Source of the DNA: Anaerolineaceae bacterium
GTDB lineage: Bacteria > Chloroflexota > Anaerolineae > Anaerolineales > Anaerolineaceae
Reading direction: 5' to 3'
Assembly: GCA_029975475.1 (NCBI GenBank)
Contig: JARKPB010000008.1
Location: 372,001 to 436,000, forward strand
DNA length: 64,000 nt
Shown here: piece after piece, positions 1 to 64,000 of the stretch
Position numbering within the stretch: position 1 is the first letter of the stretch
How the letters are laid out: each line of letters begins with the position of its first letter
Notes under the pieces: generated by a model
The model's database searches: none
Told to the model about the DNA's origin: nothing
The model's input: only the letters and a program-made list of their open reading frames with translations
Made by a program: the position numbers and the translations under genes

Positions 1-1
1 C

Positions 2-910
2 AACACCCTCAGTTTGATCGAAAACGAGCGAACTTCACCTTCGGTCAGCACGCTTCAGCAAATCGCCGCGGCACTGGATGTGCCGGTGACCGCGTTTTTT
101 GAAACGGGCAAAATTGCCCGGCCAGTTGTAGCCCAGCAGGCGCAATCGCGGTCTGAACGCTGGATTGGGACCACGCAGATGTTCAACCTGACGGAAAATT
201 TGTCGGGCGGCAGTCTGCAGGCTTTTGTCGCGCGGTTGAAACCAGGCATGGGCAGCGGGGACCGAATGATCGTTCACACCGGTTATGAGTTGGTTTACTG
301 CCTGAGCGGAAAAATCCGTTACCAGATACAGGATGAAGCATACATCCTGACCGCGGGTGATTCGCTCGCCTTTGAAGCGCGCCTGCCGCATTGCTGGGAA
401 AACGTTGGAAGGGAAGATACGGAAGTGATCCTGGTATTTTCTTCCATCGACCAGCGGGAAAACACCGGCTGCGAGCACTTTGCGCCAGGTATTTTGAAAA
501 AGGAGACAAAAATGAAAATCGCGATCATCACGGATGATGGCAAAACTATCAGCCAGCATTTCGGCCGTGCCCAGCATTATCTGATTATCACCCTGGAAGA
601 TGGTAAAGAGGTATCCCGGGAAATGAAAGATAAACTTGGCCACGGTCAGTTTCATGGAGAACATGAGGATCATGAACAGCACGGCGGGGCTCACGGTCAC
701 GATGGCGCCGCTCACAACAAACATATCCAGATGGCAGAAGCGATCAAGGATTGCAGTCTGCTGATTTGCGGCGGTATGGGCATGGGGGCTTATGAAAGTA
801 TGCGCCGGCTAAATATCCAGCCGTTGGTCACGGATCTTCGCACGGTGGATGAAGCTGTGCAAGCTTTTCTGGATGGCAAATTGATCGATCATACCGAACG
901 GTTACACTAA
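2..910 (+). CDS. HTH-cupin regulator fused to a NifX/NifB-like domain (5' end cut)
   Basis: The reading frame is open from the window edge, so the N-terminus is missing. The first ~40 residues are the end of an XRE helix-turn-helix (NTLSLIENERTSPSVSTLQ). A cupin barrel follows, ending near HCWENVG: the common layout of XRE-cupin regulators that sense a small ligand. The frame then runs without a stop into a second unit starting MKIAIITDDGKTISQHFGRA. That unit matches the dinitrogenase iron-molybdenum cofactor family (NifX/NifB C-terminal fold, PF02579), here with a His-rich insert (HEDHEQHGGAHGHDG) that could bind metal. A strong ribosome site sits before the internal ATG at 512, so the NifX part may also be made alone. 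No nitrogenase gene is nearby, so a role in nitrogen fixation is not implied; many family members bind metal clusters in other settings. Domain calls are firm; a single fused product is uncertain. Confidence 0.8.
   Translation, partial: NTLSLIENERTSPSVSTLQQIAAALDVPVTAFFETGKIARPVVAQQAQSRSERWIGTTQMFNLTENLSGGSLQAFVARLKPGMGSGDRMIVHTGYELVYCLSGKIRYQIQDEAYILTAGDSLAFEARLPHCWENVGREDTEVILVFSSIDQRENTGCEHFAPGILKKETKMKIAIITDDGKTISQHFGRAQHYLIITLEDGKEVSREMKDKLGHGQFHGEHEDHEQHGGAHGHDGAAHNKHIQMAEAIKDCSLLICGGMGMGAYESMRRLNIQPLVTDLRTVDEAVQAFLDGKLIDHTERLH
500..514 (+). promoter_or_regulatory. Internal Shine-Dalgarno and ATG inside the cupin-NifX frame
   Basis: AAGGAG at 500-505 lies six bases before ATG at 512, exactly where the NifX-like domain begins. 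This is what a separate downstream gene would show, yet the upstream cupin frame has no stop codon before it. It suggests a former two-gene operon that lost its stop, or dual production of a fusion and a free NifX domain. Confidence 0.6.
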
Positions 911-930
911 ACGATCCTGAAGTCAAACGG

Positions 931-968
931 TATAATCAGCGGTGGAGCTTTTAGCCTGTCCACCGCTG
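931..968 (+). promoter_or_regulatory. TATAAT box and inverted repeat upstream of xdhC-like gene
   Basis: TATAAT lies at 931-936, with no convincing -35 at normal spacing. It is followed at once by a 10-bp perfect inverted repeat (CAGCGGTGGA at 937-946, TCCACCGCTG at 959-968; 12-base loop). If transcription starts near 943 the repeat straddles the start site and would act as DNA, for example as an operator. If the gene is read from upstream it could instead fold as an RNA hairpin. No T-run follows, so it is not a simple terminator. Confidence 0.35.
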
Positions 969-986
969 TTACTTACCTGGAGTCAT

Positions 987-2027
987 ATGATTACATTGAT
1001 TAATGAAATTTCCGAGTTAATTAAGAAGGGCGATCCATTTTCCCTGGCAACGATTATCCGCCGCAATGGTTCAGCCCCCCGTTCTACCGGCGCGAAAATG
1101 CTGGTGCGTTCAGACGGCAGCATTGCCGGCACGATCGGCGGCGGGGCATTGGAAGCGCAGGTTATTCGTATGGCAGTTGAAGCCCTCGCCAGCCAGCAAT
1201 CTTCGGTACAATCCTTTTCTTTTAGCGGCGTTGATGCGGCTTCGATGGATGCGATTTGCGGTGGTCAGGTAGATGTCCTGATCGAAACCGTCCCGGCGCA
1301 ATCGGAAGACCGGCAGGCGGTCTTCGCCGCTTTGAAACACGCCGTTGAAACTCACCGCAGCGCCTGGCTGCTGACCACCTATAACCCGTCAGATCGAAAA
1401 ACCAGCCACGCGGTCGTCCTTCAGGACGGCCAGGTGGTTGGATCGGCTCCGCAGGAGGTGGATATTTCCCTGGTCCAGGCACAACGCCTGCCGCATTTAT
1501 TGTTGAGCGTTCGCGGGGTCTTAACTCTGATCGAGCCGGCGAATATCAGCGGGTCGGTGTTTATCTTTGGCGCCGGACATGTCTCGCAAAGTTTAGCCCA
1601 GTTTACCAAAGCGGTGGGTTTCTGGACGATGGTGCTGGACGACCGCTCGGAATTTGCCAACCGCGAGCGCTTTCCGGATGCGGATGAGATCCGGGTTCTG
1701 TCGGATATGCAAGATATCAGCAGCGTTCCGATTGATGAAGACAGTTATGTTGTTATTGTCACCCGCGGCCATTTAGACGATCTGGTCGTGCTGGCACAGG
1801 TCTTAAGAACTCCGGCTGCTTATATTGGTATGATTGGCAGCCGCAGAAAAGTCGCCTTAATTTTTGATGACCTGCGAAAGCGCGGTTTTAGTGAAGAAGC
1901 GCTGCAACGCGTGCGCGCGCCTATTGGCCTTTCTATTGCGGCGGAAACACCCGAAGAGATCGGGATCAGTATCACTGCCCAATTGATCCAGGAAAGGGCA
2001 GCCATCCGCAATCGAACAGACCATTAA
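987..2027 (+). CDS. XdhC/CoxI-family molybdoenzyme maturation factor
   Basis: A 346-residue protein of the XdhC family, whose members bind molybdenum cofactor and aid its sulfuration and insertion into xanthine dehydrogenase or CO dehydrogenase type enzymes. The N-terminal XdhC/CoxI domain shows RRNGSAPRSTGAKMLV and GTIGGGALE. The C-terminal Rossmann domain shows FIFGAGHVSQSLA followed by an LDDRSEFANRERFP segment. The ATG at 987 is chosen because GGAG lies just upstream; a longer in-frame start at 942 would read through the upstream inverted repeat. No xanthine dehydrogenase or CoxL gene is in the window, so its client is unknown. The formate dehydrogenase 42 kb away uses a different cofactor form and is a less obvious partner. 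Confidence 0.88.
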   Translation: MITLINEISELIKKGDPFSLATIIRRNGSAPRSTGAKMLVRSDGSIAGTIGGGALEAQVIRMAVEALASQQSSVQSFSFSGVDAASMDAICGGQVDVLIETVPAQSEDRQAVFAALKHAVETHRSAWLLTTYNPSDRKTSHAVVLQDGQVVGSAPQEVDISLVQAQRLPHLLLSVRGVLTLIEPANISGSVFIFGAGHVSQSLAQFTKAVGFWTMVLDDRSEFANRERFPDADEIRVLSDMQDISSVPIDEDSYVVIVTRGHLDDLVVLAQVLRTPAAYIGMIGSRRKVALIFDDLRKRGFSEEALQRVRAPIGLSIAAETPEEIGISITAQLIQERAAIRNRTDH

Positions 2028-2054
2028 CACTTTCTTTAACTCACCTCGGACAGT

Positions 2055-2089
2055 AAAGGTCAGGCAAATAGAAGGTTTGCCTGACCTTT
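2055..2089. terminator. Strong hairpin between convergent genes
   Basis: A perfect 14-bp stem (AAAGGTCAGGCAAA at 2055-2068, paired with 2076-2089; 7-base loop) sits between the stop of the XdhC gene and the stop of the leftward TauE gene. The stem ends in AAA/TTT on either side, so it can serve as a bidirectional terminator, although no long T-run follows. Confidence 0.65.
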
Positions 2090-2119
2090 GCTCAGAGTTA
2101 ACTGACCCTTAATTTCTAC

Positions 2120-2875
2120 CTATCCGATCAAATCAAAAATCATTTTTACAGCAATCAGCCATAGTAATACGCCAATTATCCGTTTGAGCTGTACGCTGCT
2201 GATCCGGGTCTTCATCAGATGCGATCCGAGGATTGAACCACCCGCTGCCATGACTGCCATTAGGCTAACGAAAACAGGATTCAGGCCGCCCATGCTGGCG
2301 TGGCCTAAAAATCCAGATAGCGATGAAAACACAACCACCAGTGCGGTTGTCCCCGCCGCTTCTTTGGGATCCAATCCCAGCCAGTTGAGCACTGGAAGGA
2401 TAAAATTCCCCCCACCAACGCCGAGCAGGCCGCCAAGAAAGCCAGCCGCACTGCCGACGCCGCCCCCTGCGGCAACTTCAACCGCGCGGCGCATTGGGTG
2501 TTCTCGTTTTTTCGCCTTGTAGAACAGCATCATGAAACCAGCGAACACAAGAAAGGCAGCGAATAAAGCCAGCAGAAAGGTTTTATTGACCTGGGCGGTG
2601 AGCCGTGCGCCGAAGGGAGACAGGATAACCGCGCTGATCAACACTGGCAGACCGACCCGCCAGTTGATTAATTTTCCCCTCCAGTAATTATAGGTGGCGA
2701 AAATCATACTGACGACATTTAAAAGCAACGCGGTTGGGGTCGCTTCGGCTAATGGGACGCCCAGGTAATAAAACATCGGCACAAAGATAAAAGCCGCGCC
2801 CAGCCCTGCCATGGCGAGCAGCCCGGAAAAAATAAATACCATCCCTGCGCTGATCAGATAGACTGCGATGGTCAC
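2120..2875 (-). CDS. TauE/SafE-family sulfite exporter-like permease
   Basis: A 251-residue integral membrane protein with about eight hydrophobic segments. The two-half pseudo-repeat is typical of TauE/SafE (PF01925): an N-terminal half with GLAAMGLGAAF-type glycine-rich packing and a C-terminal half with LGGLLGVGGGNFILPVLN. The family exports organosulfur anions or sulfite. The start is GTG at 2875 behind AGGGA. It follows the FmdE-like gene by 12 bases, so it closes the leftward arsR-led run. The substrate is not readable from sequence. Confidence 0.85.
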   Translation of the reverse strand: MTIAVYLISAGMVFIFSGLLAMAGLGAAFIFVPMFYYLGVPLAEATPTALLLNVVSMIFATYNYWRGKLINWRVGLPVLISAVILSPFGARLTAQVNKTFLLALFAAFLVFAGFMMLFYKAKKREHPMRRAVEVAAGGGVGSAAGFLGGLLGVGGGNFILPVLNWLGLDPKEAAGTTALVVVFSSLSGFLGHASMGGLNPVFVSLMAVMAAGGSILGSHLMKTRISSVQLKRIIGVLLWLIAVKMIFDLIG

Positions 2876-2887
2876 CTTATCCCTGTT

Positions 2888-3490
2888 TTAACGATCATAA
2901 CCCGAGCACGGGATGCAGACATGCTGGGTTCCATCAACGCGCAGATAAGCCAGCGCGGTCAATTCTCCGCAGCGGTCGCACGGCTTGAAGCCCATGACTT
3001 CTGGCAGCCACTTTCCGGGGTAGTTGAAAATTTCTCCGACCTTCAGAACATCTTCAGCCGGCGCATTCCAGACCAGTTCAACCAGTTCCATTTGATCTTC
3101 CAGGGGTATCTTATCCGGTGAAATCCCGGCAGCGCGCTGCTGCATAAATTTTGAGGCTGAGATTTGTTTTTGAAGTTTACTGGTGAATACAACCCGCACT
3201 GCCCGATTGGTGTCTTTTTCAATCAGGGTAAAACCAAGTTTGCCCAGCGGGTTCTTTCGAATATTGCCTTTACCGAATGTGCAACCGGTGGAATATTGAA
3301 TCCCGTCGCCAAAACACATCCCGCCGTGTTCTTCGCCAATTTCCACAATCCCGTAGAGCTGTGTTCCGCCAGAACGCTCCACACCCAACGCTTCCAGCGC
3401 GGCCAGCCCGACGCGTACGCCGGCAACGCTCGCCCAGCAGCGGTGACCGTGAAATTCAAGCGCTTTATTTAGTATCATTCGTGGTTCCAT
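2888..3490 (-). CDS. FmdE-family protein with C-terminal zinc finger
   Basis: A 200-residue protein resembling formylmethanofuran dehydrogenase subunit E (FmdE, PF02663). It shows the FHGHRCWASVAGVRVG entry motif, a GDGIQYSTGCTFGKGN core, and a C-terminal treble-clef-like finger (CDRCGELTALAYL...CIPC). Bacterial FmdE proteins occur widely outside methanogens and are thought to bind metal or act with molybdoenzymes. There is no Fmd catalytic subunit here. AAGGAG precedes the ATG at 3490, 14 bases after the permease stop. Its presence in a metal-responsive run suggests metal handling, which is inference. Confidence 0.82.
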   Translation of the reverse strand: MEPRMILNKALEFHGHRCWASVAGVRVGLAALEALGVERSGGTQLYGIVEIGEEHGGMCFGDGIQYSTGCTFGKGNIRKNPLGKLGFTLIEKDTNRAVRVVFTSKLQKQISASKFMQQRAAGISPDKIPLEDQMELVELVWNAPAEDVLKVGEIFNYPGKWLPEVMGFKPCDRCGELTALAYLRVDGTQHVCIPCSGYDR

Positions 3491-3504
3491 TTTTTCTCCT
3501 TAGG

Positions 3505-4836
3505 TTAACTGGCTGCCAGTGCCAGTCCAAACAGGTAACCGGCAATGGTGCTAAAGATTGCCACAAGCGAAACATAAATCGCTGTTTTCTTTCTCCCCAT
3601 TACCCCGTTCAACACGAGGATGGACTGCAGGCTGAGTTCTGGGTCTGCGAGCAGGTACGCCAGCAGGGGGCCGCGCGCCATGCCCAGATCCAGAAACATT
3701 TTTGCGACCGGCACTTCGACCAGGGTCGGGAAGTACATGAACACGCCAAAAAGCACACCGACCAGGTTGGCCCAGATTGTGTTTTCCCCGGCCACCGCCC
3801 GTACCCAGACTTCCGGGATAATTACCTTGATCACGCTGGCAGCAAATACGCCCACGATCAGCAGTGGGAAGATTTGCTTGACGAATTTCCAGGTTTCCCA
3901 GATCCATCCGCTCAATTCCTCTTTGCTGAACGAACGGCTGGCAACAATCGCAATACCGGCCAGTAAAAGCACTTCACCGATGAATCGGCCGTTGATTCCA
4001 ATCACCAGAGAGCCGACCTCTTCTTTTGGCGCAGCGATCAGGATGGTGAGCGCGATCACTGCCAGAGCCGTATAGGTCCAGCGGTTGTAGCCGTCAAATA
4101 TTTTTTCAAATCCCTTCCAGGCGCTGACGCCGATCACGGCGAGCATTAAAATCAAGAAAGCGCCCTGAATGGTCAGGTTTGCGCCAGACAAGAAAGCGCC
4201 GATGCCGTTAGCCCAGTCAAAAGGCAGGCGGATCTGGGCATACACCCTGGTTAAGAGGTCTATTTGCAGGGTTCCGACGATCAATACGGCGATTAATAGT
4301 AGGAACAAACCCCATACCGCCGGTTTAACTTTTACCGCGTGATCAAACACCCCGTTAGCGGCCATGTCGCTCTCGCGCGCCGCTTCTTCTTTCCGGAATA
4401 TCCAGGCCATCAGTAAGCCAATCATGATTCCGAACAAAATCGACAAAACCAATCGGGAAATTGCGATATCCATCCCAATGGTCGCACCGGTATAGGAAAT
4501 TGCCAGGATGTTGATCGCCGGACCGACGAACAGGAACGTGATCGCCGGTCCAAGTCCGGCGCCGCGTTTCCAGATGCCGGCGAAGAGCGGCAGAATGGTG
4601 CAGGAACACACCGCAAGGATGAACCCGCCCAGGGCTGAAGCCGGGTAGCTGATCCATTTTGAAGCTTTGGGACCCAGGTAACGGGTAATCGCCTCTTTTG
4701 GGATCATTGAGCTCATAAAACCGGCGATTACAAATGCCGGCACAAGACACAGAAGGACATGCGCCGCCAGGTAATCCAACAACCCGGTCCAGCCCGACCA
4801 TAATAACGTGCCAAGATACGATAGAATGTTTTCCAT
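3505..4836 (-). CDS. DUF318/ArsP-type permease
   Basis: A 443-residue membrane protein with roughly ten to twelve hydrophobic segments. It matches the permease family PF03773 (ArsP_1). Near residues 70-80 is a conserved CSCTILPLFAGI with paired cysteines, followed by GPAINILAISYTGA. Family members export organoarsenicals or, when next to a CxxC mini-thioredoxin and an ArsR regulator as here, are assumed to export a thiophilic metal or metalloid. ATG 4836 (MENILSYLG) is preferred over the longer frame at 4890, whose extra residues overlap the palindrome and hairpin upstream. Its own ATTCA-N6-TGAAT palindrome lies just upstream. Confidence 0.85.
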   Translation of the reverse strand: MENILSYLGTLLWSGWTGLLDYLAAHVLLCLVPAFVIAGFMSSMIPKEAITRYLGPKASKWISYPASALGGFILAVCSCTILPLFAGIWKRGAGLGPAITFLFVGPAINILAISYTGATIGMDIAISRLVLSILFGIMIGLLMAWIFRKEEAARESDMAANGVFDHAVKVKPAVWGLFLLLIAVLIVGTLQIDLLTRVYAQIRLPFDWANGIGAFLSGANLTIQGAFLILMLAVIGVSAWKGFEKIFDGYNRWTYTALAVIALTILIAAPKEEVGSLVIGINGRFIGEVLLLAGIAIVASRSFSKEELSGWIWETWKFVKQIFPLLIVGVFAASVIKVIIPEVWVRAVAGENTIWANLVGVLFGVFMYFPTLVEVPVAKMFLDLGMARGPLLAYLLADPELSLQSILVLNGVMGRKKTAIYVSLVAIFSTIAGYLFGLALAAS

Positions 4837-4848
4837 AGGGCTTTTGAT

Positions 4849-4864
4849 ATTCAAAATAATGAAT
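4849..4864. promoter_or_regulatory. Second ATTCA-N6-TGAAT palindrome, upstream of permease
   Basis: ATTCA at 4849-4853 and TGAAT at 4860-4864 are separated by six A/T-only bases. Half-sites and spacing are the same as in the palindrome over the arsR start at 5531-5550. Its place 12 bases before the permease ATG suggests that the ArsR protein encoded upstream also controls the permease directly. Confidence 0.55.
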
Positions 4865-4878
4865 GTTATTTGCGATGA

Positions 4879-4906
4879 AAGAAGCAGCATTAAAACGCTG
4901 CTTCTT
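4879..4906 (-). terminator. Hairpin after the CxxC mini-thioredoxin gene
   Basis: GAAGCAGC (4881-4888) pairs with GCTGCTTC (4897-4904), extended by A-T pairs to 4879 and 4906, with an 8-base loop. On the minus strand it is followed by a short TTTC. It lies between the thioredoxin stop and the permease start, so it is either a weak terminator or an attenuator that reduces permease expression. Confidence 0.5.
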
Positions 4907-4916
4907 CCTGTTTACA

Positions 4917-5156
4917 CTATGCTGCCTGTAACCAGGCTGCGATTTCAGCCTCAGCCGGTATGCGTCCGGATGAAACGACTTTTTCGTTAATGACCAGCCC
5001 GGGTGTTGATAAAATCGGATATTTCATGATTTCATTAAAATCGGTCACTTTTAAGATTTCGGCTTCAAGATGCAGGTCATCAACAACCTTGCGGGTTAAG
5101 GCTTCCAATCTTTTACAATTGGCGCAGCCGCTTCCAAGAACTTTAACTTGTACCAT
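4917..5156 (-). CDS. CxxC mini-thioredoxin (redox-active disulfide protein 2 family)
   Basis: A 79-residue thioredoxin-fold protein. VLGSGCANCKRLE carries the CxxC at the start of helix 1, and STPGLVINEKVVSSGRIP carries the cis-proline loop before the last strands. This is the short cytoplasmic family often found between an ArsR regulator and a DUF318 permease. Two ATGs are adjacent (5159 and 5156). The second is chosen because GGAGG at 5162-5166 is five bases away, against two for the first. Likely role: reduction or hand-off of a thiophilic metal or metalloid to the permease, by inference. Confidence 0.85.
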   Translation of the reverse strand: MVQVKVLGSGCANCKRLEALTRKVVDDLHLEAEILKVTDFNEIMKYPILSTPGLVINEKVVSSGRIPAEAEIAAWLQAA

Positions 5157-5172
5157 CATAACCTCCAGTTGA

Positions 5173-5538
5173 TTATTTATTCGGGTTACATTTCGGACAG
5201 GGGCAGGACAAGCTGCTTTGATGTTTTTTGGCCACTGACTCGCAGGATAAAAGGGCGGCCGAGTCCAGAACTTTAAAGATATTGGGGTTAACGACCTGAT
5301 AATAAATATTCCAACCCTCCCTGCGGTCTGAAATGATACCGGCTTCGCGCAGCACCGCCAGCTGCTGCGAAAGATACGACTGGCGGTAGCCAAGGTGGGC
5401 TTCCATGTGGCAGACGCAGGCTTCCCCGTCCCGCAGCACTTCTAAAATTGCCAGGCGGGCTGGATGCGCCAGCGCCTTAAATATGCCTGGGTTTGGGATA
5501 GATTTGATGATCTTTGGGGTCTGATCCAATATATTCAT
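5173..5538 (-). CDS. ArsR/SmtB-family metal(loid)-responsive repressor
   Basis: A 121-residue winged-helix repressor. FKALAHPARLAILEVLRDGE leads into EACVCHMEAHLG, which holds the CxC metal-binding site of ArsR-type sensors. The recognition helix follows at RQSYLSQQLAVLREAGI. The C-terminus adds CPCPKC, a possible second thiol site. ArsR proteins leave their operator when arsenite, antimonite or a heavy metal binds. It is first in a five-gene leftward run. Its start codon lies inside a perfect palindrome, which fits autoregulation. Confidence 0.93.
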   Translation of the reverse strand: MNILDQTPKIIKSIPNPGIFKALAHPARLAILEVLRDGEACVCHMEAHLGYRQSYLSQQLAVLREAGIISDRREGWNIYYQVVNPNIFKVLDSAALLSCESVAKKHQSSLSCPCPKCNPNK

Positions 5539-5550
5539 GATATTGAATAT
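5531..5550. promoter_or_regulatory. Palindromic ArsR operator over the arsR start codon
   Basis: ATATTCATGATATTGAATAT is a perfect 7-bp inverted repeat (5531-5537 and 5544-5550) with a 6-base centre that includes the arsR ATG (complement of 5536-5538). ArsR/SmtB operators are AT-rich inverted repeats of this type. The core ATTCA-N6-TGAAT recurs upstream of the permease. Confidence 0.65.
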
Positions 5551-5597
5551 AATATCACGGTGTCTCCATTAATCAATGGACAAATGTCATCAATTTA

Positions 5598-6929
5598 TTA
5601 ATCGGAACGGTGAAAACCAAATAAAAAGATCAAATCGTTCACATTTGTGCCGCTTGGACCGGTTTTGAGCAGATCTCCAAGTCGATCAAAGTAGGCGTAA
5701 GCGTTATTGGCAGCCAGAAAATCATCTGGCTGCAGGCCAGCCTCCAATCCGCGCCGGTACGTATCCGCGCTGACCACCGCGCCGGCGGCATCGGTTGGCC
5801 CATCCTCGCCGTCGGTTGCCAGGCTGACCAGCATCATCCCGTTTTTTCCGGCGAGCGGTTTTACGGATGCCAGCGCCAGCTCCTGATTTCGCCCGCCTTT
5901 GCCTTCGCCGCGCAATTTGACCGTGGTTTCACCCCCTGCGACCAGACAAAACGGGCGCGGCAATTCAGCGGACAGCAAGATCTGGCATAGGTCCGCGCCA
6001 ACTTTTCTGGCTTCCCCCTGCCATGCGCTGCCCAGGTATGCGGTTGAAAATTTCGCCTTGATCGCCCGTTGGACGGCTGCCCGAGCAGCCCGGGCATTAT
6101 CCGCGAGTATAAGATTATGGACATGGTCGAACCCGGAAGGCGGGGACGGCGGGCTCTCCAGACCCCGCTGCAAGACCGCGATCACCGCGGGCGGGACCTG
6201 ACCGAGCAGCCCATAACATTCAAGGATGCCCAGGGCGTCCGACGCGCTGGTTGGGTCTGGCGCGGTGGGTCCGGAGGCGATCGCTTCCAGAGGGCTGCCG
6301 ATGACGTCGGACAGGATCAGACTGATGACGCGCGCCGGCGCGGCAGCCCTGGCCAGCCCGCCGCCTTTCAACTGATCGAGCTGGCGGCGCAAACAGTTGA
6401 TTTCCTGGATATTCGCCCCGCATTTTAATAGAAGGTCGGTTAAGACCTGAAGATCACTTAATTTTAAGGGCGGTTTTGGAAGGCTCATCAATGCCGAGCC
6501 GCCGCCGGAAATCAGGCACAGCAAGACATCTTCTTTGGTTAAAGAGCGGGCCAGGTCAAGCGCGGCTTGACCGGCAGCCAGGCTTGCTGCGGTCGGAATG
6601 GGGTGGCCGCCAGGAATGACTTCAACACCTGGCAGCGTTTCAGCCGGCGGAGTTTTCGGGATCATCAAAGACCGGCCAATTCGCGCCCCGAGGACCTCGC
6701 TGGCAGCGGCGAACATGACTGGAGCGGCTTTTCCCAGCGCGAGGACGTTTATTTTTTGTCCAGGAGAAAGGGGGTAAGACCGGTCGAGAATTGTCAATTC
6801 CTGTTCATCAAGGATGACCGCTTTACATACACTGTCAAAAGGGTCAACAGCCTGCAGGGCGGCAGAAAGGATGGCCTTTACCTCGTCTCTTTCTGGGATT
6901 GCGTCAAGTGAGGAACTGGAAAAATTCAT
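5598..6929 (-). CDS. Glycerate 2-kinase (MOFRL family)
   Basis: A 443-residue type-II glycerate kinase that phosphorylates D-glycerate to 2-phosphoglycerate, feeding lower glycolysis. The DUF4147 N-terminal domain contains LISGGGSALMSLP. The C-terminal MOFRL domain contains LVAGGETTVKLRGEGKGGRN-type residues and DGEDGPTDAAGAVV. Length is normal for the family. The start at 6929 has AAGGA upstream. It lies behind arsR on the same strand but is separated from it by the operator region. No serine-cycle or glyoxylate genes are adjacent. Confidence 0.92.
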   Translation of the reverse strand: MNFSSSSLDAIPERDEVKAILSAALQAVDPFDSVCKAVILDEQELTILDRSYPLSPGQKINVLALGKAAPVMFAAASEVLGARIGRSLMIPKTPPAETLPGVEVIPGGHPIPTAASLAAGQAALDLARSLTKEDVLLCLISGGGSALMSLPKPPLKLSDLQVLTDLLLKCGANIQEINCLRRQLDQLKGGGLARAAAPARVISLILSDVIGSPLEAIASGPTAPDPTSASDALGILECYGLLGQVPPAVIAVLQRGLESPPSPPSGFDHVHNLILADNARAARAAVQRAIKAKFSTAYLGSAWQGEARKVGADLCQILLSAELPRPFCLVAGGETTVKLRGEGKGGRNQELALASVKPLAGKNGMMLVSLATDGEDGPTDAAGAVVSADTYRRGLEAGLQPDDFLAANNAYAYFDRLGDLLKTGPSGTNVNDLIFLFGFHRSD

Positions 6930-7025
6930 TGGTTTCCTTCAAGCTGTACCTGTCTACTCATGATTATATAAACTTCTTGGCTATTGGATGCTACAATGAT
7001 TGAAATCATCGGGATAGGAGCGATC

Positions 7026-7730
7026 ATGGGCGATTTAATGACAAGCTTGGTCGTCATTTTGGTAACCGCAGCCGCGACCGCCGGTATTTTTATCTTCCTG
7101 TCGGTTCGAAAACGCGGCCAGGAGCGGGAATTAATCCAGGCAGCAAAAGAGCGCGGCTGGATGGTGCAAAAAATTCAACAGCCTTTGGTCAGCGGTTATC
7201 AAATCAACGGGAAATTGGCCGGCGGGAGCTGGATTCTGGTCAGCCAGCGGGAAGCCAGCCCGACCAGCGCCGGGCCCGGGTCTTCTGAGATTCGTTTGAG
7301 CACCAGCTGGTTTAGCGATGCCGTTCGCCTGCCGGGACGGGTGGTTCTGGTCGGCCCCTTGCCTGTCGGGGGCGGGGATTCTCAGGCGTTGCTCAACAGC
7401 AGCGGGTTTTTACCCGAGATCTTCCGCAGGCTGCTGGGTGCGGATGCGCGGTGGGCTGACCGCCTGGCGCCGGTTGAGCTGCAGTTTTCACCGTTGCGCG
7501 GCCGATTTTCCGCTCTGGCAGATTCCGCGGACGACGTTGATCGTTTAATGGATGAGACAGCCAGCCGTCTGCTGGCCGGGTTTCCGGACAGACAAAAACC
7601 CCTGATAAAGCTCAGTGAAAGCGGGCTTGAAATATCGCTGCGCGGGATCCAGCTGACCAGCCCAAAAGATATTCAAGCGTTCATCACGCTGGGCAGCGCG
7701 TTGATCAGTGCCTGGAACGCCCGTTCATGA
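7026..7730 (+). CDS. Membrane-anchored protein of unknown function
   Basis: A 234-residue protein not recognised as a named family. One N-terminal membrane segment (about residues 5-26, SLVVILVTAAATAGIFIFLS) is followed by a basic RKRGQERE stop-transfer and a soluble region. That region contains GGSWILVSQREASPTSAGPG and a hydrophobic LPGRVVLVGPLP strand. ATG 7026 is chosen for AGGAG five bases upstream; the frame itself is open from 6984. It diverges from the glycerate kinase gene and stands alone. The body probably faces the cytoplasm or periplasm depending on insertion, which cannot be read. Confidence 0.65.
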   Translation: MGDLMTSLVVILVTAAATAGIFIFLSVRKRGQERELIQAAKERGWMVQKIQQPLVSGYQINGKLAGGSWILVSQREASPTSAGPGSSEIRLSTSWFSDAVRLPGRVVLVGPLPVGGGDSQALLNSSGFLPEIFRRLLGADARWADRLAPVELQFSPLRGRFSALADSADDVDRLMDETASRLLAGFPDRQKPLIKLSESGLEISLRGIQLTSPKDIQAFITLGSALISAWNARS

Positions 7731-7773
7731 CGCCCGCTGCCAGGATAATTGCGGCGATTTAACAAGCGCTCCG

Positions 7774-10680
7774 CTACTGGGCCGGGAAGGCAAATAACCC
7801 GCGCGGATAATTCCGCCCGATCTGGTTGCTGAGGATCTGGCTGTTCTCGCCTGTATTTTTAAGCGTCAGGTTCCAGCGCCCGTTCTCTGACTGAAGGTAA
7901 ACCAGCGTGTTGCTGTCTGCCCAGACCAGACTGGCGACCTCTTCGCCTTCAATACCGAAGATTTCTGCCTTGCCGTCCGGGGTGAGAATCGCGCCGCGGC
8001 CGTTTTCCGCAGCCGCTGCCAGGCGCTCAGACCCTGGCGCCCAGACCATACTGGCGGCCTGTAGGGGCAGAATGATCCGGTCTGTTTTTCCATTGAAATC
8101 GTACAGATGAACGCCGTCTTCCGCGGAATAGGCGATGTAGCGGCCGTTGCCCGAAATTGCCATAGGCGGCAGGGCGTTCCCATCAAACTTAACCTGCACC
8201 TGTCCAAGGGTCGTGATTGAGCCGTCCGGCTTCAAGGCAGTCACCGAGAGCGTGCAGCTGGTCTGGCAGGGGCTGCGGGTTGCGGCATCCTCGGGCAGGT
8301 AATATGCGGCATAAACTTCGCTGCTGTTTTGAGCCCACTGCGTGTACGGCGTCAGGTAGCGCGGAGAATCCAGCAGAACTGGCAGAGGAAGTTTTAGCGC
8401 GGATTTGGCGGTGCTGCGCGTGTTCAGGTTCACCATGCTTAATTCGGGGTCCAGGGTAAGCGCGTTAACCACCAGAACCGCCCGTCCGTTCGGCGCGAAG
8501 ACCGATTGACCTGCGCCGCTGTAGGCGATGAAATCCCTGCGCAGGCCGGATTGCGGATTGACCATGGCGTAGCCCAGGATCTTTTGCTGGTCAAGCAGGC
8601 TGGCGCGGTATTCAACCACCAGGGTGGTCGGTCCGGTCTGCCAGGCGAAATTCCCGGGTTGGATCGCTTCCATCGGTCCGCTGTAATCGGTTAAGAGGGC
8701 TTGATCCGGGGCGGCTTTTACCTCAACCGTGGCGGAATTACCCGTCAGGGCGGCGATCCAGACTTTTGTATTTTGCCGGTAAGCCGCCAGGCTGGCGTCG
8801 CTGGTAAAGATGGACTCCGTCAGGTCGCCGCTGATCAGAGGCTCAAAGCCGCCGCTGCTGTTCAAGCGCGAAATACCGCCATTGCTGTGGATATAGACGA
8901 CGGCCGCGGCTTTTTCCACCGGTAAAACCGCTGTGGGGTTGGCAGCAAACGTCTTGGGTTGAGCGCCGGCGGCTGAAGCATCTGGCTGCCAGACCTTAAA
9001 CGCAGGCGGGGCGGATTTGGCTAGTACCTGCGGTTGGCTGCCGGGTTTCATCAGGTATAACTGATCCGCGGAAAAGAGCAGGTAGTCCTGGCTTAGCCAG
9101 GCGGCGTCGGTGATAAAGTACTGCGTATCGCCGGACAGGGCGGTGGGCTCATCACCGATGGTGTAAAGATAGATATGGCCGTCCTCGGAATTTAACAATA
9201 CCTGTTTTGAATCCGGACTCCACGCCAATGGTTTGGCAGCCAGTCCGCCTGGAAGGTTGACGGCGATCTGAGCGCCGGTTTTCAGCTCCACGAGAGAAAG
9301 GCCGGATTTCAGCGGGTAGATTGCGTATAGACCATCAGGTGAAAAAAGTCGGTCGGACTGCAGCATATCTCCGCCAGGCCAATCGCTGAAGCGCGCCGCA
9401 ACGGTTAATCGCCCGTCCAGGGTCGCGCGCAAGACAGCGTATGCCGGGGAGGTCGCTGCGCTGCCCGGGTTGGCCTGCGGACTGGCATACGGGTCAGAAA
9501 ATACCAGCAGTTCGACTGATTCGTTGTCATTTGACCATCTCGCGCCGCCCCAGGTCGCGGCATACGGCAGTTTTTCCGGGTTGACCTGGTTTAAACTCAG
9601 GTCAAGGTGCGCTCCGTTGGTTAAGTTCAGGAGGATTAAACTCCCGTCCGCGCCTGCCAGGGCTGCCATTTGTCCGTCGCTTGAGTACACGGTCCTGGTG
9701 GAAGGCGCGTTTATCGTCAATGTATTGATCACTTCGCCGTTTTCCGGGCGGATGAGGGCGAAACCATACACATCCAACCCGACACCGCCCGTTCCTCCGC
9801 CCTGGCAGGGGACAATGAGATTTCCGCTTCCTTTCTGCCAGTGCAATTCCAGGAAGAGGCAGGTCTGCGGAAATTTCCCCTGTAATTCCGGTAAGCCGAT
9901 TAACCGCCGCGGGCTGCCGCCGCCGATGTCATCCAGCCAGATTTCTTCCCCGTTTTCATACGCCACCAGGCTTCCGTCCGGCGAGATTTCGGCGGAATTT
10001 ACCCCTTGCGCCAGATCCATCAGCTGCCCTTTTGAAGTCAGGGCGCTCAGCGCGCCTTCGATGCTAAAAATGGCTTTGAAATCTACGCCGGCAGGGATAA
10101 CGGCTGCGGTGGGGGTGCTGGTGGGGGGAAGGGTTGGCAGATCCGGGAAAGGAACAGTATACGTGGGCGCGCCGGCAGGAGACTTGGGATCGAGAAAATT
10201 AGGGGGAAGCAGGAATCTTTCCGCGGCCCATAAACCACCAGCGCCAATCAAGATACCCAGCAGCAATAAAAAGAAGGTCAAAAAACAGCCCCCGGCGGAA
10301 CTTCGCCTGCGCCTGCGCCGGTTCGCGCTGGCGGCAGAAGCGACTCCTGGAGGTGTCGGCGGGGATTGAGTGTCAGGCACGGGCGGGTCTGATTCCGCGG
10401 CCTCCAGCTCTTCTAATTCCGTTTCCTTTTCCTGTGCGAGGGATTTACCGGTCAATGTTTCCAGGCTCTTGCGGGCCAGCTCGCTGTTGGGATGATAATT
10501 CAGGGCTTCGCGCAGCACTGCGATCCTTTGCTGATCGGTTTGCATGGTGGTGGCCAGCCAGAGCCAGGCATTTTCCTGCCCCGGATCGCGGCGGACTTCT
10601 TCGAGTAAAATCCGGCGCGCTTCAGCCTGCTGGCCGTTTTTGATTAACTGGATTGCGTATTTGACCTGATCGGATGCCAT
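7774..10680 (-). CDS. Large TPR / transmembrane / beta-propeller protein
   Basis: A 967-residue protein with three parts. Residues ~1-95 are helical and TPR-like (YAIQLIKNGQQAEARRILLE, then NAWLWLATTMQTDQQRIAVL). A Pro/Ser-rich linker and basic RRRRRR stretch precede one membrane helix near residues 130-160. The remaining ~780 residues look like TolB/WD-type propeller repeats: SPDGSLVAYENG, FSPDGLYAIYPL, WSPDSKQVLLN, FAPNGRAVLVVN, LTPDGKAEIF. The propeller should lie outside the membrane and the TPR inside. ATG 10680 follows GGGGAGG. Such proteins are frequent in Anaerolineae-like genomes, but a function is not known. It faces the + strand gene at 7026 tail to tail. Confidence 0.72.
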   Translation of the reverse strand: MASDQVKYAIQLIKNGQQAEARRILLEEVRRDPGQENAWLWLATTMQTDQQRIAVLREALNYHPNSELARKSLETLTGKSLAQEKETELEELEAAESDPPVPDTQSPPTPPGVASAASANRRRRRRSSAGGCFLTFFLLLLGILIGAGGLWAAERFLLPPNFLDPKSPAGAPTYTVPFPDLPTLPPTSTPTAAVIPAGVDFKAIFSIEGALSALTSKGQLMDLAQGVNSAEISPDGSLVAYENGEEIWLDDIGGGSPRRLIGLPELQGKFPQTCLFLELHWQKGSGNLIVPCQGGGTGGVGLDVYGFALIRPENGEVINTLTINAPSTRTVYSSDGQMAALAGADGSLILLNLTNGAHLDLSLNQVNPEKLPYAATWGGARWSNDNESVELLVFSDPYASPQANPGSAATSPAYAVLRATLDGRLTVAARFSDWPGGDMLQSDRLFSPDGLYAIYPLKSGLSLVELKTGAQIAVNLPGGLAAKPLAWSPDSKQVLLNSEDGHIYLYTIGDEPTALSGDTQYFITDAAWLSQDYLLFSADQLYLMKPGSQPQVLAKSAPPAFKVWQPDASAAGAQPKTFAANPTAVLPVEKAAAVVYIHSNGGISRLNSSGGFEPLISGDLTESIFTSDASLAAYRQNTKVWIAALTGNSATVEVKAAPDQALLTDYSGPMEAIQPGNFAWQTGPTTLVVEYRASLLDQQKILGYAMVNPQSGLRRDFIAYSGAGQSVFAPNGRAVLVVNALTLDPELSMVNLNTRSTAKSALKLPLPVLLDSPRYLTPYTQWAQNSSEVYAAYYLPEDAATRSPCQTSCTLSVTALKPDGSITTLGQVQVKFDGNALPPMAISGNGRYIAYSAEDGVHLYDFNGKTDRIILPLQAASMVWAPGSERLAAAAENGRGAILTPDGKAEIFGIEGEEVASLVWADSNTLVYLQSENGRWNLTLKNTGENSQILSNQIGRNYPRGLFAFPAQ

Positions 10681-10740
10681 GCGAACCTCCCCAAATGGGA
10701 TTACGGGATGTATCTGCAATGTTGCAAGGTTTATGCCATA

Positions 10741-11892
10741 CTATTTGATCTGACCGATAAAACATTTCACAGCGATCGCGCCGTTAAACATCGGCAGCGC
10801 CCGCTCAGGGACAAGACGCGTCTGGCGAAAAAGGGTCTCATCACTGCACAGGATCGCGAAGCGCCAGGACCGGCAGCTGCTGCGCAGCACATCCCCGAAC
10901 CTGGCGTACAAATTGCGCAAATCGCTGCCCGCGGAGACTCGCTGTCCGTAAGGCGGGTTGGTGACTACCCAGCCTGGTCCCGGCAGATGCGGCAGGTCGG
11001 AAATCGCCTGCTGCCGGAAATGAATCCACTGAGCCGCCCCCGCCCGTTCGGCGTTCTGGAGGCAGGCATTGACCGCCCCCGCATTGCGGTCCATCCCGTA
11101 GATCGGGACAGATGATTCCTCTATCTTTTGTTCAGCCACCGCGAGAATGCTTTCCCATAAATCTGCCTGAAACGAGGGCCATTTTTGAAAGGCAAAGGCG
11201 CGCTGCCAACCGGGCGGTACCTTGCGGGCGAGCAGGGCGGCTTCGATCGGGATCGTGCCAGAACCGCAGAATGGGTCAACCAACGGTGAAACCTGGTCCC
11301 ATTCGCTCGCCAGAAGCATTCCCGCGGCCAGGGTCTCGCGCAGCGGCGCTTTGGCCAGAGCCTGGCGATACCCCCTGCGGTTAAGCGCTTCACCGCTGGT
11401 ATCCAGCCGGATTGTGCAGCGGTTCCTGGTAATCTCTACCAGCAGGAAATGATCAGGGGTTTCCTGGTCAGCGGGAATACGGAGGCGGAATCCCAGCATT
11501 TCCGCCCGATCAATCACCGCTTTGCTGACTTCGCGTTCGACCGCATGTTCGTGGAACAGGCGCGATTGACTGCTTTCCGCGCGCACCAGCAGGCTCTGGC
11601 CGCTGGCCATGTACCGCTGCCAGGGCAGGCGGCTGACGTGATGCCTCAGGGCGGCGAAGTCGCTGACATAAAACGCGCCCAACTGCAGGAAAATCCGCGT
11701 GGCGGTGCGCAGGTGGAGGTTGGCGCGGTAAATTTCCTCTGCCCCGCCGGCGATTTCGATCCCTGATTGTGGGTGAACTTCCGCCGCTTTTTCCCCTTGA
11801 TCAGCCTGAGGATCTACCAAACCCAGATCCGCAGCTTCGCGCAGAGTCCATGGAACCAGCCCGGCGGGCGCGGACAGAAAAATTTTATTCAT
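10741..11892 (-). CDS. THUMP-domain class I methyltransferase (RlmL/YpsC type)
   Basis: A 383-residue RNA methyltransferase. The N-terminal half holds a THUMP-like RNA-binding region (about residues 50-150). The catalytic UPF0020 domain follows, with DPFCGSGTIPIEAALLARK as the SAM motif I region. The WVVTNPPYGQRVS segment contains the NPPY motif used for exocyclic N-methylation of guanine or adenine. The closest known roles are 23S rRNA m2G methylation (RlmL N-terminal half, YpsC). Its start overlaps the YgiQ stop by 8 bases, so the two are translationally coupled. Confidence 0.87.
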   Translation of the reverse strand: MNKIFLSAPAGLVPWTLREAADLGLVDPQADQGEKAAEVHPQSGIEIAGGAEEIYRANLHLRTATRIFLQLGAFYVSDFAALRHHVSRLPWQRYMASGQSLLVRAESSQSRLFHEHAVEREVSKAVIDRAEMLGFRLRIPADQETPDHFLLVEITRNRCTIRLDTSGEALNRRGYRQALAKAPLRETLAAGMLLASEWDQVSPLVDPFCGSGTIPIEAALLARKVPPGWQRAFAFQKWPSFQADLWESILAVAEQKIEESSVPIYGMDRNAGAVNACLQNAERAGAAQWIHFRQQAISDLPHLPGPGWVVTNPPYGQRVSAGSDLRNLYARFGDVLRSSCRSWRFAILCSDETLFRQTRLVPERALPMFNGAIAVKCFIGQIK

Positions 11893-13603
11893 GACGTTTT
11901 TTCAGGAGCGCCTTGGTTCCCGGCCCGGTGAGAATGGATTTCTGGCGTTCTTTTCGGGTCAGGTTTTTTTCAACAAAGATCGGCCGTTTGGTGAACGGAT
12001 CCATTTCCGTGTAGTACATCAGACTGGCGTAGGTGGACGGCGTGGGTGTAAAAATTTGAACCTGTTCCGGCTGGATGTTTAACTCCCGCGAAACAAAGCG
12101 TTTCAACGCATGCATCTCTTCTTCACCGCAGCCTGGATACGCGGCGATCAAGTAATACGTCAGGAACTGTTGTTTGCCGCTTTTCCGGTTTGCGTCTTCA
12201 AACAACTGCTTAAATGCCGTCAGTTTATCCGCGCCCGGTTTCCCCATTCGCCGGAGCACGTGATCCTCGCTGTGTTCCGGGGCGACCTTCATCTGACCCG
12301 ATAGGTGGAAGTCGACCACTTCCTGAAGGTATTCGCGGCCGTGTTCGCTGTCATTCAGGATCAGATCATATCGAATTCCTGAGGCGACAAACACTTTGCG
12401 AACGCCCGGAAGCTGTCGCAAGCGGCGCAGCAGGCGGGTTTGGCGCGAATGGTCAACTTTCAAAACCGGGCAGACTTCCGGGTAGAGGCAGCGATTTTTT
12501 TGACAACTGCCCTGCGCGGTTTTCTTGACGCATTCAAACCCATACATGTTAGCGGTCGGTCCGCCGACATCCAGAATATTCCCTTTGAAACCAGGCAGGC
12601 GGGTGATTTTCTTTGCCTCTTCTAGAATTGATTCCTCGGAACGCCAGCGCACGGTGCGCCCTTCATGCACCGCGATGGCGCAAAAGTTACATTCTCCATA
12701 ACACCCGCGGTGGGTGGGGATGGAGAAGCGGATTGTTTCCAGGGCTTTTACCGGACCCTGTTGGCGGTAATAAGGATGCAGGTCTCTCTCAAAGTCCAGA
12801 TTGTAGATGTCATCCATCTCTTTCTGGGTGGGGTAGAACGCTGGCGGGTTCTGCACAAGGTAACGATTGCCGTGCCCCTGCGCCAGGCCGACAGCGTTCA
12901 AGGGGTCATTGTTCTGGTAAAACGTATGGAACATCTGGATGAATGCCAGTTTATCCTGCCGGACGGATTCCAGAGAAGGCAGCACCAGATACCCTTCGGG
13001 GACTTCACGCCTTGCCCGGCACAAGCCCCGAATTTGATTGGGGTCTTTTCCTTCGGACAGGGCTGCTGCAAGCTCAAGAATAGACCGTTCTGCCATACCG
13101 TAGAGCAGATAATCCGCTTTCGAGTCGATTAAAATGGATGCGCGGATGCGGTCATCCCAGTAATCGTAATGGGCAATCCGCCGCAGACTGGCTTCGATCC
13201 CGCCCAGCACAATCGGCCGCTGGCTTTTAAAGTGGCGTTTAATTAAATTGGTATAGGCAAGCAGCGCCCTGTCAGGGCGGCGGTTGTTCTCACCGCCCGG
13301 GGTAAAATCGTCTGACCTGCGCTTTTTTTTGCTGGCGGTATAATTCGCGACCATCGAGTCAACGCTGCCGCCGGTTACACCCCAGAAGAGGCGCGGTTCT
13401 CCCAGGCGGGTGATATCAGCGGGGCTGTTGACATCCGGCTGTGCGATCACTCCGACGCGGTAACCGGCGTTGAGCAGGATTTTCCCAATTAACGCGACCC
13501 CGATATACGGGCTGTCAATATAGCTGTCTCCACTGACCAGGATGATATCCAGGGCATCCCATTTCAGCGTACGCAGCTCTTCCGGTGTGGTTGGCAGAAA
13601 CAT
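11885..13603 (-). CDS. ygiQ: YgiQ-family radical SAM protein (UPF0313)
   Basis: A 572-residue radical SAM enzyme. The cluster motif is RGCYGECNFCAI (CxxxCxxC) near residue 310. Upstream is a cobalamin-binding-like N-terminal region; downstream the family hallmark LDVGGPTANMYG and a SGIRYDLILND segment follow. The reaction is unknown for the family. The start is the ATG at 13603 with no Shine-Dalgarno; a TACAAT -10 box lies nine bases away, so the message appears leaderless. Confidence 0.92.
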   Translation of the reverse strand: MFLPTTPEELRTLKWDALDIILVSGDSYIDSPYIGVALIGKILLNAGYRVGVIAQPDVNSPADITRLGEPRLFWGVTGGSVDSMVANYTASKKKRRSDDFTPGGENNRRPDRALLAYTNLIKRHFKSQRPIVLGGIEASLRRIAHYDYWDDRIRASILIDSKADYLLYGMAERSILELAAALSEGKDPNQIRGLCRARREVPEGYLVLPSLESVRQDKLAFIQMFHTFYQNNDPLNAVGLAQGHGNRYLVQNPPAFYPTQKEMDDIYNLDFERDLHPYYRQQGPVKALETIRFSIPTHRGCYGECNFCAIAVHEGRTVRWRSEESILEEAKKITRLPGFKGNILDVGGPTANMYGFECVKKTAQGSCQKNRCLYPEVCPVLKVDHSRQTRLLRRLRQLPGVRKVFVASGIRYDLILNDSEHGREYLQEVVDFHLSGQMKVAPEHSEDHVLRRMGKPGADKLTAFKQLFEDANRKSGKQQFLTYYLIAAYPGCGEEEMHALKRFVSRELNIQPEQVQIFTPTPSTYASLMYYTEMDPFTKRPIFVEKNLTRKERQKSILTGPGTKALLKKRHE

Positions 13604-13612
13604 AACATGGTG

Positions 13613-13643
13613 ATTGTATCACGCAGCCGGTTCGGGGTAAAAT
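13613..13643. promoter_or_regulatory. Overlapping divergent promoters for ygiQ and the SUI1 gene
   Basis: Leftward: TTTACC (complement of 13636-13641), 17 bases, TACAAT (complement of 13613-13618), then nine bases to the ygiQ ATG. Rightward: TTGTAT (13614-13619), 18 bases, TAAAAT (13638-13643), then the SUI1 gene with its own GAGG site. The -10 of each promoter lies on the -35 of the other, so polymerase cannot occupy both. Confidence 0.5.
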
Positions 13644-13659
13644 TTTAGCAGAGGTTTCA

Positions 13660-14013
13660 ATGCCAGATCACGATCCAGTGGTGTATTCAACCCAATATGG
13701 CCGCCACTGTCCAGACTGCGGACTTCCGGTTGAGCGCTGCACCTGTTCGCGGACGGCCGCACCGCCGCCAGGCGACGGGGTGGCGCGGGTCGGGATAGAA
13801 ACCAAAGGCCGGGGCGGGAAAGTCGTGACGGTTGTTCGAGGTTTGCGGTTAACCCGGCCAGAAATGGCTTCGCTTACCACACTGCTCAAGAAACGCTGCG
13901 GATGCGGTGGGGCGTTAAAAGACTGGGTCATCGAGCTGCAGGGCGATCGGCGCGAGGCGGTTGTGGCAGAACTGACCCGCCTGGGTCATCGGGCAAAAAA
14001 AGCGGGAGGATAA
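13660..14013 (+). CDS. SUI1/YciH-family translation initiation factor
   Basis: A 117-residue protein of the eIF1/SUI1 family found in some bacteria as YciH. The N-terminus carries a small Cys pair module (CPDCGLPVERCTC). The SUI1 fold follows with VGIETKGRGGKVVTVVRGL and the diagnostic LKKRCGCGGALKDWVIELQG near residues 80-100. In E. coli, YciH affects start-site fidelity and translation under stress. GAGG lies six bases before the ATG. Its presence is notable because many nearby genes appear leaderless. Confidence 0.92.
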   Translation: MPDHDPVVYSTQYGRHCPDCGLPVERCTCSRTAAPPPGDGVARVGIETKGRGGKVVTVVRGLRLTRPEMASLTTLLKKRCGCGGALKDWVIELQGDRREAVVAELTRLGHRAKKAGG

Positions 14014-14085
14014 CCGCTTCTGAAATTCAACCAGCCGATATGAAGCTCACCACAAACGGTTTTCGGGTTATTGGCAAACCTGAAT

Positions 14086-14634
14086 TTATTGTCCGTTCAC
14101 AGCGTATTTTTCCGCCAGTCCGCGAGCCGCTTTGATTTCTCCGAAATACATGCGGTGATAATCCTTGCGCGGATAATTGGAAAGGATGGTTTCATCCAGA
14201 AATTGCTCGGGGCGGAAATCGCTCGCAAAGACCTTTTGACAATCCAGGATCAATTCAGCTTCAGCGAATCCAGGCGCGGCAACGACCTGGCTGGAAATCG
14301 GGGTTAACCCCGAGGCGCTGATTTTATCGCCTTCTCGTCCCGATCGAGAGCCGAGCAGTGAAAGCGCATTGCGGGCGGTTTCAGGGAAGGCGCTCAGGGT
14401 GAACGTATTGTACTTCTCCATGAACTCAAAGGTATACCGCGTCGGACGCACCACCACCAGGGCGATGGGCCGATTCCACATACAGCCAAATGCTCCCCAG
14501 CTGACTGTCATCGTGTTGAAATGCCGTTTGGAAAAATCACCCGCGGTCAGCAGGAACCACTGCTGATCCCAGATCTGATAGGATCTAAGCAGCAGGTTTT
14601 CAATTGAAATTGCCTGTCGATCAGGTACGTTCAT
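14086..14634 (-). CDS. Flavin reductase-like FMN-binding split-barrel protein
   Basis: A 182-residue protein of the flavin reductase/DIM6-NTAB family (PF01613). It has the expected FNTMTVSWGAFGCMWNRP core, where the TVS-type segment contacts FMN, then VVVRPTRYTFEFMEK and FTLSAFPETARNAL. The family supplies reduced FMN to partner monooxygenases or acts as a stand-alone flavoprotein. It overlaps the PilZ gene stop in an ATGA, so the two are coupled. No monooxygenase is nearby and the partner is unknown. Confidence 0.88.
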   Translation of the reverse strand: MNVPDRQAISIENLLLRSYQIWDQQWFLLTAGDFSKRHFNTMTVSWGAFGCMWNRPIALVVVRPTRYTFEFMEKYNTFTLSAFPETARNALSLLGSRSGREGDKISASGLTPISSQVVAAPGFAEAELILDCQKVFASDFRPEQFLDETILSNYPRKDYHRMYFGEIKAARGLAEKYAVNGQ

Positions 14635-15356
14635 ACGCTAACGCTTTCCTCCCGGGTCAGCTCGCGGCTGAGGGATTGCAGCTGAAGGATGATTTCGGAC
14701 TGCCGGGCAGCGATGTATTCAGACAGCGCGCCGGCAGCCTCTCCCTGCGGTTCCACACGGATGCCGATGCGGCGGATAAAATTACCGCGCATTTTTAACG
14801 CATTGGTGATGAATCCATCAATCACAAGCTGATGGGGGTATGTTGGCAGGGTAAACCCAACGGTGATCGGGTCATCTTTGCGGAACTCGACCTGATCATG
14901 CAGCAGCGCCGCAAAGGTGTAAACGCCCACCCCTACGGCAGATAAATCCGCCAGGGTGGCGGTCATGCGAATGCCTTCCTGGGCAACGATTGCCTGGATT
15001 GGGTCTTTGGGTTGAACGCGCAGACTTTGCCGTTTGCCAAATGACGGTCCGGCCGCGGAATAGCTGCTGAGGGTGATCAATCTGTTGGAAAAATCAAAGC
15101 TTTCTGGCACAGATTTTAAAACCATCGGAAGCTGGCTGTGCTGCAGAAAGATCTTCTTTTCCGTCCAGGCGGCGGCAATTTGATGCGGGTGAATGCTTAA
15201 AATGATTGTATTGGCCTGAACCTCACGGATGACCCCGGGGTGCTGGATGGGGACGCCGAAATAATTGTTTTGGCAGATGAGCTTTTCCTGGCTTTCCTGG
15301 ATATTGCGAAAAACCCGGTGCAGCTCCTGTCCGATTGGTTCTTCCGCAGCAACCAT
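14631..15356 (-). CDS. PilZ-domain protein, YcgR-like (cyclic di-GMP receptor)
   Basis: A 241-residue protein. Residues ~20-105 resemble the N-terminal YcgR-like barrel (PilZN). The C-terminal PilZ domain carries both cyclic di-GMP contacts: RQSLR (RxxxR) and DLSAVG (DxSxxG). In flagellated bacteria YcgR brakes motility; here no flagellar gene is present, so control of pili or surface behaviour is more likely, as inference. GGAG precedes ATG 15356. It is the first of a coupled pair with the flavin reductase. Confidence 0.85.
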   Translation of the reverse strand: MVAAEEPIGQELHRVFRNIQESQEKLICQNNYFGVPIQHPGVIREVQANTIILSIHPHQIAAAWTEKKIFLQHSQLPMVLKSVPESFDFSNRLITLSSYSAAGPSFGKRQSLRVQPKDPIQAIVAQEGIRMTATLADLSAVGVGVYTFAALLHDQVEFRKDDPITVGFTLPTYPHQLVIDGFITNALKMRGNFIRRIGIRVEPQGEAAGALSEYIAARQSEIILQLQSLSRELTREESVSV

Positions 15357-15420
15357 GTCTGCTCCAAAAGAAAACTTACTAAGAATTTACCATTTCATTA
15401 TCGCATAATTCTGTCGTATT

Positions 15421-16473
15421 TCAACTCTTCCTGTCCGGGAATAATTCGCACAGGGCGGCGGGCAGATCATCTCTCCAGGCCGGGTAATTATGCCCGCCGT
15501 TGTACACATGAAAGGAATGGCGGTACCCGAGGTTTTTCAGGTGATCGCGCATCGCTTCATTGCAGGGATAAAGCCCCTCGTAGCGGCCAATATCCAGCCA
15601 GATCTGCATACTACGCTCCGGCGCGGCGGTTAACAGGTCCCAGACGGTCATATTGAAATCTTCGAAACGGAAAGCGCCGGATTGACTGATGACCTTACCG
15701 AAGCGGTGGGGCAAACGCAGCGCAGTATACAGCGCCATCAACCCGCCCATTGATGCGCCCAGCACGCCGTGCGCTCCGGGCTGTTCGGCCGGGTTGACCA
15801 ACCGCAGTTCTTCTTCAGCGGCCGGCCAGACCACTTTCTCCAGCCAGAAGACGGTTGCATCTGAGCAGGCATATTCAATCGTCCGGCTCTGGCGGCCGTT
15901 TGGGATCATGATAAGGGCAATCGGTTCAATCCTGCCAGCCTGCAGCAGATTTTCAATGATGGTTACCAGGCGGGCGCGTTTCAGGTAATCGCTGCCGTCC
16001 CAGACCACCAGCGCCGGGACAGGATCTTCAACCGGCGGTTGATACAATATGATGCTTCGTTCTTTTCCCCCGGCCAATCCAAAGGTGGGCAGTACTCTTG
16101 TCTTAAGGCGGCCTTTCGCGCTCTCCCGGCTGCGGTGTGCCCATCTGGTTGGCGCTGCGGCTGGCATGTAAAAATAATTGTTGAATTTTCCAATTCCATT
16201 CGGCGTCAGTCGCGGGTTGAACGGATCTCGCACCCTTTCCCCGGCGATGATAAAAGCATATTCCAGGTAGGCATCCTCCGGCAAAGCGGTCTCATAAATC
16301 CAGATGTCTGGGCTGATCTGCTTGAACAGGAGCGGATCATTTTCATCCCAGGTATTCAGGTCGCTGAGGAGGAGTGGCGGTGTTTTGCCCTGCCACACCA
16401 GAATGACCCGATGGTCCTGGATTATCGGGTTTCCCTGGCTTTTCACCGTTTCTAAAAGGATTTCAAGTTTCAC
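15421..16473 (-). CDS. Enterochelin esterase-like alpha/beta hydrolase
   Basis: A 350-residue putative esterase (D/Fes type, PF00756). The N-terminal ~110 residues form an Ig-like early set domain (VILVWQGK..., LLSDLNTWDENDPLL). The catalytic domain contains the nucleophile elbow GVLGASMGGLMALYTALRLP, with Ser in GxSxG, and a late HVYNGGHNYPAWRDDL with the His. The start is GTG 16473, preceded by AGAGG; the longer frame to 16587 would cross the terminator of the upstream gene and is rejected. The substrate is unknown; no siderophore genes are nearby. Confidence 0.85.
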   Translation of the reverse strand: MKLEILLETVKSQGNPIIQDHRVILVWQGKTPPLLLSDLNTWDENDPLLFKQISPDIWIYETALPEDAYLEYAFIIAGERVRDPFNPRLTPNGIGKFNNYFYMPAAAPTRWAHRSRESAKGRLKTRVLPTFGLAGGKERSIILYQPPVEDPVPALVVWDGSDYLKRARLVTIIENLLQAGRIEPIALIMIPNGRQSRTIEYACSDATVFWLEKVVWPAAEEELRLVNPAEQPGAHGVLGASMGGLMALYTALRLPHRFGKVISQSGAFRFEDFNMTVWDLLTAAPERSMQIWLDIGRYEGLYPCNEAMRDHLKNLGYRHSFHVYNGGHNYPAWRDDLPAALCELFPDRKS

Positions 16474-16486
16474 GCTAACCTCTGAT

Positions 16487-16516
16487 AAAAAAAAAAGACC
16501 AGGTTGCCCTGGTCTT
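16487..16516 (-). terminator. Rho-independent terminator of the FKBP gene
   Basis: A 9-bp perfect stem (AAGACCAGG at 16495-16503 with 16508-16516, 4-base loop) is followed on the minus strand by a run of ten T (complement of 16487-16496). It lies six bases past the FKBP stop and upstream of the esterase GTG. Confidence 0.9.
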
Positions 16517-16522
16517 AATCGT

Positions 16523-17077
16523 TTATTTGTCTTCTTCCTCGTCCTCTTCCCATTCGTCGTATTCAAAACCTTCGGCGCCGTGAACATGTCCGTGTTCCAG
16601 TTCTTCCGGGGTGGCTTCCCGAATTCCGGCGATTTTCACGTCAAAAACGAGGGTTTTTCCTGCCATCGGGTGGTTCAGATCGAGGGTGATGGTATCCCTG
16701 TCAATTTTCACAATCCGCGCGTCTAACTCTTCATATTCCTCATCTTCTTCATCTTCACCGCCAGCAAGGGTTAACTCGGTGCCAAGCTCGAGGGGGATAT
16801 CCGCTGGAAAATCGGCCCGCGATACTTCCATGAGCGCTTCAGGGTCAACAGCCCCATACCCTTCTTCGGGCGTGACGGTGATTGTTTTGGTCTCGCCGAC
16901 AGCCATCCCGTAGAGGGCTTTCTCAAGCCCTGTGATGATTTGATTTTGACCCTGAAGGAATTCGATCGGGTCTTCCGCGCCAGCCTGGTCAACGATCTCG
17001 CCGTCCACCTTGAGGGTATATTCCATGGTAATGACCAGGTCATTGGCAACTTTATTCAAAGGATTGTTTGTGTTCAA
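16523..17077 (-). CDS. SlyD-like FKBP-type peptidyl-prolyl isomerase
   Basis: A 184-residue FKBP of the SlyD class. The split FKBP domain shows MEYTLKVDGEIVDQAG, PIEFLQGQNQIITGLEKAL and the inserted flap. The C-terminal HPMAGKTLVFDVKIAGIREA is the FKBP closing strand. An acidic and His-containing tail follows (EELEHGHVHGAEGFEYDEWE), as in metal-binding SlyD proteins. An acidic stretch interrupts the flap. The start is chosen as TTG 17077, seven bases after GGAG; the frame could also begin at TTG 17092. The protein is probably cytoplasmic and aids folding. Confidence 0.9.
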   Translation of the reverse strand: MNTNNPLNKVANDLVITMEYTLKVDGEIVDQAGAEDPIEFLQGQNQIITGLEKALYGMAVGETKTITVTPEEGYGAVDPEALMEVSRADFPADIPLELGTELTLAGGEDEEDEEYEELDARIVKIDRDTITLDLNHPMAGKTLVFDVKIAGIREATPEELEHGHVHGAEGFEYDEWEEDEEEDK

Positions 17078-17157
17078 CAGATTTCTCCACAAAATTTGAT
17101 ATAAGAGGATTATATCATGCCGGTTCGCCCTGACGCTTAAGCATTCGTTAAATAATC

Positions 17158-17184
17158 AACAAGCCCCGGCTGGGGCTTGTTTTC
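17158..17184. terminator. Hairpin terminator between ftsZ cluster and FKBP gene
   Basis: AACAAGCCCC (17158-17167) pairs with GGGGCTTGTT (17172-17181) over a 4-base loop. A short T-run lies on the + side and TTGATTATT on the minus side. It ends the leftward ftsZ gene run, whose last stop is at 17203. Confidence 0.7.
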
Positions 17185-17202
17185 ATCTTTGCCGGATCTC
17201 CA

Positions 17203-17826
17203 TCAGGGGAGAATTTCGCAGCCCGTTCCGCTTTCCAGAGATCCCAGAATATCTTTCAGCTTGCCGCTGGACTGGATATGACCCGGGCTTAACTTGGCCA
17301 GGCTGGCCTGAAGCACCATCTTCCCGCTGGCTTTCTTGCCGCTGCTGCACAGCGCCTGCATCCAGCTGGATAAATCCCCCGCGCTCTTTTCCAGCCACGG
17401 CAGACTGCCGGTGAGAGCTGCCTGGTCTAGTACCAGATAGCCGTCCAGATTGATATCCAGATCTGCAGCGATGTAAGACAGAAAATTGGCGGCTGGTTCG
17501 CCGTTGCTGTTAAGACTAAATTGCTTCAATACCGCCAGATCGGCTCTTGTTGTTCCGGTGGGGAATGCAGCCTTGAAAATGACGTAGGGACCGTTGGCAG
17601 AACGATAGAAGAGAATCCACAGGGATTGTAAAACCGGTTGTCGGGCTTCAATTGAGTCCACCTGGATGATCAAGAAGTTTTTCTGGCTGCCGGGCGCCGG
17701 GGTGCTGTATTCAAGGGCGAGATTTTGACTGGGTGATTGATACAATTCTGCCGCGACGTTGTACCCGATGACAGCAGAAGCCAGGAAGGTGATAGCGATC
17801 AGGGCGGGAAAGAATTTCGTCATCAT
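17203..17826 (-). CDS. Secreted or membrane-anchored protein of unknown function
   Basis: A 207-residue protein with an N-terminal hydrophobic segment (PALIAITFLASAVIGYNVAA) and an extracytoplasmic body. Parts such as FLIIQVDSIEARQPVLQSLW and YVIFKAAFPTG loosely recall LytR-CpsA-Psr proteins, but the arginine and aspartate pattern of that family is not convincing. It is last in the ftsZ run and starts directly after the stop of the 72-residue membrane protein. An envelope or division role is suggested only by position. Confidence 0.6.
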   Translation of the reverse strand: MMTKFFPALIAITFLASAVIGYNVAAELYQSPSQNLALEYSTPAPGSQKNFLIIQVDSIEARQPVLQSLWILFYRSANGPYVIFKAAFPTGTTRADLAVLKQFSLNSNGEPAANFLSYIAADLDINLDGYLVLDQAALTGSLPWLEKSAGDLSSWMQALCSSGKKASGKMVLQASLAKLSPGHIQSSGKLKDILGSLESGTGCEILP

Positions 17827-18045
17827 TCAGCTCACCATCAAATAGAAAAATACACCGAGCGCAAAGCCGCAGATCGCAGCCAGGATCAGGATCAATCCCT
17901 GATTTAGCCAGATCAGCGTTCTGGATGGATCACTGGCGCGCTGGTTCCGCGCTATTTGATTGCGGACGTCTCTGGCGCTGGACAGGACCGGGATCGCAAC
18001 GTCCCAGAAGATCAGTTCAAATTTTCGGGTAACTTTTGGTGCCAT
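17827..18045 (-). CDS. Small single-span membrane protein in the ftsZ run
   Basis: A 72-residue protein with a basic cytoplasmic N-terminus and one C-terminal membrane helix (GLILILAAICGFALGVFFYL). Not recognised. It sits between a 69-residue protein and a secreted protein with gaps of 11 and 0 bases, so it is clearly part of the same transcript. A membrane tether for division proteins is possible but unproven. Confidence 0.6.
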   Translation of the reverse strand: MAPKVTRKFELIFWDVAIPVLSSARDVRNQIARNQRASDPSRTLIWLNQGLILILAAICGFALGVFFYLMVS

Positions 18046-18056
18046 ACTGCCTCTGC

Positions 18057-18266
18057 TTACCTGGATGTGCTCATCTTTTCAATTTTCCCGTCGGCGCTGA
18101 CGACTACTCGGACCGTGCGGTGGATCACTTTACCGTCCGCGGTTTTTGCGGTGCTTTTAAAAATCAAAAGGGTCTTTCCCCCCGGCAGGGATTGGCTGGC
18201 TGGCGCGGAGGCGCTGATCTCAGGAAATTTTTTCGCGACCTGCTGATAGATTTTTACCGTATCCAT
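18057..18266 (-). CDS. Small conserved-looking protein after ftsZ
   Basis: A 69-residue soluble protein, not recognised. The sequence alternates polar and hydrophobic residues in two or three likely beta strands (KTLLIFKSTAKTADGK, HRTVRVVVSADGKIEK), as in a small barrel or hairpin fold. It lies 18 bases after the ftsZ stop and has an AGGAGAACC site before its ATG. Confidence 0.55.
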   Translation of the reverse strand: MDTVKIYQQVAKKFPEISASAPASQSLPGGKTLLIFKSTAKTADGKVIHRTVRVVVSADGKIEKMSTSR

Positions 18267-18284
18267 AATCCTGGTTCTCCTACT

Positions 18285-19436
18285 CTAACGAGCCCGCCTT
18301 CTGAGAAACGCCGGCAGGTCAAGATCGGTCTGGGCTGCCGCCAGCTCAAGCGCGCTTGGTTCTGTCCGCTGGCGGGCGGGCTGCTCGCCAAACTGAACCG
18401 GAATGGGTGTTTCGCGCGCTTCAGTTTGAGGGCTGGCGATCGGCTGATCCACGGGGGTGGCTCCCAGGCCGGTGATGATCAGGATCACCTGGGCGTGGTT
18501 GCCCATGCGTTCATCGCAGGTCAAACCGGGGATGATTTCAGCCTGCGAATGCGTCTTCTGTTGAAGGTAATTGAGGGCTTCGGCCACTTCAAAAAACGCC
18601 AGGTCGGTGCCGCCTGAAAAATTGGCGATGATCCCGGTGGCATTTTCAATCGGAATTTCATCCAGCATGGGATGGTGCAAGGCGCGTTCGACCGCTTTGT
18701 AAGCCTTGTTTTGTCCTTCCCCCAGCCCCATCGCCATCAGGGCTCCGCCGCCGCGTTGCATCATCGCCTTGATGTGTGAAAAATCCACGTTGATAATACC
18801 CGGCATGGTAATCAGCTCGGTGATCCCCTGAATCCCCTGGCGGAGAACGTCATCCGCCATCCGAAAGGCGAGATCAAGGGGTAAATTAACCGCCGATCCC
18901 TGAAGCAGACGGTCATTGGGAACAGTGATCAGCGTGTCAGTGTGGAGGCGCAATTTTGAAAGACCTTCGCGCGCGTTTTGCTGTCGGCGCCCGATCTCGA
19001 AGGAGAAAGGCGTGGATACAATAGCCACCACGACCGCGCCGGTCGCCCGGGCTGCCCGGGCGACAACCGGTATCGAACCGGTTCCAGTTCCGCCGCCCAT
19101 ACCGGCTGTCAGAAAGACCATGTCCGCGCCGGTCAAAGCCGCGGTCAGCGTGGTGTACGATTCTTCCGCTGCCGCTTCGCCAATTTCAGGGTTTCCCCCG
19201 GCGCCCAGACCGCGTGTGATGTGCGGGCCAAGCTGAATTTTCAACGGCGCCTTGCTGGTCTTCAATGCCTGCGCGTCTGTGTTGGCAGAGATGAATTCAA
19301 TGCCCTGAATGCCGAGCTCGATCATACGGTTAATGGCGTTTTGGCCCGCGCCGCCCAGGCCAATCGCTTTGATCACCGGCTGGCGCGCGCTGATGGGCGT
19401 TCGGTTCTCTTCAGCAAACGGGTTGGTCGTGTTCAT
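18285..19436 (-). CDS. ftsZ: Cell division GTPase FtsZ
   Basis: A 383-residue tubulin-like GTPase that polymerises into the division ring. The nucleotide-binding GLGGAGQNAINRM lies near residue 26 and the tubulin signature GGGTGTGS at 114-121. NVDFSHIKAMMQRGGGALMAMG is the T7-loop region. The C-terminal peptide DLDLPAFLRRRAR is the conserved binding site for FtsA, ZipA or SepF-type partners. ftsA and ftsQ are not adjacent, so the membrane tether must be encoded elsewhere or be one of the small neighbours. It is preceded by a 437-residue unknown gene with a 3-base gap. Confidence 0.97.
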   Translation of the reverse strand: MNTTNPFAEENRTPISARQPVIKAIGLGGAGQNAINRMIELGIQGIEFISANTDAQALKTSKAPLKIQLGPHITRGLGAGGNPEIGEAAAEESYTTLTAALTGADMVFLTAGMGGGTGTGSIPVVARAARATGAVVVAIVSTPFSFEIGRRQQNAREGLSKLRLHTDTLITVPNDRLLQGSAVNLPLDLAFRMADDVLRQGIQGITELITMPGIINVDFSHIKAMMQRGGGALMAMGLGEGQNKAYKAVERALHHPMLDEIPIENATGIIANFSGGTDLAFFEVAEALNYLQQKTHSQAEIIPGLTCDERMGNHAQVILIITGLGATPVDQPIASPQTEARETPIPVQFGEQPARQRTEPSALELAAAQTDLDLPAFLRRRAR

Positions 19437-19439
19437 GCT

Positions 19440-20753
19440 TCACCTCTCTGCCAGTGTTGTTGCAATTGCTGTGCCATCTCCGCTGATCTCTTCGACCAGG
19501 CAGCCGTTCGCGCGTAAATAGGACAGAGCTTCTTCAGAAAACGCGCCGTTGTTGGCCACCACAGTGACGCGGGCCGCCTGAAGGGCTTCCTGTAGTGAGA
19601 ACCCCACGGTTGGCTGATATTTCTTGATAAACGGTTTAATCACCTCAAGATGCCATTCGGCCACTCCCCAGTCATAAGACGGCAGCAGCAGGTAATGCTG
19701 GATCGTCTTGCCGTTATTGAGGGAGGCCGCTTTGGATTTTGAGGCGCGTTCCTTTTTTTGCAATGAAAGGCTGCTGATCTCTTTTCTGGCTTTCCCGTCG
19801 GGGGTAAACCAGGCTTCCGGGAAATACGGTGAGTCTTCTTCGGCGGACAACAGCCAGAAGCAAACCGCAAGTATTTTGTCGTTCAATCCTGCCTGTTCTC
19901 CTTCACTTTTATCTTTTGGCGGAGCGGAGATGAGGTCGGCGATCGCCTGAATGGTTTCTTTCTCGATTCCTTTGTTCTGTTCCGCATGGAATTCACAACT
20001 GGCGTTCTTTCTACCAGCCTGAAGGAGAATCACTGGCAGTTCATTTTGCAATTCCGCCTGAGCAATGGTCTGGTACCAGTCAAAAATCCGAAATCCGCGT
20101 TGATCCTGACTGCCTTCGGGTAAATAATACGGTCTGGAGTCCGGCCAGACCATCGGTCCGCCCGCGCCCCAGTCAAGGGGGTGACCGTGGGTCCAGGCGT
20201 AGGCGCTCAATACCAGCGATTCCAGCAGCGCCGTTTGTTTGCGGTTGCGCAGACCTCTCAATGCGCTGCGCAAAAAGATCGTGTCCCAGAAATCACCGCC
20301 GGGCTCAAGGGGCGGAAAAACCGGCCGCAGACCGCACTGCAGGGCAGTATTGGCCAGCGGAAGCCAGCGGTCGAGAAAGCGGTCAACCAGATCCTGTTCC
20401 ACCCAGGCTGAGCCGGACCAGGAAGCGGCGCAGTTTGGCCGGTCGTGCAGAATAATTTGCTTAACCCCCCAGCCAGCGTAAGCCCTGAAAAGAATTGCCA
20501 GGTCCGCGGTCGGCAGGTCGGCGGACAGGTCGGCGCGGATATGCGGAATGGGGGCGATGCCTGCCTGTTGAACCCCGCGGATAAAGTCCTCCGGGATTGC
20601 CCTGAACGGGTGAGCTTCCAGCACCAGCCAGCCTGCGTTGATTTCAACCAGGTTTGGCAGCCAGAGCGCCAGATCTTTTTCGCGATAATGCAGCGAATCC
20701 GGAAAGTAATGCAGTCCAAAACGTGTGTTGGTTGGGAAACCTGGTCCTGCCAT
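19440..20753 (-). CDS. Unknown protein with possible TIM-barrel fold, upstream of ftsZ
   Basis: A 437-residue protein without a recognised family. The first ~270 residues suggest a beta/alpha barrel of the glycoside hydrolase type: FGLHYFPDSLHY, INAGWLVLEAHPFRAI, PIPHIRADLSADL, KQIILHDRPN, and a late RIFDWYQTIAQAE. The last ~90 residues form a separate alpha/beta part (QHYLLLPSYDWGVAEWHLEV, TVGFSLQEALQAARVTVVAN). No signal peptide is seen, so it is cytoplasmic or exported another way. GAGG precedes ATG 20753. It probably shares a transcript with ftsZ. Confidence 0.62.
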   Translation of the reverse strand: MAGPGFPTNTRFGLHYFPDSLHYREKDLALWLPNLVEINAGWLVLEAHPFRAIPEDFIRGVQQAGIAPIPHIRADLSADLPTADLAILFRAYAGWGVKQIILHDRPNCAASWSGSAWVEQDLVDRFLDRWLPLANTALQCGLRPVFPPLEPGGDFWDTIFLRSALRGLRNRKQTALLESLVLSAYAWTHGHPLDWGAGGPMVWPDSRPYYLPEGSQDQRGFRIFDWYQTIAQAELQNELPVILLQAGRKNASCEFHAEQNKGIEKETIQAIADLISAPPKDKSEGEQAGLNDKILAVCFWLLSAEEDSPYFPEAWFTPDGKARKEISSLSLQKKERASKSKAASLNNGKTIQHYLLLPSYDWGVAEWHLEVIKPFIKKYQPTVGFSLQEALQAARVTVVANNGAFSEEALSYLRANGCLVEEISGDGTAIATTLAER

Positions 20754-20839
20754 AAGCGCCTCATTCTGCGAAAACGGTTCGTTTACAGGCTATATGTAGC
20801 AAGTAGCGTGCCAGTTCTTTACGGCAGGGATCCATCTGC

Positions 20840-20845
20840 TATAAT
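20840..20845 (+). promoter_or_regulatory. -10 box of a leaderless gene (20854)
   Basis: TATAAT ends eight bases before the ATG at 20854. A weak -35 (TTTACG at 20818-20823, 16-base spacer) is present. There is no Shine-Dalgarno between them, so transcription should start at or next to the ATG. Confidence 0.6.
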
Positions 20846-20853
20846 TTAGCGGT

Positions 20854-21753
20854 ATGATCCTGGTTACCGGCGGCACCGGTTTTGTGGGAAAGGCGTTAAT
20901 CCGCCACCTGTCCGCGCTTGGCCAGCAGGTGCGTTTGCTGCTGCGGCCGTCCGATCAATCGCCAACGCTGCCCTTTGGTGTCCCGGTCGAAGTTACCGTC
21001 AGCAGTCTGATGGATGAACGCGGCCTGCGCGCGGCGATGAAGGGCGTGGATGTCCTCTTCCATCTCGCCTCGGCGGAAAGGCTGGGCCACCGCGGCGATC
21101 TCTATTCCGTTGATGTTCTCGGAACAGAAAATGTGCTTCGGGCAGCGAAAGATGCCGGCGTGGAGCGGGTTTTTTATCTCAGTCACGCGAACGCGGATAA
21201 ATCTTCGGCTTATCCGGTGATGAAAGCCAAAGCGCTGGCAGAAAACCAGATCATTGCCAGCGGTGTGCCGTACACAATTTTCAAAACCACCATTCTTTTC
21301 GGGAAGGGAGACCAGTTTACCACCCCTCTGGCTCGATTATTGCTCAACAGCCCGGGAATATTTCTGATGCCCGGTAATGGTAAGGTAATGGTGCAGCCCT
21401 TGTGGATAGAAGATCTGGTCACCTGCCTGACCGCCTGCCTGGAAGATCGGTCGACGGTGGATCAAATTTACCGGGTTGGCGGGATGGAATTTTTAACCTT
21501 TCGTGAAGTACTGGATATCATCATTGAACGGTTGAAGATCCGGCGCTGGGGCCTTCCGGTGCCCCCGCCGTATTTCCGCATCCTGGCTTTACTGGCGGAT
21601 CAACTTTCTAAAAAAGGATTGCCGGTTTCTCTCTATCTGATGGACTACCTGGCTGTGGACCAAACCTGTGCGATTGACTCCCTTCCGCGGCTTTTTGGTT
21701 TAATGCCGGCCCGTTTTCAAAATCACCTGGATTATCTGGAAACCCTTCGTTAA
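20854..21753 (+). CDS. NAD(P)-dependent epimerase/short-chain dehydrogenase (NDUFA9-like)
   Basis: A 299-residue extended/atypical SDR. The Rossmann motif is LVTGGTGFVGKALIRHL at the N-terminus, then VDVLFHLASAERLGHR. The usual YxxxK is replaced by YPVMKAKALAEN, as in the NDUFA9/complex I-like subgroup. VPYTIFKTTILFGKGD follows. Such proteins act on nucleotide sugars or quinone-linked partners, and the substrate here is unknown. It begins a two-gene rightward unit with a GH57 hydrolase 12 bases downstream. Confidence 0.85.
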   Translation: MILVTGGTGFVGKALIRHLSALGQQVRLLLRPSDQSPTLPFGVPVEVTVSSLMDERGLRAAMKGVDVLFHLASAERLGHRGDLYSVDVLGTENVLRAAKDAGVERVFYLSHANADKSSAYPVMKAKALAENQIIASGVPYTIFKTTILFGKGDQFTTPLARLLLNSPGIFLMPGNGKVMVQPLWIEDLVTCLTACLEDRSTVDQIYRVGGMEFLTFREVLDIIIERLKIRRWGLPVPPPYFRILALLADQLSKKGLPVSLYLMDYLAVDQTCAIDSLPRLFGLMPARFQNHLDYLETLR

Positions 21754-21765
21754 TCGGGGCAGGTT

Positions 21766-23193
21766 ATGCGCAACAAAGCTCTGTGTGTTCACGGCCATTT
21801 TTATCAACCTGCGCGTGAAGATCCTCTGACCGGCAAAATTCCCCCGGAAGAAGGTGCTGCGCCGTACGCCAACTGGAATCTCTGCATTCTGGATCAATGT
21901 TACGCGCCAAACGCGCGGCTTAGAAATTTTGAGCGCATCTCTTTTAACATCGGACCGACCTTGCTCAACTGGATGGCGATGCAAGATCCCCCCACAGCAG
22001 CGGCGATTATCGAACAGGATCTTGAAAATCACGCCCGGTTTGGCTTTGGCAACGCGATGGCGCAGCCTTACCACCATACCATCCTTCCGCTCGCCTCTCG
22101 CCGGGATAAGATAACCCAGGTGCGCTGGGGAATCAAGGATTTTGAACTTCGCTTCGGGCACCTTCCTCAGGGGATGTGGCTGCCAGAAACTGCCGTCGAT
22201 CTGGAAACACTGGAAGTTCTGGTGGAATGCGGGATCGAATTCACGATTCTGGCTCCCTGGCAGGCCGCCGCTCAGCCGTTAAACCCAACCCGGCCTTACC
22301 GGGTTGAGCTGGCGAGCGGCAAATCGATTGTGATTTTCTTTTACCATCAGGGATTATCGACCACCGTCAGCTTTAACCCCTCCGCGACCCGGAACGCGGA
22401 AAGTTTTCTGCGCGAGCAGGTTTTACCCCTCTACCATGATGATGACCACCCGGAATTGCTGCTGATTGCATCCGACGGCGAGCTGTACGGGCATCATCAA
22501 CGCTTTCGGGATAAGTTCCTGGCTTATCTAACCACCGATGGAGTCAAGAAAAACCAGATCACCCTGACCTTTCCGGGATTGTGGATGAAGCAATACCCGC
22601 CCCGGGAGACCATCCAGATTCTTGAGCGCACGTCCTGGAGCTGCGACCATCACTTACTGCGCTGGAGCGGCGCCTGCGCGTGTACGGAAAACGCGGAATG
22701 GAAAGCGCCCCTCAAAGAAGCCCTGGACGCCATCGCTGACCGCATCGATGCTGTCTATGAAACCGTAACCGGCGGCTGGGGCCTGGATATCTGGGAGGTC
22801 AGAAACCGCTATATTCAGGTGCTGGCGGGCAGAACTTCGCTGGCAGATTTGCTGGCGGAGATGAACGGGTTCCGGCTGGATGACGAGCAGCTGCGCATTT
22901 TTGATATTCTTTTGACCGCCCAGGTCGAGCGGCAGCGCATGTTTACCTCGTGCGGCTGGTTTTTTGAAGATTATGACCGCATCGAACCCCGAAATGTAAC
23001 CGCCTATGCAGCCCAGGCGGTCTGGTTGACCTCGCTCGCATCTGGTGAGGATCTTACAGACTTCGCCGCGAACGCGCTAAAGAATGTGGTCTCCTGGCGA
23101 AGCGGCCTGCGCGGAGACGCGGTTTTTCGCCAGCACCTCCTGCGGGCGGAGCTTTTTTATCAAGGTTTGGAACGTTCAGCGCCCCAGTCTTGA
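21766..23193 (+). CDS. Glycoside hydrolase family 57 protein
   Basis: A 475-residue GH57 enzyme of the group that starts CVHGHFYQPAREDP. Candidate catalytic residues are E141 in GMWLPETAVDLETLE and D237 in LIASDGELYGHH, matching conserved GH57 regions 3 and 4. GH57 members are retaining alpha-glucan enzymes: amylases, glucanotransferases and branching enzymes. The C-terminal ~130 residues are helical, as in the DUF3536-containing subgroup, but shorter than in long family members. No signal peptide is seen, so it acts on intracellular glucan. The donor specificity cannot be read. Confidence 0.88.
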   Translation: MRNKALCVHGHFYQPAREDPLTGKIPPEEGAAPYANWNLCILDQCYAPNARLRNFERISFNIGPTLLNWMAMQDPPTAAAIIEQDLENHARFGFGNAMAQPYHHTILPLASRRDKITQVRWGIKDFELRFGHLPQGMWLPETAVDLETLEVLVECGIEFTILAPWQAAAQPLNPTRPYRVELASGKSIVIFFYHQGLSTTVSFNPSATRNAESFLREQVLPLYHDDDHPELLLIASDGELYGHHQRFRDKFLAYLTTDGVKKNQITLTFPGLWMKQYPPRETIQILERTSWSCDHHLLRWSGACACTENAEWKAPLKEALDAIADRIDAVYETVTGGWGLDIWEVRNRYIQVLAGRTSLADLLAEMNGFRLDDEQLRIFDILLTAQVERQRMFTSCGWFFEDYDRIEPRNVTAYAAQAVWLTSLASGEDLTDFAANALKNVVSWRSGLRGDAVFRQHLLRAELFYQGLERSAPQS

Positions 23194-23198
23194 ACTTA

Positions 23199-24296
23199 TC
23201 AGGAATTGACTTCTTCCACGCGCAGCGGAAGCGGGGAGAAAGGCACGCCAGCCTGCCGGGCGGCGTCTTTCATCATCTCTACCACCGGTTCCATCAAAGG
23301 AAAGCCGTCCTTCTCGTAAGAGAGGCGCTTCTCAAATTCCTTTTCCCCGTGGATATAAATTCGATCTTCCCCTTCCGCGAGGGGAGCTTGTTTTAATTCC
23401 TGGATATAACGATCCATATCCTGCTTGAATTCTTCGATGGGTCTGAACAGATCAACGCGCAGAGCGGCAAAAAAATGGCCGACATTTGCCGGTTGATCGT
23501 TCGATTCGCCGACGTGCGCGCCGAATGCCGCTCCTGAAAGCACCCCACTCAGCAGGTCCACCAGCAGCGAAAGTCCATACCCTTTGTACCCGCGCATTAA
23601 ATCTGTACCGCCCAGAGGAAGCAGCGCGCCGCCGTTTAAGATCTCTTCTGGATTTTCGGTGACACAACCTCGCGAGTCAATGCCCCAGCCAGGGGGGACT
23701 TTCTTTTCGGCTTTCTGAAACACGGTAATTCTCCCGATCGGGACGATGCTGGTGGCCATATCCAGCACATACGGGCGCTCTTTTCCAGCGGGGACGGCGA
23801 CAGCGATTGGATTGGTTCCCAGCAGGGCTGCCCGGCTGTGCGAGGGGGCGATTAAGGGCTGGGAGTTTGTCAGGCTGATGCCAATCAGGTCATGCGGAAG
23901 CGCCATCATGGCGTAATATCCCGCGATGCCAAAGTGGTTGCTGTTGCGAACCGTCACGGCCGCCATGCCGCTCTCGCGCGCTTTTTCGATGCAGCGCTGC
24001 ATCCCTCGGTACCCGGCCACCTGGCCTAATCCAGCGCCCGCGTCCAGCGCCAGGGATACCGGGCTTTCATACAAGATGCGCATGGGGGTGGTGGGGTCGA
24101 CCAACCCGGCAGCAAGCCGCGATCCGTAATAGGAATACATGCGGATCACACCGTGCGAATCCACCCCGCGCAAATCAGCCTCAACAAGCACATCCGCGGC
24201 GATGCGGGCATCCTCCTCGGGAACGCCAAAATGGATAAAATAATCCTTTACAAAATCGCGCATAACCTGAGCGTCGTAGTAATAAATCCGTTTCAT
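23199..24296 (-). CDS. Ldh2/malate-lactate-ureidoglycolate dehydrogenase family oxidoreductase
   Basis: A 365-residue NAD(P)-dependent dehydrogenase of the Ldh2 family (PF02615). It has GVDSHGVIRMYSY, VRNSNHFGIAGYYAMMA with the conserved catalytic His, LGTNPIAVAVPAG and GYKGYGLSLLVDLLSGVLSG. Substrates in the family are 2-hydroxy acids such as malate, L-lactate, sulfolactate or ureidoglycolate. ATG 24296 has AGGAT upstream. A longer frame to 24542 would run antisense into the lipoprotein gene and is rejected. It converges with the GH57 gene with a 5-base gap. Confidence 0.88.
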   Translation of the reverse strand: MKRIYYYDAQVMRDFVKDYFIHFGVPEEDARIAADVLVEADLRGVDSHGVIRMYSYYGSRLAAGLVDPTTPMRILYESPVSLALDAGAGLGQVAGYRGMQRCIEKARESGMAAVTVRNSNHFGIAGYYAMMALPHDLIGISLTNSQPLIAPSHSRAALLGTNPIAVAVPAGKERPYVLDMATSIVPIGRITVFQKAEKKVPPGWGIDSRGCVTENPEEILNGGALLPLGGTDLMRGYKGYGLSLLVDLLSGVLSGAAFGAHVGESNDQPANVGHFFAALRVDLFRPIEEFKQDMDRYIQELKQAPLAEGEDRIYIHGEKEFEKRLSYEKDGFPLMEPVVEMMKDAARQAGVPFSPLPLRVEEVNS

Positions 24297-24338
24297 GACT
24301 GCATCCTGAAAATTAGAATGATTCGTCTCATTTCTATA

Positions 24339-24366
24339 TTGTATCTGGAAAATTAATCCGTATAAT
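24339..24366 (+). promoter_or_regulatory. Promoter of the lipoprotein gene
   Basis: TTGTAT (24339-24344), 16-base spacer, TATAAT (24361-24366). The predicted start is near 24373, giving a leader of about 27 bases that contains GAGGAGGT before ATG 24400. Confidence 0.65.
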
Positions 24367-24399
24367 TTATTCATTCCATTTTTGCCTGAGGAGGTGTTT

Positions 24400-24885
24400 A
24401 TGAAACTGCCCGTTCGTAAGTTGTTTGCCATCTCCGGTATTTTTATCGCCATTTCGCTGCTCCTTGCTGCCTGCGGCAGGGCCGCAACGGAAACACCCAC
24501 ACCTGCGCCGACCCGTCCGCGCGATACACCTGTCCCGTTCATCCCAGATGAAGCGCTGTTTAAAGAATATTTTTCTGAATTTGGTATTGGTAAACTGGAA
24601 GAAGGAAAGAAAGCGCCTGACGGCGTGATGAAAGACCAGAATGTCTTTACCCGTGAGGATGATATTTGCTTCTATGCCACGGCGATTAAGCAAACCAAAG
24701 TCGCTTTTGAGGTGTTTGATGTCGGCCTTCAGTCTGTTGTCAGCCCCAAAACCACTTATCTGACCCCATTCTTACCGGGCTATAATGCCAACTGTATCGA
24801 TTATGATATTGGTTCGGGAAACTTTGAATGGCGGGTATACGTCCAGAATACCCCGATCGCCAAGTACGATTTTACCATTCAGTAA
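24400..24885 (+). CDS. Putative lipoprotein of unknown function
   Basis: A 161-residue exported lipoprotein. The signal peptide (KLPVRKLFAISGIFIAISLL) ends in the lipobox LLAACGRA. A Thr/Pro-rich linker follows (ATETPTPAPTRPRDTP). The mature domain has two cysteines and ends DYDIGSGNFEWRVYVQNTPI, a likely small beta-sandwich. ATG 24400 is chosen for the GAGGAGGT directly upstream. It is monocistronic with its own promoter and terminator. Surface-exposed, function unknown. Confidence 0.75.
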   Translation: MKLPVRKLFAISGIFIAISLLLAACGRAATETPTPAPTRPRDTPVPFIPDEALFKEYFSEFGIGKLEEGKKAPDGVMKDQNVFTREDDICFYATAIKQTKVAFEVFDVGLQSVVSPKTTYLTPFLPGYNANCIDYDIGSGNFEWRVYVQNTPIAKYDFTIQ

Positions 24886-24902
24886 ACCGCCGCAAGATCA
24901 TT

Positions 24903-24935
24903 CAGAGGCCACTGCAGGGCAGTGGCCTCTGGTTT

Positions 24936-24937
<2 letters not shown>
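24903..24937 (+). terminator. Rho-independent terminator of the lipoprotein gene
   Basis: A 13-bp perfect stem (CAGAGGCCACTGC at 24903-24915 with 24919-24931, 3-base loop) is followed by GTTTTTA. The T-run overlaps the gyrB stop codon at 24936 on the other strand. Confidence 0.92.
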
Positions 24938-26879
<1,942 letters not shown>

Positions 26880-27869
26880 TTATGCTGCCGTTCCGGGCTG
26901 GAAGGGGCGTTGAATATTGGCCTGAACGAGGCGAATACCGTTGCGGTAGTAAATAAAACTGGCAGCCAGTAAGCTGGTGATGATAAAGGCATGACCCAAA
27001 ATACCGATCAACATCATCCATGAAGTCTCGGCGGGTGAGGTCCATAAAATTTTAAGGCCTTCATTCAAAATCACACTGGTCATCACAAACAAACCGGTGC
27101 CCGGCAAAAAGAAGCGTACCAGGCGAATACTGAACAACAGGGATGAGCTGGCTTTCTGTCCGAGGACGAAAATACCGTGCGGAGCGAACACCATCGGGAT
27201 TAACAGCCAGATGATGATAAAGGCGAAGAAGAGCATGGCAAATTGGCCCAGACCGCCGGTCAGCGCGGATAACAGCGAAACCATGATCAGTAACGGGATC
27301 GAGAATACCAGCACCAGCAAGATCAACAGGACGGTCAAGACCAGCGACTGGCCAACCTGCATTAGATAGGCGCGCAATGAAAAGTCAACTTTCTGCTCGC
27401 TGGTCGCCCGGGAGATGGCGTTAAAGTAGATGCTGCCAATCAGAAGCCCCAGCAAAGCGAGCCCAAGCCAGATTCCTGCGGCGGTCAGCGGGTCGCGCAT
27501 TTCCAGAAATACCGGGCTGCCCAACGGGGTCTTCATCGGTCCTTCGGCAGTCATCAGACTGGGTAAGCCGATCGGAAAAGGTGAAAGGGCAGTGATCAAA
27601 TTGAATCTTTCCAGCAGGTCATTCCAGACCATTTGCACCGAGGCCGCCATATCGGGCGGGATCGAAGCTGGTAGATTCTTCATCGAATACTGGATCGATG
27701 GTTCCAGCATTTGCTTTACGCGGATATGCGGGCCAAACCAAAGCAGCAGGTCAAGCAATACCGGCAGGAAAATTAGACGGATGTTTCCAGCAACGGTATT
27801 AAAGCCAGCGGTCAGGGTTGGAATTAACCGCGGTAAAGCGGCAGGCGGTAAGGCGGCAGGTTTTTCCAT
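26880..27869 (-). CDS. Polytopic membrane protein of unknown function
   Basis: A 329-residue protein with about six membrane segments, including LIFLPVLLDLLLWFGPHI, GIWLGLALLGLLIGSIYFN, SLVLTVLLILLVLVFSIPLL, FAMLFFAFIIIWLLIPMVF and a last MMLIGILGHAFIITSLLAAS. A soluble loop of ~90 residues follows the first segment. No family recognised. It lies 15 bases upstream of gyrB on the same strand. It has a TAAAAT box 10 bases before its ATG and no ribosome site. Confidence 0.68.
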   Translation of the reverse strand: MEKPAALPPAALPRLIPTLTAGFNTVAGNIRLIFLPVLLDLLLWFGPHIRVKQMLEPSIQYSMKNLPASIPPDMAASVQMVWNDLLERFNLITALSPFPIGLPSLMTAEGPMKTPLGSPVFLEMRDPLTAAGIWLGLALLGLLIGSIYFNAISRATSEQKVDFSLRAYLMQVGQSLVLTVLLILLVLVFSIPLLIMVSLLSALTGGLGQFAMLFFAFIIIWLLIPMVFAPHGIFVLGQKASSSLLFSIRLVRFFLPGTGLFVMTSVILNEGLKILWTSPAETSWMMLIGILGHAFIITSLLAASFIYYRNGIRLVQANIQRPFQPGTAA

Positions 27870-27879
27870 ACAACGCTTT

Positions 27880-27944
27880 ATTTTACCACAGCCCGCCTGA
27901 CTAGAACAAAAGTTAACACTTGCCTGGGTGAAAGGGGGTAAAAT
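27880..27944. promoter_or_regulatory. Back-to-back -10 boxes of two leaderless membrane-protein genes
   Basis: Leftward: TAAAAT (complement of 27880-27885), 10 bases before ATG 27869, with TTGTTC as a weak -35 (18-base spacer). Rightward: TAAAAT (27939-27944), 8 bases before ATG 27953, with no good -35 at normal spacing. Neither gene has a Shine-Dalgarno. Confidence 0.5.
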
Positions 27945-27952
27945 TATCCCGT

Positions 27953-28762
27953 ATGGATGAACGTGGCTATTTACCGGATGCCAACCGCCTGAGCGTCCTC
28001 GCAGCGCTGGTATTGCTGGCTTATGCTCTGACGCCGTTTGTGCGCGCTCAAATACCCGAACTGGAGCTCCCGCTCTTCGGGGTTGTCTTTCGGGTTGCCG
28101 TTGGATTTAACACCCTGGTCAGTCTGTTGAGCGCCGCGATCACAGCCGCGGGTATGCTCTGGCTGCTGGAAGATCACCCAGCGCTCCAGCGGCAGCAAAA
28201 AATCCAGCATCTCTTTATCCCCGCGCTAACCGCCTGGGCGATTGGAACCCCGCTCGGGATCCTCACGGTCAGCCTGCAGTGGTGGGTGGTCTTCCTGTTT
28301 GGCGGACTGCTGCTGGTCGCGGTGATTGTGGCGGAGTATGTGGTCGTGGATATTGAAAGCTCATATCACTCCATCGCCATGGTGGGGTTAACCGCCGTCT
28401 CCTTTGCGCTTCTCTTAATTCTGGCCATCGCCATCCGGGCGGCCGGGTTTCGCCTGTACCTGGTATTGCTGACGTTAACCCCGGCTGTCTTTCTGGTCGT
28501 CATGCGAACGCTGTATTTACGATCAGGCGGCCGGTGGTTGTTCGGCTGGGGGTTGACGGTCAGCCTGGTGGTGGTTCAATTCTCACTGGCATTGCATTAC
28601 TGGCGGATCGCCCCGGCATCATACGGTTTATTCCTGCTGGGCCTGACGTACGGCTTGACAGCCCTTGCAGCCGCATTTTATGAAAACCGGCGGGGACCTT
28701 CGATGTGGGTCGAACCCGCTGTCATGACAGGCTTAATCTGGCTGGTCGCTTTTCTAGTCTAG
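27953..28762 (+). CDS. Polytopic membrane protein of unknown function
   Basis: A 269-residue protein made almost wholly of about eight hydrophobic helices, beginning with a short polar MDERGYLPDANRLS. Segments include VLAALVLLAYALTPFV, VSLLSAAITAAGMLWLLE, WWVVFLFGGLLLVAVIVAEY and VGLTAVSFALLLILAIAIRA. Not recognised beyond a general integral-membrane character. It is first in a rightward run with the JAMM and PlsY-like genes. Confidence 0.68.
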   Translation: MDERGYLPDANRLSVLAALVLLAYALTPFVRAQIPELELPLFGVVFRVAVGFNTLVSLLSAAITAAGMLWLLEDHPALQRQQKIQHLFIPALTAWAIGTPLGILTVSLQWWVVFLFGGLLLVAVIVAEYVVVDIESSYHSIAMVGLTAVSFALLLILAIAIRAAGFRLYLVLLTLTPAVFLVVMRTLYLRSGGRWLFGWGLTVSLVVVQFSLALHYWRIAPASYGLFLLGLTYGLTALAAAFYENRRGPSMWVEPAVMTGLIWLVAFLV

Positions 28763-28769
28763 GGTTTTG

Positions 28770-29168
28770 ATGGCTTTTGCGCTGCCTGATTCCACAAAAA
28801 GACGGATCATTCGGCTGGCCCGGGAAGGCGCGCCGCTCGAGGTGTGCGGATTTCTGGCCTGCAGCCGTACCAGAAAATTCAAGGTTTACCCGATCAAGAA
28901 CCAGTTGTTGAACCCGGTTCGATTCTATATGGACCCGGAAGAAATGCTGGCTGTTTTCAAAAAGATTGAATCTCGCGGAGAGGAACTCGTCGCCATCTAT
29001 CATTCCCATCCCAACGGCCCATCTTCTCCTTCCAGTAAGGATTGGCAGGAAGATTATTATCCCGAAATGGTAAAATTGATCGCTGCGCCCGAGGGCGGCC
29101 GCTGGAGGCTGAACGCCTTTCTCAAAACAGAGGACGGTTATCAGCGGTTGACCGCGGATCCCTCGTAA
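28770..29168 (+). CDS. JAMM/Mov34-family metalloprotease
   Basis: A 132-residue M67 peptidase-like protein. EVCGFLAC provides the upstream Glu, and AIYHSHPNGPSSPSSKDW gives the zinc-binding HxHPxGxxxPSxxD motif, so the active site is complete. Bacterial JAMM proteins release sulfur-carrier or ubiquitin-like tails, or act with cysteine synthase and ThiF-type genes. None of those is nearby, so the target is unknown. ATG 28770 follows AGGG, 7 bases past the membrane-protein stop. Confidence 0.87.
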   Translation: MAFALPDSTKRRIIRLAREGAPLEVCGFLACSRTRKFKVYPIKNQLLNPVRFYMDPEEMLAVFKKIESRGEELVAIYHSHPNGPSSPSSKDWQEDYYPEMVKLIAAPEGGRWRLNAFLKTEDGYQRLTADPS

Positions 29169-29209
29169 CCGGACGTCAAAATGAGGGTTATACTCCCTGC
29201 GGAGGCATT

Positions 29210-29881
29210 ATGGATATCCTTTACAGTATTCTTCTCCTTTTGACAGGCTATTTGCTCGGCAGCATCCCTTTCGGGCTGATCATCGTCTGGCTGGTGGCCA
29301 GACGGGATGTGCGCACCGTGGGTAGCGGCAGGACCGGCGGCACCAATGTGATGCGCGCGGCCGGTTTTTTTGCCGGGTTGATGACCGGGGTTCTGGATGT
29401 ATTAAAGGGACTGCTGACTGGCTATCTGGCTGATTTGCTTTTACCGGGACACCTGCTGATTAAAGTATTTGCGGTCGCCCTGGTCATTCTTGGTCAAATT
29501 CAATCCATCTTCTTAATCGAGCGGGACGAGAAACGGCGAATTCACCTGCGCGGCGGAGCGGGCGGCGCAGCAGCTTTGGGTGCGGCTGCCGCGCTCTGGG
29601 GCCCGGTGTGGATGTTTATCGTTCCGATAGGCGTGTTTGTCTATCTGGTGATCGGGTATGCTTCCCTAACCACGGTGAGTATCGCGCTGGTTGGTTTGAT
29701 CGTGTTCGTCTACCGGTATCTGGCCGGTCTGGGTCCCTGGCAGCATATCCTCTTCAGTCTGATTGCGCTTGGTCTGGTTAGCTGGGCGCTGCGGCCGAAT
29801 TTTAAGCGTCTGGCGGAAGGGACGGAGCGCACGGTGGGATTGCGGGCATTGATGGAAAGCCGAAAAAAGAAGACCGAATAG
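29210..29881 (+). CDS. PlsY-like glycerol-3-phosphate acyltransferase homologue with altered motifs
   Basis: A 223-residue membrane protein of the PlsY family (PF02660), which uses acyl-phosphate to acylate glycerol-3-phosphate. Motif 1 is recognisable: GSIPFGLI plus VGSGRTGGTNVMRAAG. The phosphate-binding GGKGVAT loop is replaced by GGAGGAA, and the GHxFPVFL stretch reads GQIQSIFL. Near the C-terminus RPNFKRLAEGTE keeps the Asn, but the usual His is missing. It may be inactive, may have another substrate, or may act with a true PlsY elsewhere. ATG 29210 is set by GGAGG five bases upstream. Confidence 0.8.
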   Translation: MDILYSILLLLTGYLLGSIPFGLIIVWLVARRDVRTVGSGRTGGTNVMRAAGFFAGLMTGVLDVLKGLLTGYLADLLLPGHLLIKVFAVALVILGQIQSIFLIERDEKRRIHLRGGAGGAAALGAAAALWGPVWMFIVPIGVFVYLVIGYASLTTVSIALVGLIVFVYRYLAGLGPWQHILFSLIALGLVSWALRPNFKRLAEGTERTVGLRALMESRKKKTE

Positions 29882-29886
29882 GCATC

Positions 29887-29914
29887 AATCGGCCTGGGGG
29901 ATCCCAGGCCGATT
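29887..29914. terminator. Hairpin terminator between convergent genes
   Basis: AATCGGCCTGGG (29887-29898) pairs with CCCAGGCCGATT (29903-29914) over a 4-base loop, just after the PlsY-like stop. It can end both this transcript and the leftward run that ends at 29947. T-rich sequence follows only weakly. Confidence 0.75.
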
Positions 29915-29946
29915 CTGTTCAAATCTATGGTTGTTTCGTTCGACTG

Positions 29947-30624
29947 CTACTTGTTTTTAGCCAGTTCTTCTTCAATAATCGCTTCCAGCGTGTTGCTGTA
30001 AGAAAAACGGCCGTTGATGATAAAAGAAGGAGTTCCTTCAATCCCTTCGGCTTTACCGCGTTCCAGACTTTCGACGATCTTCTGGTCGTATTTGCCGCTG
30101 TCAAAGCACTGGCGGAACTGAGCCGTATCCAGCCCGGCCACGCCGGCATATTTCACCAGGTTGGTATCTGAGAAAGCGCCGCTGCGGGCGTTGGGATAGT
30201 TGGTGAATAATACATCATGGTATTCCCAGAATTTGTTTTGCTCGGCAGCGCAGTAAGATGCTGAGATGGCTGCGGCTGATCTTTCGCCAAAAATATTAAA
30301 GGGTACAAATTCAAGGTAGACCAGATTTTTATTGATGTACTTCTCTTCAATCGCCTTTTCCTGTTCCATAAAATACTGGTAACAGTGGACGCATAAGAAA
30401 TCAGAATAATTGACAACTTTCACCGGCGCGTTTGGGTTACCCATAAACATCCCGTTGGGCATATAGCGGGCGCGAATCTGAACATCCGTATTGGCTGAGG
30501 CGAACGACCGCACGATGACGACAACAATGAGGATAACCACCAGGGCAATTGATCCAAGAATGATCCATTGGCCGGGGCTGGCTTTTGGGGAGGCTTTTTT
30601 CTTTTTTTGAGGGGTGCGCGGCAT
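29947..30624 (-). CDS. Membrane-anchored DsbA-like thioredoxin-fold protein
   Basis: A 225-residue protein with a Lys-rich N-terminus and one membrane helix (ILGSIALVVILIVVVIVRS). The extracytoplasmic domain belongs to the DsbA/DSBA-like thioredoxin family (PF13462 type). The active site is NYSDFLCVHCYQYF (CVHC), the cis-proline loop EGIEGTPSFIINGRF. The family forms or exchanges disulfides in exported proteins. GGAG precedes the ATG. It closes the XRE-led leftward run after a 74-base gap. Confidence 0.9.
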   Translation of the reverse strand: MPRTPQKKKKASPKASPGQWIILGSIALVVILIVVVIVRSFASANTDVQIRARYMPNGMFMGNPNAPVKVVNYSDFLCVHCYQYFMEQEKAIEEKYINKNLVYLEFVPFNIFGERSAAAISASYCAAEQNKFWEYHDVLFTNYPNARSGAFSDTNLVKYAGVAGLDTAQFRQCFDSGKYDQKIVESLERGKAEGIEGTPSFIINGRFSYSNTLEAIIEEELAKNK

Positions 30625-30698
30625 TCAGGTCTCCTGATTAAAGACTTTATTTATCGTATTTTCTCATAATCCCGGTTGGCTGTAAAGGATGCGAATCA

Positions 30699-31058
30699 TT
30701 ATTTCGGTGCTGCTGATCTGGCGCGAATCAGATCCACGCTCTCCACGGCGTGGCGGAAATGCGGGATCACTATCGAACCACCGACGACGAGGGCGACGTT
30801 AAATGCGTCGAATAATTCCTCATCGGTGTAGCCGGCTTCGACGCACTGGAGAATGTGGTAATCAATGCACTCGTTGCAGCGCAGCACCATCGAGGCGACC
30901 AGTCCGAGCAGTTCTTTGGTTTTGCCGCTCAGGGCGCCGTCTTTATACGCGTTTGTGTCCAGGTTGTAAAATCGTTTGATCCCCAGGTGGTCGATGGCTT
31001 CTATTCGTTTGTTCATTCTCTGTCGATATTCCTGGAAGATATCCAGTCGGTCTGCCAT
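30699..31058 (-). CDS. Carboxymuconolactone decarboxylase/AhpD-like protein
   Basis: A 119-residue all-helical protein of the CMD family (PF02627). RCNECIDYHILQC shows the CxxC-x3-H redox motif of the AhpD branch, so alkylhydroperoxidase-type or thiol chemistry is more likely than lactone decarboxylation. A strong AGGAGG lies before ATG 31058. It follows the GNAT gene by 9 bases and precedes the DsbA-like gene, so two thiol-redox proteins are neighbours. Confidence 0.88.
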   Translation of the reverse strand: MADRLDIFQEYRQRMNKRIEAIDHLGIKRFYNLDTNAYKDGALSGKTKELLGLVASMVLRCNECIDYHILQCVEAGYTDEELFDAFNVALVVGGSIVIPHFRHAVESVDLIRARSAAPK

Positions 31059-31067
31059 GGCTGCCTC

Positions 31068-31922
31068 CTAATACGTTTCTTGGATAAAAACCGGGTACTT
31101 TGAACCGGTAAATTCAAAACCCAGGTTTTGATATAACTTCTGAGAGGTTTGATTGGTTGACTGCGTGTTCACGGTGACGACTTTCTTTCCCCGGACAAAA
31201 AACTGCTGAACCAGGTCGCGCACCAGTGCGCTTCCAACCCCGCTGCGCTGGCAGCCCGGTAATACCGCCAGGCGTGCCAGATGACCGCTGCTGATATTTT
31301 CAGTGCTGATCTGAAAACCGACGATTTGGCCGTCGCATTCAGCAATGGTTGCGTAGGCTGAATGCAGGAATGCCTGCAGAACGCTCTCGGAGTTGTTGCG
31401 CCAGATGGATTCAAAAGCAGCTTGATCAATGGCCGCGACCGCTTCGACGTGTTCAATGCTCATCGGGAGGATCCGCAGCCCCGGAACCGGTCGGCCCGGG
31501 CTCACCGGTCTGCTCAATTCAAAGGTTACAATATCCTGGATATGAATAAACCGGGCCTGTTGAAAATACTCTATGCTCCATGAACGCAACGCCACCGCGC
31601 ACAGGGGTGGGCTTCCTGCTTTCTGTAAATTCTCTCTTAACAGGGGGAAAAGCGCTTTCCATGCTTTCGCCAGGCTGAGGGAGTAGTCTACAGCAAAAAC
31701 GCGGATCCAGGCTGGTTCGATCGGCAGGATTGGGATAGCCAGAACTGCGGCCAAACAGCCTTCAATTTCAAGAACCGCGCAGTTACCGCTCTTCGCCCAG
31801 GATTCCGGCGCGCGCCAGTCCAGATGGATATGTTGGTTCCAGCTCCGGTCTAAAAAAACTTTTAGCCGCTGCTCATCTTCGTGGTTCGCCAGGCGGGTTT
31901 GTGGTGGTGCAGTAAAGAGCAC
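31068..31922 (-). CDS. GNAT-family N-acetyltransferase
   Basis: A 284-residue protein with a diverged N-terminal GNAT-like half and a canonical C-terminal GNAT domain. LARLAVLPGCQRSGVGSALV is the acetyl-CoA loop, and TNQTSQKLYQNLGFEFTGS the closing motif. The substrate is unknown. GTG 31922 is the only reasonable start, as no later early Met exists. It lies 61 bases inside the TPR gene in another frame, an unusually long overlap. Confidence 0.85.
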   Translation of the reverse strand: MLFTAPPQTRLANHEDEQRLKVFLDRSWNQHIHLDWRAPESWAKSGNCAVLEIEGCLAAVLAIPILPIEPAWIRVFAVDYSLSLAKAWKALFPLLRENLQKAGSPPLCAVALRSWSIEYFQQARFIHIQDIVTFELSRPVSPGRPVPGLRILPMSIEHVEAVAAIDQAAFESIWRNNSESVLQAFLHSAYATIAECDGQIVGFQISTENISSGHLARLAVLPGCQRSGVGSALVRDLVQQFFVRGKKVVTVNTQSTNQTSQKLYQNLGFEFTGSKYPVFIQETY

Positions 31923-32491
31923 GGGATGCGCCTGCCTTTATGATTTGCCGCGAGCAGCTGGCTGGCTTTTGTGATCAAGTTTTTTAGAAATTTTTCTGAC
32001 ACGGTTAAATTCGTCCGGTTTTCCAGAGCGGCTTCCATCGACTGCAGCGCTTGAATTTGTTTGCCGGCGCGAATCTGTAAGGCTGAAATTCTGCCAAGAA
32101 CATAGGAACGCGAGTCGCGGTCTCCAGCTTTCGCCAAAATTTCTTCAGACTGGTGGTACGCTTCAAGCGCGTCTTGCGGTTTGTTTAACGCTTCAAAGAC
32201 CATCCCCAGGTTGCCGTAAGCCTGCCCTTCGAGGAGCGCGTTTCCGCAGGCATTAAATACGGCCGGCGTGTCCTTAATCAGTTCAAGCGCCAGGTCTGGG
32301 TGGTTGGTTTGCAAGTAGCACACCGCGAGATTGTTGGCCGCCTCGGCGGATGCCGCAGCGTCTCCCGCGTTTTGATAAGCGGTTCTGGCAGCCAGAAAAC
32401 ATTCGGCCGCCAGGTCAAATTGTTTTTTTTGGAAATAATCCCGGCCCTGGGCCGTGGATTGAGCAGGATCTGGAGTGAAGCGTTCCATCAT
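31862..32491 (-). CDS. TPR-repeat protein
   Basis: A 209-residue helical protein with about four tetratricopeptide repeats, such as AAECFLAARTAYQNAGDAAA, NLAVCYLQTNHPDLALELI and NLGMVFEALNKPQDALEAYH. It is a likely adaptor. The last ~20 residues (SLLHHHKPAWRTTKMSSG) do not look like TPR and are translated from the start of the GNAT gene in another frame. Start and XRE stop share one base in a TGATG arrangement, so it is coupled to the regulator. Confidence 0.82.
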   Translation of the reverse strand: MMERFTPDPAQSTAQGRDYFQKKQFDLAAECFLAARTAYQNAGDAAASAEAANNLAVCYLQTNHPDLALELIKDTPAVFNACGNALLEGQAYGNLGMVFEALNKPQDALEAYHQSEEILAKAGDRDSRSYVLGRISALQIRAGKQIQALQSMEAALENRTNLTVSEKFLKNLITKASQLLAANHKGRRIPCSLLHHHKPAWRTTKMSSG

Positions 32492-33171
32492 CAGTAGGTG
32501 ATTTCGAGCAGACCTTCTGCGACCAAACGTAATTTTTCGACATTGAGCGATGATAAGCGCATCGCAAGCTGCAGATAAGGGAGGTTCACGCTTTTAACCA
32601 CGAATTCTTGAATTTCTGGCGGAAGCTGGGTAAATTGTTGAAACAGGTCCTGCTCGGTCCGCCAGGCGCCAATGGGTCCTTTGACGTCAAAAAAGTCCTC
32701 CAGCTGTTTGCCTAACGCGGCAGCGGCCAGCTCGAGTTCTGGCACGGGAATGGATTGGTCGCCGCTTTCATAACGGTTCAGGACGTTCTCACTGATCCCC
32801 ATGATCTCTGCCAGCTGCGCTTCGGTCATATTCGCCTCCTGGCGCGCCAATCTCAGCGCGGCGGCGATGATGCGGTCGCGGAGCGGCAGCAGGAGTTTCA
32901 CCCGCGCTGCGTAGGCATTCTCATTCGGCTCTGAGCGGATCTCATTTCCCCAGAAATGTTCTAGCGGAATATCGAGAAAATATGCCAGGCTTTCCACTTG
33001 CGGCAGGGACACCGGACGCACGCCCTGTTCGACCTCGCCGTATTGTTCTTCGCTTAACCCCATCGCGGCAGCACAGCTGCCTTTCGATTGCTGCCGGGTC
33101 AGGCGGGCATCTCGGATTAACACGGCCAGTTTTTTCGTGCGAATCTGGACTAATTGCTCAATGTTGTTCAT
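32491..33171 (-). CDS. Transcriptional regulator with two XRE helix-turn-helix domains
   Basis: A 226-residue protein with tandem Cro/CI-type domains. The first is near residues 13-73 (LIRDARLTRQQSKGSCAAAM, then YGEVEQGVRPVSLPQVESLA). The second is near 100-160 (RLARQEANMTEAQLAEIMG, then NRYESGDQSIPVPELELAA). A ~60-residue C-terminal helical part follows. The ligand is unknown. A TATAAT lies at the complement of 33204-33209, and AAAGGGG precedes the ATG. It leads the TPR/GNAT/AhpD/DsbA run and probably regulates it. Confidence 0.85.
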   Translation of the reverse strand: MNNIEQLVQIRTKKLAVLIRDARLTRQQSKGSCAAAMGLSEEQYGEVEQGVRPVSLPQVESLAYFLDIPLEHFWGNEIRSEPNENAYAARVKLLLPLRDRIIAAALRLARQEANMTEAQLAEIMGISENVLNRYESGDQSIPVPELELAAAALGKQLEDFFDVKGPIGAWRTEQDLFQQFTQLPPEIQEFVVKSVNLPYLQLAMRLSSLNVEKLRLVAEGLLEITY

Positions 33172-33225
33172 GGGACCCCTTTGGTTAAACGCGGGATGTT
33201 AAGATTATAGCATGCCGACTGGCCG

Positions 33226-34545
33226 CTAGCGCCGGCGCTGCGGCGAGAGCATCTCCCCAATACTCGCGCCAAACATCTCTGGCCCAAGTTTAAAACCGGC
33301 GGCTTCAAGACGCGCTGAAAATAACGGGCGGATGCCGGTTGGTTTGATTTCTCCAAGGACCTTGCCGTCTTCTGACACGCCGGTTTGTTCAAAGCGGAAA
33401 ATTTCCGTCATCACCACCGTGTCGCCTTCCATTCCGACCACTTCGGTGACCGAGGTCACCCGGCGGGTCCCGTCGCGCAGGCGCGCCTGCTGGATGATTA
33501 AATCAATCGCGGAAGCGATCTGTTCGCGCACGACTTTGATCGGCAGATCCATGCCCGCCATCAGGCACATCGTTTCCAGGCGCGAAATTGTGTCGCGCGG
33601 GCTGTTGGCGTGCAGGGTGGTCATCGAACCATCGTGGCCGGTGTTCATCGCCTGCAGCATGTCCAGGGCTTCACCCCCGCGGACTTCGCCCACTACAATC
33701 CGTTCCGGGCGCATCCGCAGCGAATTGCGCACCAGGTCGCGGATTGTCACGGCGTGTTTTCCTTCAATATCCGGCGGTTTGGTCTCCAGGCGCAGCACAT
33801 GTTCCTGCTGCAAGCGCAGCTCGGCAGCGTCTTCGATCGTGATGATTCGTTCTTCGGGTGGGATAAAACTCGAGAGCACATTGAGCAGGGTCGTCTTGCC
33901 GCTGCCGGTACCGCCCGAAATGATGATATTGAATCTGGCCACCACACAGGCGCGGATAAACTCAGCCATCGAACGCGTCAGGCTGCCAAACTCGATCAGC
34001 CGGTCAATCGTGAGGTGCTCTTTTCGAAATTTGCGGATCGTGATGGCCGGCCCGTCAATCGAAACCGGGGGGATCACCGCGTTGACGCGCGAGCCATCCG
34101 GCAGGCGCGCATCCACGGTTGGGCTGTCAGCGTCGATGCGCCTTCCCAGGGGCAGAATGATACGGTCAATTAAGCGCACGACCTGTTCATCATTTTCAAA
34201 GGTGATGTTGGTTTTAATCACCTTGCCGCCGCGCTCCACGTAGACGCTCCGCGGTCCATTGACCATGATTTCGTTGATGCTGTCGTCTTCCAGCAGGGAT
34301 TGAATCGGCCCGTAACCGAGGAGATCATCCAGGATATCGTGCAGCAGTTGATCGCGCAGGGTCGGGGGAAGATTGATTTTCAAAGACTGATAAGCCTGCG
34401 CCAGATGCTGGCGCACAGCCTGCTGGCGTTCCTCTTCCTTCACAAAAGTGCTGCCCAGCTGCTGCATGATCTGAGCGACCAGATAGGATTTTAATTTTGC
34501 CAGATCTGGGGCGGCTGATTTCGGGCTGGCGGGATAATCACTCAT
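33226..34545 (-). CDS. cpaF: Tad/type IV pilus or type II secretion ATPase (CpaF/TadA family)
   Basis: A 439-residue secretion ATPase. The N-terminal helical domain leads to LLGYGPIQSLLEDDSINEIM and RIDADSPTVDARLPDGSRVN. Walker A is GGTGSGKTTL at 211-220, followed by the Asp box (IITIEDAAEL), Walker B area (RIVVGEVRGGEALDML) and His box (GHDGSMTTLHANSPRD). It should power assembly of Tad pili. No tadB, tadC, cpaB or pilin gene is in the window. AAGGA precedes ATG 34545, which overlaps a 99-residue unknown by 8 bases. Confidence 0.93.
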   Translation of the reverse strand: MSDYPASPKSAAPDLAKLKSYLVAQIMQQLGSTFVKEEERQQAVRQHLAQAYQSLKINLPPTLRDQLLHDILDDLLGYGPIQSLLEDDSINEIMVNGPRSVYVERGGKVIKTNITFENDEQVVRLIDRIILPLGRRIDADSPTVDARLPDGSRVNAVIPPVSIDGPAITIRKFRKEHLTIDRLIEFGSLTRSMAEFIRACVVARFNIIISGGTGSGKTTLLNVLSSFIPPEERIITIEDAAELRLQQEHVLRLETKPPDIEGKHAVTIRDLVRNSLRMRPERIVVGEVRGGEALDMLQAMNTGHDGSMTTLHANSPRDTISRLETMCLMAGMDLPIKVVREQIASAIDLIIQQARLRDGTRRVTSVTEVVGMEGDTVVMTEIFRFEQTGVSEDGKVLGEIKPTGIRPLFSARLEAAGFKLGPEMFGASIGEMLSPQRRR

Positions 34546-34837
34546 GGCTTTCCTTCGGGAGCCGGTCGGATTCAGGCAGGATCCAGATAATTTCCTGTTT
34601 GTTGACTGCCAAAAATTCGCTGGCGTATTCCAACTGACCCTGCAGGTCAAGGACCTGAACAGCGGTCATGGCCAGGAACAAACCTTCGCGGTTTAACTCA
34701 TCCAGAAGGCGTTCATCGGGCCGGACATGAACCGCTCCATAGATTCGATGCGTGGCAGTCTGGATAATTACCGCTTCGGGGCGTTTGCTGATGATATTGG
34801 TGAAAAATTTTCCTTTGGAGTCGAATTCGGTAACCAT
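34538..34837 (-). CDS. Small unknown protein coupled to cpaF
   Basis: A 99-residue protein, not firmly recognised. The sequence suggests a small mixed alpha/beta fold: AVIIQTATHRIYGAVHVRPDERLLDEL, then FLAMTAVQVLD and QEIIWILPESDR. It sits between the response regulator (7-base gap) and cpaF (8-base overlap). It could therefore be an accessory or regulatory partner of the ATPase, by position only. Confidence 0.62.
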   Translation of the reverse strand: MVTEFDSKGKFFTNIISKRPEAVIIQTATHRIYGAVHVRPDERLLDELNREGLFLAMTAVQVLDLQGQLEYASEFLAVNKQEIIWILPESDRLPKESHE

Positions 34838-34844
34838 ATCTGGC

Positions 34845-35537
34845 TCATTTCTCCCCGGGCGGCATCAGATAACCGAGCCCGGAGCGGGTAACGATATGAA
34901 TTGGTTCGTGGGGATTATCCTCCAGTTTCTGACGCAGTCTGGCAATACTGACCCACAATATTTCTTTGTCGTCTTTATATTGCGCCCCCCAGACGGCTGT
35001 TAGAAGATCTTCCGCGGAAAGAACCTGCCCCACGTTATGGGCAAACTGGATTAACAGCCGGTATTCGGTCGCAGAGAGATAGATCTGGTGATCGCCTTTC
35101 CAGACTTCAGCGCGCGCAAAGTCAATCCGCAGGTTGTTGTGATAGAAAAACCGGCTTTGTGTATCTTCTTCTGTAGTTCGCGCCCGCCGCAAGACAGCGT
35201 GAACGCGCGCGACCAGTTCGGTCGCTGAAAACGGCTTCACCACGTAATCATCCGCGCCGACATTTAAGCCATGAACACGGTCTTGCTCTTCTCCCTTGGC
35301 GGTTAGCATGATAATTGGGACAGAAGAGAACTGGCGGATGCGCTCGCAGGCGGTGATGCCGTCCAGCACCGGCATCATGACATCCAGAACGACCAGGTCG
35401 GGTTTTCGGGCCGCGACAATTTCTACCGCCTCAGCGCCATTCGAAGCTGTGATGACTTCATAACCTTCTGGTTCTAGGTTAACCTTGAGCAAATGGGTAT
35501 ACAACGGTTCATCATCCACCACCAAAATTCTTGTCAT
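34845..35537 (-). CDS. OmpR/PhoB-family response regulator
   Basis: A 230-residue two-domain regulator. The receiver has VVDDE at the start, the phospho-acceptor D52 in VVLDVMMPVLDG, T in MLTAKGE and the Lys in VVKPFSATELVARV. The winged-helix effector shows LSATEYRLLIQFAHNVGQVL and RLRQKLEDNP. GAGGAGGA lies before ATG 35537, which overlaps the kinase stop, so the pair is co-translated. Target genes probably include its own operon with cpaF. Confidence 0.93.
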   Translation of the reverse strand: MTRILVVDDEPLYTHLLKVNLEPEGYEVITASNGAEAVEIVAARKPDLVVLDVMMPVLDGITACERIRQFSSVPIIMLTAKGEEQDRVHGLNVGADDYVVKPFSATELVARVHAVLRRARTTEEDTQSRFFYHNNLRIDFARAEVWKGDHQIYLSATEYRLLIQFAHNVGQVLSAEDLLTAVWGAQYKDDKEILWVSIARLRQKLEDNPHEPIHIVTRSGLGYLMPPGEK

Positions 35538-36763
35538 TCGAAATCCTCCTCGACTTCTAGATTGCTGTGCCGGGGTAAACGGATAAAAAATTCAGCGCCT
35601 TGACCCGGGGTTGATTCAGCCCAGATGTCACCCAGGTGGGCGTCGATAATTTGCTTGCAGATGAACAACCCCAGGCCCGAGCCGTGAACGTTAGGCGCCT
35701 GGCCTGGAATTCGGAAGAAACGCTCAAATAAATGGGGCAGGTATTTCGGATCGATTCCAGGCCCGTGATCCTGAACTTCAATGGTGGTGAATTGTTCATC
35801 CTGAATGACCCGAATGTTGACCGGTTTTCCGGGAGCATATTTTGCCGCGTTGCTGAGCAGATTCTCAAATACCTGAGCCAGCCGGCGCGGATCGCCAGTT
35901 ACGGGTTCTAGCTGCCTCGGGGCATCAAAATGGATTTCAAGGTCGGGGTGATGAGTCTGAGCGCGGGCGATGGCGTCGGTTACCAGCACATCTGGGCGAA
36001 CAATTTGAAATTCCATTTTAAGCTGTCTGCTTTGCAGCCTGGCGGAGTCGAGCATATTCTCAATCAACCCCTGCAGGTGATCGGTTTCCCGGTCAATAAT
36101 CCGCAAAAATTCTTGCTGGGTCGCGATATCCCAGGATTTATCGGTCCGCAGCAGGGTGGTGGTGTACCCTTTGATGAAGCCCAGCGGACTGCGCAGTTCA
36201 TGCGAGATCGTGGAAATAAAATTGTCCTGCAGTTCGTACGCCTGACTTTGATCTTGATACAGCCGGGAGAGATGCTCTGCCTGCCGCCTTTCCGCCAGGA
36301 CGACGATCAGATCCGCGATGAACTCGGCGAATTTAATCTCATCTTCTGTAAACGGCGGACCGCCAAAGCGAATAAAGATGATGCTTCCCAGGGCTTGCCG
36401 CTGGCCGGTCAGGGGCAGGCCCAGTTTATAAGGCTCTCTCAAGCGGTCGCTGCCGGCTGGCTGTTCGGGGATTTCGAGGATCAGTCGGTGCTGGCGGGCG
36501 ATCTGCGTTGCCAGGGTCTCTCCCCAGGACACATCGGCTTCGGCTTTCTTCCCCCTGCCGGTTGCCCGGGCATACGCCACCTCCAGATTGCTGCCAGCCG
36601 GGTCGAAGAGATATATCACCAGGTTGTCAAAAATAAATGCTGGGCGAATTTGGCGGGAAATGTCGTCCAGGGTGCGCTTGAAATTTCGCCCCTGCACAAC
36701 CATGCGGGTAAGCGTGGTCAACAACGCTGTATCAACCGGTCTGGGTGAATAAGCGGTGTCCAT
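35534..36763 (-). CDS. GAF-domain sensor histidine kinase
   Basis: A 409-residue soluble kinase. Residues ~10-160 form a GAF sensor (AFIFDNLVIYLFDPAG, LGSIIFIRFGGPPFTEDEIK). The HisKA domain has H188 in FISTISHELRSPLGFIKGY. The HATPase domain has FENLLSNAAKYAPG (N box), VQDHGPGID (G1), FERFFRI (F) and GSGLGLFICKQI (G2). No membrane segment is present, so it senses a cytoplasmic signal. ATG 36763 is leaderless: TATAAT ends six bases before it. Confidence 0.92.
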   Translation of the reverse strand: MDTAYSPRPVDTALLTTLTRMVVQGRNFKRTLDDISRQIRPAFIFDNLVIYLFDPAGSNLEVAYARATGRGKKAEADVSWGETLATQIARQHRLILEIPEQPAGSDRLREPYKLGLPLTGQRQALGSIIFIRFGGPPFTEDEIKFAEFIADLIVVLAERRQAEHLSRLYQDQSQAYELQDNFISTISHELRSPLGFIKGYTTTLLRTDKSWDIATQQEFLRIIDRETDHLQGLIENMLDSARLQSRQLKMEFQIVRPDVLVTDAIARAQTHHPDLEIHFDAPRQLEPVTGDPRRLAQVFENLLSNAAKYAPGKPVNIRVIQDEQFTTIEVQDHGPGIDPKYLPHLFERFFRIPGQAPNVHGSGLGLFICKQIIDAHLGDIWAESTPGQGAEFFIRLPRHSNLEVEEDFE

Positions 36764-36769
36764 AGAATG

Positions 36770-36775
36770 ATTATA
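36770..36775 (-). promoter_or_regulatory. -10 box of the leaderless GAF-kinase operon
   Basis: TATAAT on the minus strand ends six bases before ATG 36763, with no Shine-Dalgarno. This would start the kinase, regulator, small protein and cpaF transcript at the initiation codon itself. No convincing -35 is visible at 17 bases. Confidence 0.55.
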
Positions 36776-36785
36776 GCTTAAAGCC

Positions 36786-37799
36786 TTATTCTTCTATCTT
36801 TAAGCGAAATTCAAAAACGCTGCCTTTGCCAATCTGAGAATGTACCACGATGTGTGACCCGTGCGCTTCGACGATTTTTTGGCACAGGTTCAATCCGAGC
36901 CCTGTCCCCCCAAATTTTCGGGTGGATGAACCGTCCAGTTGATGAAAAGCCTCAAAGATCTCGCCAAGTTTATTTTCAGGAATGCCGATACCGGTATCTT
37001 CGACGCGCACGATCATATAGGGTTCGTCATGAAAACAATGGACAGTGACTTTACCCGGCGCGGAGGTGAACTTTATTGCGTTATCAATGAGCTGGTTGAT
37101 TACCCAGTCAATTTTCTGAGGGTCCGCGCTGACCGCGGGGGCCTTTTCAGGAAAATCGGTCAGCAGTAAGAGAGATTTTTCGCTGGCGCGCGCCTGATTG
37201 CGGTAAACCACTGTCCGGCAGAGATCCAGGAGATTGGTCGGCTGCAGCCGCAGCATTATCTGATCTCGCTCGCTCATTGAGAATAGGATCAGGTCTTCAA
37301 TCAGCTGTTCGAGGCGGTCAGAAGATTTTTGCATCGTGTTCAACGCTGTGCGCTGTTCCTGGGTTAGCTCACCCAGATCCTGATTGCGAAGCAGTTCCAG
37401 ATACCCTTTGATATGGGTCATGGGCGTGCGAAGTTCGTGAGAAATATTGGAAACAAAGTTGGTCTTCAGCTGATTTAATTCGTTTAATTTTGCCAGCGCT
37501 TCTTTCAACTCGGCCGTTCTTTGTTGCACGCGCTGTTCAAGCTGGGCATTGGCCTGTTCGAGGGCGTTTCGCAGCTGGATGACCTGTTCGGTTATGGCTT
37601 CGTCCAACCTTTTCTGGGAAATAAATCCCAGGTCTACCAGGATCTGCCCCAGCAGGCGGCGCGGGTGATCGGCAGGCAGACTTTTTTGATATTCCAGCGC
37701 GTAGACCAGGTCGGCCGCTTTGATAATCTGACGTTCAACCAGATAATCTCCCAAACGGGGGACCAGCATTTCCGGGGTCAGGTTGAGTTGGTCGGGCAT
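36786..37799 (-). CDS. Histidine kinase with an N-terminal GspE/MshEN-like domain
   Basis: A 337-residue kinase. Residues ~14-75 show the pattern of the type II secretion ATPase N-terminal domain: RLGDYLVERQIIKAADLVYA, then RLLGQILVDLGFISQKRLDE. A coiled coil (QANAQLEQRVQQRTAELKEA) links to HisKA with H121 in SNISHELRTPMTHIKGYLEL. A full HATPase follows (NQLIDNAIKF, VEDTGIGIP, GTGLGLNLCQKI). It has no membrane segment. Some MshEN domains bind cyclic di-GMP, so this may couple that signal to the Tad genes next door, by inference. AAGGCAGG precedes the ATG. Confidence 0.87.
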   Translation of the reverse strand: MPDQLNLTPEMLVPRLGDYLVERQIIKAADLVYALEYQKSLPADHPRRLLGQILVDLGFISQKRLDEAITEQVIQLRNALEQANAQLEQRVQQRTAELKEALAKLNELNQLKTNFVSNISHELRTPMTHIKGYLELLRNQDLGELTQEQRTALNTMQKSSDRLEQLIEDLILFSMSERDQIMLRLQPTNLLDLCRTVVYRNQARASEKSLLLLTDFPEKAPAVSADPQKIDWVINQLIDNAIKFTSAPGKVTVHCFHDEPYMIVRVEDTGIGIPENKLGEIFEAFHQLDGSSTRKFGGTGLGLNLCQKIVEAHGSHIVVHSQIGKGSVFEFRLKIEE

Positions 37800-37810
37800 T
37801 CAGGCCTGCC

Positions 37811-39391
37811 TTAAGATTGGTACACCCATTCTCCGCCAACCATTGTTGCGCGGGGTTTAATTCTGTAAAGTTCTTGCGGATCGAGGGTAAAGGGGTCTTG
37901 ATCAAGCAAAATCAGATCAGCCAGATAACCGGGCATCAGGCGGCCCTGGATGGATTCTTTTCCGGCCGCGTAAGCGGCTCCGCAGGTATAAGCCCTGACG
38001 GCTTCGCTTAATTCCAGGCGTTGCTCGGGGTACCAGCCTGATTCGCCGGGAGCCCCGTCGTGCCGCCGGCGGGTAACCGCCGCGTGCAGTCCCCAGAACG
38101 GATTGGGTGATTCGACGGGCGCATCTGAACCAAAAGCCATCGCTGTTCCGCTGGTGAGCAGAGTGCGGAAGGCGTACGCTCCTGCGGAGCGCTCGCCCCA
38201 GTGGCGGTCCGCGATTTCCATATCCGAGGTGGCGTGAATCGGCTGAACCGATGCGATCACATTTAATCTGGCCAGCGCGGATGTGTCCTGGGGATGGAGA
38301 ATCTGCACATGTTCGATGCGGTGCCGCCGGTGGGGGAGGTTACGCTCGGTTTCAAAAGCGCGCAGCTGTTCCAGACCGGCGAGAACTTCGTGATTGGCGC
38401 GGTCGCCGATGGCGTGGATGGCTAATCCAACACCCGCGCAGGCGGCTCTCTGTCCTATTTCAAATACCTGTTCGCGGTCCAGCAGTAACGTGCCGGTGGA
38501 AGCAGATCCTTCATAGGGTTTTAACATCGCCGCGGTCTGCGGTCCGAGGGCGCCGTCGGCAAACAGCTTGGTAGATCCAATCCAGAGATAATCATCCCCG
38601 AATCCGCTGCGCAATCCCGCTTCAGCCGCGGCATCCAGCAATTCGACCGGAATGCTCTTGTTGACGCGCAATTTTAACCTGCCTGCCAGGCGCAGCTCCT
38701 GCAAGGCGATAAAACAGGAACGCTGGTCAAAATCGTGAACCCCGGTGATACCTTGCTGCCACAGGCTGGGAAAAGCCTGCTCGAGCAGAACGGTCAGTTC
38801 GCGGGTGGTCAGTGGGGGACGGGCTGAACCGACGACTTCCATGGCGCTTTCCAGCAGGACCCCGGTCAGGTTTCCGTTTTTATCGCGCTGAAACTCGCCG
38901 CCTTCAGGATCGGGACTGTCCGGCTGGATACCGGCCAACTGCATGGCAAGGGTATTGGCCCAGGCCGCGTGCAGCGATTTGGCGGTGAGATAGATGGGAT
39001 GCTGGCTGGATATCGCATCCAGATCGGCGGCGCTGCCAAATCCTTCAGGCCAGACATTCTCGTTCCATCCGTGTCCCAGGATCCAGGCGCCTTTGGGGAG
39101 GCTGCGGGCTTTTTCCGCCACGCGCGCCAGGCATTCTGCTTTGGTGGATGTTTCGCAATCGACCATTTGCAGGGCGCGGGCATAATGTTCAAGGTGCAGG
39201 TGCGCGTCAATTAACCCCGGCCAGACCGTCATCCCGTTGAGGTCAAATTTATCCTGCGCCTGCCGCGCCAGGGGAAGCAAATCAGCTTCACTCCCGGCGG
39301 CAAAAATTTTTCCATCGTGAATGGCGAGCGCGCTGACCTTTGACAGCGGCTTGAATTGCGTGTAGATGTTGCCGTGATAGAGGACAAGCAT
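37811..39391 (-). CDS. Amidohydrolase family protein (YtcJ-like)
   Basis: A 526-residue metal-dependent amidohydrolase of the PF07969 group. The metal HxH is in GLIDAHLHLEHYA. Further ligands are expected at LAIHAIGDRANHEVL, HRIEHVQILHP and the Asp of AFGSDAPVESPNPFWG. The N- and C-terminal strands form the small composite beta domain, ending PRATMVGGEWVYQS. The family splits amide or similar bonds of varied small molecules and the substrate is not readable. No signal peptide. Confidence 0.9.
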   Translation of the reverse strand: MLVLYHGNIYTQFKPLSKVSALAIHDGKIFAAGSEADLLPLARQAQDKFDLNGMTVWPGLIDAHLHLEHYARALQMVDCETSTKAECLARVAEKARSLPKGAWILGHGWNENVWPEGFGSAADLDAISSQHPIYLTAKSLHAAWANTLAMQLAGIQPDSPDPEGGEFQRDKNGNLTGVLLESAMEVVGSARPPLTTRELTVLLEQAFPSLWQQGITGVHDFDQRSCFIALQELRLAGRLKLRVNKSIPVELLDAAAEAGLRSGFGDDYLWIGSTKLFADGALGPQTAAMLKPYEGSASTGTLLLDREQVFEIGQRAACAGVGLAIHAIGDRANHEVLAGLEQLRAFETERNLPHRRHRIEHVQILHPQDTSALARLNVIASVQPIHATSDMEIADRHWGERSAGAYAFRTLLTSGTAMAFGSDAPVESPNPFWGLHAAVTRRRHDGAPGESGWYPEQRLELSEAVRAYTCGAAYAAGKESIQGRLMPGYLADLILLDQDPFTLDPQELYRIKPRATMVGGEWVYQS

Positions 39392-39394
39392 GGC

Positions 39395-40249
39395 TTAATC
39401 CTCCAGCAGAACATCCAGCAGGTGATTCAGTTCCTCATCCGAGTAATAATGAATCACGACGGTCCCGCCGCTTTTTGTGCGAGTCAGCGATACCTTTGTG
39501 CCCAGCCGCTCGCGCAGGCGATTTTCCAGGGCGACGACCTCAGGCTCTGGAGCGGGTTTTGTGAGCGGCGGCTTTTTCTCGCCGGCGAGTCTGCGCACCA
39601 GCTCTTCCGTCTGGCGCACATTCAGGTTATTTTTTAAGATCGTCTGCAAGGCAGCAAGCTGCGCCTGAGCGGATGAGAGTCCCAGCAATGCCCGCGCGTG
39701 GCCTTCTGTGATTTCTCCTTCTGCCAGGGCGGTTTGAATAGACTGCGGCAGTTTAAGCAGCCGCAGCGTGTTGGTAACCGCGACGCGGCTTTTTCCTACC
39801 TGGCGGGCGATCTCTTCATGGGAGAGGGAAAAATCTTCAGCCAGCTGGCGGTAAGCCTCCGCGGTTTCTAGCGGTGTCAGGTCAGCGCGCTGGACGTTTT
39901 CTATCAGCGCCAGCTCCAGACGCTGCTGGCTGGTTGCCTGGCGTATAATGACCGGGACCGCCTGTAATCCGGCCATTTGCGCTGCCCGCCAGCGGCGTTC
40001 GCCGGCGATCAGTTCATATTTTCCGGCTTCATTCTGGGTAACAATCAACGGTTGAATAATGCCGTGTTCGCGGATCGAAGCGGCGAGTTCTTCCAGTTCC
40101 GCCGGGTTCATGCGCATACGCGGCTGAAGCGGGTTGGGGGTAATCTCTCCGACCGAAATGCTGACCGGACCGCCGTCCAGCGGGCCGGTAGCGTTCGCCC
40201 CGGGAATCAGGGCTTCCAGGCCTCTGCCTAATCCGCCTTTGGGTGACAT
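39395..40249 (-). CDS. parB: ParB-family chromosome partitioning protein
   Basis: A 284-residue DNA-binding CTP-dependent clamp that loads at parS sites. The CTPase/ParB N-domain has NPLQPRMRMNPAELEELAAS and LIAGERRWRAAQMAGL. ENVQRADLTPLETAEAYRQL leads to the HTH with EEIARQVGKSRVAVTNTLRL. The C-terminal dimerisation part ends with a conserved IHYYSDEELNHLLDVLL. AAGGAGGGGG precedes the ATG. It is 12 bases downstream of parA. No parS-like palindrome was seen nearby. Confidence 0.95.
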   Translation of the reverse strand: MSPKGGLGRGLEALIPGANATGPLDGGPVSISVGEITPNPLQPRMRMNPAELEELAASIREHGIIQPLIVTQNEAGKYELIAGERRWRAAQMAGLQAVPVIIRQATSQQRLELALIENVQRADLTPLETAEAYRQLAEDFSLSHEEIARQVGKSRVAVTNTLRLLKLPQSIQTALAEGEITEGHARALLGLSSAQAQLAALQTILKNNLNVRQTEELVRRLAGEKKPPLTKPAPEPEVVALENRLRERLGTKVSLTRTKSGGTVVIHYYSDEELNHLLDVLLED

Positions 40250-40261
40250 GAGCCCCCTCCT

Positions 40262-41056
40262 TTACTCGTAAGATAATTGGGGAATGTGGACGCCGTCCTG
40301 GTCGAGAATTTCGCGCGCCAGGCTTTCATACGCTTTTGCGGCGACTGATTCAGGGGCATAAAGGGAGATGGGTTTAAAGTATGAAGGCGCCTCAGCCAGC
40401 CGGATAGACCGCGGAATAATGGATTGAAACACCTGATTCGGGAAAAATTTTTTCACATTCTCAACCACACCGTCCGCCAGCTTGGTGCGGCCCATATACA
40501 TGGTCAGCACCACCCCGCGAATTTTTAAGCCGGGGAATAAAGAAGATTTCACCTTTTGAATGGTCTGAACCAGCTGTCCCAGACCCTCAAGCGCCAGGTA
40601 TTCGCATTGCACCGGGATAATCACCCCGTCTTTGGCTGCCACAAGTCCGTTAATTGTTAATATGTTTAATGAAGGAGGGCAGTCTATTAATATGTAATCA
40701 TAGCGGTCTTCCACGGCCTGCAGCGCATCTTTCAACCTCATCGCGCGGTTGGGCAGTTCCAGCAATTCCACTTCCGCGCCAGCCAGGGCGGGCGACGCCG
40801 GAAGCAAGGATATTTTCCGTTCCGGACTGTGGAGAATTTGCGCCGCGATCGGAGCCAGGCCAATCAACACTTCGTAGGTGGTTTTCTGAATGCTGGACCG
40901 GTCGCCAATCAGAGAGGAGGTGGCATTGCTTTGAGGGTCAAGATCAATAATCAGGACGCGCTGGCCGAAATAGCCAAGGTAAGCGCCCAGGTTAATGGTG
41001 CTTGTGGTTTTTCCAACCCCGCCTTTTTGATTCGCAAAGGTGTATATTTTCGCCAT
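40262..41056 (-). CDS. parA: ParA/Soj-family partitioning ATPase
   Basis: A 264-residue P-loop ATPase for chromosome segregation. The deviant Walker A is NQKGGVGKTT (residues 9-18) with the signature Lys. LIIDLDPQSNATSSL and YILIDCPPSLNILTING form the A' and Walker B regions. The length is that of chromosomal Soj rather than of plasmid ParA with an N-terminal HTH. It follows a PfkB kinase with a 3-base gap, so the partition pair shares a transcript with metabolic genes. Confidence 0.95.
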   Translation of the reverse strand: MAKIYTFANQKGGVGKTTSTINLGAYLGYFGQRVLIIDLDPQSNATSSLIGDRSSIQKTTYEVLIGLAPIAAQILHSPERKISLLPASPALAGAEVELLELPNRAMRLKDALQAVEDRYDYILIDCPPSLNILTINGLVAAKDGVIIPVQCEYLALEGLGQLVQTIQKVKSSLFPGLKIRGVVLTMYMGRTKLADGVVENVKKFFPNQVFQSIIPRSIRLAEAPSYFKPISLYAPESVAAKAYESLAREILDQDGVHIPQLSYE

Positions 41057-41059
41057 AAC

Positions 41060-41917
41060 CTACCGTCCAGGAAGTATTTCCAGCAAAAATGATTTTACCT
41101 CACTTTCTGTCGGCGCCCCCAGCAGGCCGCGGCGCGAGACCGAATTCGCCGCAATCAGGGTCGCCAGACGGGCGGCTTCCCAGGGATCACGGGTCTGATA
41201 CAGCCGCCAGAAAAACACGGTTGCGAATATATCGCCCGCGCCCACCGGGTCAACTTCCTCCACCTCAGGTGGTTTAAAATAGCGGACATCCCCGTTCCAG
41301 TATAATCTGGCGCCCTGTTTTCCTTCGGTAACCACCAGAATGCGGACTGCGCTGAGGTATTCTTCAATCAAATCTTCACTTCCGCGAAGATCTTCGATCG
41401 ACAGAACCACCGCAGAAGCGTGAGACATCACCAGTTGATATTCCGGCCATTCGTTGAACCGCACCAGACCCTTTTCATCCCATTCGCGCATCCATCCCTG
41501 CGGGGTCATCCCGACCAGGGCTTGCGGGAAGGCGCTGACCAGGGTGTAATCAATTTCCTGAGCGACAGGCGCGAAATGCACGATCGGTGCCGTTCGCCAG
41601 CTCTCAGGAATCATCGAAAGGTTCAGGCATTCCGCTCGATGATGGAGGTATTGAATCCGTCCTTCAGGAGTTGTGATATTCTCAAAAGTGGTCGTGAATT
41701 CAGCTGGAAACGCGGCGATTTGAACCCCTCCCAGCTCCTCCGGCAGCCAGCCGGTTTCGCAGGAGGTAACCAGTCCGACCCGCAAGCCCAGCGCCAGCGC
41801 AGTCCTGGAGGCGTAAGACACGGTCCCGCCGGTCGTGTAACCGCCCGGAACCAGGTCTTTGGTAATGTGTCCAATCAGCAGGTAATCAATGGGTTCGATG
41901 CGGGTCAGTGCGGTCAT
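41060..41917 (-). CDS. PfkB-family carbohydrate kinase
   Basis: A 285-residue ribokinase-like sugar or nucleoside kinase. The N-terminal TTGGTVSYASRTALALGLRV matches the GG switch region, and EVDPVGAGDIFATVFFWRL carries the anion hole and catalytic Asp (GAGD). The N-terminal ~30 residues are shorter than in ribokinase, placing it in a divergent subgroup with no certain substrate. It overlaps the zinc-ribbon gene in an ATGA and lies 3 bases before parA. Confidence 0.87.
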   Translation of the reverse strand: MTALTRIEPIDYLLIGHITKDLVPGGYTTGGTVSYASRTALALGLRVGLVTSCETGWLPEELGGVQIAAFPAEFTTTFENITTPEGRIQYLHHRAECLNLSMIPESWRTAPIVHFAPVAQEIDYTLVSAFPQALVGMTPQGWMREWDEKGLVRFNEWPEYQLVMSHASAVVLSIEDLRGSEDLIEEYLSAVRILVVTEGKQGARLYWNGDVRYFKPPEVEEVDPVGAGDIFATVFFWRLYQTRDPWEAARLATLIAANSVSRRGLLGAPTESEVKSFLLEILPGR

Positions 41918-42477
41918 AAGGCTGCATCTGGGGTTTCACTGCTTTCAGTAGGTTCAGTTGTTCCATCAATAAACGGACGGCTCGTGGAAAAATCGTATGG
42001 TGTTTCGAGCGCTTGTTCAAGATCGGGTTTACTTTCCGCCCCGGGAACCGGAGCGGCGCAATAAGGGCAAAGTTTCCAGGATAATTCCATCAGGCGGTTG
42101 CACTGGTGGCATTGTTTGCGTAATAAAGTGTGGCAGTCCGGGCAGGCAATCCAATCCTCTTTTATTTTCCGGCTGCAGCCCGGGCAGCTTGCCATTTCAT
42201 CAATTGTTTGCAGCAGCGCTTCTTCTTCCAGGGTTTTTTGAAATTCTTCGTCCAATGTTCGGGGCGGGCGCAAAATGATGTAGATCAAGATGCCGGGCAG
42301 AAAAAGAACCGCCACCACCAGAATAGATAATATCCGCGCCAGGCGGTAGCGGGTGCGGCTGCGGATATCCCGGTAGGTCCAGATAATCAGGCTGAGCCAG
42401 AGTGCCGCTAAAAATGCGGCACCAAAACCGGTGCCAATCAGCAAAAAACTGCTCAACAGGGTGGGTTCGACTGGCAT
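41914..42477 (-). CDS. Membrane protein with double zinc ribbon
   Basis: A 187-residue protein. Two N-terminal membrane helices (LSSFLLIGTGFGAAFLAALW, ILSILVVAVLFLPGILIYII) are followed by a cytoplasmic double zinc ribbon with four CxxC knuckles: CPGC, CPDC, CHQC and CPYC. An acidic Ser/Thr/Glu tail ends it. The function is unknown. Start 42477 is chosen for GGAGG five bases upstream. A TATAAT lies at the complement of 42495-42500. Confidence 0.78.
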   Translation of the reverse strand: MPVEPTLLSSFLLIGTGFGAAFLAALWLSLIIWTYRDIRSRTRYRLARILSILVVAVLFLPGILIYIILRPPRTLDEEFQKTLEEEALLQTIDEMASCPGCSRKIKEDWIACPDCHTLLRKQCHQCNRLMELSWKLCPYCAAPVPGAESKPDLEQALETPYDFSTSRPFIDGTTEPTESSETPDAAL

Positions 42478-42588
42478 GGCATCCTCCAAGCGCCATTATA
42501 GCATGGATGACTGGCAACCATCTCGGCAGCCAATTGATTTGGTGCCCGGATTGGTTTGATGTATAGTAATCATGATAGAAGAGGCAAG

Positions 42589-43290
42589 ATGCAAACAGAA
42601 GTGAAATCAGGTTACACCATCACCCAGCTGCCGCCCAGTGAGCGCCCGCGCGAACGGTTAGAGACTTTTGGGCCGGGTGTGCTTAAAGATTCTGAACTGC
42701 TGGCCATTCTGCTGCGGGTGGGCGTACAGGGTGAGAACGCGGTAGCGCTGGCTGAACGTTTGATTGATCAATTTGGCGGTTTTCACGGGCTTCAGCGCAC
42801 CCCATTTTCTGTGCTGAGCCGTCAGCGTGGGGTTGGAACCGCGAAGGCCGCTCAAATCCTGGCGGCGGTTGAGATTGGCAACCGCATCAGTAAGACAGCC
42901 CGCGAGGTAAAACCGATCATCTCCTCGCCTGAGGACGCTGCGCGGGAAATTCGCTTTGAGATGTCCGGGCTGGATAAAGAACACCTCTGGATTTTGCTGC
43001 TGGATACTCGAAACCGGCTGGTAGGGATCGAAAGGTTATACGTCGGATCGGTCAATTCGTCATCCGTGCGTGTGGGTGAATTGTTCCGGGCAGCGATTCA
43101 CCGCAACCTTACATCGATCATCCTGGCGCATAATCACCCCAGCGGCGACCCCAGTCCTTCACCGGAAGACATCGCGTTGACCCGGGCTGCGGTGCAGGCT
43201 GGGAAACTGCTGGATATCGAAGTGCTGGATCATCTGGTCATCGGCGGGGGAAATTTCATTTCCTTGAAAGAAAAATGCCTGGGCTTTTAG
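42589..43290 (+). CDS. radC: RadC/YeeS-type JAMM protein
   Basis: A 233-residue RadC protein. The N-terminal helix-hairpin-helix region has LPPSERPRERLETFGPGVL and LSRQRGVGTAKAAQILAAVE. The C-terminal JAMM domain has SIILAHNHPSGDPSPSPED (HxHPxGxxxPSxxD). Despite the name, a repair role is not established. ATG 42589 is preferred over the frame start at 42556, with AAGAGGCA just upstream. It diverges from the zinc-ribbon gene. Confidence 0.93.
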   Translation: MQTEVKSGYTITQLPPSERPRERLETFGPGVLKDSELLAILLRVGVQGENAVALAERLIDQFGGFHGLQRTPFSVLSRQRGVGTAKAAQILAAVEIGNRISKTAREVKPIISSPEDAAREIRFEMSGLDKEHLWILLLDTRNRLVGIERLYVGSVNSSSVRVGELFRAAIHRNLTSIILAHNHPSGDPSPSPEDIALTRAAVQAGKLLDIEVLDHLVIGGGNFISLKEKCLGF

Positions 43291-43305
43291 GCGAGGTCTG
43301 ATTTG

Positions 43306-43334
43306 TTGACAATTGCAGGGGTCATTGCTACACT
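43306..43334 (+). promoter_or_regulatory. Promoter of the FHA gene
   Basis: A consensus -35 TTGACA (43306-43311), a 17-base spacer and TACACT (43329-43334). The predicted start is near 43341, giving a ~25-base leader that carries AGGAGG before ATG 43366. Confidence 0.7.
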
Positions 43335-43365
43335 ATAAGCACGCTTGAACCTCCAGGAGGAATTT

Positions 43366-44025
43366 ATGGCATCAATTGTTCGCATTGTCATGCAGACAGG
43401 TCCAAACCCGGGCAAGGAATACCGCCTTGATAAACCGGAAGTTTTCCTCGGACGCGATTTGACCTGCGATATTGTGATCAATGATTCGGAAGTATCCCGC
43501 CGCCACATGCGGTTTTTTGCTCAGGGCGATTCTTATATTCTTGAAGACCTTGGTTCGACCAACGGAACTTTTATCAACGGGCAGCGGGTTGTCAGCCCGA
43601 CCATCCTTCGAAACGGTGAATTAATTTCCATTGGTGAGCATATCTCCTTCAGTTTCGAGACTCTGGGCGCGGATCCAGAGGCGACCTTGGTGTCAACCCC
43701 GGCCCGGCCGGTAGCACCAGCCCAGCCTCGCCCGGCGGCGCCAGCCCAGCCGCGGCCGGTTCAACCGTTCCCGCCTCAGGCTGCCGCTCCGGTGCCGCCG
43801 CCTCCTCCCGCCGGTTATGCGGGCCAGGTGCCGATGCCACCCCCGCCAATGGGTTTCGCGCCGCCCCGCAAGGGCCTGCCCAGGTGGGCGTTGATTGTGA
43901 TCATCGTCGTTGCCGCGATTTTTGTCCTTTGTATCCTGCCGCTGATCATCATCGATGCCACCAACTCCTGGTGCGCCCTGGCTGGCGGAATTTTCAACTC
44001 CATTCAACCCGGCGCCTGCCCGTAA
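43366..44025 (+). CDS. FHA-domain membrane protein
   Basis: A 219-residue protein. Residues 1-95 form an FHA phosphothreonine-binding domain with the full signature: FLGRDLTCDIVI, SEVSRRHMRF and LEDLGSTNGTFING. A Pro/Ala-rich linker with repeated PAQPRP units follows. One membrane helix near residues 175-197 (WALIVIIVVAAIFVLCILPL) leaves a short outside tail with two cysteines. The FHA therefore lies in the cytoplasm and may dock a Ser/Thr-phosphorylated partner at the membrane. No kinase gene is adjacent. AGGAGG precedes the ATG. Confidence 0.88.
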   Translation: MASIVRIVMQTGPNPGKEYRLDKPEVFLGRDLTCDIVINDSEVSRRHMRFFAQGDSYILEDLGSTNGTFINGQRVVSPTILRNGELISIGEHISFSFETLGADPEATLVSTPARPVAPAQPRPAAPAQPRPVQPFPPQAAAPVPPPPPAGYAGQVPMPPPPMGFAPPRKGLPRWALIVIIVVAAIFVLCILPLIIIDATNSWCALAGGIFNSIQPGACP

Positions 44026-44085
44026 GCGCCGTAAATTTGCCGGTCATTGTTCCACCGGCGCCGAACTTACTCAAGCGGAGGGATT

Positions 44086-44265
44086 ATGAACGATACGATG
44101 GAACCAAAGACGACGACCCTGGCCGAAACCGAAAATTACATGGCCTGGAAAGCGGATGAACCGGATGGTGAAACCACCTTCCACCTCGAGTTAAATAACA
44201 TCACCCTGCATTTCTTCCAGGAGGAATGGAAAGAATTCCTGGATCTGGTCAAAAAATTGGGTTAA
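44086..44265 (+). CDS. Small unknown protein downstream of the FHA gene
   Basis: A 59-residue acidic protein, not recognised. It ends in a helical stretch, FFQEEWKEFLDLVKKLG. Start 44086 is set by GGAGGG right upstream; the frame is open from 44047. It lies 60 bases after the FHA stop and is followed by a clear terminator, so the two genes form one unit. Confidence 0.62.
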   Translation: MNDTMEPKTTTLAETENYMAWKADEPDGETTFHLELNNITLHFFQEEWKEFLDLVKKLG

Positions 44266-44282
44266 TCGCTCCAGTGCATCAC

Positions 44283-44316
44283 AAAGCCCCCGGCGTTGCG
44301 GGGGCTTTTGGTTTTT
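44283..44316 (+). terminator. Rho-independent terminator after the FHA unit
   Basis: AAAGCCCCCG (44283-44292) pairs with CGGGGGCTTT (44299-44308) over a 6-base loop, followed by TGGTTTTT. It lies directly at the stop of the convergent formate dehydrogenase gene and may act on both. Confidence 0.9.
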
Positions 44317-44317
44317 A

Positions 44318-46477
44318 TCAATAGCGGCCTCGTTTCTGCCGGGCTTCTGGTGTCGCCAGTTCTTCTTCTCTGGCGGGGGTTATTCGCACCGCGGAGACTT
44401 TATATTCCGGAATTTTGGCAACCGGATCCACCGCGTCATTTGTTAACAGATTGGCAGCCGCTTCCCGGAAATGGAAGGGGATGAACACCACTCCGCTCAC
44501 AGCCTTGGGGGTCACATTGGCCCGCAGCACGATCGAACCGCGCCGCGAGGTTACCCGGACTGGTTGACCCGATTCAATCTTTAATCGGGCTGCGTCCGCG
44601 GGGTTGATCTCCACCAGCGCTTCCGGGTAAAGATCATCCATCCAGGAATTGCGCGTCAGAGAACCGCCGTGCCAGTGTTCCAGGACTCTGCCGGTGGTCA
44701 GGATCAGGGGAAAATCATCATCCGGCATCTCAGCCGAGGGAACATAATCCAGCGGATGAAATTTGCCCTTTCCGCGCGGAAAACGTTCGCTGAACAGGAA
44801 TGGTGTTCCGGGATGGGTCAGGTCTGGCACCGGGGTTTGCAGGCCTTCCTTTTCGATGCGTTCATAGCGGATGCCCGCGTAGTCCGGCACCAGCCGGCTC
44901 ATTTCCTCCAGAATTTCAGCCGGGTGTTGATAGTTCCAGCCCGCGCTGACCTGCCTGCCCAGCCGTTTTTCAATTCGCAATGCCAGGTCGCACAGAATCC
45001 GCCAGTCCGGGCGGGAATTTCCCCGCGGCGGAATCGCCTGCAGGACTCGCTGGACCCTCCGGTCGGTGTTGGTAAACGTGCCGTCTTTTTCAGCCCAGCT
45101 GGTCGCCGGGAGAAATACATCCGCGAACGCGCCTGACTCATTGATAAACAGGTCCTGTGCGACCAGGAATTCGATCTGTTCCATCTGGTGGCGGGTGTGG
45201 TTCAGATTCGGTTCCGACATCATCGGGTTTTCGCCCATGATATACAGGCACCGAACCCCGCCGGGTTGAACCGCCGCCATGATTTCGGTGGTCGTCAGCC
45301 CCAGGTTTCGATCCAGACCGCCCGGTTCGATCTTCCACGCGGCTTCAAATTTTTCTGCAGCCGCGAGGTCGTCTACCCGCTGATAACCGGGATAGTGCCA
45401 GGGCATCGCGCCGGAATCAGACGCGCCCTGCACGTTATTTTGCCCGCGCAGCGGGTTAAGACCGGTGCCGACTCGCCCGATGTTCCCGGTCAGCAAGGCA
45501 AGGTTGATCAGACTGAGCGCGTTAGCGGTGCCGTGCGTATGTTCGGGGATCCCCAGCGCCCAGTAGATCGCCGCGTTCTTCGCGCTCCCGTACATCCGCG
45601 CTGCCTGGATGATCAACTCCTGCGGTACTCCAGAAATGCTCTCTGCCACCGCTGGCGTAAACTTTTCCATCGATTCGGCAAAGGCGTCGAAATTCTCTGT
45701 GCGGCTGGCGATAAATTCCCGGTTGGCCAGCCCTTCTTTGAGGATCACATGCGCCATCGCCGCAAAAACAGGCACATCGGTGCCGGGTTTCTGCGCCAGC
45801 CAGAGCGCAGCGTAATTTACCATCTCAATTCGGCGGGGATCGACCACGATTAACTTTGCGCCGTACTTTTCCACCGCCGCCTTCATCTGAAGGGCGATAA
45901 TCGGGTGATTTTCGCTGACATTAGACCCGGTAACAATAAAGACATCATTTTGGATCACTTCCGCAGCCGTGTTGCTCATCGCTGAGGAGCCTACCGCCAT
46001 CTGCAGGGCGACCACGCTCGCCGCGTGGCATAAGCGCGTGCAGTGATCAATATTGTTGGTGCGAAACAGCGCGCGGATTAATTTTTGCAGCAGATAGTTG
46101 TCTTCGTTGGTCGCTTTGGCGCAGGAGTAAGCCGCCATTGCGCGCGGACCGTCCCGGCGGTAAATTTCCACCATACGGTCTGCCGCTGTATCCAGGGCTT
46201 CGTCCCAGCTCACCTCGCGCCATTCTGAAAGATCGAACGCTTGCGTCCTTGCGCCAGGTTTCTGGGGAACTTTGCGGATCAGGGGAGTGGTCACCCGGTT
46301 CGGTGAATAAAGAAAATCATACCCAAAGCGGCCTTTTACGCACAGATTTCCGTGATTCACGACCGAATCAAACGGAGAGGTCACACGGTAAATAAAATCG
46401 TCCTTCAGATGTAATTCCAGGGTGCAGCCAACCCCGCAGAATGGACAGGTCGTTTTTACCAGGCGGTCTTCTTTCAT
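44318..46477 (-). CDS. fdhA: Formate dehydrogenase catalytic subunit (molybdopterin, Cys type)
   Basis: A 719-residue bis-MGD oxidoreductase. The N-terminal [4Fe-4S] site is [14 protein letters not shown]...[10 protein letters not shown]. The active-site region [18 protein letters not shown] has Cys where E. coli FdhF has selenocysteine, followed by His, as in FDHs. The C-terminal cofactor cap contains [20 protein letters not shown]. It oxidises formate to CO2, or the reverse. It overlaps the ferredoxin subunit by 4 bases and has no Tat signal, so the enzyme is cytoplasmic and coupled to NAD(H) through its partners. Confidence 0.93.
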
Positions 46478-47208
46478 GCCGCACCTCCTTCGGGGGCGGG
46501 TTGGGTGGTTTTTTTGGTTTTTGCCCGCCTTTGGCTGCGGGTCAGGCGCATGATCTCATCTGTCGTTTGCCCCTGTTCCATCAGCCATTGTTTTTTCGGT
46601 TTCAATGCCCCGGTCGGGCATACGCCAATACACTGACCGCAGAAAACACAGGTGGTTTCCGGGATCGGCCGGTTGAAAAATGTGCCAATCTGGGTGCGAT
46701 AGCCGCGGCCGGAAAAATTGATGGCGTAGGTAAACTGAGCGTCTTCGGCGCACACCTGCACGCACCGCCAGCAGAGAATGCATTTCGCATAGTCTCGAAT
46801 ATACATTGGGTTATCCTGGATGACTTCGGGGCTGCGGGTTTGAGCATCCGGATATCGGTCAGGTTGCGCCTGGTATTCAACCAGCATGGCCTGTATGTCC
46901 GGGGCGTCGCTCAGGTCAACGCTGGCGGCGAGCATTTCCAGGATGGTTTTGCGCGCGCGGCGGACGCGCGGGCTGTCGGTTTGAATCTCCATCCCCTCGT
47001 TAACTTTTGCCACACAGGCGGGGGTTAGCGTTCGCGCGCCGCTGACTTCCACCACGCAAATCCGGCACAGCCCGTTCGATGTGCAATAATCGTGATAGCA
47101 AATGGTCGGAATTTCAACGCCGACGCTGCTCGCCGCCTTCAGAATGGTGCTGCCCGCTGGCGCGGACACAGCCTGGCCGTTGATTTTTAGATGGATGTCT
47201 TCTGGCAT
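46474..47208 (-). CDS. NuoG/HoxU-like iron-sulfur subunit of formate dehydrogenase
   Basis: A 244-residue electron-transfer subunit. The N-terminal [2Fe-2S] ferredoxin has [20 protein letters not shown] with a later CVAK. A His/Cys [4Fe-4S] region follows. Two more clusters lie in [11 protein letters not shown] and [16 protein letters not shown]. It corresponds to the N-terminal part of NuoG or to HoxU, linking the NuoF-type flavin subunit to the molybdenum subunit. A Lys/Arg-rich tail ends it. Confidence 0.92.
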
Positions 47209-47227
47209 ACCGGCGCTCCTGTACCTG

Positions 47228-48952
47228 TTAAACCGATGGCTTGAATAAATGCGGCCAGAGCCGCATCGCGCTGAGGACGGCTGAAGCTGCGGTCTGGCCC
47301 AACCCGCAGATGGAAGCGTCGCTCATTGTCCAACCAATGTCCTGAAGCCGATCCCAGTCTTCACTTTGGGGCTGGCTGCGGTTGATTCGGTGGAGGATTT
47401 CTTCCTGGCGCTGAGTGCCGATCTGGCAGGGGTAACATTTGCCGCAGGATTCTTCAGCGAAAAATCGCGCCAGGCGGTAGCAGATGTCGCGCATATCGCG
47501 GGTATCGTCAAACACCGTAATGACCCCCGAACCAAGCGGCAGCCCGACGGCGCGCAGATCCTCAAAGGATAAGCGAACATCCAGGTCTTTTTCCGTTGTG
47601 AAAACCCCGGCAGCGCCGCCAAACAGGATAGCCTGAAGCGGGCGCTGGCCGCGAACACCGCCCGCCAATTCTTCAAGCAGCACCCGCAGCGGTATTCCAA
47701 ACGGCACTTCATACAGCCCCGGCCTTGCCACATCACCCGAAAGGCAGAACAACTTGGGTCCAGGGGATTTTTCTGTGCCGATTTTCCGGTATTCTTCCGC
47801 GCCTAAATTTAAGATCAGCGGCACATTACACAGCGTTTCTACGTTGTTGATTACTGTTGGCCTGCCAAACAGCCCCGCGGTGGTCGGGAAGGGCGGTTTA
47901 AGCCGCGGAAAGCCGCGCTTGCCTTCGATGGATTCAAATAACGCCGTTTCCTCTCCACAAATATAGGCACCTGCCCCGCGGCGAATTTCTATCTCAAAAC
48001 GAAAATCGCTGCCGTGAATCGTCTCGCCAATCCATCCTGCGGCGGCGGCTTCATCGATTGCCCGGCTCATGACTTCATAGGGGTAGAGGTATTCTCCGCG
48101 GATGTAAAGATAGGCTTTTTGTGCGCCCACGGCGTAGGCGGCAATGATCATCCCCTCCAGCAGACGGTGCGGATCTTCCTCCATCATCACACGGTCCTTA
48201 AATGTCCCTGGTTCCGCTTCGTCTGCGTTGCAGACAAGATAGCGGATTTCCCCTGGCGCGTTGGCGGCGGCTTCCCATTTCATCCCGGTGGGAAAAGCGG
48301 CGCCGCCGCGTCCAACCAGACCGGAGGCTTTGACCATGGTGATGATTTCTCCCGGCCGCATGCTGAGGGCTTTTTCCAGCGCCTGGTACCCCCCGCTCTG
48401 GCGGTACTCTTCCAGTGTGGTGGGCCGACCCTTCCCGCAGTTGGCCGTGAGCAGGTTGATAGAGCGGCCAATCACCGACCGGGGGTGTTCCGGTTTGCCT
48501 TTGACCAGGTCCTGATAACTTTGCGCAGAACTGGCGGTCGCCCCGCGGCCTTGAACCAGGACGGCAGGAGCGTGTTCGCACAGCCCGAGGCAGGGCGCGC
48601 GTTCGACAACCAGTTCCGGCAGGCTGCCTTCCGCTGTATTTTTGGAAGCCACACTCTGAGAGAAGCGTTTCATCACCCCGTCCGCGCCCGCCATGGCGCA
48701 GGCCGGGTCAGCACAGACGTGGATCACCGTCCGGGCGGCGGGCTGTTTTAAGAACAGGGCGTAAAAATCAATGACTCCGTAAACATCCGCCAGCGGAACG
48801 CGCAGGGTCCGCGCGATTTCTTCGGCGGCAAATTCTGGAATATACCCATACAGGTCTTGAGCAGTGTGCAAAGCGGGCAGCAGTCCGCTTCTACCTTTTG
48901 GTTGAAGCAGCCGCAGCCGGTCTTTCAGCGGAGATAGATCCAGATCATCCAT
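47228..48952 (-). CDS. Fused NuoE-NuoF NADH-oxidising subunit of formate dehydrogenase
   Basis: A 574-residue diaphorase fusion. Residues ~1-150 are a NuoE thioredoxin-like [2Fe-2S] domain ([36 protein letters not shown]). From ~195 on it is Nuo[18 protein letters not shown] for [40 protein letters not shown], and the [4Fe-4S] [13 protein letters not shown]. It takes electrons to NAD+. GGAG precedes the ATG at 48952. It is first in a three-gene operon and diverges from mobA across 105 bases. Confidence 0.93.
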
Positions 48953-49017
48953 TGTTCAGCTCCATTCGTGGCAAGGCTCTTGAATAGGAAGGCTTTTTTG
49001 GTGGGTGGGAACAGATG

Positions 49018-49046
49018 TTGGATAAAACGGACGAACTAAGTATAAT
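49018..49046 (+). promoter_or_regulatory. Promoter of mobA (near-leaderless)
   Basis: TTGGAT (49018-49023), 17-base spacer, TATAAT (49041-49046). The predicted start is within about five bases of ATG 49058, and no Shine-Dalgarno is present. Confidence 0.6.
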
Positions 49047-49057
49047 TATATCGAAAT

Positions 49058-49672
49058 ATGCTCACATTGGTACTGCAAGCAGGCGGATTATCCACCCGAA
49101 TGGGGCAAAATAAAGCGCTGATGCCGTTTTGCGGTCAGCCGCTGATTGAACGCGTGCTCAATCGATTAAAGCCGGCGGCGGATGAAATCATCATTACCAC
49201 CAATGTTCCGCAAGATTTTGATTTTCTCGGGGTAAAACTGGTCATCGATGATCTGCCCGGGAAGGGGGCTTTAGGCGGGTTATATACCGCGTTAAAGGCT
49301 GCCAGCAGCCCGCTGGTGGCAGTTGTCGCCTGCGATATGCCTTTCGCGTCTCTGGCGCTGATCCGCGCGGAGGAAAATATCCTCAAACGCGAAGAGTACG
49401 ACGCTGCGGTTCCCTGCTGGAAGGATGAACTCGAACCGCTGCACGCGGTTTACCGCCGTGATGCCTGTCTGCCGCAGTTATTGCGCGCTCTCGATTCCGG
49501 AGAACGCAAATTATCCAGCGTGGTGGCCAATTTCCACCTTTACTGTATGACCTATGACGAACTTTTAGAAGCAGATCCGTACGGTCTGGCTTTTTCCAAT
49601 GTGAATACATTGATTGAATTTAAACAGGCGGAGAATCTGGCCAAAGCGCTGGAAAAAAAGCCAAAAAATTAA
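49058..49672 (+). CDS. mobA: Molybdenum cofactor guanylyltransferase
   Basis: A 204-residue nucleotidyltransferase that adds GMP to molybdopterin for the MGD cofactor. The N-terminal LQAGGLSTRMGQNKALMPF is the MobA signature, followed by VIDDLPGKGALGGLYTAL and VVACDMPFASLALI with the metal-binding Asp. Its place divergent from the formate dehydrogenase operon, whose catalytic subunit needs bis-MGD, supports the assignment over a generic sugar nucleotidyltransferase. Confidence 0.92.
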   Translation: MLTLVLQAGGLSTRMGQNKALMPFCGQPLIERVLNRLKPAADEIIITTNVPQDFDFLGVKLVIDDLPGKGALGGLYTALKAASSPLVAVVACDMPFASLALIRAEENILKREEYDAAVPCWKDELEPLHAVYRRDACLPQLLRALDSGERKLSSVVANFHLYCMTYDELLEADPYGLAFSNVNTLIEFKQAENLAKALEKKPKN

Positions 49673-49763
49673 TCGGTGGATTTTTCAGGATGGGTTAAAA
49701 TCAACCGGGCGGGTTTTTTCCCTGCCCGGCAATCCTTTATATTCCCAAATCAGGTAGGATTTT

Positions 49764-50834
49764 ATGATTGATTGTTCACGTTTAGACCGCCCGGATGAAC
49801 TCACCGCTCTGGACTCTCAGGACATGATCGGCCATATTCGCGCCCTGCCCGCTCAACTGACGGCCGCCTGGGATTTGGCGATGAATGCGGCCTTGCCGGA
49901 ATGGAGGAATTTCCAGCAAATTCTGGTCGCGGGAATGGGCGGTTCCGCCATCGGAGCCGATCTGCTGGCGGCTTATGTCGAACCATTTTGTCCTGTGCCG
50001 GTCTCTGTCCAGCGCGATTACACCTTGCCCGCCTGGGTCAACCCGGTCAATACCCTGGTAATCGCCTCTTCGCATTCAGGAAATACCGAAGAAACTCTTT
50101 CCGTTGTTTCTCAGGCTCAGGAGCGCGGCTGCGCGGTTCTTTCCGTTTGCACCGGCGGGGAGCTGATGCGCCTCAGTCAGGCAGCCGGTATTCCGGTAAT
50201 CCAGTTTGAACATCGCGGGCAGCCTCGGGCGGCTGTGGGTTACTCATTTGGCATTTTACTGGGCGTGCTGCACCGCTATGGATTAATTCCCGATCAGCGG
50301 GAAGCGCTGGAAGGCGCCGCGGCGGCAATGCGAAGCCAGGAGTCAGCGTTGCGGGTTGAAGCGCCGGTGAAAGACAATCCGGCCAAGCGGGCTGCCGGCC
50401 AGCTGGTTGACCGCTGGGTGGTGGTTTTTGGTTCCGGGTTGATGGCCCCAGTCGCGCGGCGCTGGAAAGGGCAGATTTCTGAAATTGCCAAAGCCTGGGC
50501 TCAGGCAGAAAGTCTGCCGGAAGCCGATCACAATTCCCTGGCTGGCCTGGCTTTTCCGCGCAGCCAGCTTGATCACATGACAGCGCTATTTTTGGAAGCG
50601 GCGGCAAATCATCCCCGCAACCTTCTGCGCTCCAGCCTGACCCGCGAGATTTTCATGGTGGAAGGAATTGGGACGGATGTGTTTCAGGCGAAAGGCGATA
50701 CGCCGATGCAGCAGCTCTGGACAATGATCCAGCTGGGTGATTATCTGGCTTATTACCTGGCGATGATTTACGGGGTTGACCCCACGCCGATTGAATTTAT
50801 CTCTGGATTGAAAGCAGCGATGGCCGAAGCGTGA
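49764..50834 (+). CDS. Bifunctional phosphoglucose/phosphomannose isomerase
   Basis: A 356-residue SIS-domain isomerase of the archaeal/bacterial PGI/PMI family. The first SIS domain has LVAGMGGSAIGADLLAAYV and NTLVIASSHSGNTEETLS. The second has VVFGSGLMAPVARRWKGQIS and LPEADHNSLAGLAFP, with a Glu and His expected in catalysis. It interconverts glucose-6-P or mannose-6-P with fructose-6-P. AGGTAGGA lies before the ATG. It shares the rightward run with mobA and dinB. Confidence 0.92.
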   Translation: MIDCSRLDRPDELTALDSQDMIGHIRALPAQLTAAWDLAMNAALPEWRNFQQILVAGMGGSAIGADLLAAYVEPFCPVPVSVQRDYTLPAWVNPVNTLVIASSHSGNTEETLSVVSQAQERGCAVLSVCTGGELMRLSQAAGIPVIQFEHRGQPRAAVGYSFGILLGVLHRYGLIPDQREALEGAAAAMRSQESALRVEAPVKDNPAKRAAGQLVDRWVVVFGSGLMAPVARRWKGQISEIAKAWAQAESLPEADHNSLAGLAFPRSQLDHMTALFLEAAANHPRNLLRSSLTREIFMVEGIGTDVFQAKGDTPMQQLWTMIQLGDYLAYYLAMIYGVDPTPIEFISGLKAAMAEA

Positions 50835-50858
50835 ACGTTTGATACCGGGAGCACCCAA

Positions 50859-52070
50859 TTGGCAGTTCGCAAGATCCTGCATATTGACCTGGATGCTTTT
50901 TTCTGCTCGGTCGAAGAGCAGATGAACCCCGCCCTGCGGGGCAAAGCCTTCGCGGTTGGAGGTCGGCCGGATCAGCGCGGTGTGGTCGCTTCCTGTTCTT
51001 ATCCTGCCCGGAAAGCCGGGATACGATCTGCCATGCCAATGAGCCAGGCATTGCGCCTCTTACCCGCTTTGATCGTCGTTCCCGCCAGACATCATGAATA
51101 CGGAAAGCGCTCGGACGCGGTCATGGCCATTTTACGCAACTGGACGCCAATCCTTGAGCAGGTGTCTGTGGATGAAGCGTTTCTGGATCTTTCCGATCTC
51201 CCGGAAGATTTGGAGACGCTGGCAAAAAAAATCCAGACGGAAGTTCAACAGAAAACAGGCCTTCCCTGTTCGCTGGGGGGCGCGGTAAATAAACTGGTCG
51301 CCAAAATTGCCAATGACGTCGGAAAAAGCCGATCCGCTGGCAACGGACCGCCACGGGCAATTTTGATCGTTCCCCCCGGGAAAGAGGCTGAGTTTTTAGC
51401 CCCGCTGCCGGTTAAAACCATCTGGGGAATTGGGGATAAAACCGCAAACCGTCTCGCTGAACTGGGCATCAAGACCGCTTCTCAACTGGCGGCCGCGGAT
51501 GAGGAATTTCTGATCAGTCAGTTTGGAAAATTTGGCCGGATGATGAAGCAGTCAGCCGCCGGGCATGATGACTCGCCCGTGATGGTGGAGCATGCGGTAA
51601 AATCCATCAGCCAGGAAATTACCTTTGAGCGCGACCTGGCGGACAGGGAGCGATTAATTCAGACGCTGCATGATCTCTCCGCGCAGGTCGCGTTTCGTCT
51701 GAGGTCGAACAGTTTGGAAGGTTCCACTGTCCGAATCAAAATCCGCTGGCCGGATTTCAGCACCCATACCCGCCAGGTGACACTGGCGCAGGCCACCTGT
51801 CAGGATGGGGTCATTTTTTCAACTGCCTGCGGTCTGTTTGATTCAATCTGGGCGCCGGGGCGGCCCGTGCGTTTAATCGGTGTGGGGGTTTCCGGGCTGC
51901 AGACGCCGTTCAGGCAGCTCCCGCTGTGGGACTCGATGGATGAAAAAGAAAGACGCCTGCTCACGGCAGTGGACGAAGTTCGCGAAAAATTTGGTAAAAC
52001 CGCCATCCAGCGGGGCGACCAGCTGAAACCTGGATTTTCACACCCTGACGGTAAAAGAGGACAACATTGA
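50859..52070 (+). CDS. dinB: DNA polymerase IV (Y family)
   Basis: A 403-residue translesion polymerase. The palm has HIDLDAFFCSVEEQMNP with catalytic Asp and YPARKAGIRSAMPMSQAL. SVDEAFLDLSDL gives the second acidic pair. The thumb HhH is KTIWGIGDKTANRLAELGIK, and the little-finger domain closes with VRLIGVGVSGLQ. It bypasses lesions at the cost of accuracy. The start is TTG 50859 behind GGGAG. No LexA box is evident upstream. Its stop overlaps the TTG of the next gene. Confidence 0.94.
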   Translation: MAVRKILHIDLDAFFCSVEEQMNPALRGKAFAVGGRPDQRGVVASCSYPARKAGIRSAMPMSQALRLLPALIVVPARHHEYGKRSDAVMAILRNWTPILEQVSVDEAFLDLSDLPEDLETLAKKIQTEVQQKTGLPCSLGGAVNKLVAKIANDVGKSRSAGNGPPRAILIVPPGKEAEFLAPLPVKTIWGIGDKTANRLAELGIKTASQLAAADEEFLISQFGKFGRMMKQSAAGHDDSPVMVEHAVKSISQEITFERDLADRERLIQTLHDLSAQVAFRLRSNSLEGSTVRIKIRWPDFSTHTRQVTLAQATCQDGVIFSTACGLFDSIWAPGRPVRLIGVGVSGLQTPFRQLPLWDSMDEKERRLLTAVDEVREKFGKTAIQRGDQLKPGFSHPDGKRGQH

Positions 52071-52705
52071 AGCACTTTCAAACGGAGTGGAAAAGTAAAT
52101 TGTTGGACGGTTTGATGCCGGCGGTTATCTTACTGCTGGTATCCTTTGTTACCCGGCTGGCCGGTCTGGCTGTGACCAGATTTTTAGGTTCGCTGGGGAT
52201 GCTTTTATTTCTGGTCATCCTGCTGTCGTTTTCCATGTTTTTGCTGGAACAGTCCTTACTTAACAAACGGGCCGAGCATGTGCGCATCTGGGACGGCATG
52301 CTGGCCGGGTTATTCGCCTGGCTGGTGTTATCCTCGGTTGAGATGCTGGGACCCAGCGCCCTGGCGGGCAGAAACGGTTTGCTGGTCCTGTTAATGGTCA
52401 GCATCATCACGTTTATCCTCTGGCGGCGAATTTACCCGGTGGGAATGAAATATTTCAGCATTGTCCTTCTGGCAAACTGGTCTGCGCTGGTTGGTTTTAA
52501 TATTCTCAACCAGTTCTTTCATCACCTGAAGTGGTTTCCTTACCTGACAGGAGGCTTGAGCATTTCAGCCGGAATCGCGGGTTTTCTTCTAGCTGTTTGG
52601 ATCTTATTAAGCAGCCGGACGCGAACACAAAGAATGAGATACTCAGCGTGGTTGTGGTTTTGCTGTCTTTTGATATTGATCTTTCTTCAATTCCCGTTCA
52701 TTTAG
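52067..52705 (+). CDS. Polytopic membrane protein of unknown function
   Basis: A 212-residue protein with six or seven hydrophobic helices (MPAVILLLVSFVTRLAGLAV, LGMLLFLVILLSFSMFLLEQ, WDGMLAGLFAWLVLSSVEML, GLLVLLMVSIITFILW and others). No family recognised. The TTG start at 52067 lies in a TTGA overlap with the dinB stop and has AAGAGG upstream, so it is coupled to dinB. Its 3' end overlaps the convergent glycosyltransferase gene by 8 bases. Confidence 0.65.
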   Translation: MKHFQTEWKSKLLDGLMPAVILLLVSFVTRLAGLAVTRFLGSLGMLLFLVILLSFSMFLLEQSLLNKRAEHVRIWDGMLAGLFAWLVLSSVEMLGPSALAGRNGLLVLLMVSIITFILWRRIYPVGMKYFSIVLLANWSALVGFNILNQFFHHLKWFPYLTGGLSISAGIAGFLLAVWILLSSRTRTQRMRYSAWLWFCCLLILIFLQFPFI

Positions 52706-53951
52706 CCGATCTATCCAGTACCTCTGCGTAGACCATTTGTATCTGGCGGGCGATTTCTCCCCAGTGATAGCTGCGGGCGTGAACGGCCGCTTTTTCGCCC
52801 ATGGTTTTTCTCAGGTCTTCATCAATCATTAAACGAAACAGGCAGTCTGCCAGCGCTTTGGCATCCCCGTCTGGAACCACAAAACCGGTTTCTCCATCCT
52901 TTACCAGGAATGCCAGGCCGCCAACCTGCGAAGCCACAACCGGGGTGCCGCAGGCCATGGCTTCCAGCGCAACCATCCCGAAGGATTCATAATGAGACGG
53001 CATGACCACCATTTCAGCGGCCGAATAATAATATGGCAAAGTATCCTGGCCGCGCTTGCCCAGAAAGAGGATCATATTATCCAGCCCGTGCTGGCGGCTG
53101 ATATCTTTCAGCCTGCGCATTTCATTTGAAAGCTCTGCTTCTTTACTTTCCGGGTCTCCGCCAATGATAACCAGATCATGGGGCAGTTCGCATTGAACCC
53201 CGCTGGTTTTCAGGATGCTCATGGCTTTTAAGAGCGTGTCGATGCCCTTCAGCGGTTCGATCCTTCCGACAAATAAAATGATGCGGTCATCTTCCGGAAC
53301 CTGGATGGCTTGTTTGGCTTCGTCTTTCGGGATTGGATAAAAACGAGCGGGGTCGACCCCCGGAGGTACGACGGCGATTTTTCCGGAATCGGCCCGATAC
53401 AAGAATTCTAATTGAGCTTTTTCCGCCACAGTGGCGGCGATTACTTTGCTTGCCCAGGCGATAATCTGCTTTTCGCCCGTGATGCGCTCTGGCGGATCCA
53501 TTTCTTCCGGGGAGCGGGCGATGCGGTTCTTCATTTCGCCCAGCGTGTGAAACATTTGGATGAAAGGAATGTGCCAGCTTTCTTTTAACTGCTGGGCTGC
53601 CAGACCGGAGAGCCAGTAATGGCTGTGAATTAAATCATACTGAATCGCTTTTTCCTGGGCAAATTGTTGGATCCCGGTCACGAAATCCGGCACATACTGG
53701 ATCAGCTCTTTTTTCGGCAGTGGAATCTCAGGCCCGGCGGGGATGTGGACAACCCGGCAGCCGTAACCCAGGTCATGAAGGATGTGGGGGACATGGTCAT
53801 CCTGAGAACGCGTGAACACGTCCACATGAACGCCGCATTCTCCCAGTTTTCGGGTCAGTTCGCGAACATACACATTCATCCCCCCGGTATCCTTGCCGCC
53901 CAGAACGGCCAGGGGACAGGTATGATAAGAAAGCATGGCGATGTTGAGCAT
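52698..53951 (-). CDS. GT4-family glycosyltransferase
   Basis: A 417-residue retaining glycosyltransferase (family GT4). The acceptor-side loop is LGGKDTGGMNVYVRELTRKL. DLIHSHYWLSGLAAQ and VVPPGVDPARFYP are typical of the MshA/sucrose-phosphate-synthase-like subgroup. The donor site has FVGRIEPLKGIDTLLKA and HYESFGMVALEAMACGTPVV with the E-x7-E pair. It transfers a sugar from a nucleotide donor, and the acceptor is unknown. ATG 53951 is chosen for AAGG upstream; the frame is open from 53969. Confidence 0.9.
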   Translation of the reverse strand: MLNIAMLSYHTCPLAVLGGKDTGGMNVYVRELTRKLGECGVHVDVFTRSQDDHVPHILHDLGYGCRVVHIPAGPEIPLPKKELIQYVPDFVTGIQQFAQEKAIQYDLIHSHYWLSGLAAQQLKESWHIPFIQMFHTLGEMKNRIARSPEEMDPPERITGEKQIIAWASKVIAATVAEKAQLEFLYRADSGKIAVVPPGVDPARFYPIPKDEAKQAIQVPEDDRIILFVGRIEPLKGIDTLLKAMSILKTSGVQCELPHDLVIIGGDPESKEAELSNEMRRLKDISRQHGLDNMILFLGKRGQDTLPYYYSAAEMVVMPSHYESFGMVALEAMACGTPVVASQVGGLAFLVKDGETGFVVPDGDAKALADCLFRLMIDEDLRKTMGEKAAVHARSYHWGEIARQIQMVYAEVLDRSAK

Positions 53952-53957
53952 TGAACC

Positions 53958-53986
53958 TTGCCTTTTCAACCGCGGTCAGATATAAT
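53958..53986 (+). promoter_or_regulatory. Promoter of tRNA-Thr
   Basis: TTGCCT (53958-53963), 17-base spacer, TATAAT (53981-53986), 15 bases before the mature tRNA 5' end. Confidence 0.7.
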
Positions 53987-54001
53987 TTCGCCTGCCTGAC
54001 C

Positions 54002-54074
54002 GCCACCGTAGCTCAGCCGGCAGAGCAGACGTTTCGTAAACGCCAGGTCAAGGGTTCAAATCCCTTCGGTGGCT
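54002..54074 (+). tRNA. tRNA-Thr (anticodon CGT)
   Basis: A 73-base cloverleaf. The acceptor GCCACCG (54002-54008) pairs perfectly with CGGTGGC (54067-54073), with discriminator T. The D stem is GCTC/GAGC. The anticodon loop TTCGTAA has CGT at 54035-54037, reading ACG (Thr). The T arm is AAGGG-TTCAAAT-CCCTT. The anticodon stem GACGT/ACGCC contains one A-C mismatch in the second pair. CCA is not encoded. Confidence 0.95.
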
Positions 54075-54102
54075 CTTCTATTTTACCCAGAACTGAATAA
54101 AT

Positions 54103-54133
54103 AGAAACGGCGAGGATCAACCTCGCCGTTTCT
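54103..54133 (-). terminator. Terminator of the ACIII operon
   Basis: AGAAACGGCGAGG (54103-54115) pairs with 54121-54133 in a 13-bp perfect stem with a 5-base loop. On the minus strand it is followed by ATTTATTC. It sits 14 bases past the actE stop and also faces the tRNA gene. Confidence 0.8.
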
Positions 54134-54147
54134 GCTCCCAGCCTCAT

Positions 54148-54654
54148 CTAGGGTTGTTGAAGTTTTCGCAGATAATTCACCACGTCCCAGCGCATTTGCG
54201 GTTCGGGCAGCTGTCCGCGCAGGGCGGGCATGGCTTCCGGCACCCCTTCGGAGATGACCACAAACAGATAGCCGTCGCTGCTGGTTACCGGTCTGCCTTC
54301 CAACAGATTCGCCGGCCGGCGCTTGACAAGGAAGGCGCTGAACGGCCCATTGCCGGCGCCGGTTGGCCCGTGGCAGTGGGCACACATTTGCCCGTAGTAC
54401 TTTTCACCCCTGGAAAGCGATTCGGAATCGGCCTTAACAGGGTTGACAGGCTCTCCCAGCTCTGGAATATAGGCTGCCCCCTGAACCGGAATCGAGCGGG
54501 GAGGGAGCGGCAAGGGGTCTTCCTGCGCGCCAAATGAAGGTTGGATCTCCATCATCGAAATCCATTCGATTTTGATCACATCGTAGGTAAACAGGAGACC
54601 CAGCGCCAGCGGTAAAGTTAGGAGGCCCAGAACAACAAGGATGCGTTTAATCAT
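54148..54654 (-). CDS. actE: ACIII subunit ActE, mono-haem cytochrome c
   Basis: A 168-residue membrane-anchored cytochrome. An N-terminal hydrophobic helix (ILVVLGLLTLPLALGLLFTY) precedes a class I cytochrome c with MCAHCHGP (CxxCH) and a distal Met candidate in EAMPALRGQL. In ACIII, ActE passes electrons from the ActA haems to the outside acceptor. GGAGG precedes ATG 54654, which overlaps the actD stop in ATGA. Confidence 0.9.
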   Translation of the reverse strand: MIKRILVVLGLLTLPLALGLLFTYDVIKIEWISMMEIQPSFGAQEDPLPLPPRSIPVQGAAYIPELGEPVNPVKADSESLSRGEKYYGQMCAHCHGPTGAGNGPFSAFLVKRRPANLLEGRPVTSSDGYLFVVISEGVPEAMPALRGQLPEPQMRWDVVNYLRKLQQP

Positions 54655-55178
54655 AGCTTTGCCTCCGGATTTTTGACCCACTCGGGCTTCAAATCTTCCA
54701 GCCCCTTTTTAACTTCATCCATTTTCTCGGTAGGGCAGGAAAACAGGACGCCGATATGCCCGTCGCTAACTTTTGGTGAATACCCTTTCGGCCCATACGA
54801 CGGTGTAATGGTCTCAATAAACACACCCAGAAAAGTGGAAATCAACAGCCCCAGCATGGTCAGCTCGAATGTAACCACGATGGATGTCGGTATGGGAAAG
54901 AACGGCTGCCCGCCCACCCGGATCGGGTAAAGATACGGTGTGCCAAAGTTAAGAGAAGTCGCGATGGCAAACCCAACCACAGCGCCTGCCAGCCCGATCA
55001 GGCCAATCCGCGTCCAGGACATCGGGCGGCCCAGGATCTTATCCGAATAGGGCACCCCGGAAATCACGGAAATGTCGCGGTCATCAATGCCGTGCTGGCG
55101 CAGGCGATGGATTGTTTCAGCCGCCTGGTCTAAATGCGTATCGGGGTACAGAACCATTTGTACACTTTTCGCGCTCAT
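54651..55178 (-). CDS. actD: ACIII subunit ActD (DUF3341)
   Basis: A 175-residue protein with two central membrane helices (TRIGLIGLAGAVVGFAIATS, TSIVVTFELTMLGLLISTFL). It matches the DUF3341 fold: an N-terminal alpha/beta part (VQMVLYPDTHLDQAAETIHR, DISVISGVPYSDKILG) and a C-terminal HIGVLFSCPTEKMDEVKKGL. It is a structural subunit beside ActC. AAGGAGG lies before the ATG, 9 bases past the actC stop. Confidence 0.9.
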   Translation of the reverse strand: MSAKSVQMVLYPDTHLDQAAETIHRLRQHGIDDRDISVISGVPYSDKILGRPMSWTRIGLIGLAGAVVGFAIATSLNFGTPYLYPIRVGGQPFFPIPTSIVVTFELTMLGLLISTFLGVFIETITPSYGPKGYSPKVSDGHIGVLFSCPTEKMDEVKKGLEDLKPEWVKNPEAKL

Positions 55179-55187
55179 GGAACCTCC

Positions 55188-56630
55188 TTACTCCAACTCC
55201 GCCACAGAGGTAACTTTGCCCTTGCCCAGCTTGCGGGTTGAATGAGCCATCTGACCTTCCTGAACTTCCCAGACCGGAATCAGCGGGATCAAGCGGGACG
55301 CGAGGAGGTAAAGGAAGATAAACAGGCAGAACGTCCCAATGACAATGCTGATATCCGTCAGGCGCGGGCTGTAGGCGCCCCAGTCAAAGGGGAACCGCTG
55401 CTCGCCAAGCGTGAGCGGAATAATGGTGTATCGTTCGGCGAACATACCCACATTCACCAGAGTGGTGATGATAAACATCGCCAGCGGCGTTCTGCGGATT
55501 TTTCTGTTCCACAGGGTCAACCACGGAATGGCGACATTGCAAATCAACATGGTGTACCAGACCCATGCGGTTGGACCCTGAGCGTGGAACGTGAGCAGGT
55601 CGCGCACAGCCTGGTAACCGCCGTACCAGTGCAGCAGGTATTCGTTGAAGAAGAAATATGCCCACGCCATCGAGAAAATCAACACCAGCTTGCCGAGCGA
55701 ATCAAACACTTCCAGCCGGATGAAGTATTTCATGTTTTTCATTGTTGACTGGATGATAAAGAGGATCATCACTACCGCCGAAACGCCCGACAAAATCGCT
55801 CCGATGATGAAATAGGGGCCAAAGATGGTCGAGTGCCAGCCGACCGTTTGCGAGACTGCGAAGTCCCAGGAGACGATGGTATGCACCGAAAACATCACCG
55901 GGATAATTGCGAAGGCGAAGATGTTGATCGCTTTTCGCAGGCGGTGCCACTCGGCTTCGGTTCCGCGCCAGTTGAGCGCCAGGAGTTTGTAAATGCTGTG
56001 ACGCCAACCGGTGCTTCGGTCGCGCGCCATTGCCAGATCGGGAATCAGGGGCAAATAGAGATAAATGGTGCTGGAGAGCAGATACGTGGTGATTGCCAGA
56101 AAGTCCCAGACCAGAGGGGAACGGAAATTCGGCCACAACCAGCGGGCATTCGGGTACGGGATCATCCAGTAAAACGTCCAGACCCGCCCGAGATGGATCA
56201 GCGGGAAAAGCGCGCCGGCGGCCAGCCCGAAGGTGGTCATCAGTTCTGCGGCGCGGGTGAACGGCCGCCGGAATTCAGCCTTGAAGACGCGTAAAATGGC
56301 GGAAACAAAGGTGCCGGCGTGGCTGATGCCAATCCAAAACACAAAAGTGGTGATGTAAAGCGCCCAAAAAACCGGGCGGCGCTTACCGGTCACGCCCATT
56401 CCGGTGATTATCTGGTTGCCCCAAAAACCGAACAGCAGGATCAACACCCCCAGCCCAAAAATCGCCAGCGCGATCCAGTATTTTTTTGAGGTGGTCTGCA
56501 TGGCTTCCATCACCATGCCGTTCATTTCCTCGCGCGGTTTGGGATCATGCATCAGGTGTTCCTGGCGCAGGTCCTCTCCTTCCTGGCTGGCAGAATGGGT
56601 TGCGGACAGGGTTTTGGTTTCAGCCGCCAT
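55188..56630 (-). CDS. actC: ACIII subunit ActC, NrfD-like quinol-oxidising membrane protein
   Basis: A 480-residue polytopic protein of the NrfD/PsrC family with about ten membrane helices. It has WIGISHAGTFVSAILRVF and LFPLIHLGRVWTFYWMIPYP, typical of ACIII ActC where the quinol site faces ActB. The long N-terminus is soluble and carries a His-Met stretch. Start ATG 56630 is behind GGGAGG and overlaps the actB2 stop by 11 bases. A second NrfD-type subunit (ActF) is not present in the window. Confidence 0.92.
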   Translation of the reverse strand: MAAETKTLSATHSASQEGEDLRQEHLMHDPKPREEMNGMVMEAMQTTSKKYWIALAIFGLGVLILLFGFWGNQIITGMGVTGKRRPVFWALYITTFVFWIGISHAGTFVSAILRVFKAEFRRPFTRAAELMTTFGLAAGALFPLIHLGRVWTFYWMIPYPNARWLWPNFRSPLVWDFLAITTYLLSSTIYLYLPLIPDLAMARDRSTGWRHSIYKLLALNWRGTEAEWHRLRKAINIFAFAIIPVMFSVHTIVSWDFAVSQTVGWHSTIFGPYFIIGAILSGVSAVVMILFIIQSTMKNMKYFIRLEVFDSLGKLVLIFSMAWAYFFFNEYLLHWYGGYQAVRDLLTFHAQGPTAWVWYTMLICNVAIPWLTLWNRKIRRTPLAMFIITTLVNVGMFAERYTIIPLTLGEQRFPFDWGAYSPRLTDISIVIGTFCLFIFLYLLASRLIPLIPVWEVQEGQMAHSTRKLGKGKVTSVAELE

Positions 56631-57336
56631 AATTTCCACCTCCCTTGAGATACACCACTTTGGGTTCCGTGCCTAATTCTTCCAGTAAGCGGAAGGAGCG
56701 CTGGCTGCGGGCCGCCTGACTCACCGCGCTTTCTTTTTTGCTCAGGTCGCCGAAAATAATCGCCCCGGTCGGACAGGCCTGCTGGCAGGCGGTCATGACC
56801 TCGCCGTCCTCAATTTCACGGCCTTCCGCCTGGGCTGTATCCACCGCGTGGCGGATGCGCTGAACGCAGAAGGTGCATTTTTCCATCACCCCGCGCCGCC
56901 GAACAGTTACGTCTGGATTCAGGGAGTAACTTTCGGGCACCGGGTGCGGGTAATCGAACCAGTTGAAAGTTCTTGAGATATACGGACAGTTGTTGGCGCA
57001 GTAGCGCGTGCCCACACAGCGGTTGTACACCTGGACGTTGATCTGTTCTTCTTCTGAGTGGACAGAGGCGTACACCGGGCAGACCGGTTCGCAGGGCGCG
57101 TGTCCGCACTGCTGGCACATCACTGGCTGGTGGGTGGGGCTGACTTCGGGGTATTCACCTTTCCAGTAACGCTGAATGCGAATCCAGTGCAGTCCGCGGC
57201 CGTAAGCCGTCTCGTCCTCCCCTGTGTAGGGGATGTTGTTTTCCATCGCGCAGGCGGTGACGCAGGCCTGGCAGCCCGTGCACAGGTCTAGATCAACCAC
57301 CATACCCCATTTCTTCGCTTCAACTTTTTCTGACAT
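56620..57336 (-). CDS. actB2: ACIII ActB iron-sulfur part, encoded as a separate gene
   Basis: A 238-residue ferredoxin-type subunit with four cluster motifs: CTGCQACVTAC, CQQCGHAPCEPVC, CVGTRYCANNC and CTFC...CQQACP. It corresponds to the C-terminal half of ActB (or PsrB/DmsB) and carries electrons from ActC quinol oxidation. It lies 20 bases after the larger ActB gene, and its own ATG has GAGGAACAG upstream, so it is a true separate subunit here. Confidence 0.92.
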   Translation of the reverse strand: MSEKVEAKKWGMVVDLDLCTGCQACVTACAMENNIPYTGEDETAYGRGLHWIRIQRYWKGEYPEVSPTHQPVMCQQCGHAPCEPVCPVYASVHSEEEQINVQVYNRCVGTRYCANNCPYISRTFNWFDYPHPVPESYSLNPDVTVRRRGVMEKCTFCVQRIRHAVDTAQAEGREIEDGEVMTACQQACPTGAIIFGDLSKKESAVSQAARSQRSFRLLEELGTEPKVVYLKGGGNYGG

Positions 57337-57356
57337 GCTGTTCCTCCGCGGTACCT

Positions 57357-59486
57357 TTATTCACCGTCGCCGTATACGCCGTGGCGCGATTCCTGACGGG
57401 CAATCGGGCGGCGCTTCCCGGTCGGGGAGAGACTGACCAGGGTATCCGCCCAGGCGAGGTTGCCGTTCTGACTGCTCGCATTGGGGAACAAACGGGCCGG
57501 GTTGCACCCGCGCCCTTCCGCAAATCGGCCGAGCGCTTCGTGCCCCAGCCCAAAGGGCAGGGCGACCGTATCGGGCCGAAGCGCGGGATAGAGATAAGCC
57601 ACGGCTTCAATTTCGCCGAATTCGGAGCGGATCCTGACCACATCATCATCGTGAATCCCCAATTTCTTCGCGGTTTGAGGGTGGATCTCGACCCACGAAT
57701 TCCACATCACCGTGGTCGCAGGGTTGGGCGTTTCATGCAGCCAGGGACGATTCGCCCCCGATCCGTCGCCAAACTGGGTGGGATAAACCACGAGATGATA
57801 CTGATCTGCGGGTGCGGGATGCGGCTCTGGCATGGAGATGGAACTTTTTAGAAGGGCATCGGCATCAATCGCGGCGTAGTCAGCGCTTTTCTGCCACCAG
57901 CCGCCGTACTGTAAAAACTTTGCCCAAAAACTGGGTAATTCCGGCGCTGTGAAGGTCCCCCCGGCGCTCATCAGCGGGAGGATCTTTTGCTGCAGGAAAT
58001 CCACCTCGTCTTTGTATGGCAGCCCGCCGGCGGCGATGAGAACATCCGCGGTTGAACGGGTGTCATACAAAGGAACTACCACCGGTTGGATGGCAGAAAC
58101 AATCTTGCGGGTTGTGCCGGCCAGAACGGTCTGGTATCCCCAGCCCTCCAGCATGGTGTGGTCGGGGAGGATATAATCGCTTGCCAGGGCGGTTTCATCC
58201 GGGAAGGATGAAAAACTAACGATGGTTTCCACCCGTTTGAACGCCTCCGCCGCATTCAGCGCAGCCGGAAGGTCGAAGAGGGGATTGACACCGTGAATAA
58301 AGAGCGTTTTAACCGCCCCGCTGCGCATCTTCTCAAACAGCGCCTGCACATCCGCGAATCGTTCCGACGGCGCTTTCGCGGGAGTCAGGAACACCCCGCC
58401 GGTCTGATTGAAGTTGTACACGGTGGCGTTTAATGCCAGGATCGCGCTGGCAGTCTCAAACGCTGACTTGCCCGCCAGGGCGCTCCCACCGCCGATAGCC
58501 AATGGGCGGTTTGACCCGGCGAAGCGGCTGGCGAGTTCTTTGAGTTTCTCTTCCGAAATTCCGGATGCTTCAGCCGCCGCTTTAATATCCACCTGGCGGG
58601 TGATTTCGGGGCTAAATTCGCTGCGGGCGTAAGCCGCCAGCCGGGTCAGCGCGAGGGCTACCAGCGCTTCGCTGCCCGGTTTAATCGGGATCCATTCATC
58701 CGCCGCGGCGGCGCTGATCGACTGGCGCGGAGCAAATGAAACCATGTAGCCCCTGGCGCCCAGCTGCCCTTTACGGAAGCCGCGGTAACCGCGGCTGTAA
58801 GCCATGGGCGAAAGCCAGTTCTCGAGGAATTCCGCCCCAAAATTAAAGACGATTTCGGCATTTTCCAGATCAAAATACGGGAAAGAAGGCGTGCCAAAAT
58901 ACTGACTGGCGACCGCCAGCCAGACATCCCGCCCTTCCAGATAGTTGAGCGCAGAGTACCGCACCGGGGCGGGGGCTTTTAATGCCGAAGCCAGCTCGCT
59001 GGTCAGATCATAGAGCGAGTCAGGCATGGCTCCAAGCAGAAAGGCGATTTCAGAACCTTTGGTTTCTTGAAATCGTTTTTTTACCAGGGCGACGGCTTCA
59101 TCCCAGGAGATGGCCTGACCGCCCGCCTTCCCGCGCCTGCCCTGCATGACCGGGCCTGTAATCCGGTCGAGGTTATACACTCCCTGAACACTGGTCAGCC
59201 CGCGCGGACAGATTTTTCCGCGGTTGACCGGGTGATTTGGGTTGCCTTCAACTTTGATGGCGCGCCCTTCAAAGGTACGCACGATTAACCCGCAGCCAGC
59301 CGGACATTCGCGGCAGGTGGTAGCGTAATAGGTGCTTTTTCCAATATGCTGGTATTCCGGCATTTCCGCATACGGGACCCGGGTCACGTACCGGCTGGCG
59401 GGACCGCAGCCCACCAAAACCATACCGGCGGCAGCGGCGGCGCACGATAATTTCAGGAAATCTCGTCTGGAAAGTTTTTTGCTCAT
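57357..59486 (-). CDS. actB1: ACIII ActB molybdopterin-like part, encoded as a separate gene
   Basis: A 709-residue member of the Mo-bisPGD oxidoreductase superfamily. The N-terminus holds a Tat motif (SRRDFLKL) and a lipobox-like LVGC, so it should be exported folded and perhaps lipidated. A CX2CX3CX27C motif follows (TTCRECPAGCGLIVRTFEG...CPRG). In described ACIIIs this domain has no molybdenum and is fused to the iron-sulfur half. Gene context (pentahaem ActA, ActC, DUF3341) makes ACIII far likelier than a polysulfide or nitrate-type enzyme. GAGGTGCCGA precedes the ATG. Confidence 0.9.
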   Translation of the reverse strand: MSKKLSRRDFLKLSCAAAAAGMVLVGCGPASRYVTRVPYAEMPEYQHIGKSTYYATTCRECPAGCGLIVRTFEGRAIKVEGNPNHPVNRGKICPRGLTSVQGVYNLDRITGPVMQGRRGKAGGQAISWDEAVALVKKRFQETKGSEIAFLLGAMPDSLYDLTSELASALKAPAPVRYSALNYLEGRDVWLAVASQYFGTPSFPYFDLENAEIVFNFGAEFLENWLSPMAYSRGYRGFRKGQLGARGYMVSFAPRQSISAAAADEWIPIKPGSEALVALALTRLAAYARSEFSPEITRQVDIKAAAEASGISEEKLKELASRFAGSNRPLAIGGGSALAGKSAFETASAILALNATVYNFNQTGGVFLTPAKAPSERFADVQALFEKMRSGAVKTLFIHGVNPLFDLPAALNAAEAFKRVETIVSFSSFPDETALASDYILPDHTMLEGWGYQTVLAGTTRKIVSAIQPVVVPLYDTRSTADVLIAAGGLPYKDEVDFLQQKILPLMSAGGTFTAPELPSFWAKFLQYGGWWQKSADYAAIDADALLKSSISMPEPHPAPADQYHLVVYPTQFGDGSGANRPWLHETPNPATTVMWNSWVEIHPQTAKKLGIHDDDVVRIRSEFGEIEAVAYLYPALRPDTVALPFGLGHEALGRFAEGRGCNPARLFPNASSQNGNLAWADTLVSLSPTGKRRPIARQESRHGVYGDGE

Positions 59487-59495
59487 TCGGCACCT

Positions 59496-60032
59496 CTAAT
59501 AATGGCAGGTGGCGCAATCGGAAAGCCGGGTGAAGTTTTCCGGTGCCATCTTGTAATGACAGTCCAGACACCAGCCCATATTTTGACCCGGAATGGGCTC
59601 GGCAACGGTTTGTCCGGCGGTGTCGCCGTGACAGGTCTTGCATTCCAGACCCGCGGCCACGTGGGGGCGGTGATTAAAATGGACGAAATCTGGCTGAATG
59701 AAGACCGGTACCCAGGGAATCGGGGTATTGGTGCTGCCGTACTCGGCTAATTTAGCCAGGCGCGGCGTGTTGGTGCGCAGCTGCTGGTGGCAGCCCCAGC
59801 AAGTTTCGATGGACGGAAGCCCTGCTACTGGACCGGTCTCAGCGCCAGAATGGCAGTATGCGCAGGGGATCCCTGTGCCGACATGGAAATTATGCGGAAA
59901 TTCAATCGGCTGCTGCGGCGCTTTCTGTGTGATCACCACACCCGTCGCTGCGCCGCCCAGCAGCACCAGCATTACCAGCGCGATGCCAATGCGCAATCCG
60001 GCATTTTGCCACCAGGGTTTTTTCCTTTGCAT
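59496..60032 (-). CDS. actA: ACIII subunit ActA, pentahaem cytochrome c
   Basis: A 178-residue cytochrome with one N-terminal membrane helix (IGIALVMLVLLGGAATGVVI). It has five CxxCH sites: CAYCH, CWGCH, CKTCH, CLDCH and CATCH. The haem count, size and order before ActB are those of ActA in alternative complex III. Extra His residues (FPHNFHVG, HFNHRPHVA) can serve as distal ligands. It lies 16 bases after the di-haem cytochrome gene. Confidence 0.94.
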   Translation of the reverse strand: MQRKKPWWQNAGLRIGIALVMLVLLGGAATGVVITQKAPQQPIEFPHNFHVGTGIPCAYCHSGAETGPVAGLPSIETCWGCHQQLRTNTPRLAKLAEYGSTNTPIPWVPVFIQPDFVHFNHRPHVAAGLECKTCHGDTAGQTVAEPIPGQNMGWCLDCHYKMAPENFTRLSDCATCHY

Positions 60033-60048
60033 ATCTTTTTCTCCTGAA

Positions 60049-61020
60049 TTATGATGCTTTTCGTGACCGGATCAGCCACACCAGTAAAAGAATGAATCCG
60101 ATGAGGAAGCCAAATATGATCAGGTTCCAACCCAGTCCGATGATCATGGCGCCAATTCCGGTAAGAATACCAGCGAACGTGTTCTTTGGCGGTCCGCCCA
60201 CTTCGGTTTCCGCACTTGGTCGCTCGCTCATGGCTGGCGCTGGCGGGTTGATTTCCAGGCCGCTCGGGAGCGACTGGGCGTAAAGCAGGACATCTCGCCC
60301 GTCTTGAGCAGTCCAGCCGAGATCATAACCGATGGTCATTTCGGTTCCCGGGGTACCAAAACGTGTTTTGTGCAGGAAGCGCCAGGGGTCGGTGACAGCC
60401 AGCGTTCCCAGCGATGCGTTCCGCCCGTCGTAGCGGAAAATAAGCGTTTTACCGTCTGTCCCGTGGCAGGAAGCGCAGCTGGTTTCGTAGAGCTGCTTGC
60501 CCCTGGCGGCGTCTCCTCCAATCACCTTGCGCGAAACCAGGTCAATATACTGGGCGTCGTCTGTTAATCCTGATTCGAGAAACAGGCTGAGGTCGGTTAA
60601 ACTGGTCGCGTCCAGATACGCGCTAAAATCGTGCCGGGAATCGGTTTTTCCGGTCAACGCGGCCAGAATTTCATCCTTGCCAGGCGGGCGGTTTGGTTTG
60701 AATAAACCCGGAAAACCGGTGTAGTTTGACCCGCTGCTGTACGCCCCCTCTTTTCCGCGGTAATCCCAGCCGTGACAGGTTACACATCTCCAGGTGTCCG
60801 GGCCGCTGCGCGAACTGGTGGACTGGGTTTCCCAGAGCGGCATGTTGCCCTGCGGCGCGCTGACGCCAAGAACGGCGATCCAGTTATCGTAGAGCATCGC
60901 CCCGCGAACCAGGTTGCCGCCTTCCGCTGGTGGAAGGGCAGCTGCCGGTCGGGCGGTGATCAACCACGCGGCTATGAAGAGTAAGGCGAGTAGGCCACCA
61001 AGAAAAATGAGTTTTTTCAT
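60049..61020 (-). CDS. Membrane-anchored di-haem cytochrome c leading the ACIII operon
   Basis: A 323-residue exported protein. It has an N-terminal signal/anchor (LIFLGGLLALLFIAAWLITA), two cytochrome c sites (WRCVTCHGWD near residue 79 and SCASCHGTDG near 183), and a C-terminal membrane helix (GWNLIIFGFLIGFILLLVWL) with a basic end. It is not one of the standard Act subunits. As first gene of the operon it may take electrons from ActE/ActA or bring them from another donor. GTGGAGA precedes the ATG. Confidence 0.85.
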   Translation of the reverse strand: MKKLIFLGGLLALLFIAAWLITARPAAALPPAEGGNLVRGAMLYDNWIAVLGVSAPQGNMPLWETQSTSSRSGPDTWRCVTCHGWDYRGKEGAYSSGSNYTGFPGLFKPNRPPGKDEILAALTGKTDSRHDFSAYLDATSLTDLSLFLESGLTDDAQYIDLVSRKVIGGDAARGKQLYETSCASCHGTDGKTLIFRYDGRNASLGTLAVTDPWRFLHKTRFGTPGTEMTIGYDLGWTAQDGRDVLLYAQSLPSGLEINPPAPAMSERPSAETEVGGPPKNTFAGILTGIGAMIIGLGWNLIIFGFLIGFILLLVWLIRSRKAS

Positions 61021-61067
61021 GTTTTCTCCACTTCACAGCTAAGGGGAAAATGGTCGAACCTAATCGA

Positions 61068-61096
61068 ATTATAGTCAAGCGCGAACATTAAAGCAA
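61068..61096 (-). promoter_or_regulatory. Promoter of the ACIII operon
   Basis: On the minus strand, TTGCTT (complement of 61091-61096), 17-base spacer, TATAAT (complement of 61068-61073). The leader is about 40 bases and carries GGAG before ATG 61020. The 61021-61205 gap otherwise holds AT-rich sequence and no gene. Confidence 0.7.
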
Positions 61097-61205
61097 ATTA
61101 AAAAGAGTAAGTTTATTGCTTTACTCACCTTCGCGCGAATGATATATGCGCTGTTTGCCAGGTCAGGTAGACTGGCTGCTTAATAGCTGAGAATCAATCC
61201 AGCGC

Positions 61206-62363
61206 TTATGATTTTTTTTGACCGTTGAAAAACACTTTCCAGGCCGCGAAAGTTAATCCTGCCAGAATCGGCAGCGAAGCAGCCAGGATGGCCGCCGCCT
61301 TTTTGCCTTTTTTGGGGGTTAACGGCTCGCTGGAGCCGTTTTCATTGGACGGGTCCGCCGGCGCATCGTTCATACTCGCCGGGATTTCCACCGGCGGTGT
61401 TTCTGGAACCGCTGGCTGTTGGTCTGGCTGCGCTGCGGCTGGCCGGGCGCGCATCGAACCGAAACGGCGGGTATATACCTTGGTGAATTCTGCGCCGAAG
61501 AGAAATACCTGGGCGGAGTAATATACCCAGACCATCAAGATAATGAGCGAACTGGCTGCCCCGTAAGTTGTGCTGATTGATGATGAACCGAGATACATCG
61601 CCAGAAAAGTCTTGGCAAGGTTAAACAGCAAAGCGGTCAACATCGCCCCCAGCCAGACATCCCGCCAGCGGATCGGCACTCGCGGAATGATCTTGAAAAC
61701 CATCGCGAATACAGCAGTGATCATCAAGAAGGTAGTAAGGAAATTATTAAACCGCCAGAAGTTTTCATCTGGCGAGAAATAATCTCCGAAATAGGTTTGG
61801 ATGGTGTTTTGCAGCGTGCTGGAGGTCAACAACAACAGCAGCAGCAGCCCGGCAGCCAGCACCATGAGAAAGCTCATAAAGCGATTTTTGATAAAGTCAA
61901 AAGGATGCGGGTTCTCTTTTTGCGGGACTTTCCAGATGAGATCCAGCGAATCCTGGATCTGTAAAAACATGCCGGAAGCGCCGTAAAGCATCGTCAGTAC
62001 GCCGATAATCGTGGCGAGCGCCCCGGTGAAGGGCCGGTTGGCGTTGATTAAGATTTGCTGAATCGCGCTGGCGGCGTCGCGCCCTACCACTGTCGAAATC
62101 TCGGTCAGCAGGCGGCCTTGCGCCGCGGCAGGGCCAAAAACCAGCCCGGCAATGAAAATCGCGATTAACAGGAACGGCGCCATTGAAAAAATCGTGTAAT
62201 AAGCCAGACCGGCTGACATGCGGTTGGCTTTATCTTTGCTCCATTCCCGGTACGTATCTCGAAAGAGAAACCAGATTTCTTTCAGGGCTGCCACAGGTTT
62301 CAAACCGCGCATCAGCGCATGCATTTGCCTGAAAAAATCTGAAAGCGATGCATTCTTCGCCAT
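61206..62363 (-). CDS. YihY/BrkB-family membrane protein with C-terminal extension
   Basis: A 385-residue protein. Residues ~20-300 are the YihY (formerly 'RNase BN') family with six membrane helices and GLAYYTIFSMAPFLLIAIFI, LYGASGMFLQIQDSLDLIW and YSAQVFLFGAEFTKVYTRRF. Family function is unknown. After residue ~310 comes a Pro/Ala-rich soluble stretch, then an added hydrophobic helix (AAAILAASLPILAGLTFAAW) and a basic end, not typical of the family. TAAAAT ends seven bases before the ATG and no Shine-Dalgarno is seen. Confidence 0.87.
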   Translation of the reverse strand: MAKNASLSDFFRQMHALMRGLKPVAALKEIWFLFRDTYREWSKDKANRMSAGLAYYTIFSMAPFLLIAIFIAGLVFGPAAAQGRLLTEISTVVGRDAASAIQQILINANRPFTGALATIIGVLTMLYGASGMFLQIQDSLDLIWKVPQKENPHPFDFIKNRFMSFLMVLAAGLLLLLLLTSSTLQNTIQTYFGDYFSPDENFWRFNNFLTTFLMITAVFAMVFKIIPRVPIRWRDVWLGAMLTALLFNLAKTFLAMYLGSSSISTTYGAASSLIILMVWVYYSAQVFLFGAEFTKVYTRRFGSMRARPAAAQPDQQPAVPETPPVEIPASMNDAPADPSNENGSSEPLTPKKGKKAAAILAASLPILAGLTFAAWKVFFNGQKKS

Positions 62364-62370
62364 GAAGCCA

Positions 62371-62376
62371 ATTTTA
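62371..62376 (-). promoter_or_regulatory. -10 box of the leaderless yihY-like gene
   Basis: TAAAAT on the minus strand ends seven bases before ATG 62363, with no ribosome site between. No strong -35 is visible. Confidence 0.45.
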
Positions 62377-62437
62377 CCTGATACCGGATGAGTTGAGCGA
62401 ATGGTTAAGGAAAATATGGCGGATGTTCTGAGACGGC

Positions 62438-62466
62438 TTGCTTTGTTGATTATTTAACGCAATAAT
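62438..62466 (+). promoter_or_regulatory. Candidate promoter of fhs
   Basis: TTGCTT (62438-62443), 17-base spacer, AATAAT (62461-62466). The -35 hexamer and spacing equal those of the ACIII operon promoter. A ~32-base leader with AGAGGAGA follows. Confidence 0.5.
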
Positions 62467-62504
62467 AAACTTTACAGTTAAATCAACCCTTAGAGGAGAA
62501 AAAT

Positions 62505-64000
62505 ATGGGCAGCCTTCAGCTGAAAAATCGGAAGCCTTTTACCCCCACAAAGTTAAACCGGGTGGTGCCGGTGCCCGCGGATATTGATATCGCCCAATCG
62601 GGGACGCTCAAACCCATCAGTATGGTCGCGGAAGAACTGGGCGTCTTACCCGAGGAACTGGAACTGTACGGTCCTTATAAAGCGAAGGTCAAGCTGGAGA
62701 TCCTTGACCGCTTGAAAGATGTACCCGATGGGAAATATATTGATGTGACTGCCATCACTCCCACCCCGCTCGGTGAAGGGAAAACCACCACCACGGTTGG
62801 ATTGAGTCAGGCGCTTGGCGCGCACCTGGGGTACCGCGTGATGACCTGCATCCGGCAGCCTTCTCAGGGGCCAACTTTTGGGATCAAAGGCGGCGCGGCT
62901 GGCGGAGGTTACAGCCAGGTGATTCCGATGGAGGAGTTCAACCTGCACCTGACCGGGGATATTCACGCCATCACCGCGGCGAATAACCTCATGGCGGCGG
63001 CCATCGACGTCCGCATGATGCATGAAGCCAAATCCAGTGATGACCAGCTCTTTAAAGCATTGTTCCCACTGGATAAGCACGGCAAACGGGTGATCGGACG
63101 AAACATGCGTCCGCGGCTGGAAAAACTGGGGCTCGCCCACATCACTGACCCAGAAGAACTCACCCCCGAACAGCGCAGCAAAGTCTGCCGGCTGGATATT
63201 GACCCGGATTCGATTACCTGGCGCAGGGTGATTGACACCTCTGACCGGTTTTTGCGCGGAATAACCATTGGGCAGGGCGAAGAAGAAACCGGCTTTGAGC
63301 GAAAAACCGGTTTTGATATCACCGTGGCCTCCGAGATCATGGCAATTTTAGCCCTGACGACGGACCTGGCGGACATGCGCAAACGGCTGGGGAAAATCGT
63401 CATCGGGGTAAGCCGGACGGGAGAAGCCATCAGCGCGGATGATCTGGGGGTCGCCGGGGCGCTGACTGTGTTGATGCGCGATGCCATCAAACCCAATCTC
63501 ATGCAAACCCTGGAAGGCACGCCGGTTTTTGTGCACGCGGGCCCTTTTGCCAATATCGCCCACGGCAACAGTTCAATTCTGGCGGATAAAATCGGGCTCA
63601 AACTGGCTGATTTTGTCGTCACCGAGTCGGGCTTTGGTTCCGACATGGGGATGGAAAAATTCTTTAACATCAAATGCCGCTATTCTGGCTTGATTCCCAG
63701 CGTTGTTGTGCTGGTAGCGACCGTCCGCGCGTTGAAAATGCACGGCGGCGGGCCGAAGGTGGTGGCTGGGAAGCCGCTTGATCCTGCCTACACCGGTGAA
63801 AATCTGGAATTGCTGCAGGCCGGCCTGCCGAACATGATCAAACATATCCAGAACGCGCGCAAATTCGGCATCCCGGTTGTGGTGGCAATCAATACCTTCG
63901 CCACCGATACACCGGCAGAACTGGAGCTGATCAAGCGAGCAGCGGTCGAGCAGGGCGGGGCTGAAGCAGCCTGCATCTGCCGCCACTGGGAGCTGGGCGG
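62505..64000 (+). CDS. fhs: Formate-tetrahydrofolate ligase (3' end cut)
   Basis: The frame is open from ATG 62505 to the window end (498 codons), so the last ~10-15% of the usual ~560 residues is missing. It is the ATP-dependent enzyme that joins formate to tetrahydrofolate, giving 10-formyl-THF. The P-loop lies in [20 protein letters not shown], followed by [20 protein letters not shown] and the helical [28 protein letters not shown] precedes the ATG. Together with the formate dehydrogenase 14 kb upstream it can link CO2/formate to one-carbon metabolism. Confidence 0.96.

Follow-up and report, generated by a model that had tools for sequence, protein, structure and literature searches.

The locus raised the question of what three small genes do behind an ftsZ that has neither ftsA nor ftsQ beside it. 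An initial annotation of the window, the whole 64,000-nucleotide stretch of Anaerolineaceae DNA analyzed here, had described these genes as following ftsZ closely and had suggested that one of them may tether or regulate the division ring. The ORF calls bore out the layout: g1, g2, and g3 lie exactly where described on the minus strand, with 18 bases between ftsZ and g1, 11 between g1 and g2, and 0 between g2 and g3. A gene that had been missed, up, is part of the same unit, and the five minus-strand ORFs together run from 20753 to 17203 (Table 1). We consider g1, g2, and g3 genuine genes because homologs of all three follow this ftsZ in unchanged order in other genera and families. Together, up, ftsZ2, g1, g2, and g3 make up a five-gene unit that belongs to the order Anaerolineales. 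A PADLOC search for anti-phage defense gave no match to any of the five unit proteins. Hairpin-type sites, of which one lies 3' of g3, number 15 in the region versus 7.0 expected. A few kilobases downstream of the unit, the window encodes a PilZ-like protein (14631-15356; Pfam score of 21.3 versus a 22.5-bit cutoff).

Table 1. Features of the ftsZ2 locus, with positions in the window
Feature	Position	Strand	Description
up	19440-20753	-	437 aa, first gene of the unit, 3 bases upstream of ftsZ2
ftsZ2 (second FtsZ paralog)	18285-19436	-	383 aa
FtsZ2 T7 loop NVDFSH, residues 216-221	18774-18791	-	His at the E. coli FtsZ D212 position
FtsZ2 C-terminal anchor-type peptide DLDLPAFLRRRAR	18288-18326	-	strict pattern matched by 49/54 FtsZ2
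g1	18057-18266	-	69 aa, predicted soluble helix and four-stranded sheet
g2	17827-18045	-	72 aa, one predicted C-terminal membrane span, residues 51-69
g3	17203-17826	-	207 aa, predicted N-terminal membrane anchor; predicted extracytoplasmic LCP-fold domain at about 17206-17688
Terminator-like hairpin 3' of g3	17158-17181	-	10-pair stem on both strands, pattern match only

The second ftsZ and its T7 loop

A six-frame search of the window's own genome found a second FtsZ gene, ftsZ1 (E 1.6e-51; C18:1,388-1,390 kb), 1 Mb from the window copy. In the same interval, ftsA directly precedes it (E 3.4e-37), and before ftsA lies an FtsQ-like ORF whose match to the FtsQ-type POTRA domain (E 1.9e-4, 22.1 bits) falls just under the 23-bit cutoff. 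The genes ahead of this ORF we take to be murC, murB, and ddl. This standard murC-murB-ddl-ftsQ-like-ftsA-ftsZ1 cluster is the main ftsZ site, which makes the copy in the window a second ftsZ. We call the two products FtsZ1 and FtsZ2; these are labels of the present analysis and imply no orthology with the FtsZ1 and FtsZ2 of other systems. Thus, the absence of ftsA and ftsQ that the initial annotation had pointed out is true of the window locus but not of the genome. As for anchors encoded elsewhere, FtsA was found beside ftsZ1, but SepF (PF04472), ZipA (PF04354), and ZapA gave no match in the window's genome, with control genomes positive in each search. SepF was found in 0 of 61 genomes of the order, again with positive control genomes. 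Therefore, g1 and g2 may still serve as an additional anchor.

The window FtsZ2 matches the curated FtsZ model TIGR00065 (E 2.1e-109; 366 bits versus a 295-bit cutoff) as well as the Pfam families PF00091 (Tubulin) and PF12327 (FtsZ_C). We found a second ftsZ in 53 of 60 relatives of the order Anaerolineales, which represent 13 of the 15 sampled families. Two of the seven relatives without FtsZ2 are incomplete genomes (G005 and G023), and the other five (G039, G041, G047, G054, and G060) come from families f4, f6, and f12; in 11 of 11 f12 genomes, there is one FtsZ only. In a tree of 122 rows, made by a quick method with SH-aLRT support and no bootstrap, the 54 FtsZ2 sequences (the window included) formed one side of a branch with support of 99. 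Neither the ftsA-linked FtsZ nor the second copies carried by other Chloroflexota lineages fall within this clade. X letters were deleted from the rows, and a partial FtsZ (L096) and the duplicate loci L158, L160, L162, L164, L166, and L197 were left out of the tree.

Residues of the GTP-binding and T7 regions were numbered after what we take to be the E. coli FtsZ reference sequence. In the alignment, the glycine-rich GTP-binding box (G, G, T, G at positions 106 to 109) is kept in 54/54 FtsZ2, and D209 is kept in 52/54. D212 is replaced in 53 of the 54, by His in 46, Asn in 6, and Ala in 1, with L089 retaining Asp. Both T7 aspartates, D209 and D212, are kept in all 7 FtsZ1 of the same alignment. 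Among 77 FtsZ2 loci of named genomes, drawn from the best 80 of 172 confirmed stretches (3 of the 80 lack ftsZ at contig ends), the T7 residue is His in 74, Asn in 1, and Asp in 2, and both Asp-keeping loci lack D209 instead. The named-genome loci and the 53 loci of the relatives overlap in genomes, so the two sets are not additive. All 68 further FtsZ loci examined from Chloroflexota, some of them duplicates, have both T7 aspartates. In several of these other lineages, a second ftsZ also lies away from ftsA (L159, L161, L163, L165, L167, L169, L171, L177, L179, L181, L188, L190, and L192); these copies keep both T7 aspartates and fall outside the FtsZ2 clade.

The T7 loop of FtsZ acts on the nucleotide of the neighboring subunit. 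Therefore, FtsZ1 could still hydrolyze the GTP of an FtsZ2 neighbor in a mixed filament. The E. coli D212G protein is reported to have about tenfold-lower GTPase activity and to stop treadmilling while still forming rings, which are static (PMC7320174), and D212A is reported to leave 7% of the GTPase activity (PMC8142252). Because the GTP box is kept, the C-terminal peptide fits a strict pattern in 49/54 FtsZ2, the T7 aspartate is lost, and the E. coli D212 mutants are slow, FtsZ2 probably binds GTP and polymerizes with slow turnover. A literature search, with most subscription journals outside its coverage, found no description of a second FtsZ of Anaerolineae. PMC9871819 treats Chloroflexota FtsZ and CetZ-like proteins, and the part of that paper available to us contains no FtsZ2-type paralog.

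Genes that accompany ftsZ2

The gene up lies directly upstream of ftsZ2 in all 53 loci of the relatives, and g1 lies behind ftsZ2 in 49. Of the four loci without g1, L080 ends 51 bases past ftsZ and L056 has assembly gaps; g1 is present in 48 of the 51 loci that extend at least 700 bases downstream. The numbers are lower for g2 (33/53) and g3 (36/53). At loci with at least 3 kb downstream, g2 is found in 29/45 and g3 in 32/45, leaving 16 and 13 at which they are missing or unrecognized. Two of the 34 g2 matches (L049 and L059) are weak, with E about 0.01. In the named-genome loci (from the best 80 of 172), g1 was found in 73/74, g2 in 61/74, and g3 in 61/66. Named carriers include Levilinea saccharolytica, Longilinea arvoryzae, Bellilinea caldifistulae, Anaerolinea thermolimosa, and Leptolinea sp. 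HRD-7. Thus, the association with ftsZ that the initial annotation had noticed reaches well beyond close relatives, to 13 of the 15 sampled families of the order.

None of up, g1, g2, and g3 was found at the six FtsZ1 loci of the relatives that have downstream sequence; seven FtsZ1 loci were sampled, and L096, cut at the gene, is uninformative on its neighbors. Nor were the four genes found, within the stretch examined, at the 68 other Chloroflexota FtsZ loci. We detected g1 in 194 of 301 genomes sampled from the order and in 17 of 301 sampled from the phylum, where it is absent from 17/17 genomes of family f12. The whole unit is missing from f12. Since this family divides without the unit, the unit is dispensable for cell division itself.

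Several apparent fusions were rejected. In L079, a run of unknown bases (translated XXX) lies between FtsZ2 and g1; the 813-aa FtsZ of L087 is an out-of-frame extension; and the 648-aa frame that holds g1 in L118 has FtsZ in another frame. Runs of unknown bases inside the operon, as in the 4464 region of L079 and in L056, mimic a fusion or a missing gene. At 13 of 37 g3 loci, g2 and g3 are separated by an extra gene of about 340 to 420 aa whose start resembles a signal peptide (for example, L042 5612-6724); the window has no such gene. One of four extra genes scanned gave a weak Glyco_hydro_42 hint (E 0.015).

Outside the order, g1-like stretches occur as the C-terminal ends of large proteins of about 880 to 900 residues. 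The genes for these proteins directly precede an up homolog, with no ftsZ within the stretch examined, and one of three fragments scanned matched Peptidase_C25 (E 3.5e-12). Nine of the 53 FtsZ2 loci, none of them from the window's family, also have a relative of the large gene upstream of up. Loci with the large protein and an up homolog include L119 (1393-5466) and L120-L123 and, together with FtsZ2, L078-L080 and L083-L088; the motifs LHG.E and EACYG are present in two copies checked. The large g1-ended protein and up are possibly an undescribed two-gene module. In the simplest history, ftsZ2 would have joined an existing up/g1-domain module, and the window's family would have lost the large gene.

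Predicted folds and topology of the partner proteins

The up protein has no Pfam or NCBIfam family and no convincing PDB match. The NEPN motif of up homologs, possibly glycosidase-like, is mostly replaced by DRPN at FtsZ2 loci. This is a hint only, from a comparison with five homologs that do not come from FtsZ2 loci: NEPN is found in three of them, QEPN in one, and SRPN in one.

By hydropathy, g1 has no membrane span in 50/50 homologs, g2 has one C-terminal span in 33/34, and g3 has an N-terminal span in 36/37, the window copy included in each case. Thus, "beta-type," "single-span," and "exported," the terms used in the initial annotation, were fair descriptions, although g3 is better called membrane anchored and extracytoplasmic. 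The model of g1 (pLDDT 87.8; alignment A1, n = 50) has one helix and a four-stranded sheet. Its fold matches are generic, to cystatin/NTF2-like arrangements (best Z 6.5), and by sequence it has weak, chance-like matches only in Pfam and the PDB. PF04472 is not among the families matched by the 50 A1 members, and there is no SepF among the 50 fold matches listed. In g2, the charge before the span is mostly positive, consistent with a cytosolic N-terminal part, and E10 and W14 are nearly invariant (alignment A3, n = 32). For g3, the domain following the span would lie outside the cell.

No Pfam family was found for the window's g1, g2, or g3, and in that sense they are the unknown genes of the initial annotation, but the g3 model has a recognizable fold. 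A search of the PDB with the g3 sequence profile placed four LytR-CpsA-Psr (LCP) proteins at the top, with E values of 0.02 to 0.12, which would not suffice by themselves. In a structure search, the model (pLDDT 85.7) gave 26 LCP rows, with Z from 10.3 to 7.1 and the next row at 5.2, and the first 23 Foldseek rows were LCP proteins (best E 6.3e-5). Apart from g3, three canonical LCPs are encoded in the genome, and the g3 profile matched these with E 2.7e-6 and a probability of 88.6. We therefore predict that g3 is an anchored extracytoplasmic protein of LCP fold. PF03816 matched 0/36 g3 members at E up to 1, and no well-filled column of alignment A2 has Arg in at least 40% of the sequences. 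The conserved residues are instead D56 (30 of 36), W69 (35), D133 (33), C159 (29), and C202 (29). LCP enzymes are reported to need their arginines (LcpA, PMC6381275; also PMC7831098), whereas g3 has no conserved arginine. Thus, g3 is unlikely to be a transferase.

A possible coupling of FtsZ2 to the envelope

The composition and conservation of the unit are well supported; its linkage and function we infer. Our leading interpretation, which is tentative and falls somewhat short of an even chance, is that the five-gene unit couples a slow or static FtsZ2 scaffold to the envelope through g1, g2, and the noncatalytic LCP-fold protein g3, most likely at the septum. FtsZ2 would bind GTP and polymerize, by itself or together with FtsZ1, into filaments that are slow or static, and g1 would bind FtsZ2. 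At the membrane, g2 would hold g1 and FtsZ2, perhaps with FtsA too. Outside, g3 would hold or sense a lipid-linked glycopolymer or wall material without catalysis, and the unit would in this way tie a stable FtsZ-type scaffold to the envelope. We favor coupling because FtsZ2 is a separate clade that has lost the T7 aspartate, because its partners are kept across 13 families and are absent at FtsZ1 loci, because g3 has a predicted LCP fold without conserved arginines, because SepF was not found in the order, and because the predicted topologies of g1, g2, and g3 form a chain from the cytosol through the membrane to the outside. Against it, the unit is missing from f12, g2 and g3 are missing or unrecognized at 16 and 13 of 45 loci, and g1-like domains and up homologs co-occur without ftsZ outside the order. 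Furthermore, the C-terminal peptide retained by FtsZ2 is a possible binding site for FtsA, and g1 and g2 need therefore not be the anchor of FtsZ2.

That retained peptide, together with the presence of FtsA, favors a different explanation, in which FtsZ2 copolymerizes with FtsZ1 and so stabilizes the Z ring, much as a single ring contains two FtsZs in chloroplasts. FtsA would tether FtsZ2 by the peptide that both paralogs share, and up and g1 to g3 would be coregulated envelope genes that do not bind it. In Arabidopsis, one FtsZ is reported to tune the filament stability of the other (PMC8142252). However, this explanation does not account for the constant company that up (53/53) and g1 (48/51) keep with FtsZ2 only, and we consider it somewhat unlikely. 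Also unlikely is a more elaborate form of coupling with two filaments, a treadmilling FtsZ1 and a static, hydrolysis-poor FtsZ2, the latter having a dedicated g1-g2-g3 chain to a noncatalytic LCP-fold receptor for wall glycopolymer or its lipid-linked precursors. If it were true, the division cytoskeleton would have its own line to wall assembly.

FtsZ2 may instead serve a membrane process other than division. It would then have joined, as a filament scaffold, an older module with an envelope or stress role that consisted of up and the C25-peptidase-like, g1-ended protein. The up/g1-domain layer without ftsZ is the main reason to keep this alternative alive: the large protein precedes up outside the order and in 9/53 FtsZ2 loci, with one clear Peptidase_C25 match. 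The unit is also dispensable in family f12, and FtsZl1 genes, for which a role other than cell division has been proposed, are reported in membrane-protein operons beside an ordinary FtsZ (PMC2875224). However, the window FtsZ2 is a full FtsZ by TIGR00065 with a division-type C-terminal peptide, and the fold of g3 is one of wall assembly. We regard a role outside division as unlikely.

If regional gene order were simply stable in the family, the unit could be a conserved neighborhood with no functional link. The upstream flank is indeed stable in general, with a divergent epimerase kept in 30/44 loci and GH57 in 24/44, and synteny is therefore weaker evidence on that side. Beyond g3, however, the order is not kept (FKBP, next to g3 in the window, is nearby in 10/45 loci, and the esterase that follows it there is nearby in 0/45), whereas up and g1 stay with ftsZ2 across families. 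This makes a mere neighborhood very improbable. Finally, although the genome lacks matches to SepF, ZipA, and ZapA, it is hardly credible that, for want of ftsA, the main division ring is tethered by g1 or g2: FtsA adjoins the main ftsZ, the ftsZ of the window is a second one, and the premise is thus already refuted. What survives of the suggestion that g1 to g3 tether or regulate a ring is thus an old, selective association with an ftsZ in a genome without SepF, ZipA, or ZapA; the ftsZ concerned is a second one with a broken T7 loop, and FtsA exists.

On the coupling interpretation, this is an FtsZ paralog system with an apparent trans-envelope operon of its own, in which FtsZ2 keeps dedicated partner genes whose products are predicted on both sides of the membrane. 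Nearly a whole FtsZ clade lacks the residue that laboratory mutants need for treadmilling, which makes it a natural experiment on the purpose of FtsZ hydrolysis. Because the unit is present in cultured species (Levilinea, Longilinea, Bellilinea, and Anaerolinea), the question is testable. Genes that have no Pfam or NCBIfam family name gain a setting, and g3 gains a predicted fold as well.

Parts of the unit resemble known systems. As a soluble domain and a membrane span encoded beside ftsZ, g1 and g2 could do the same job as the FtsZ anchors SepF and ZipA; neither of these was matched in the genome, and g1, with one helix and four strands, has generic fold matches. With the LCP transferases TagT/TagU/TagV, Cps2A, and LcpA, g3 shares the predicted fold and N-terminal anchor, but it lacks the conserved arginine and a PF03816 match in 36/36 members. 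The FtsZl1 family (Makarova and Koonin 2010, PMC2875224) is likewise reported as an FtsZ-superfamily gene beside an ordinary FtsZ, in membrane-protein operons. In contrast to FtsZl1, FtsZ2 is a true FtsZ by TIGR00065, and Pfam finds no vWA domain in the window's up, g1, g2, or g3 at E up to 1. Chloroplast FtsZ1/FtsZ2 (PMC8142252) and the dual FtsZ of archaea (PMC12583498, PMC12343686) are described, as here, as two paralogs per compartment, presumably with different dynamics. Unlike these, the Anaerolineales FtsZ2 lacks the T7 aspartate in nearly its whole clade and has a partner operon of its own.
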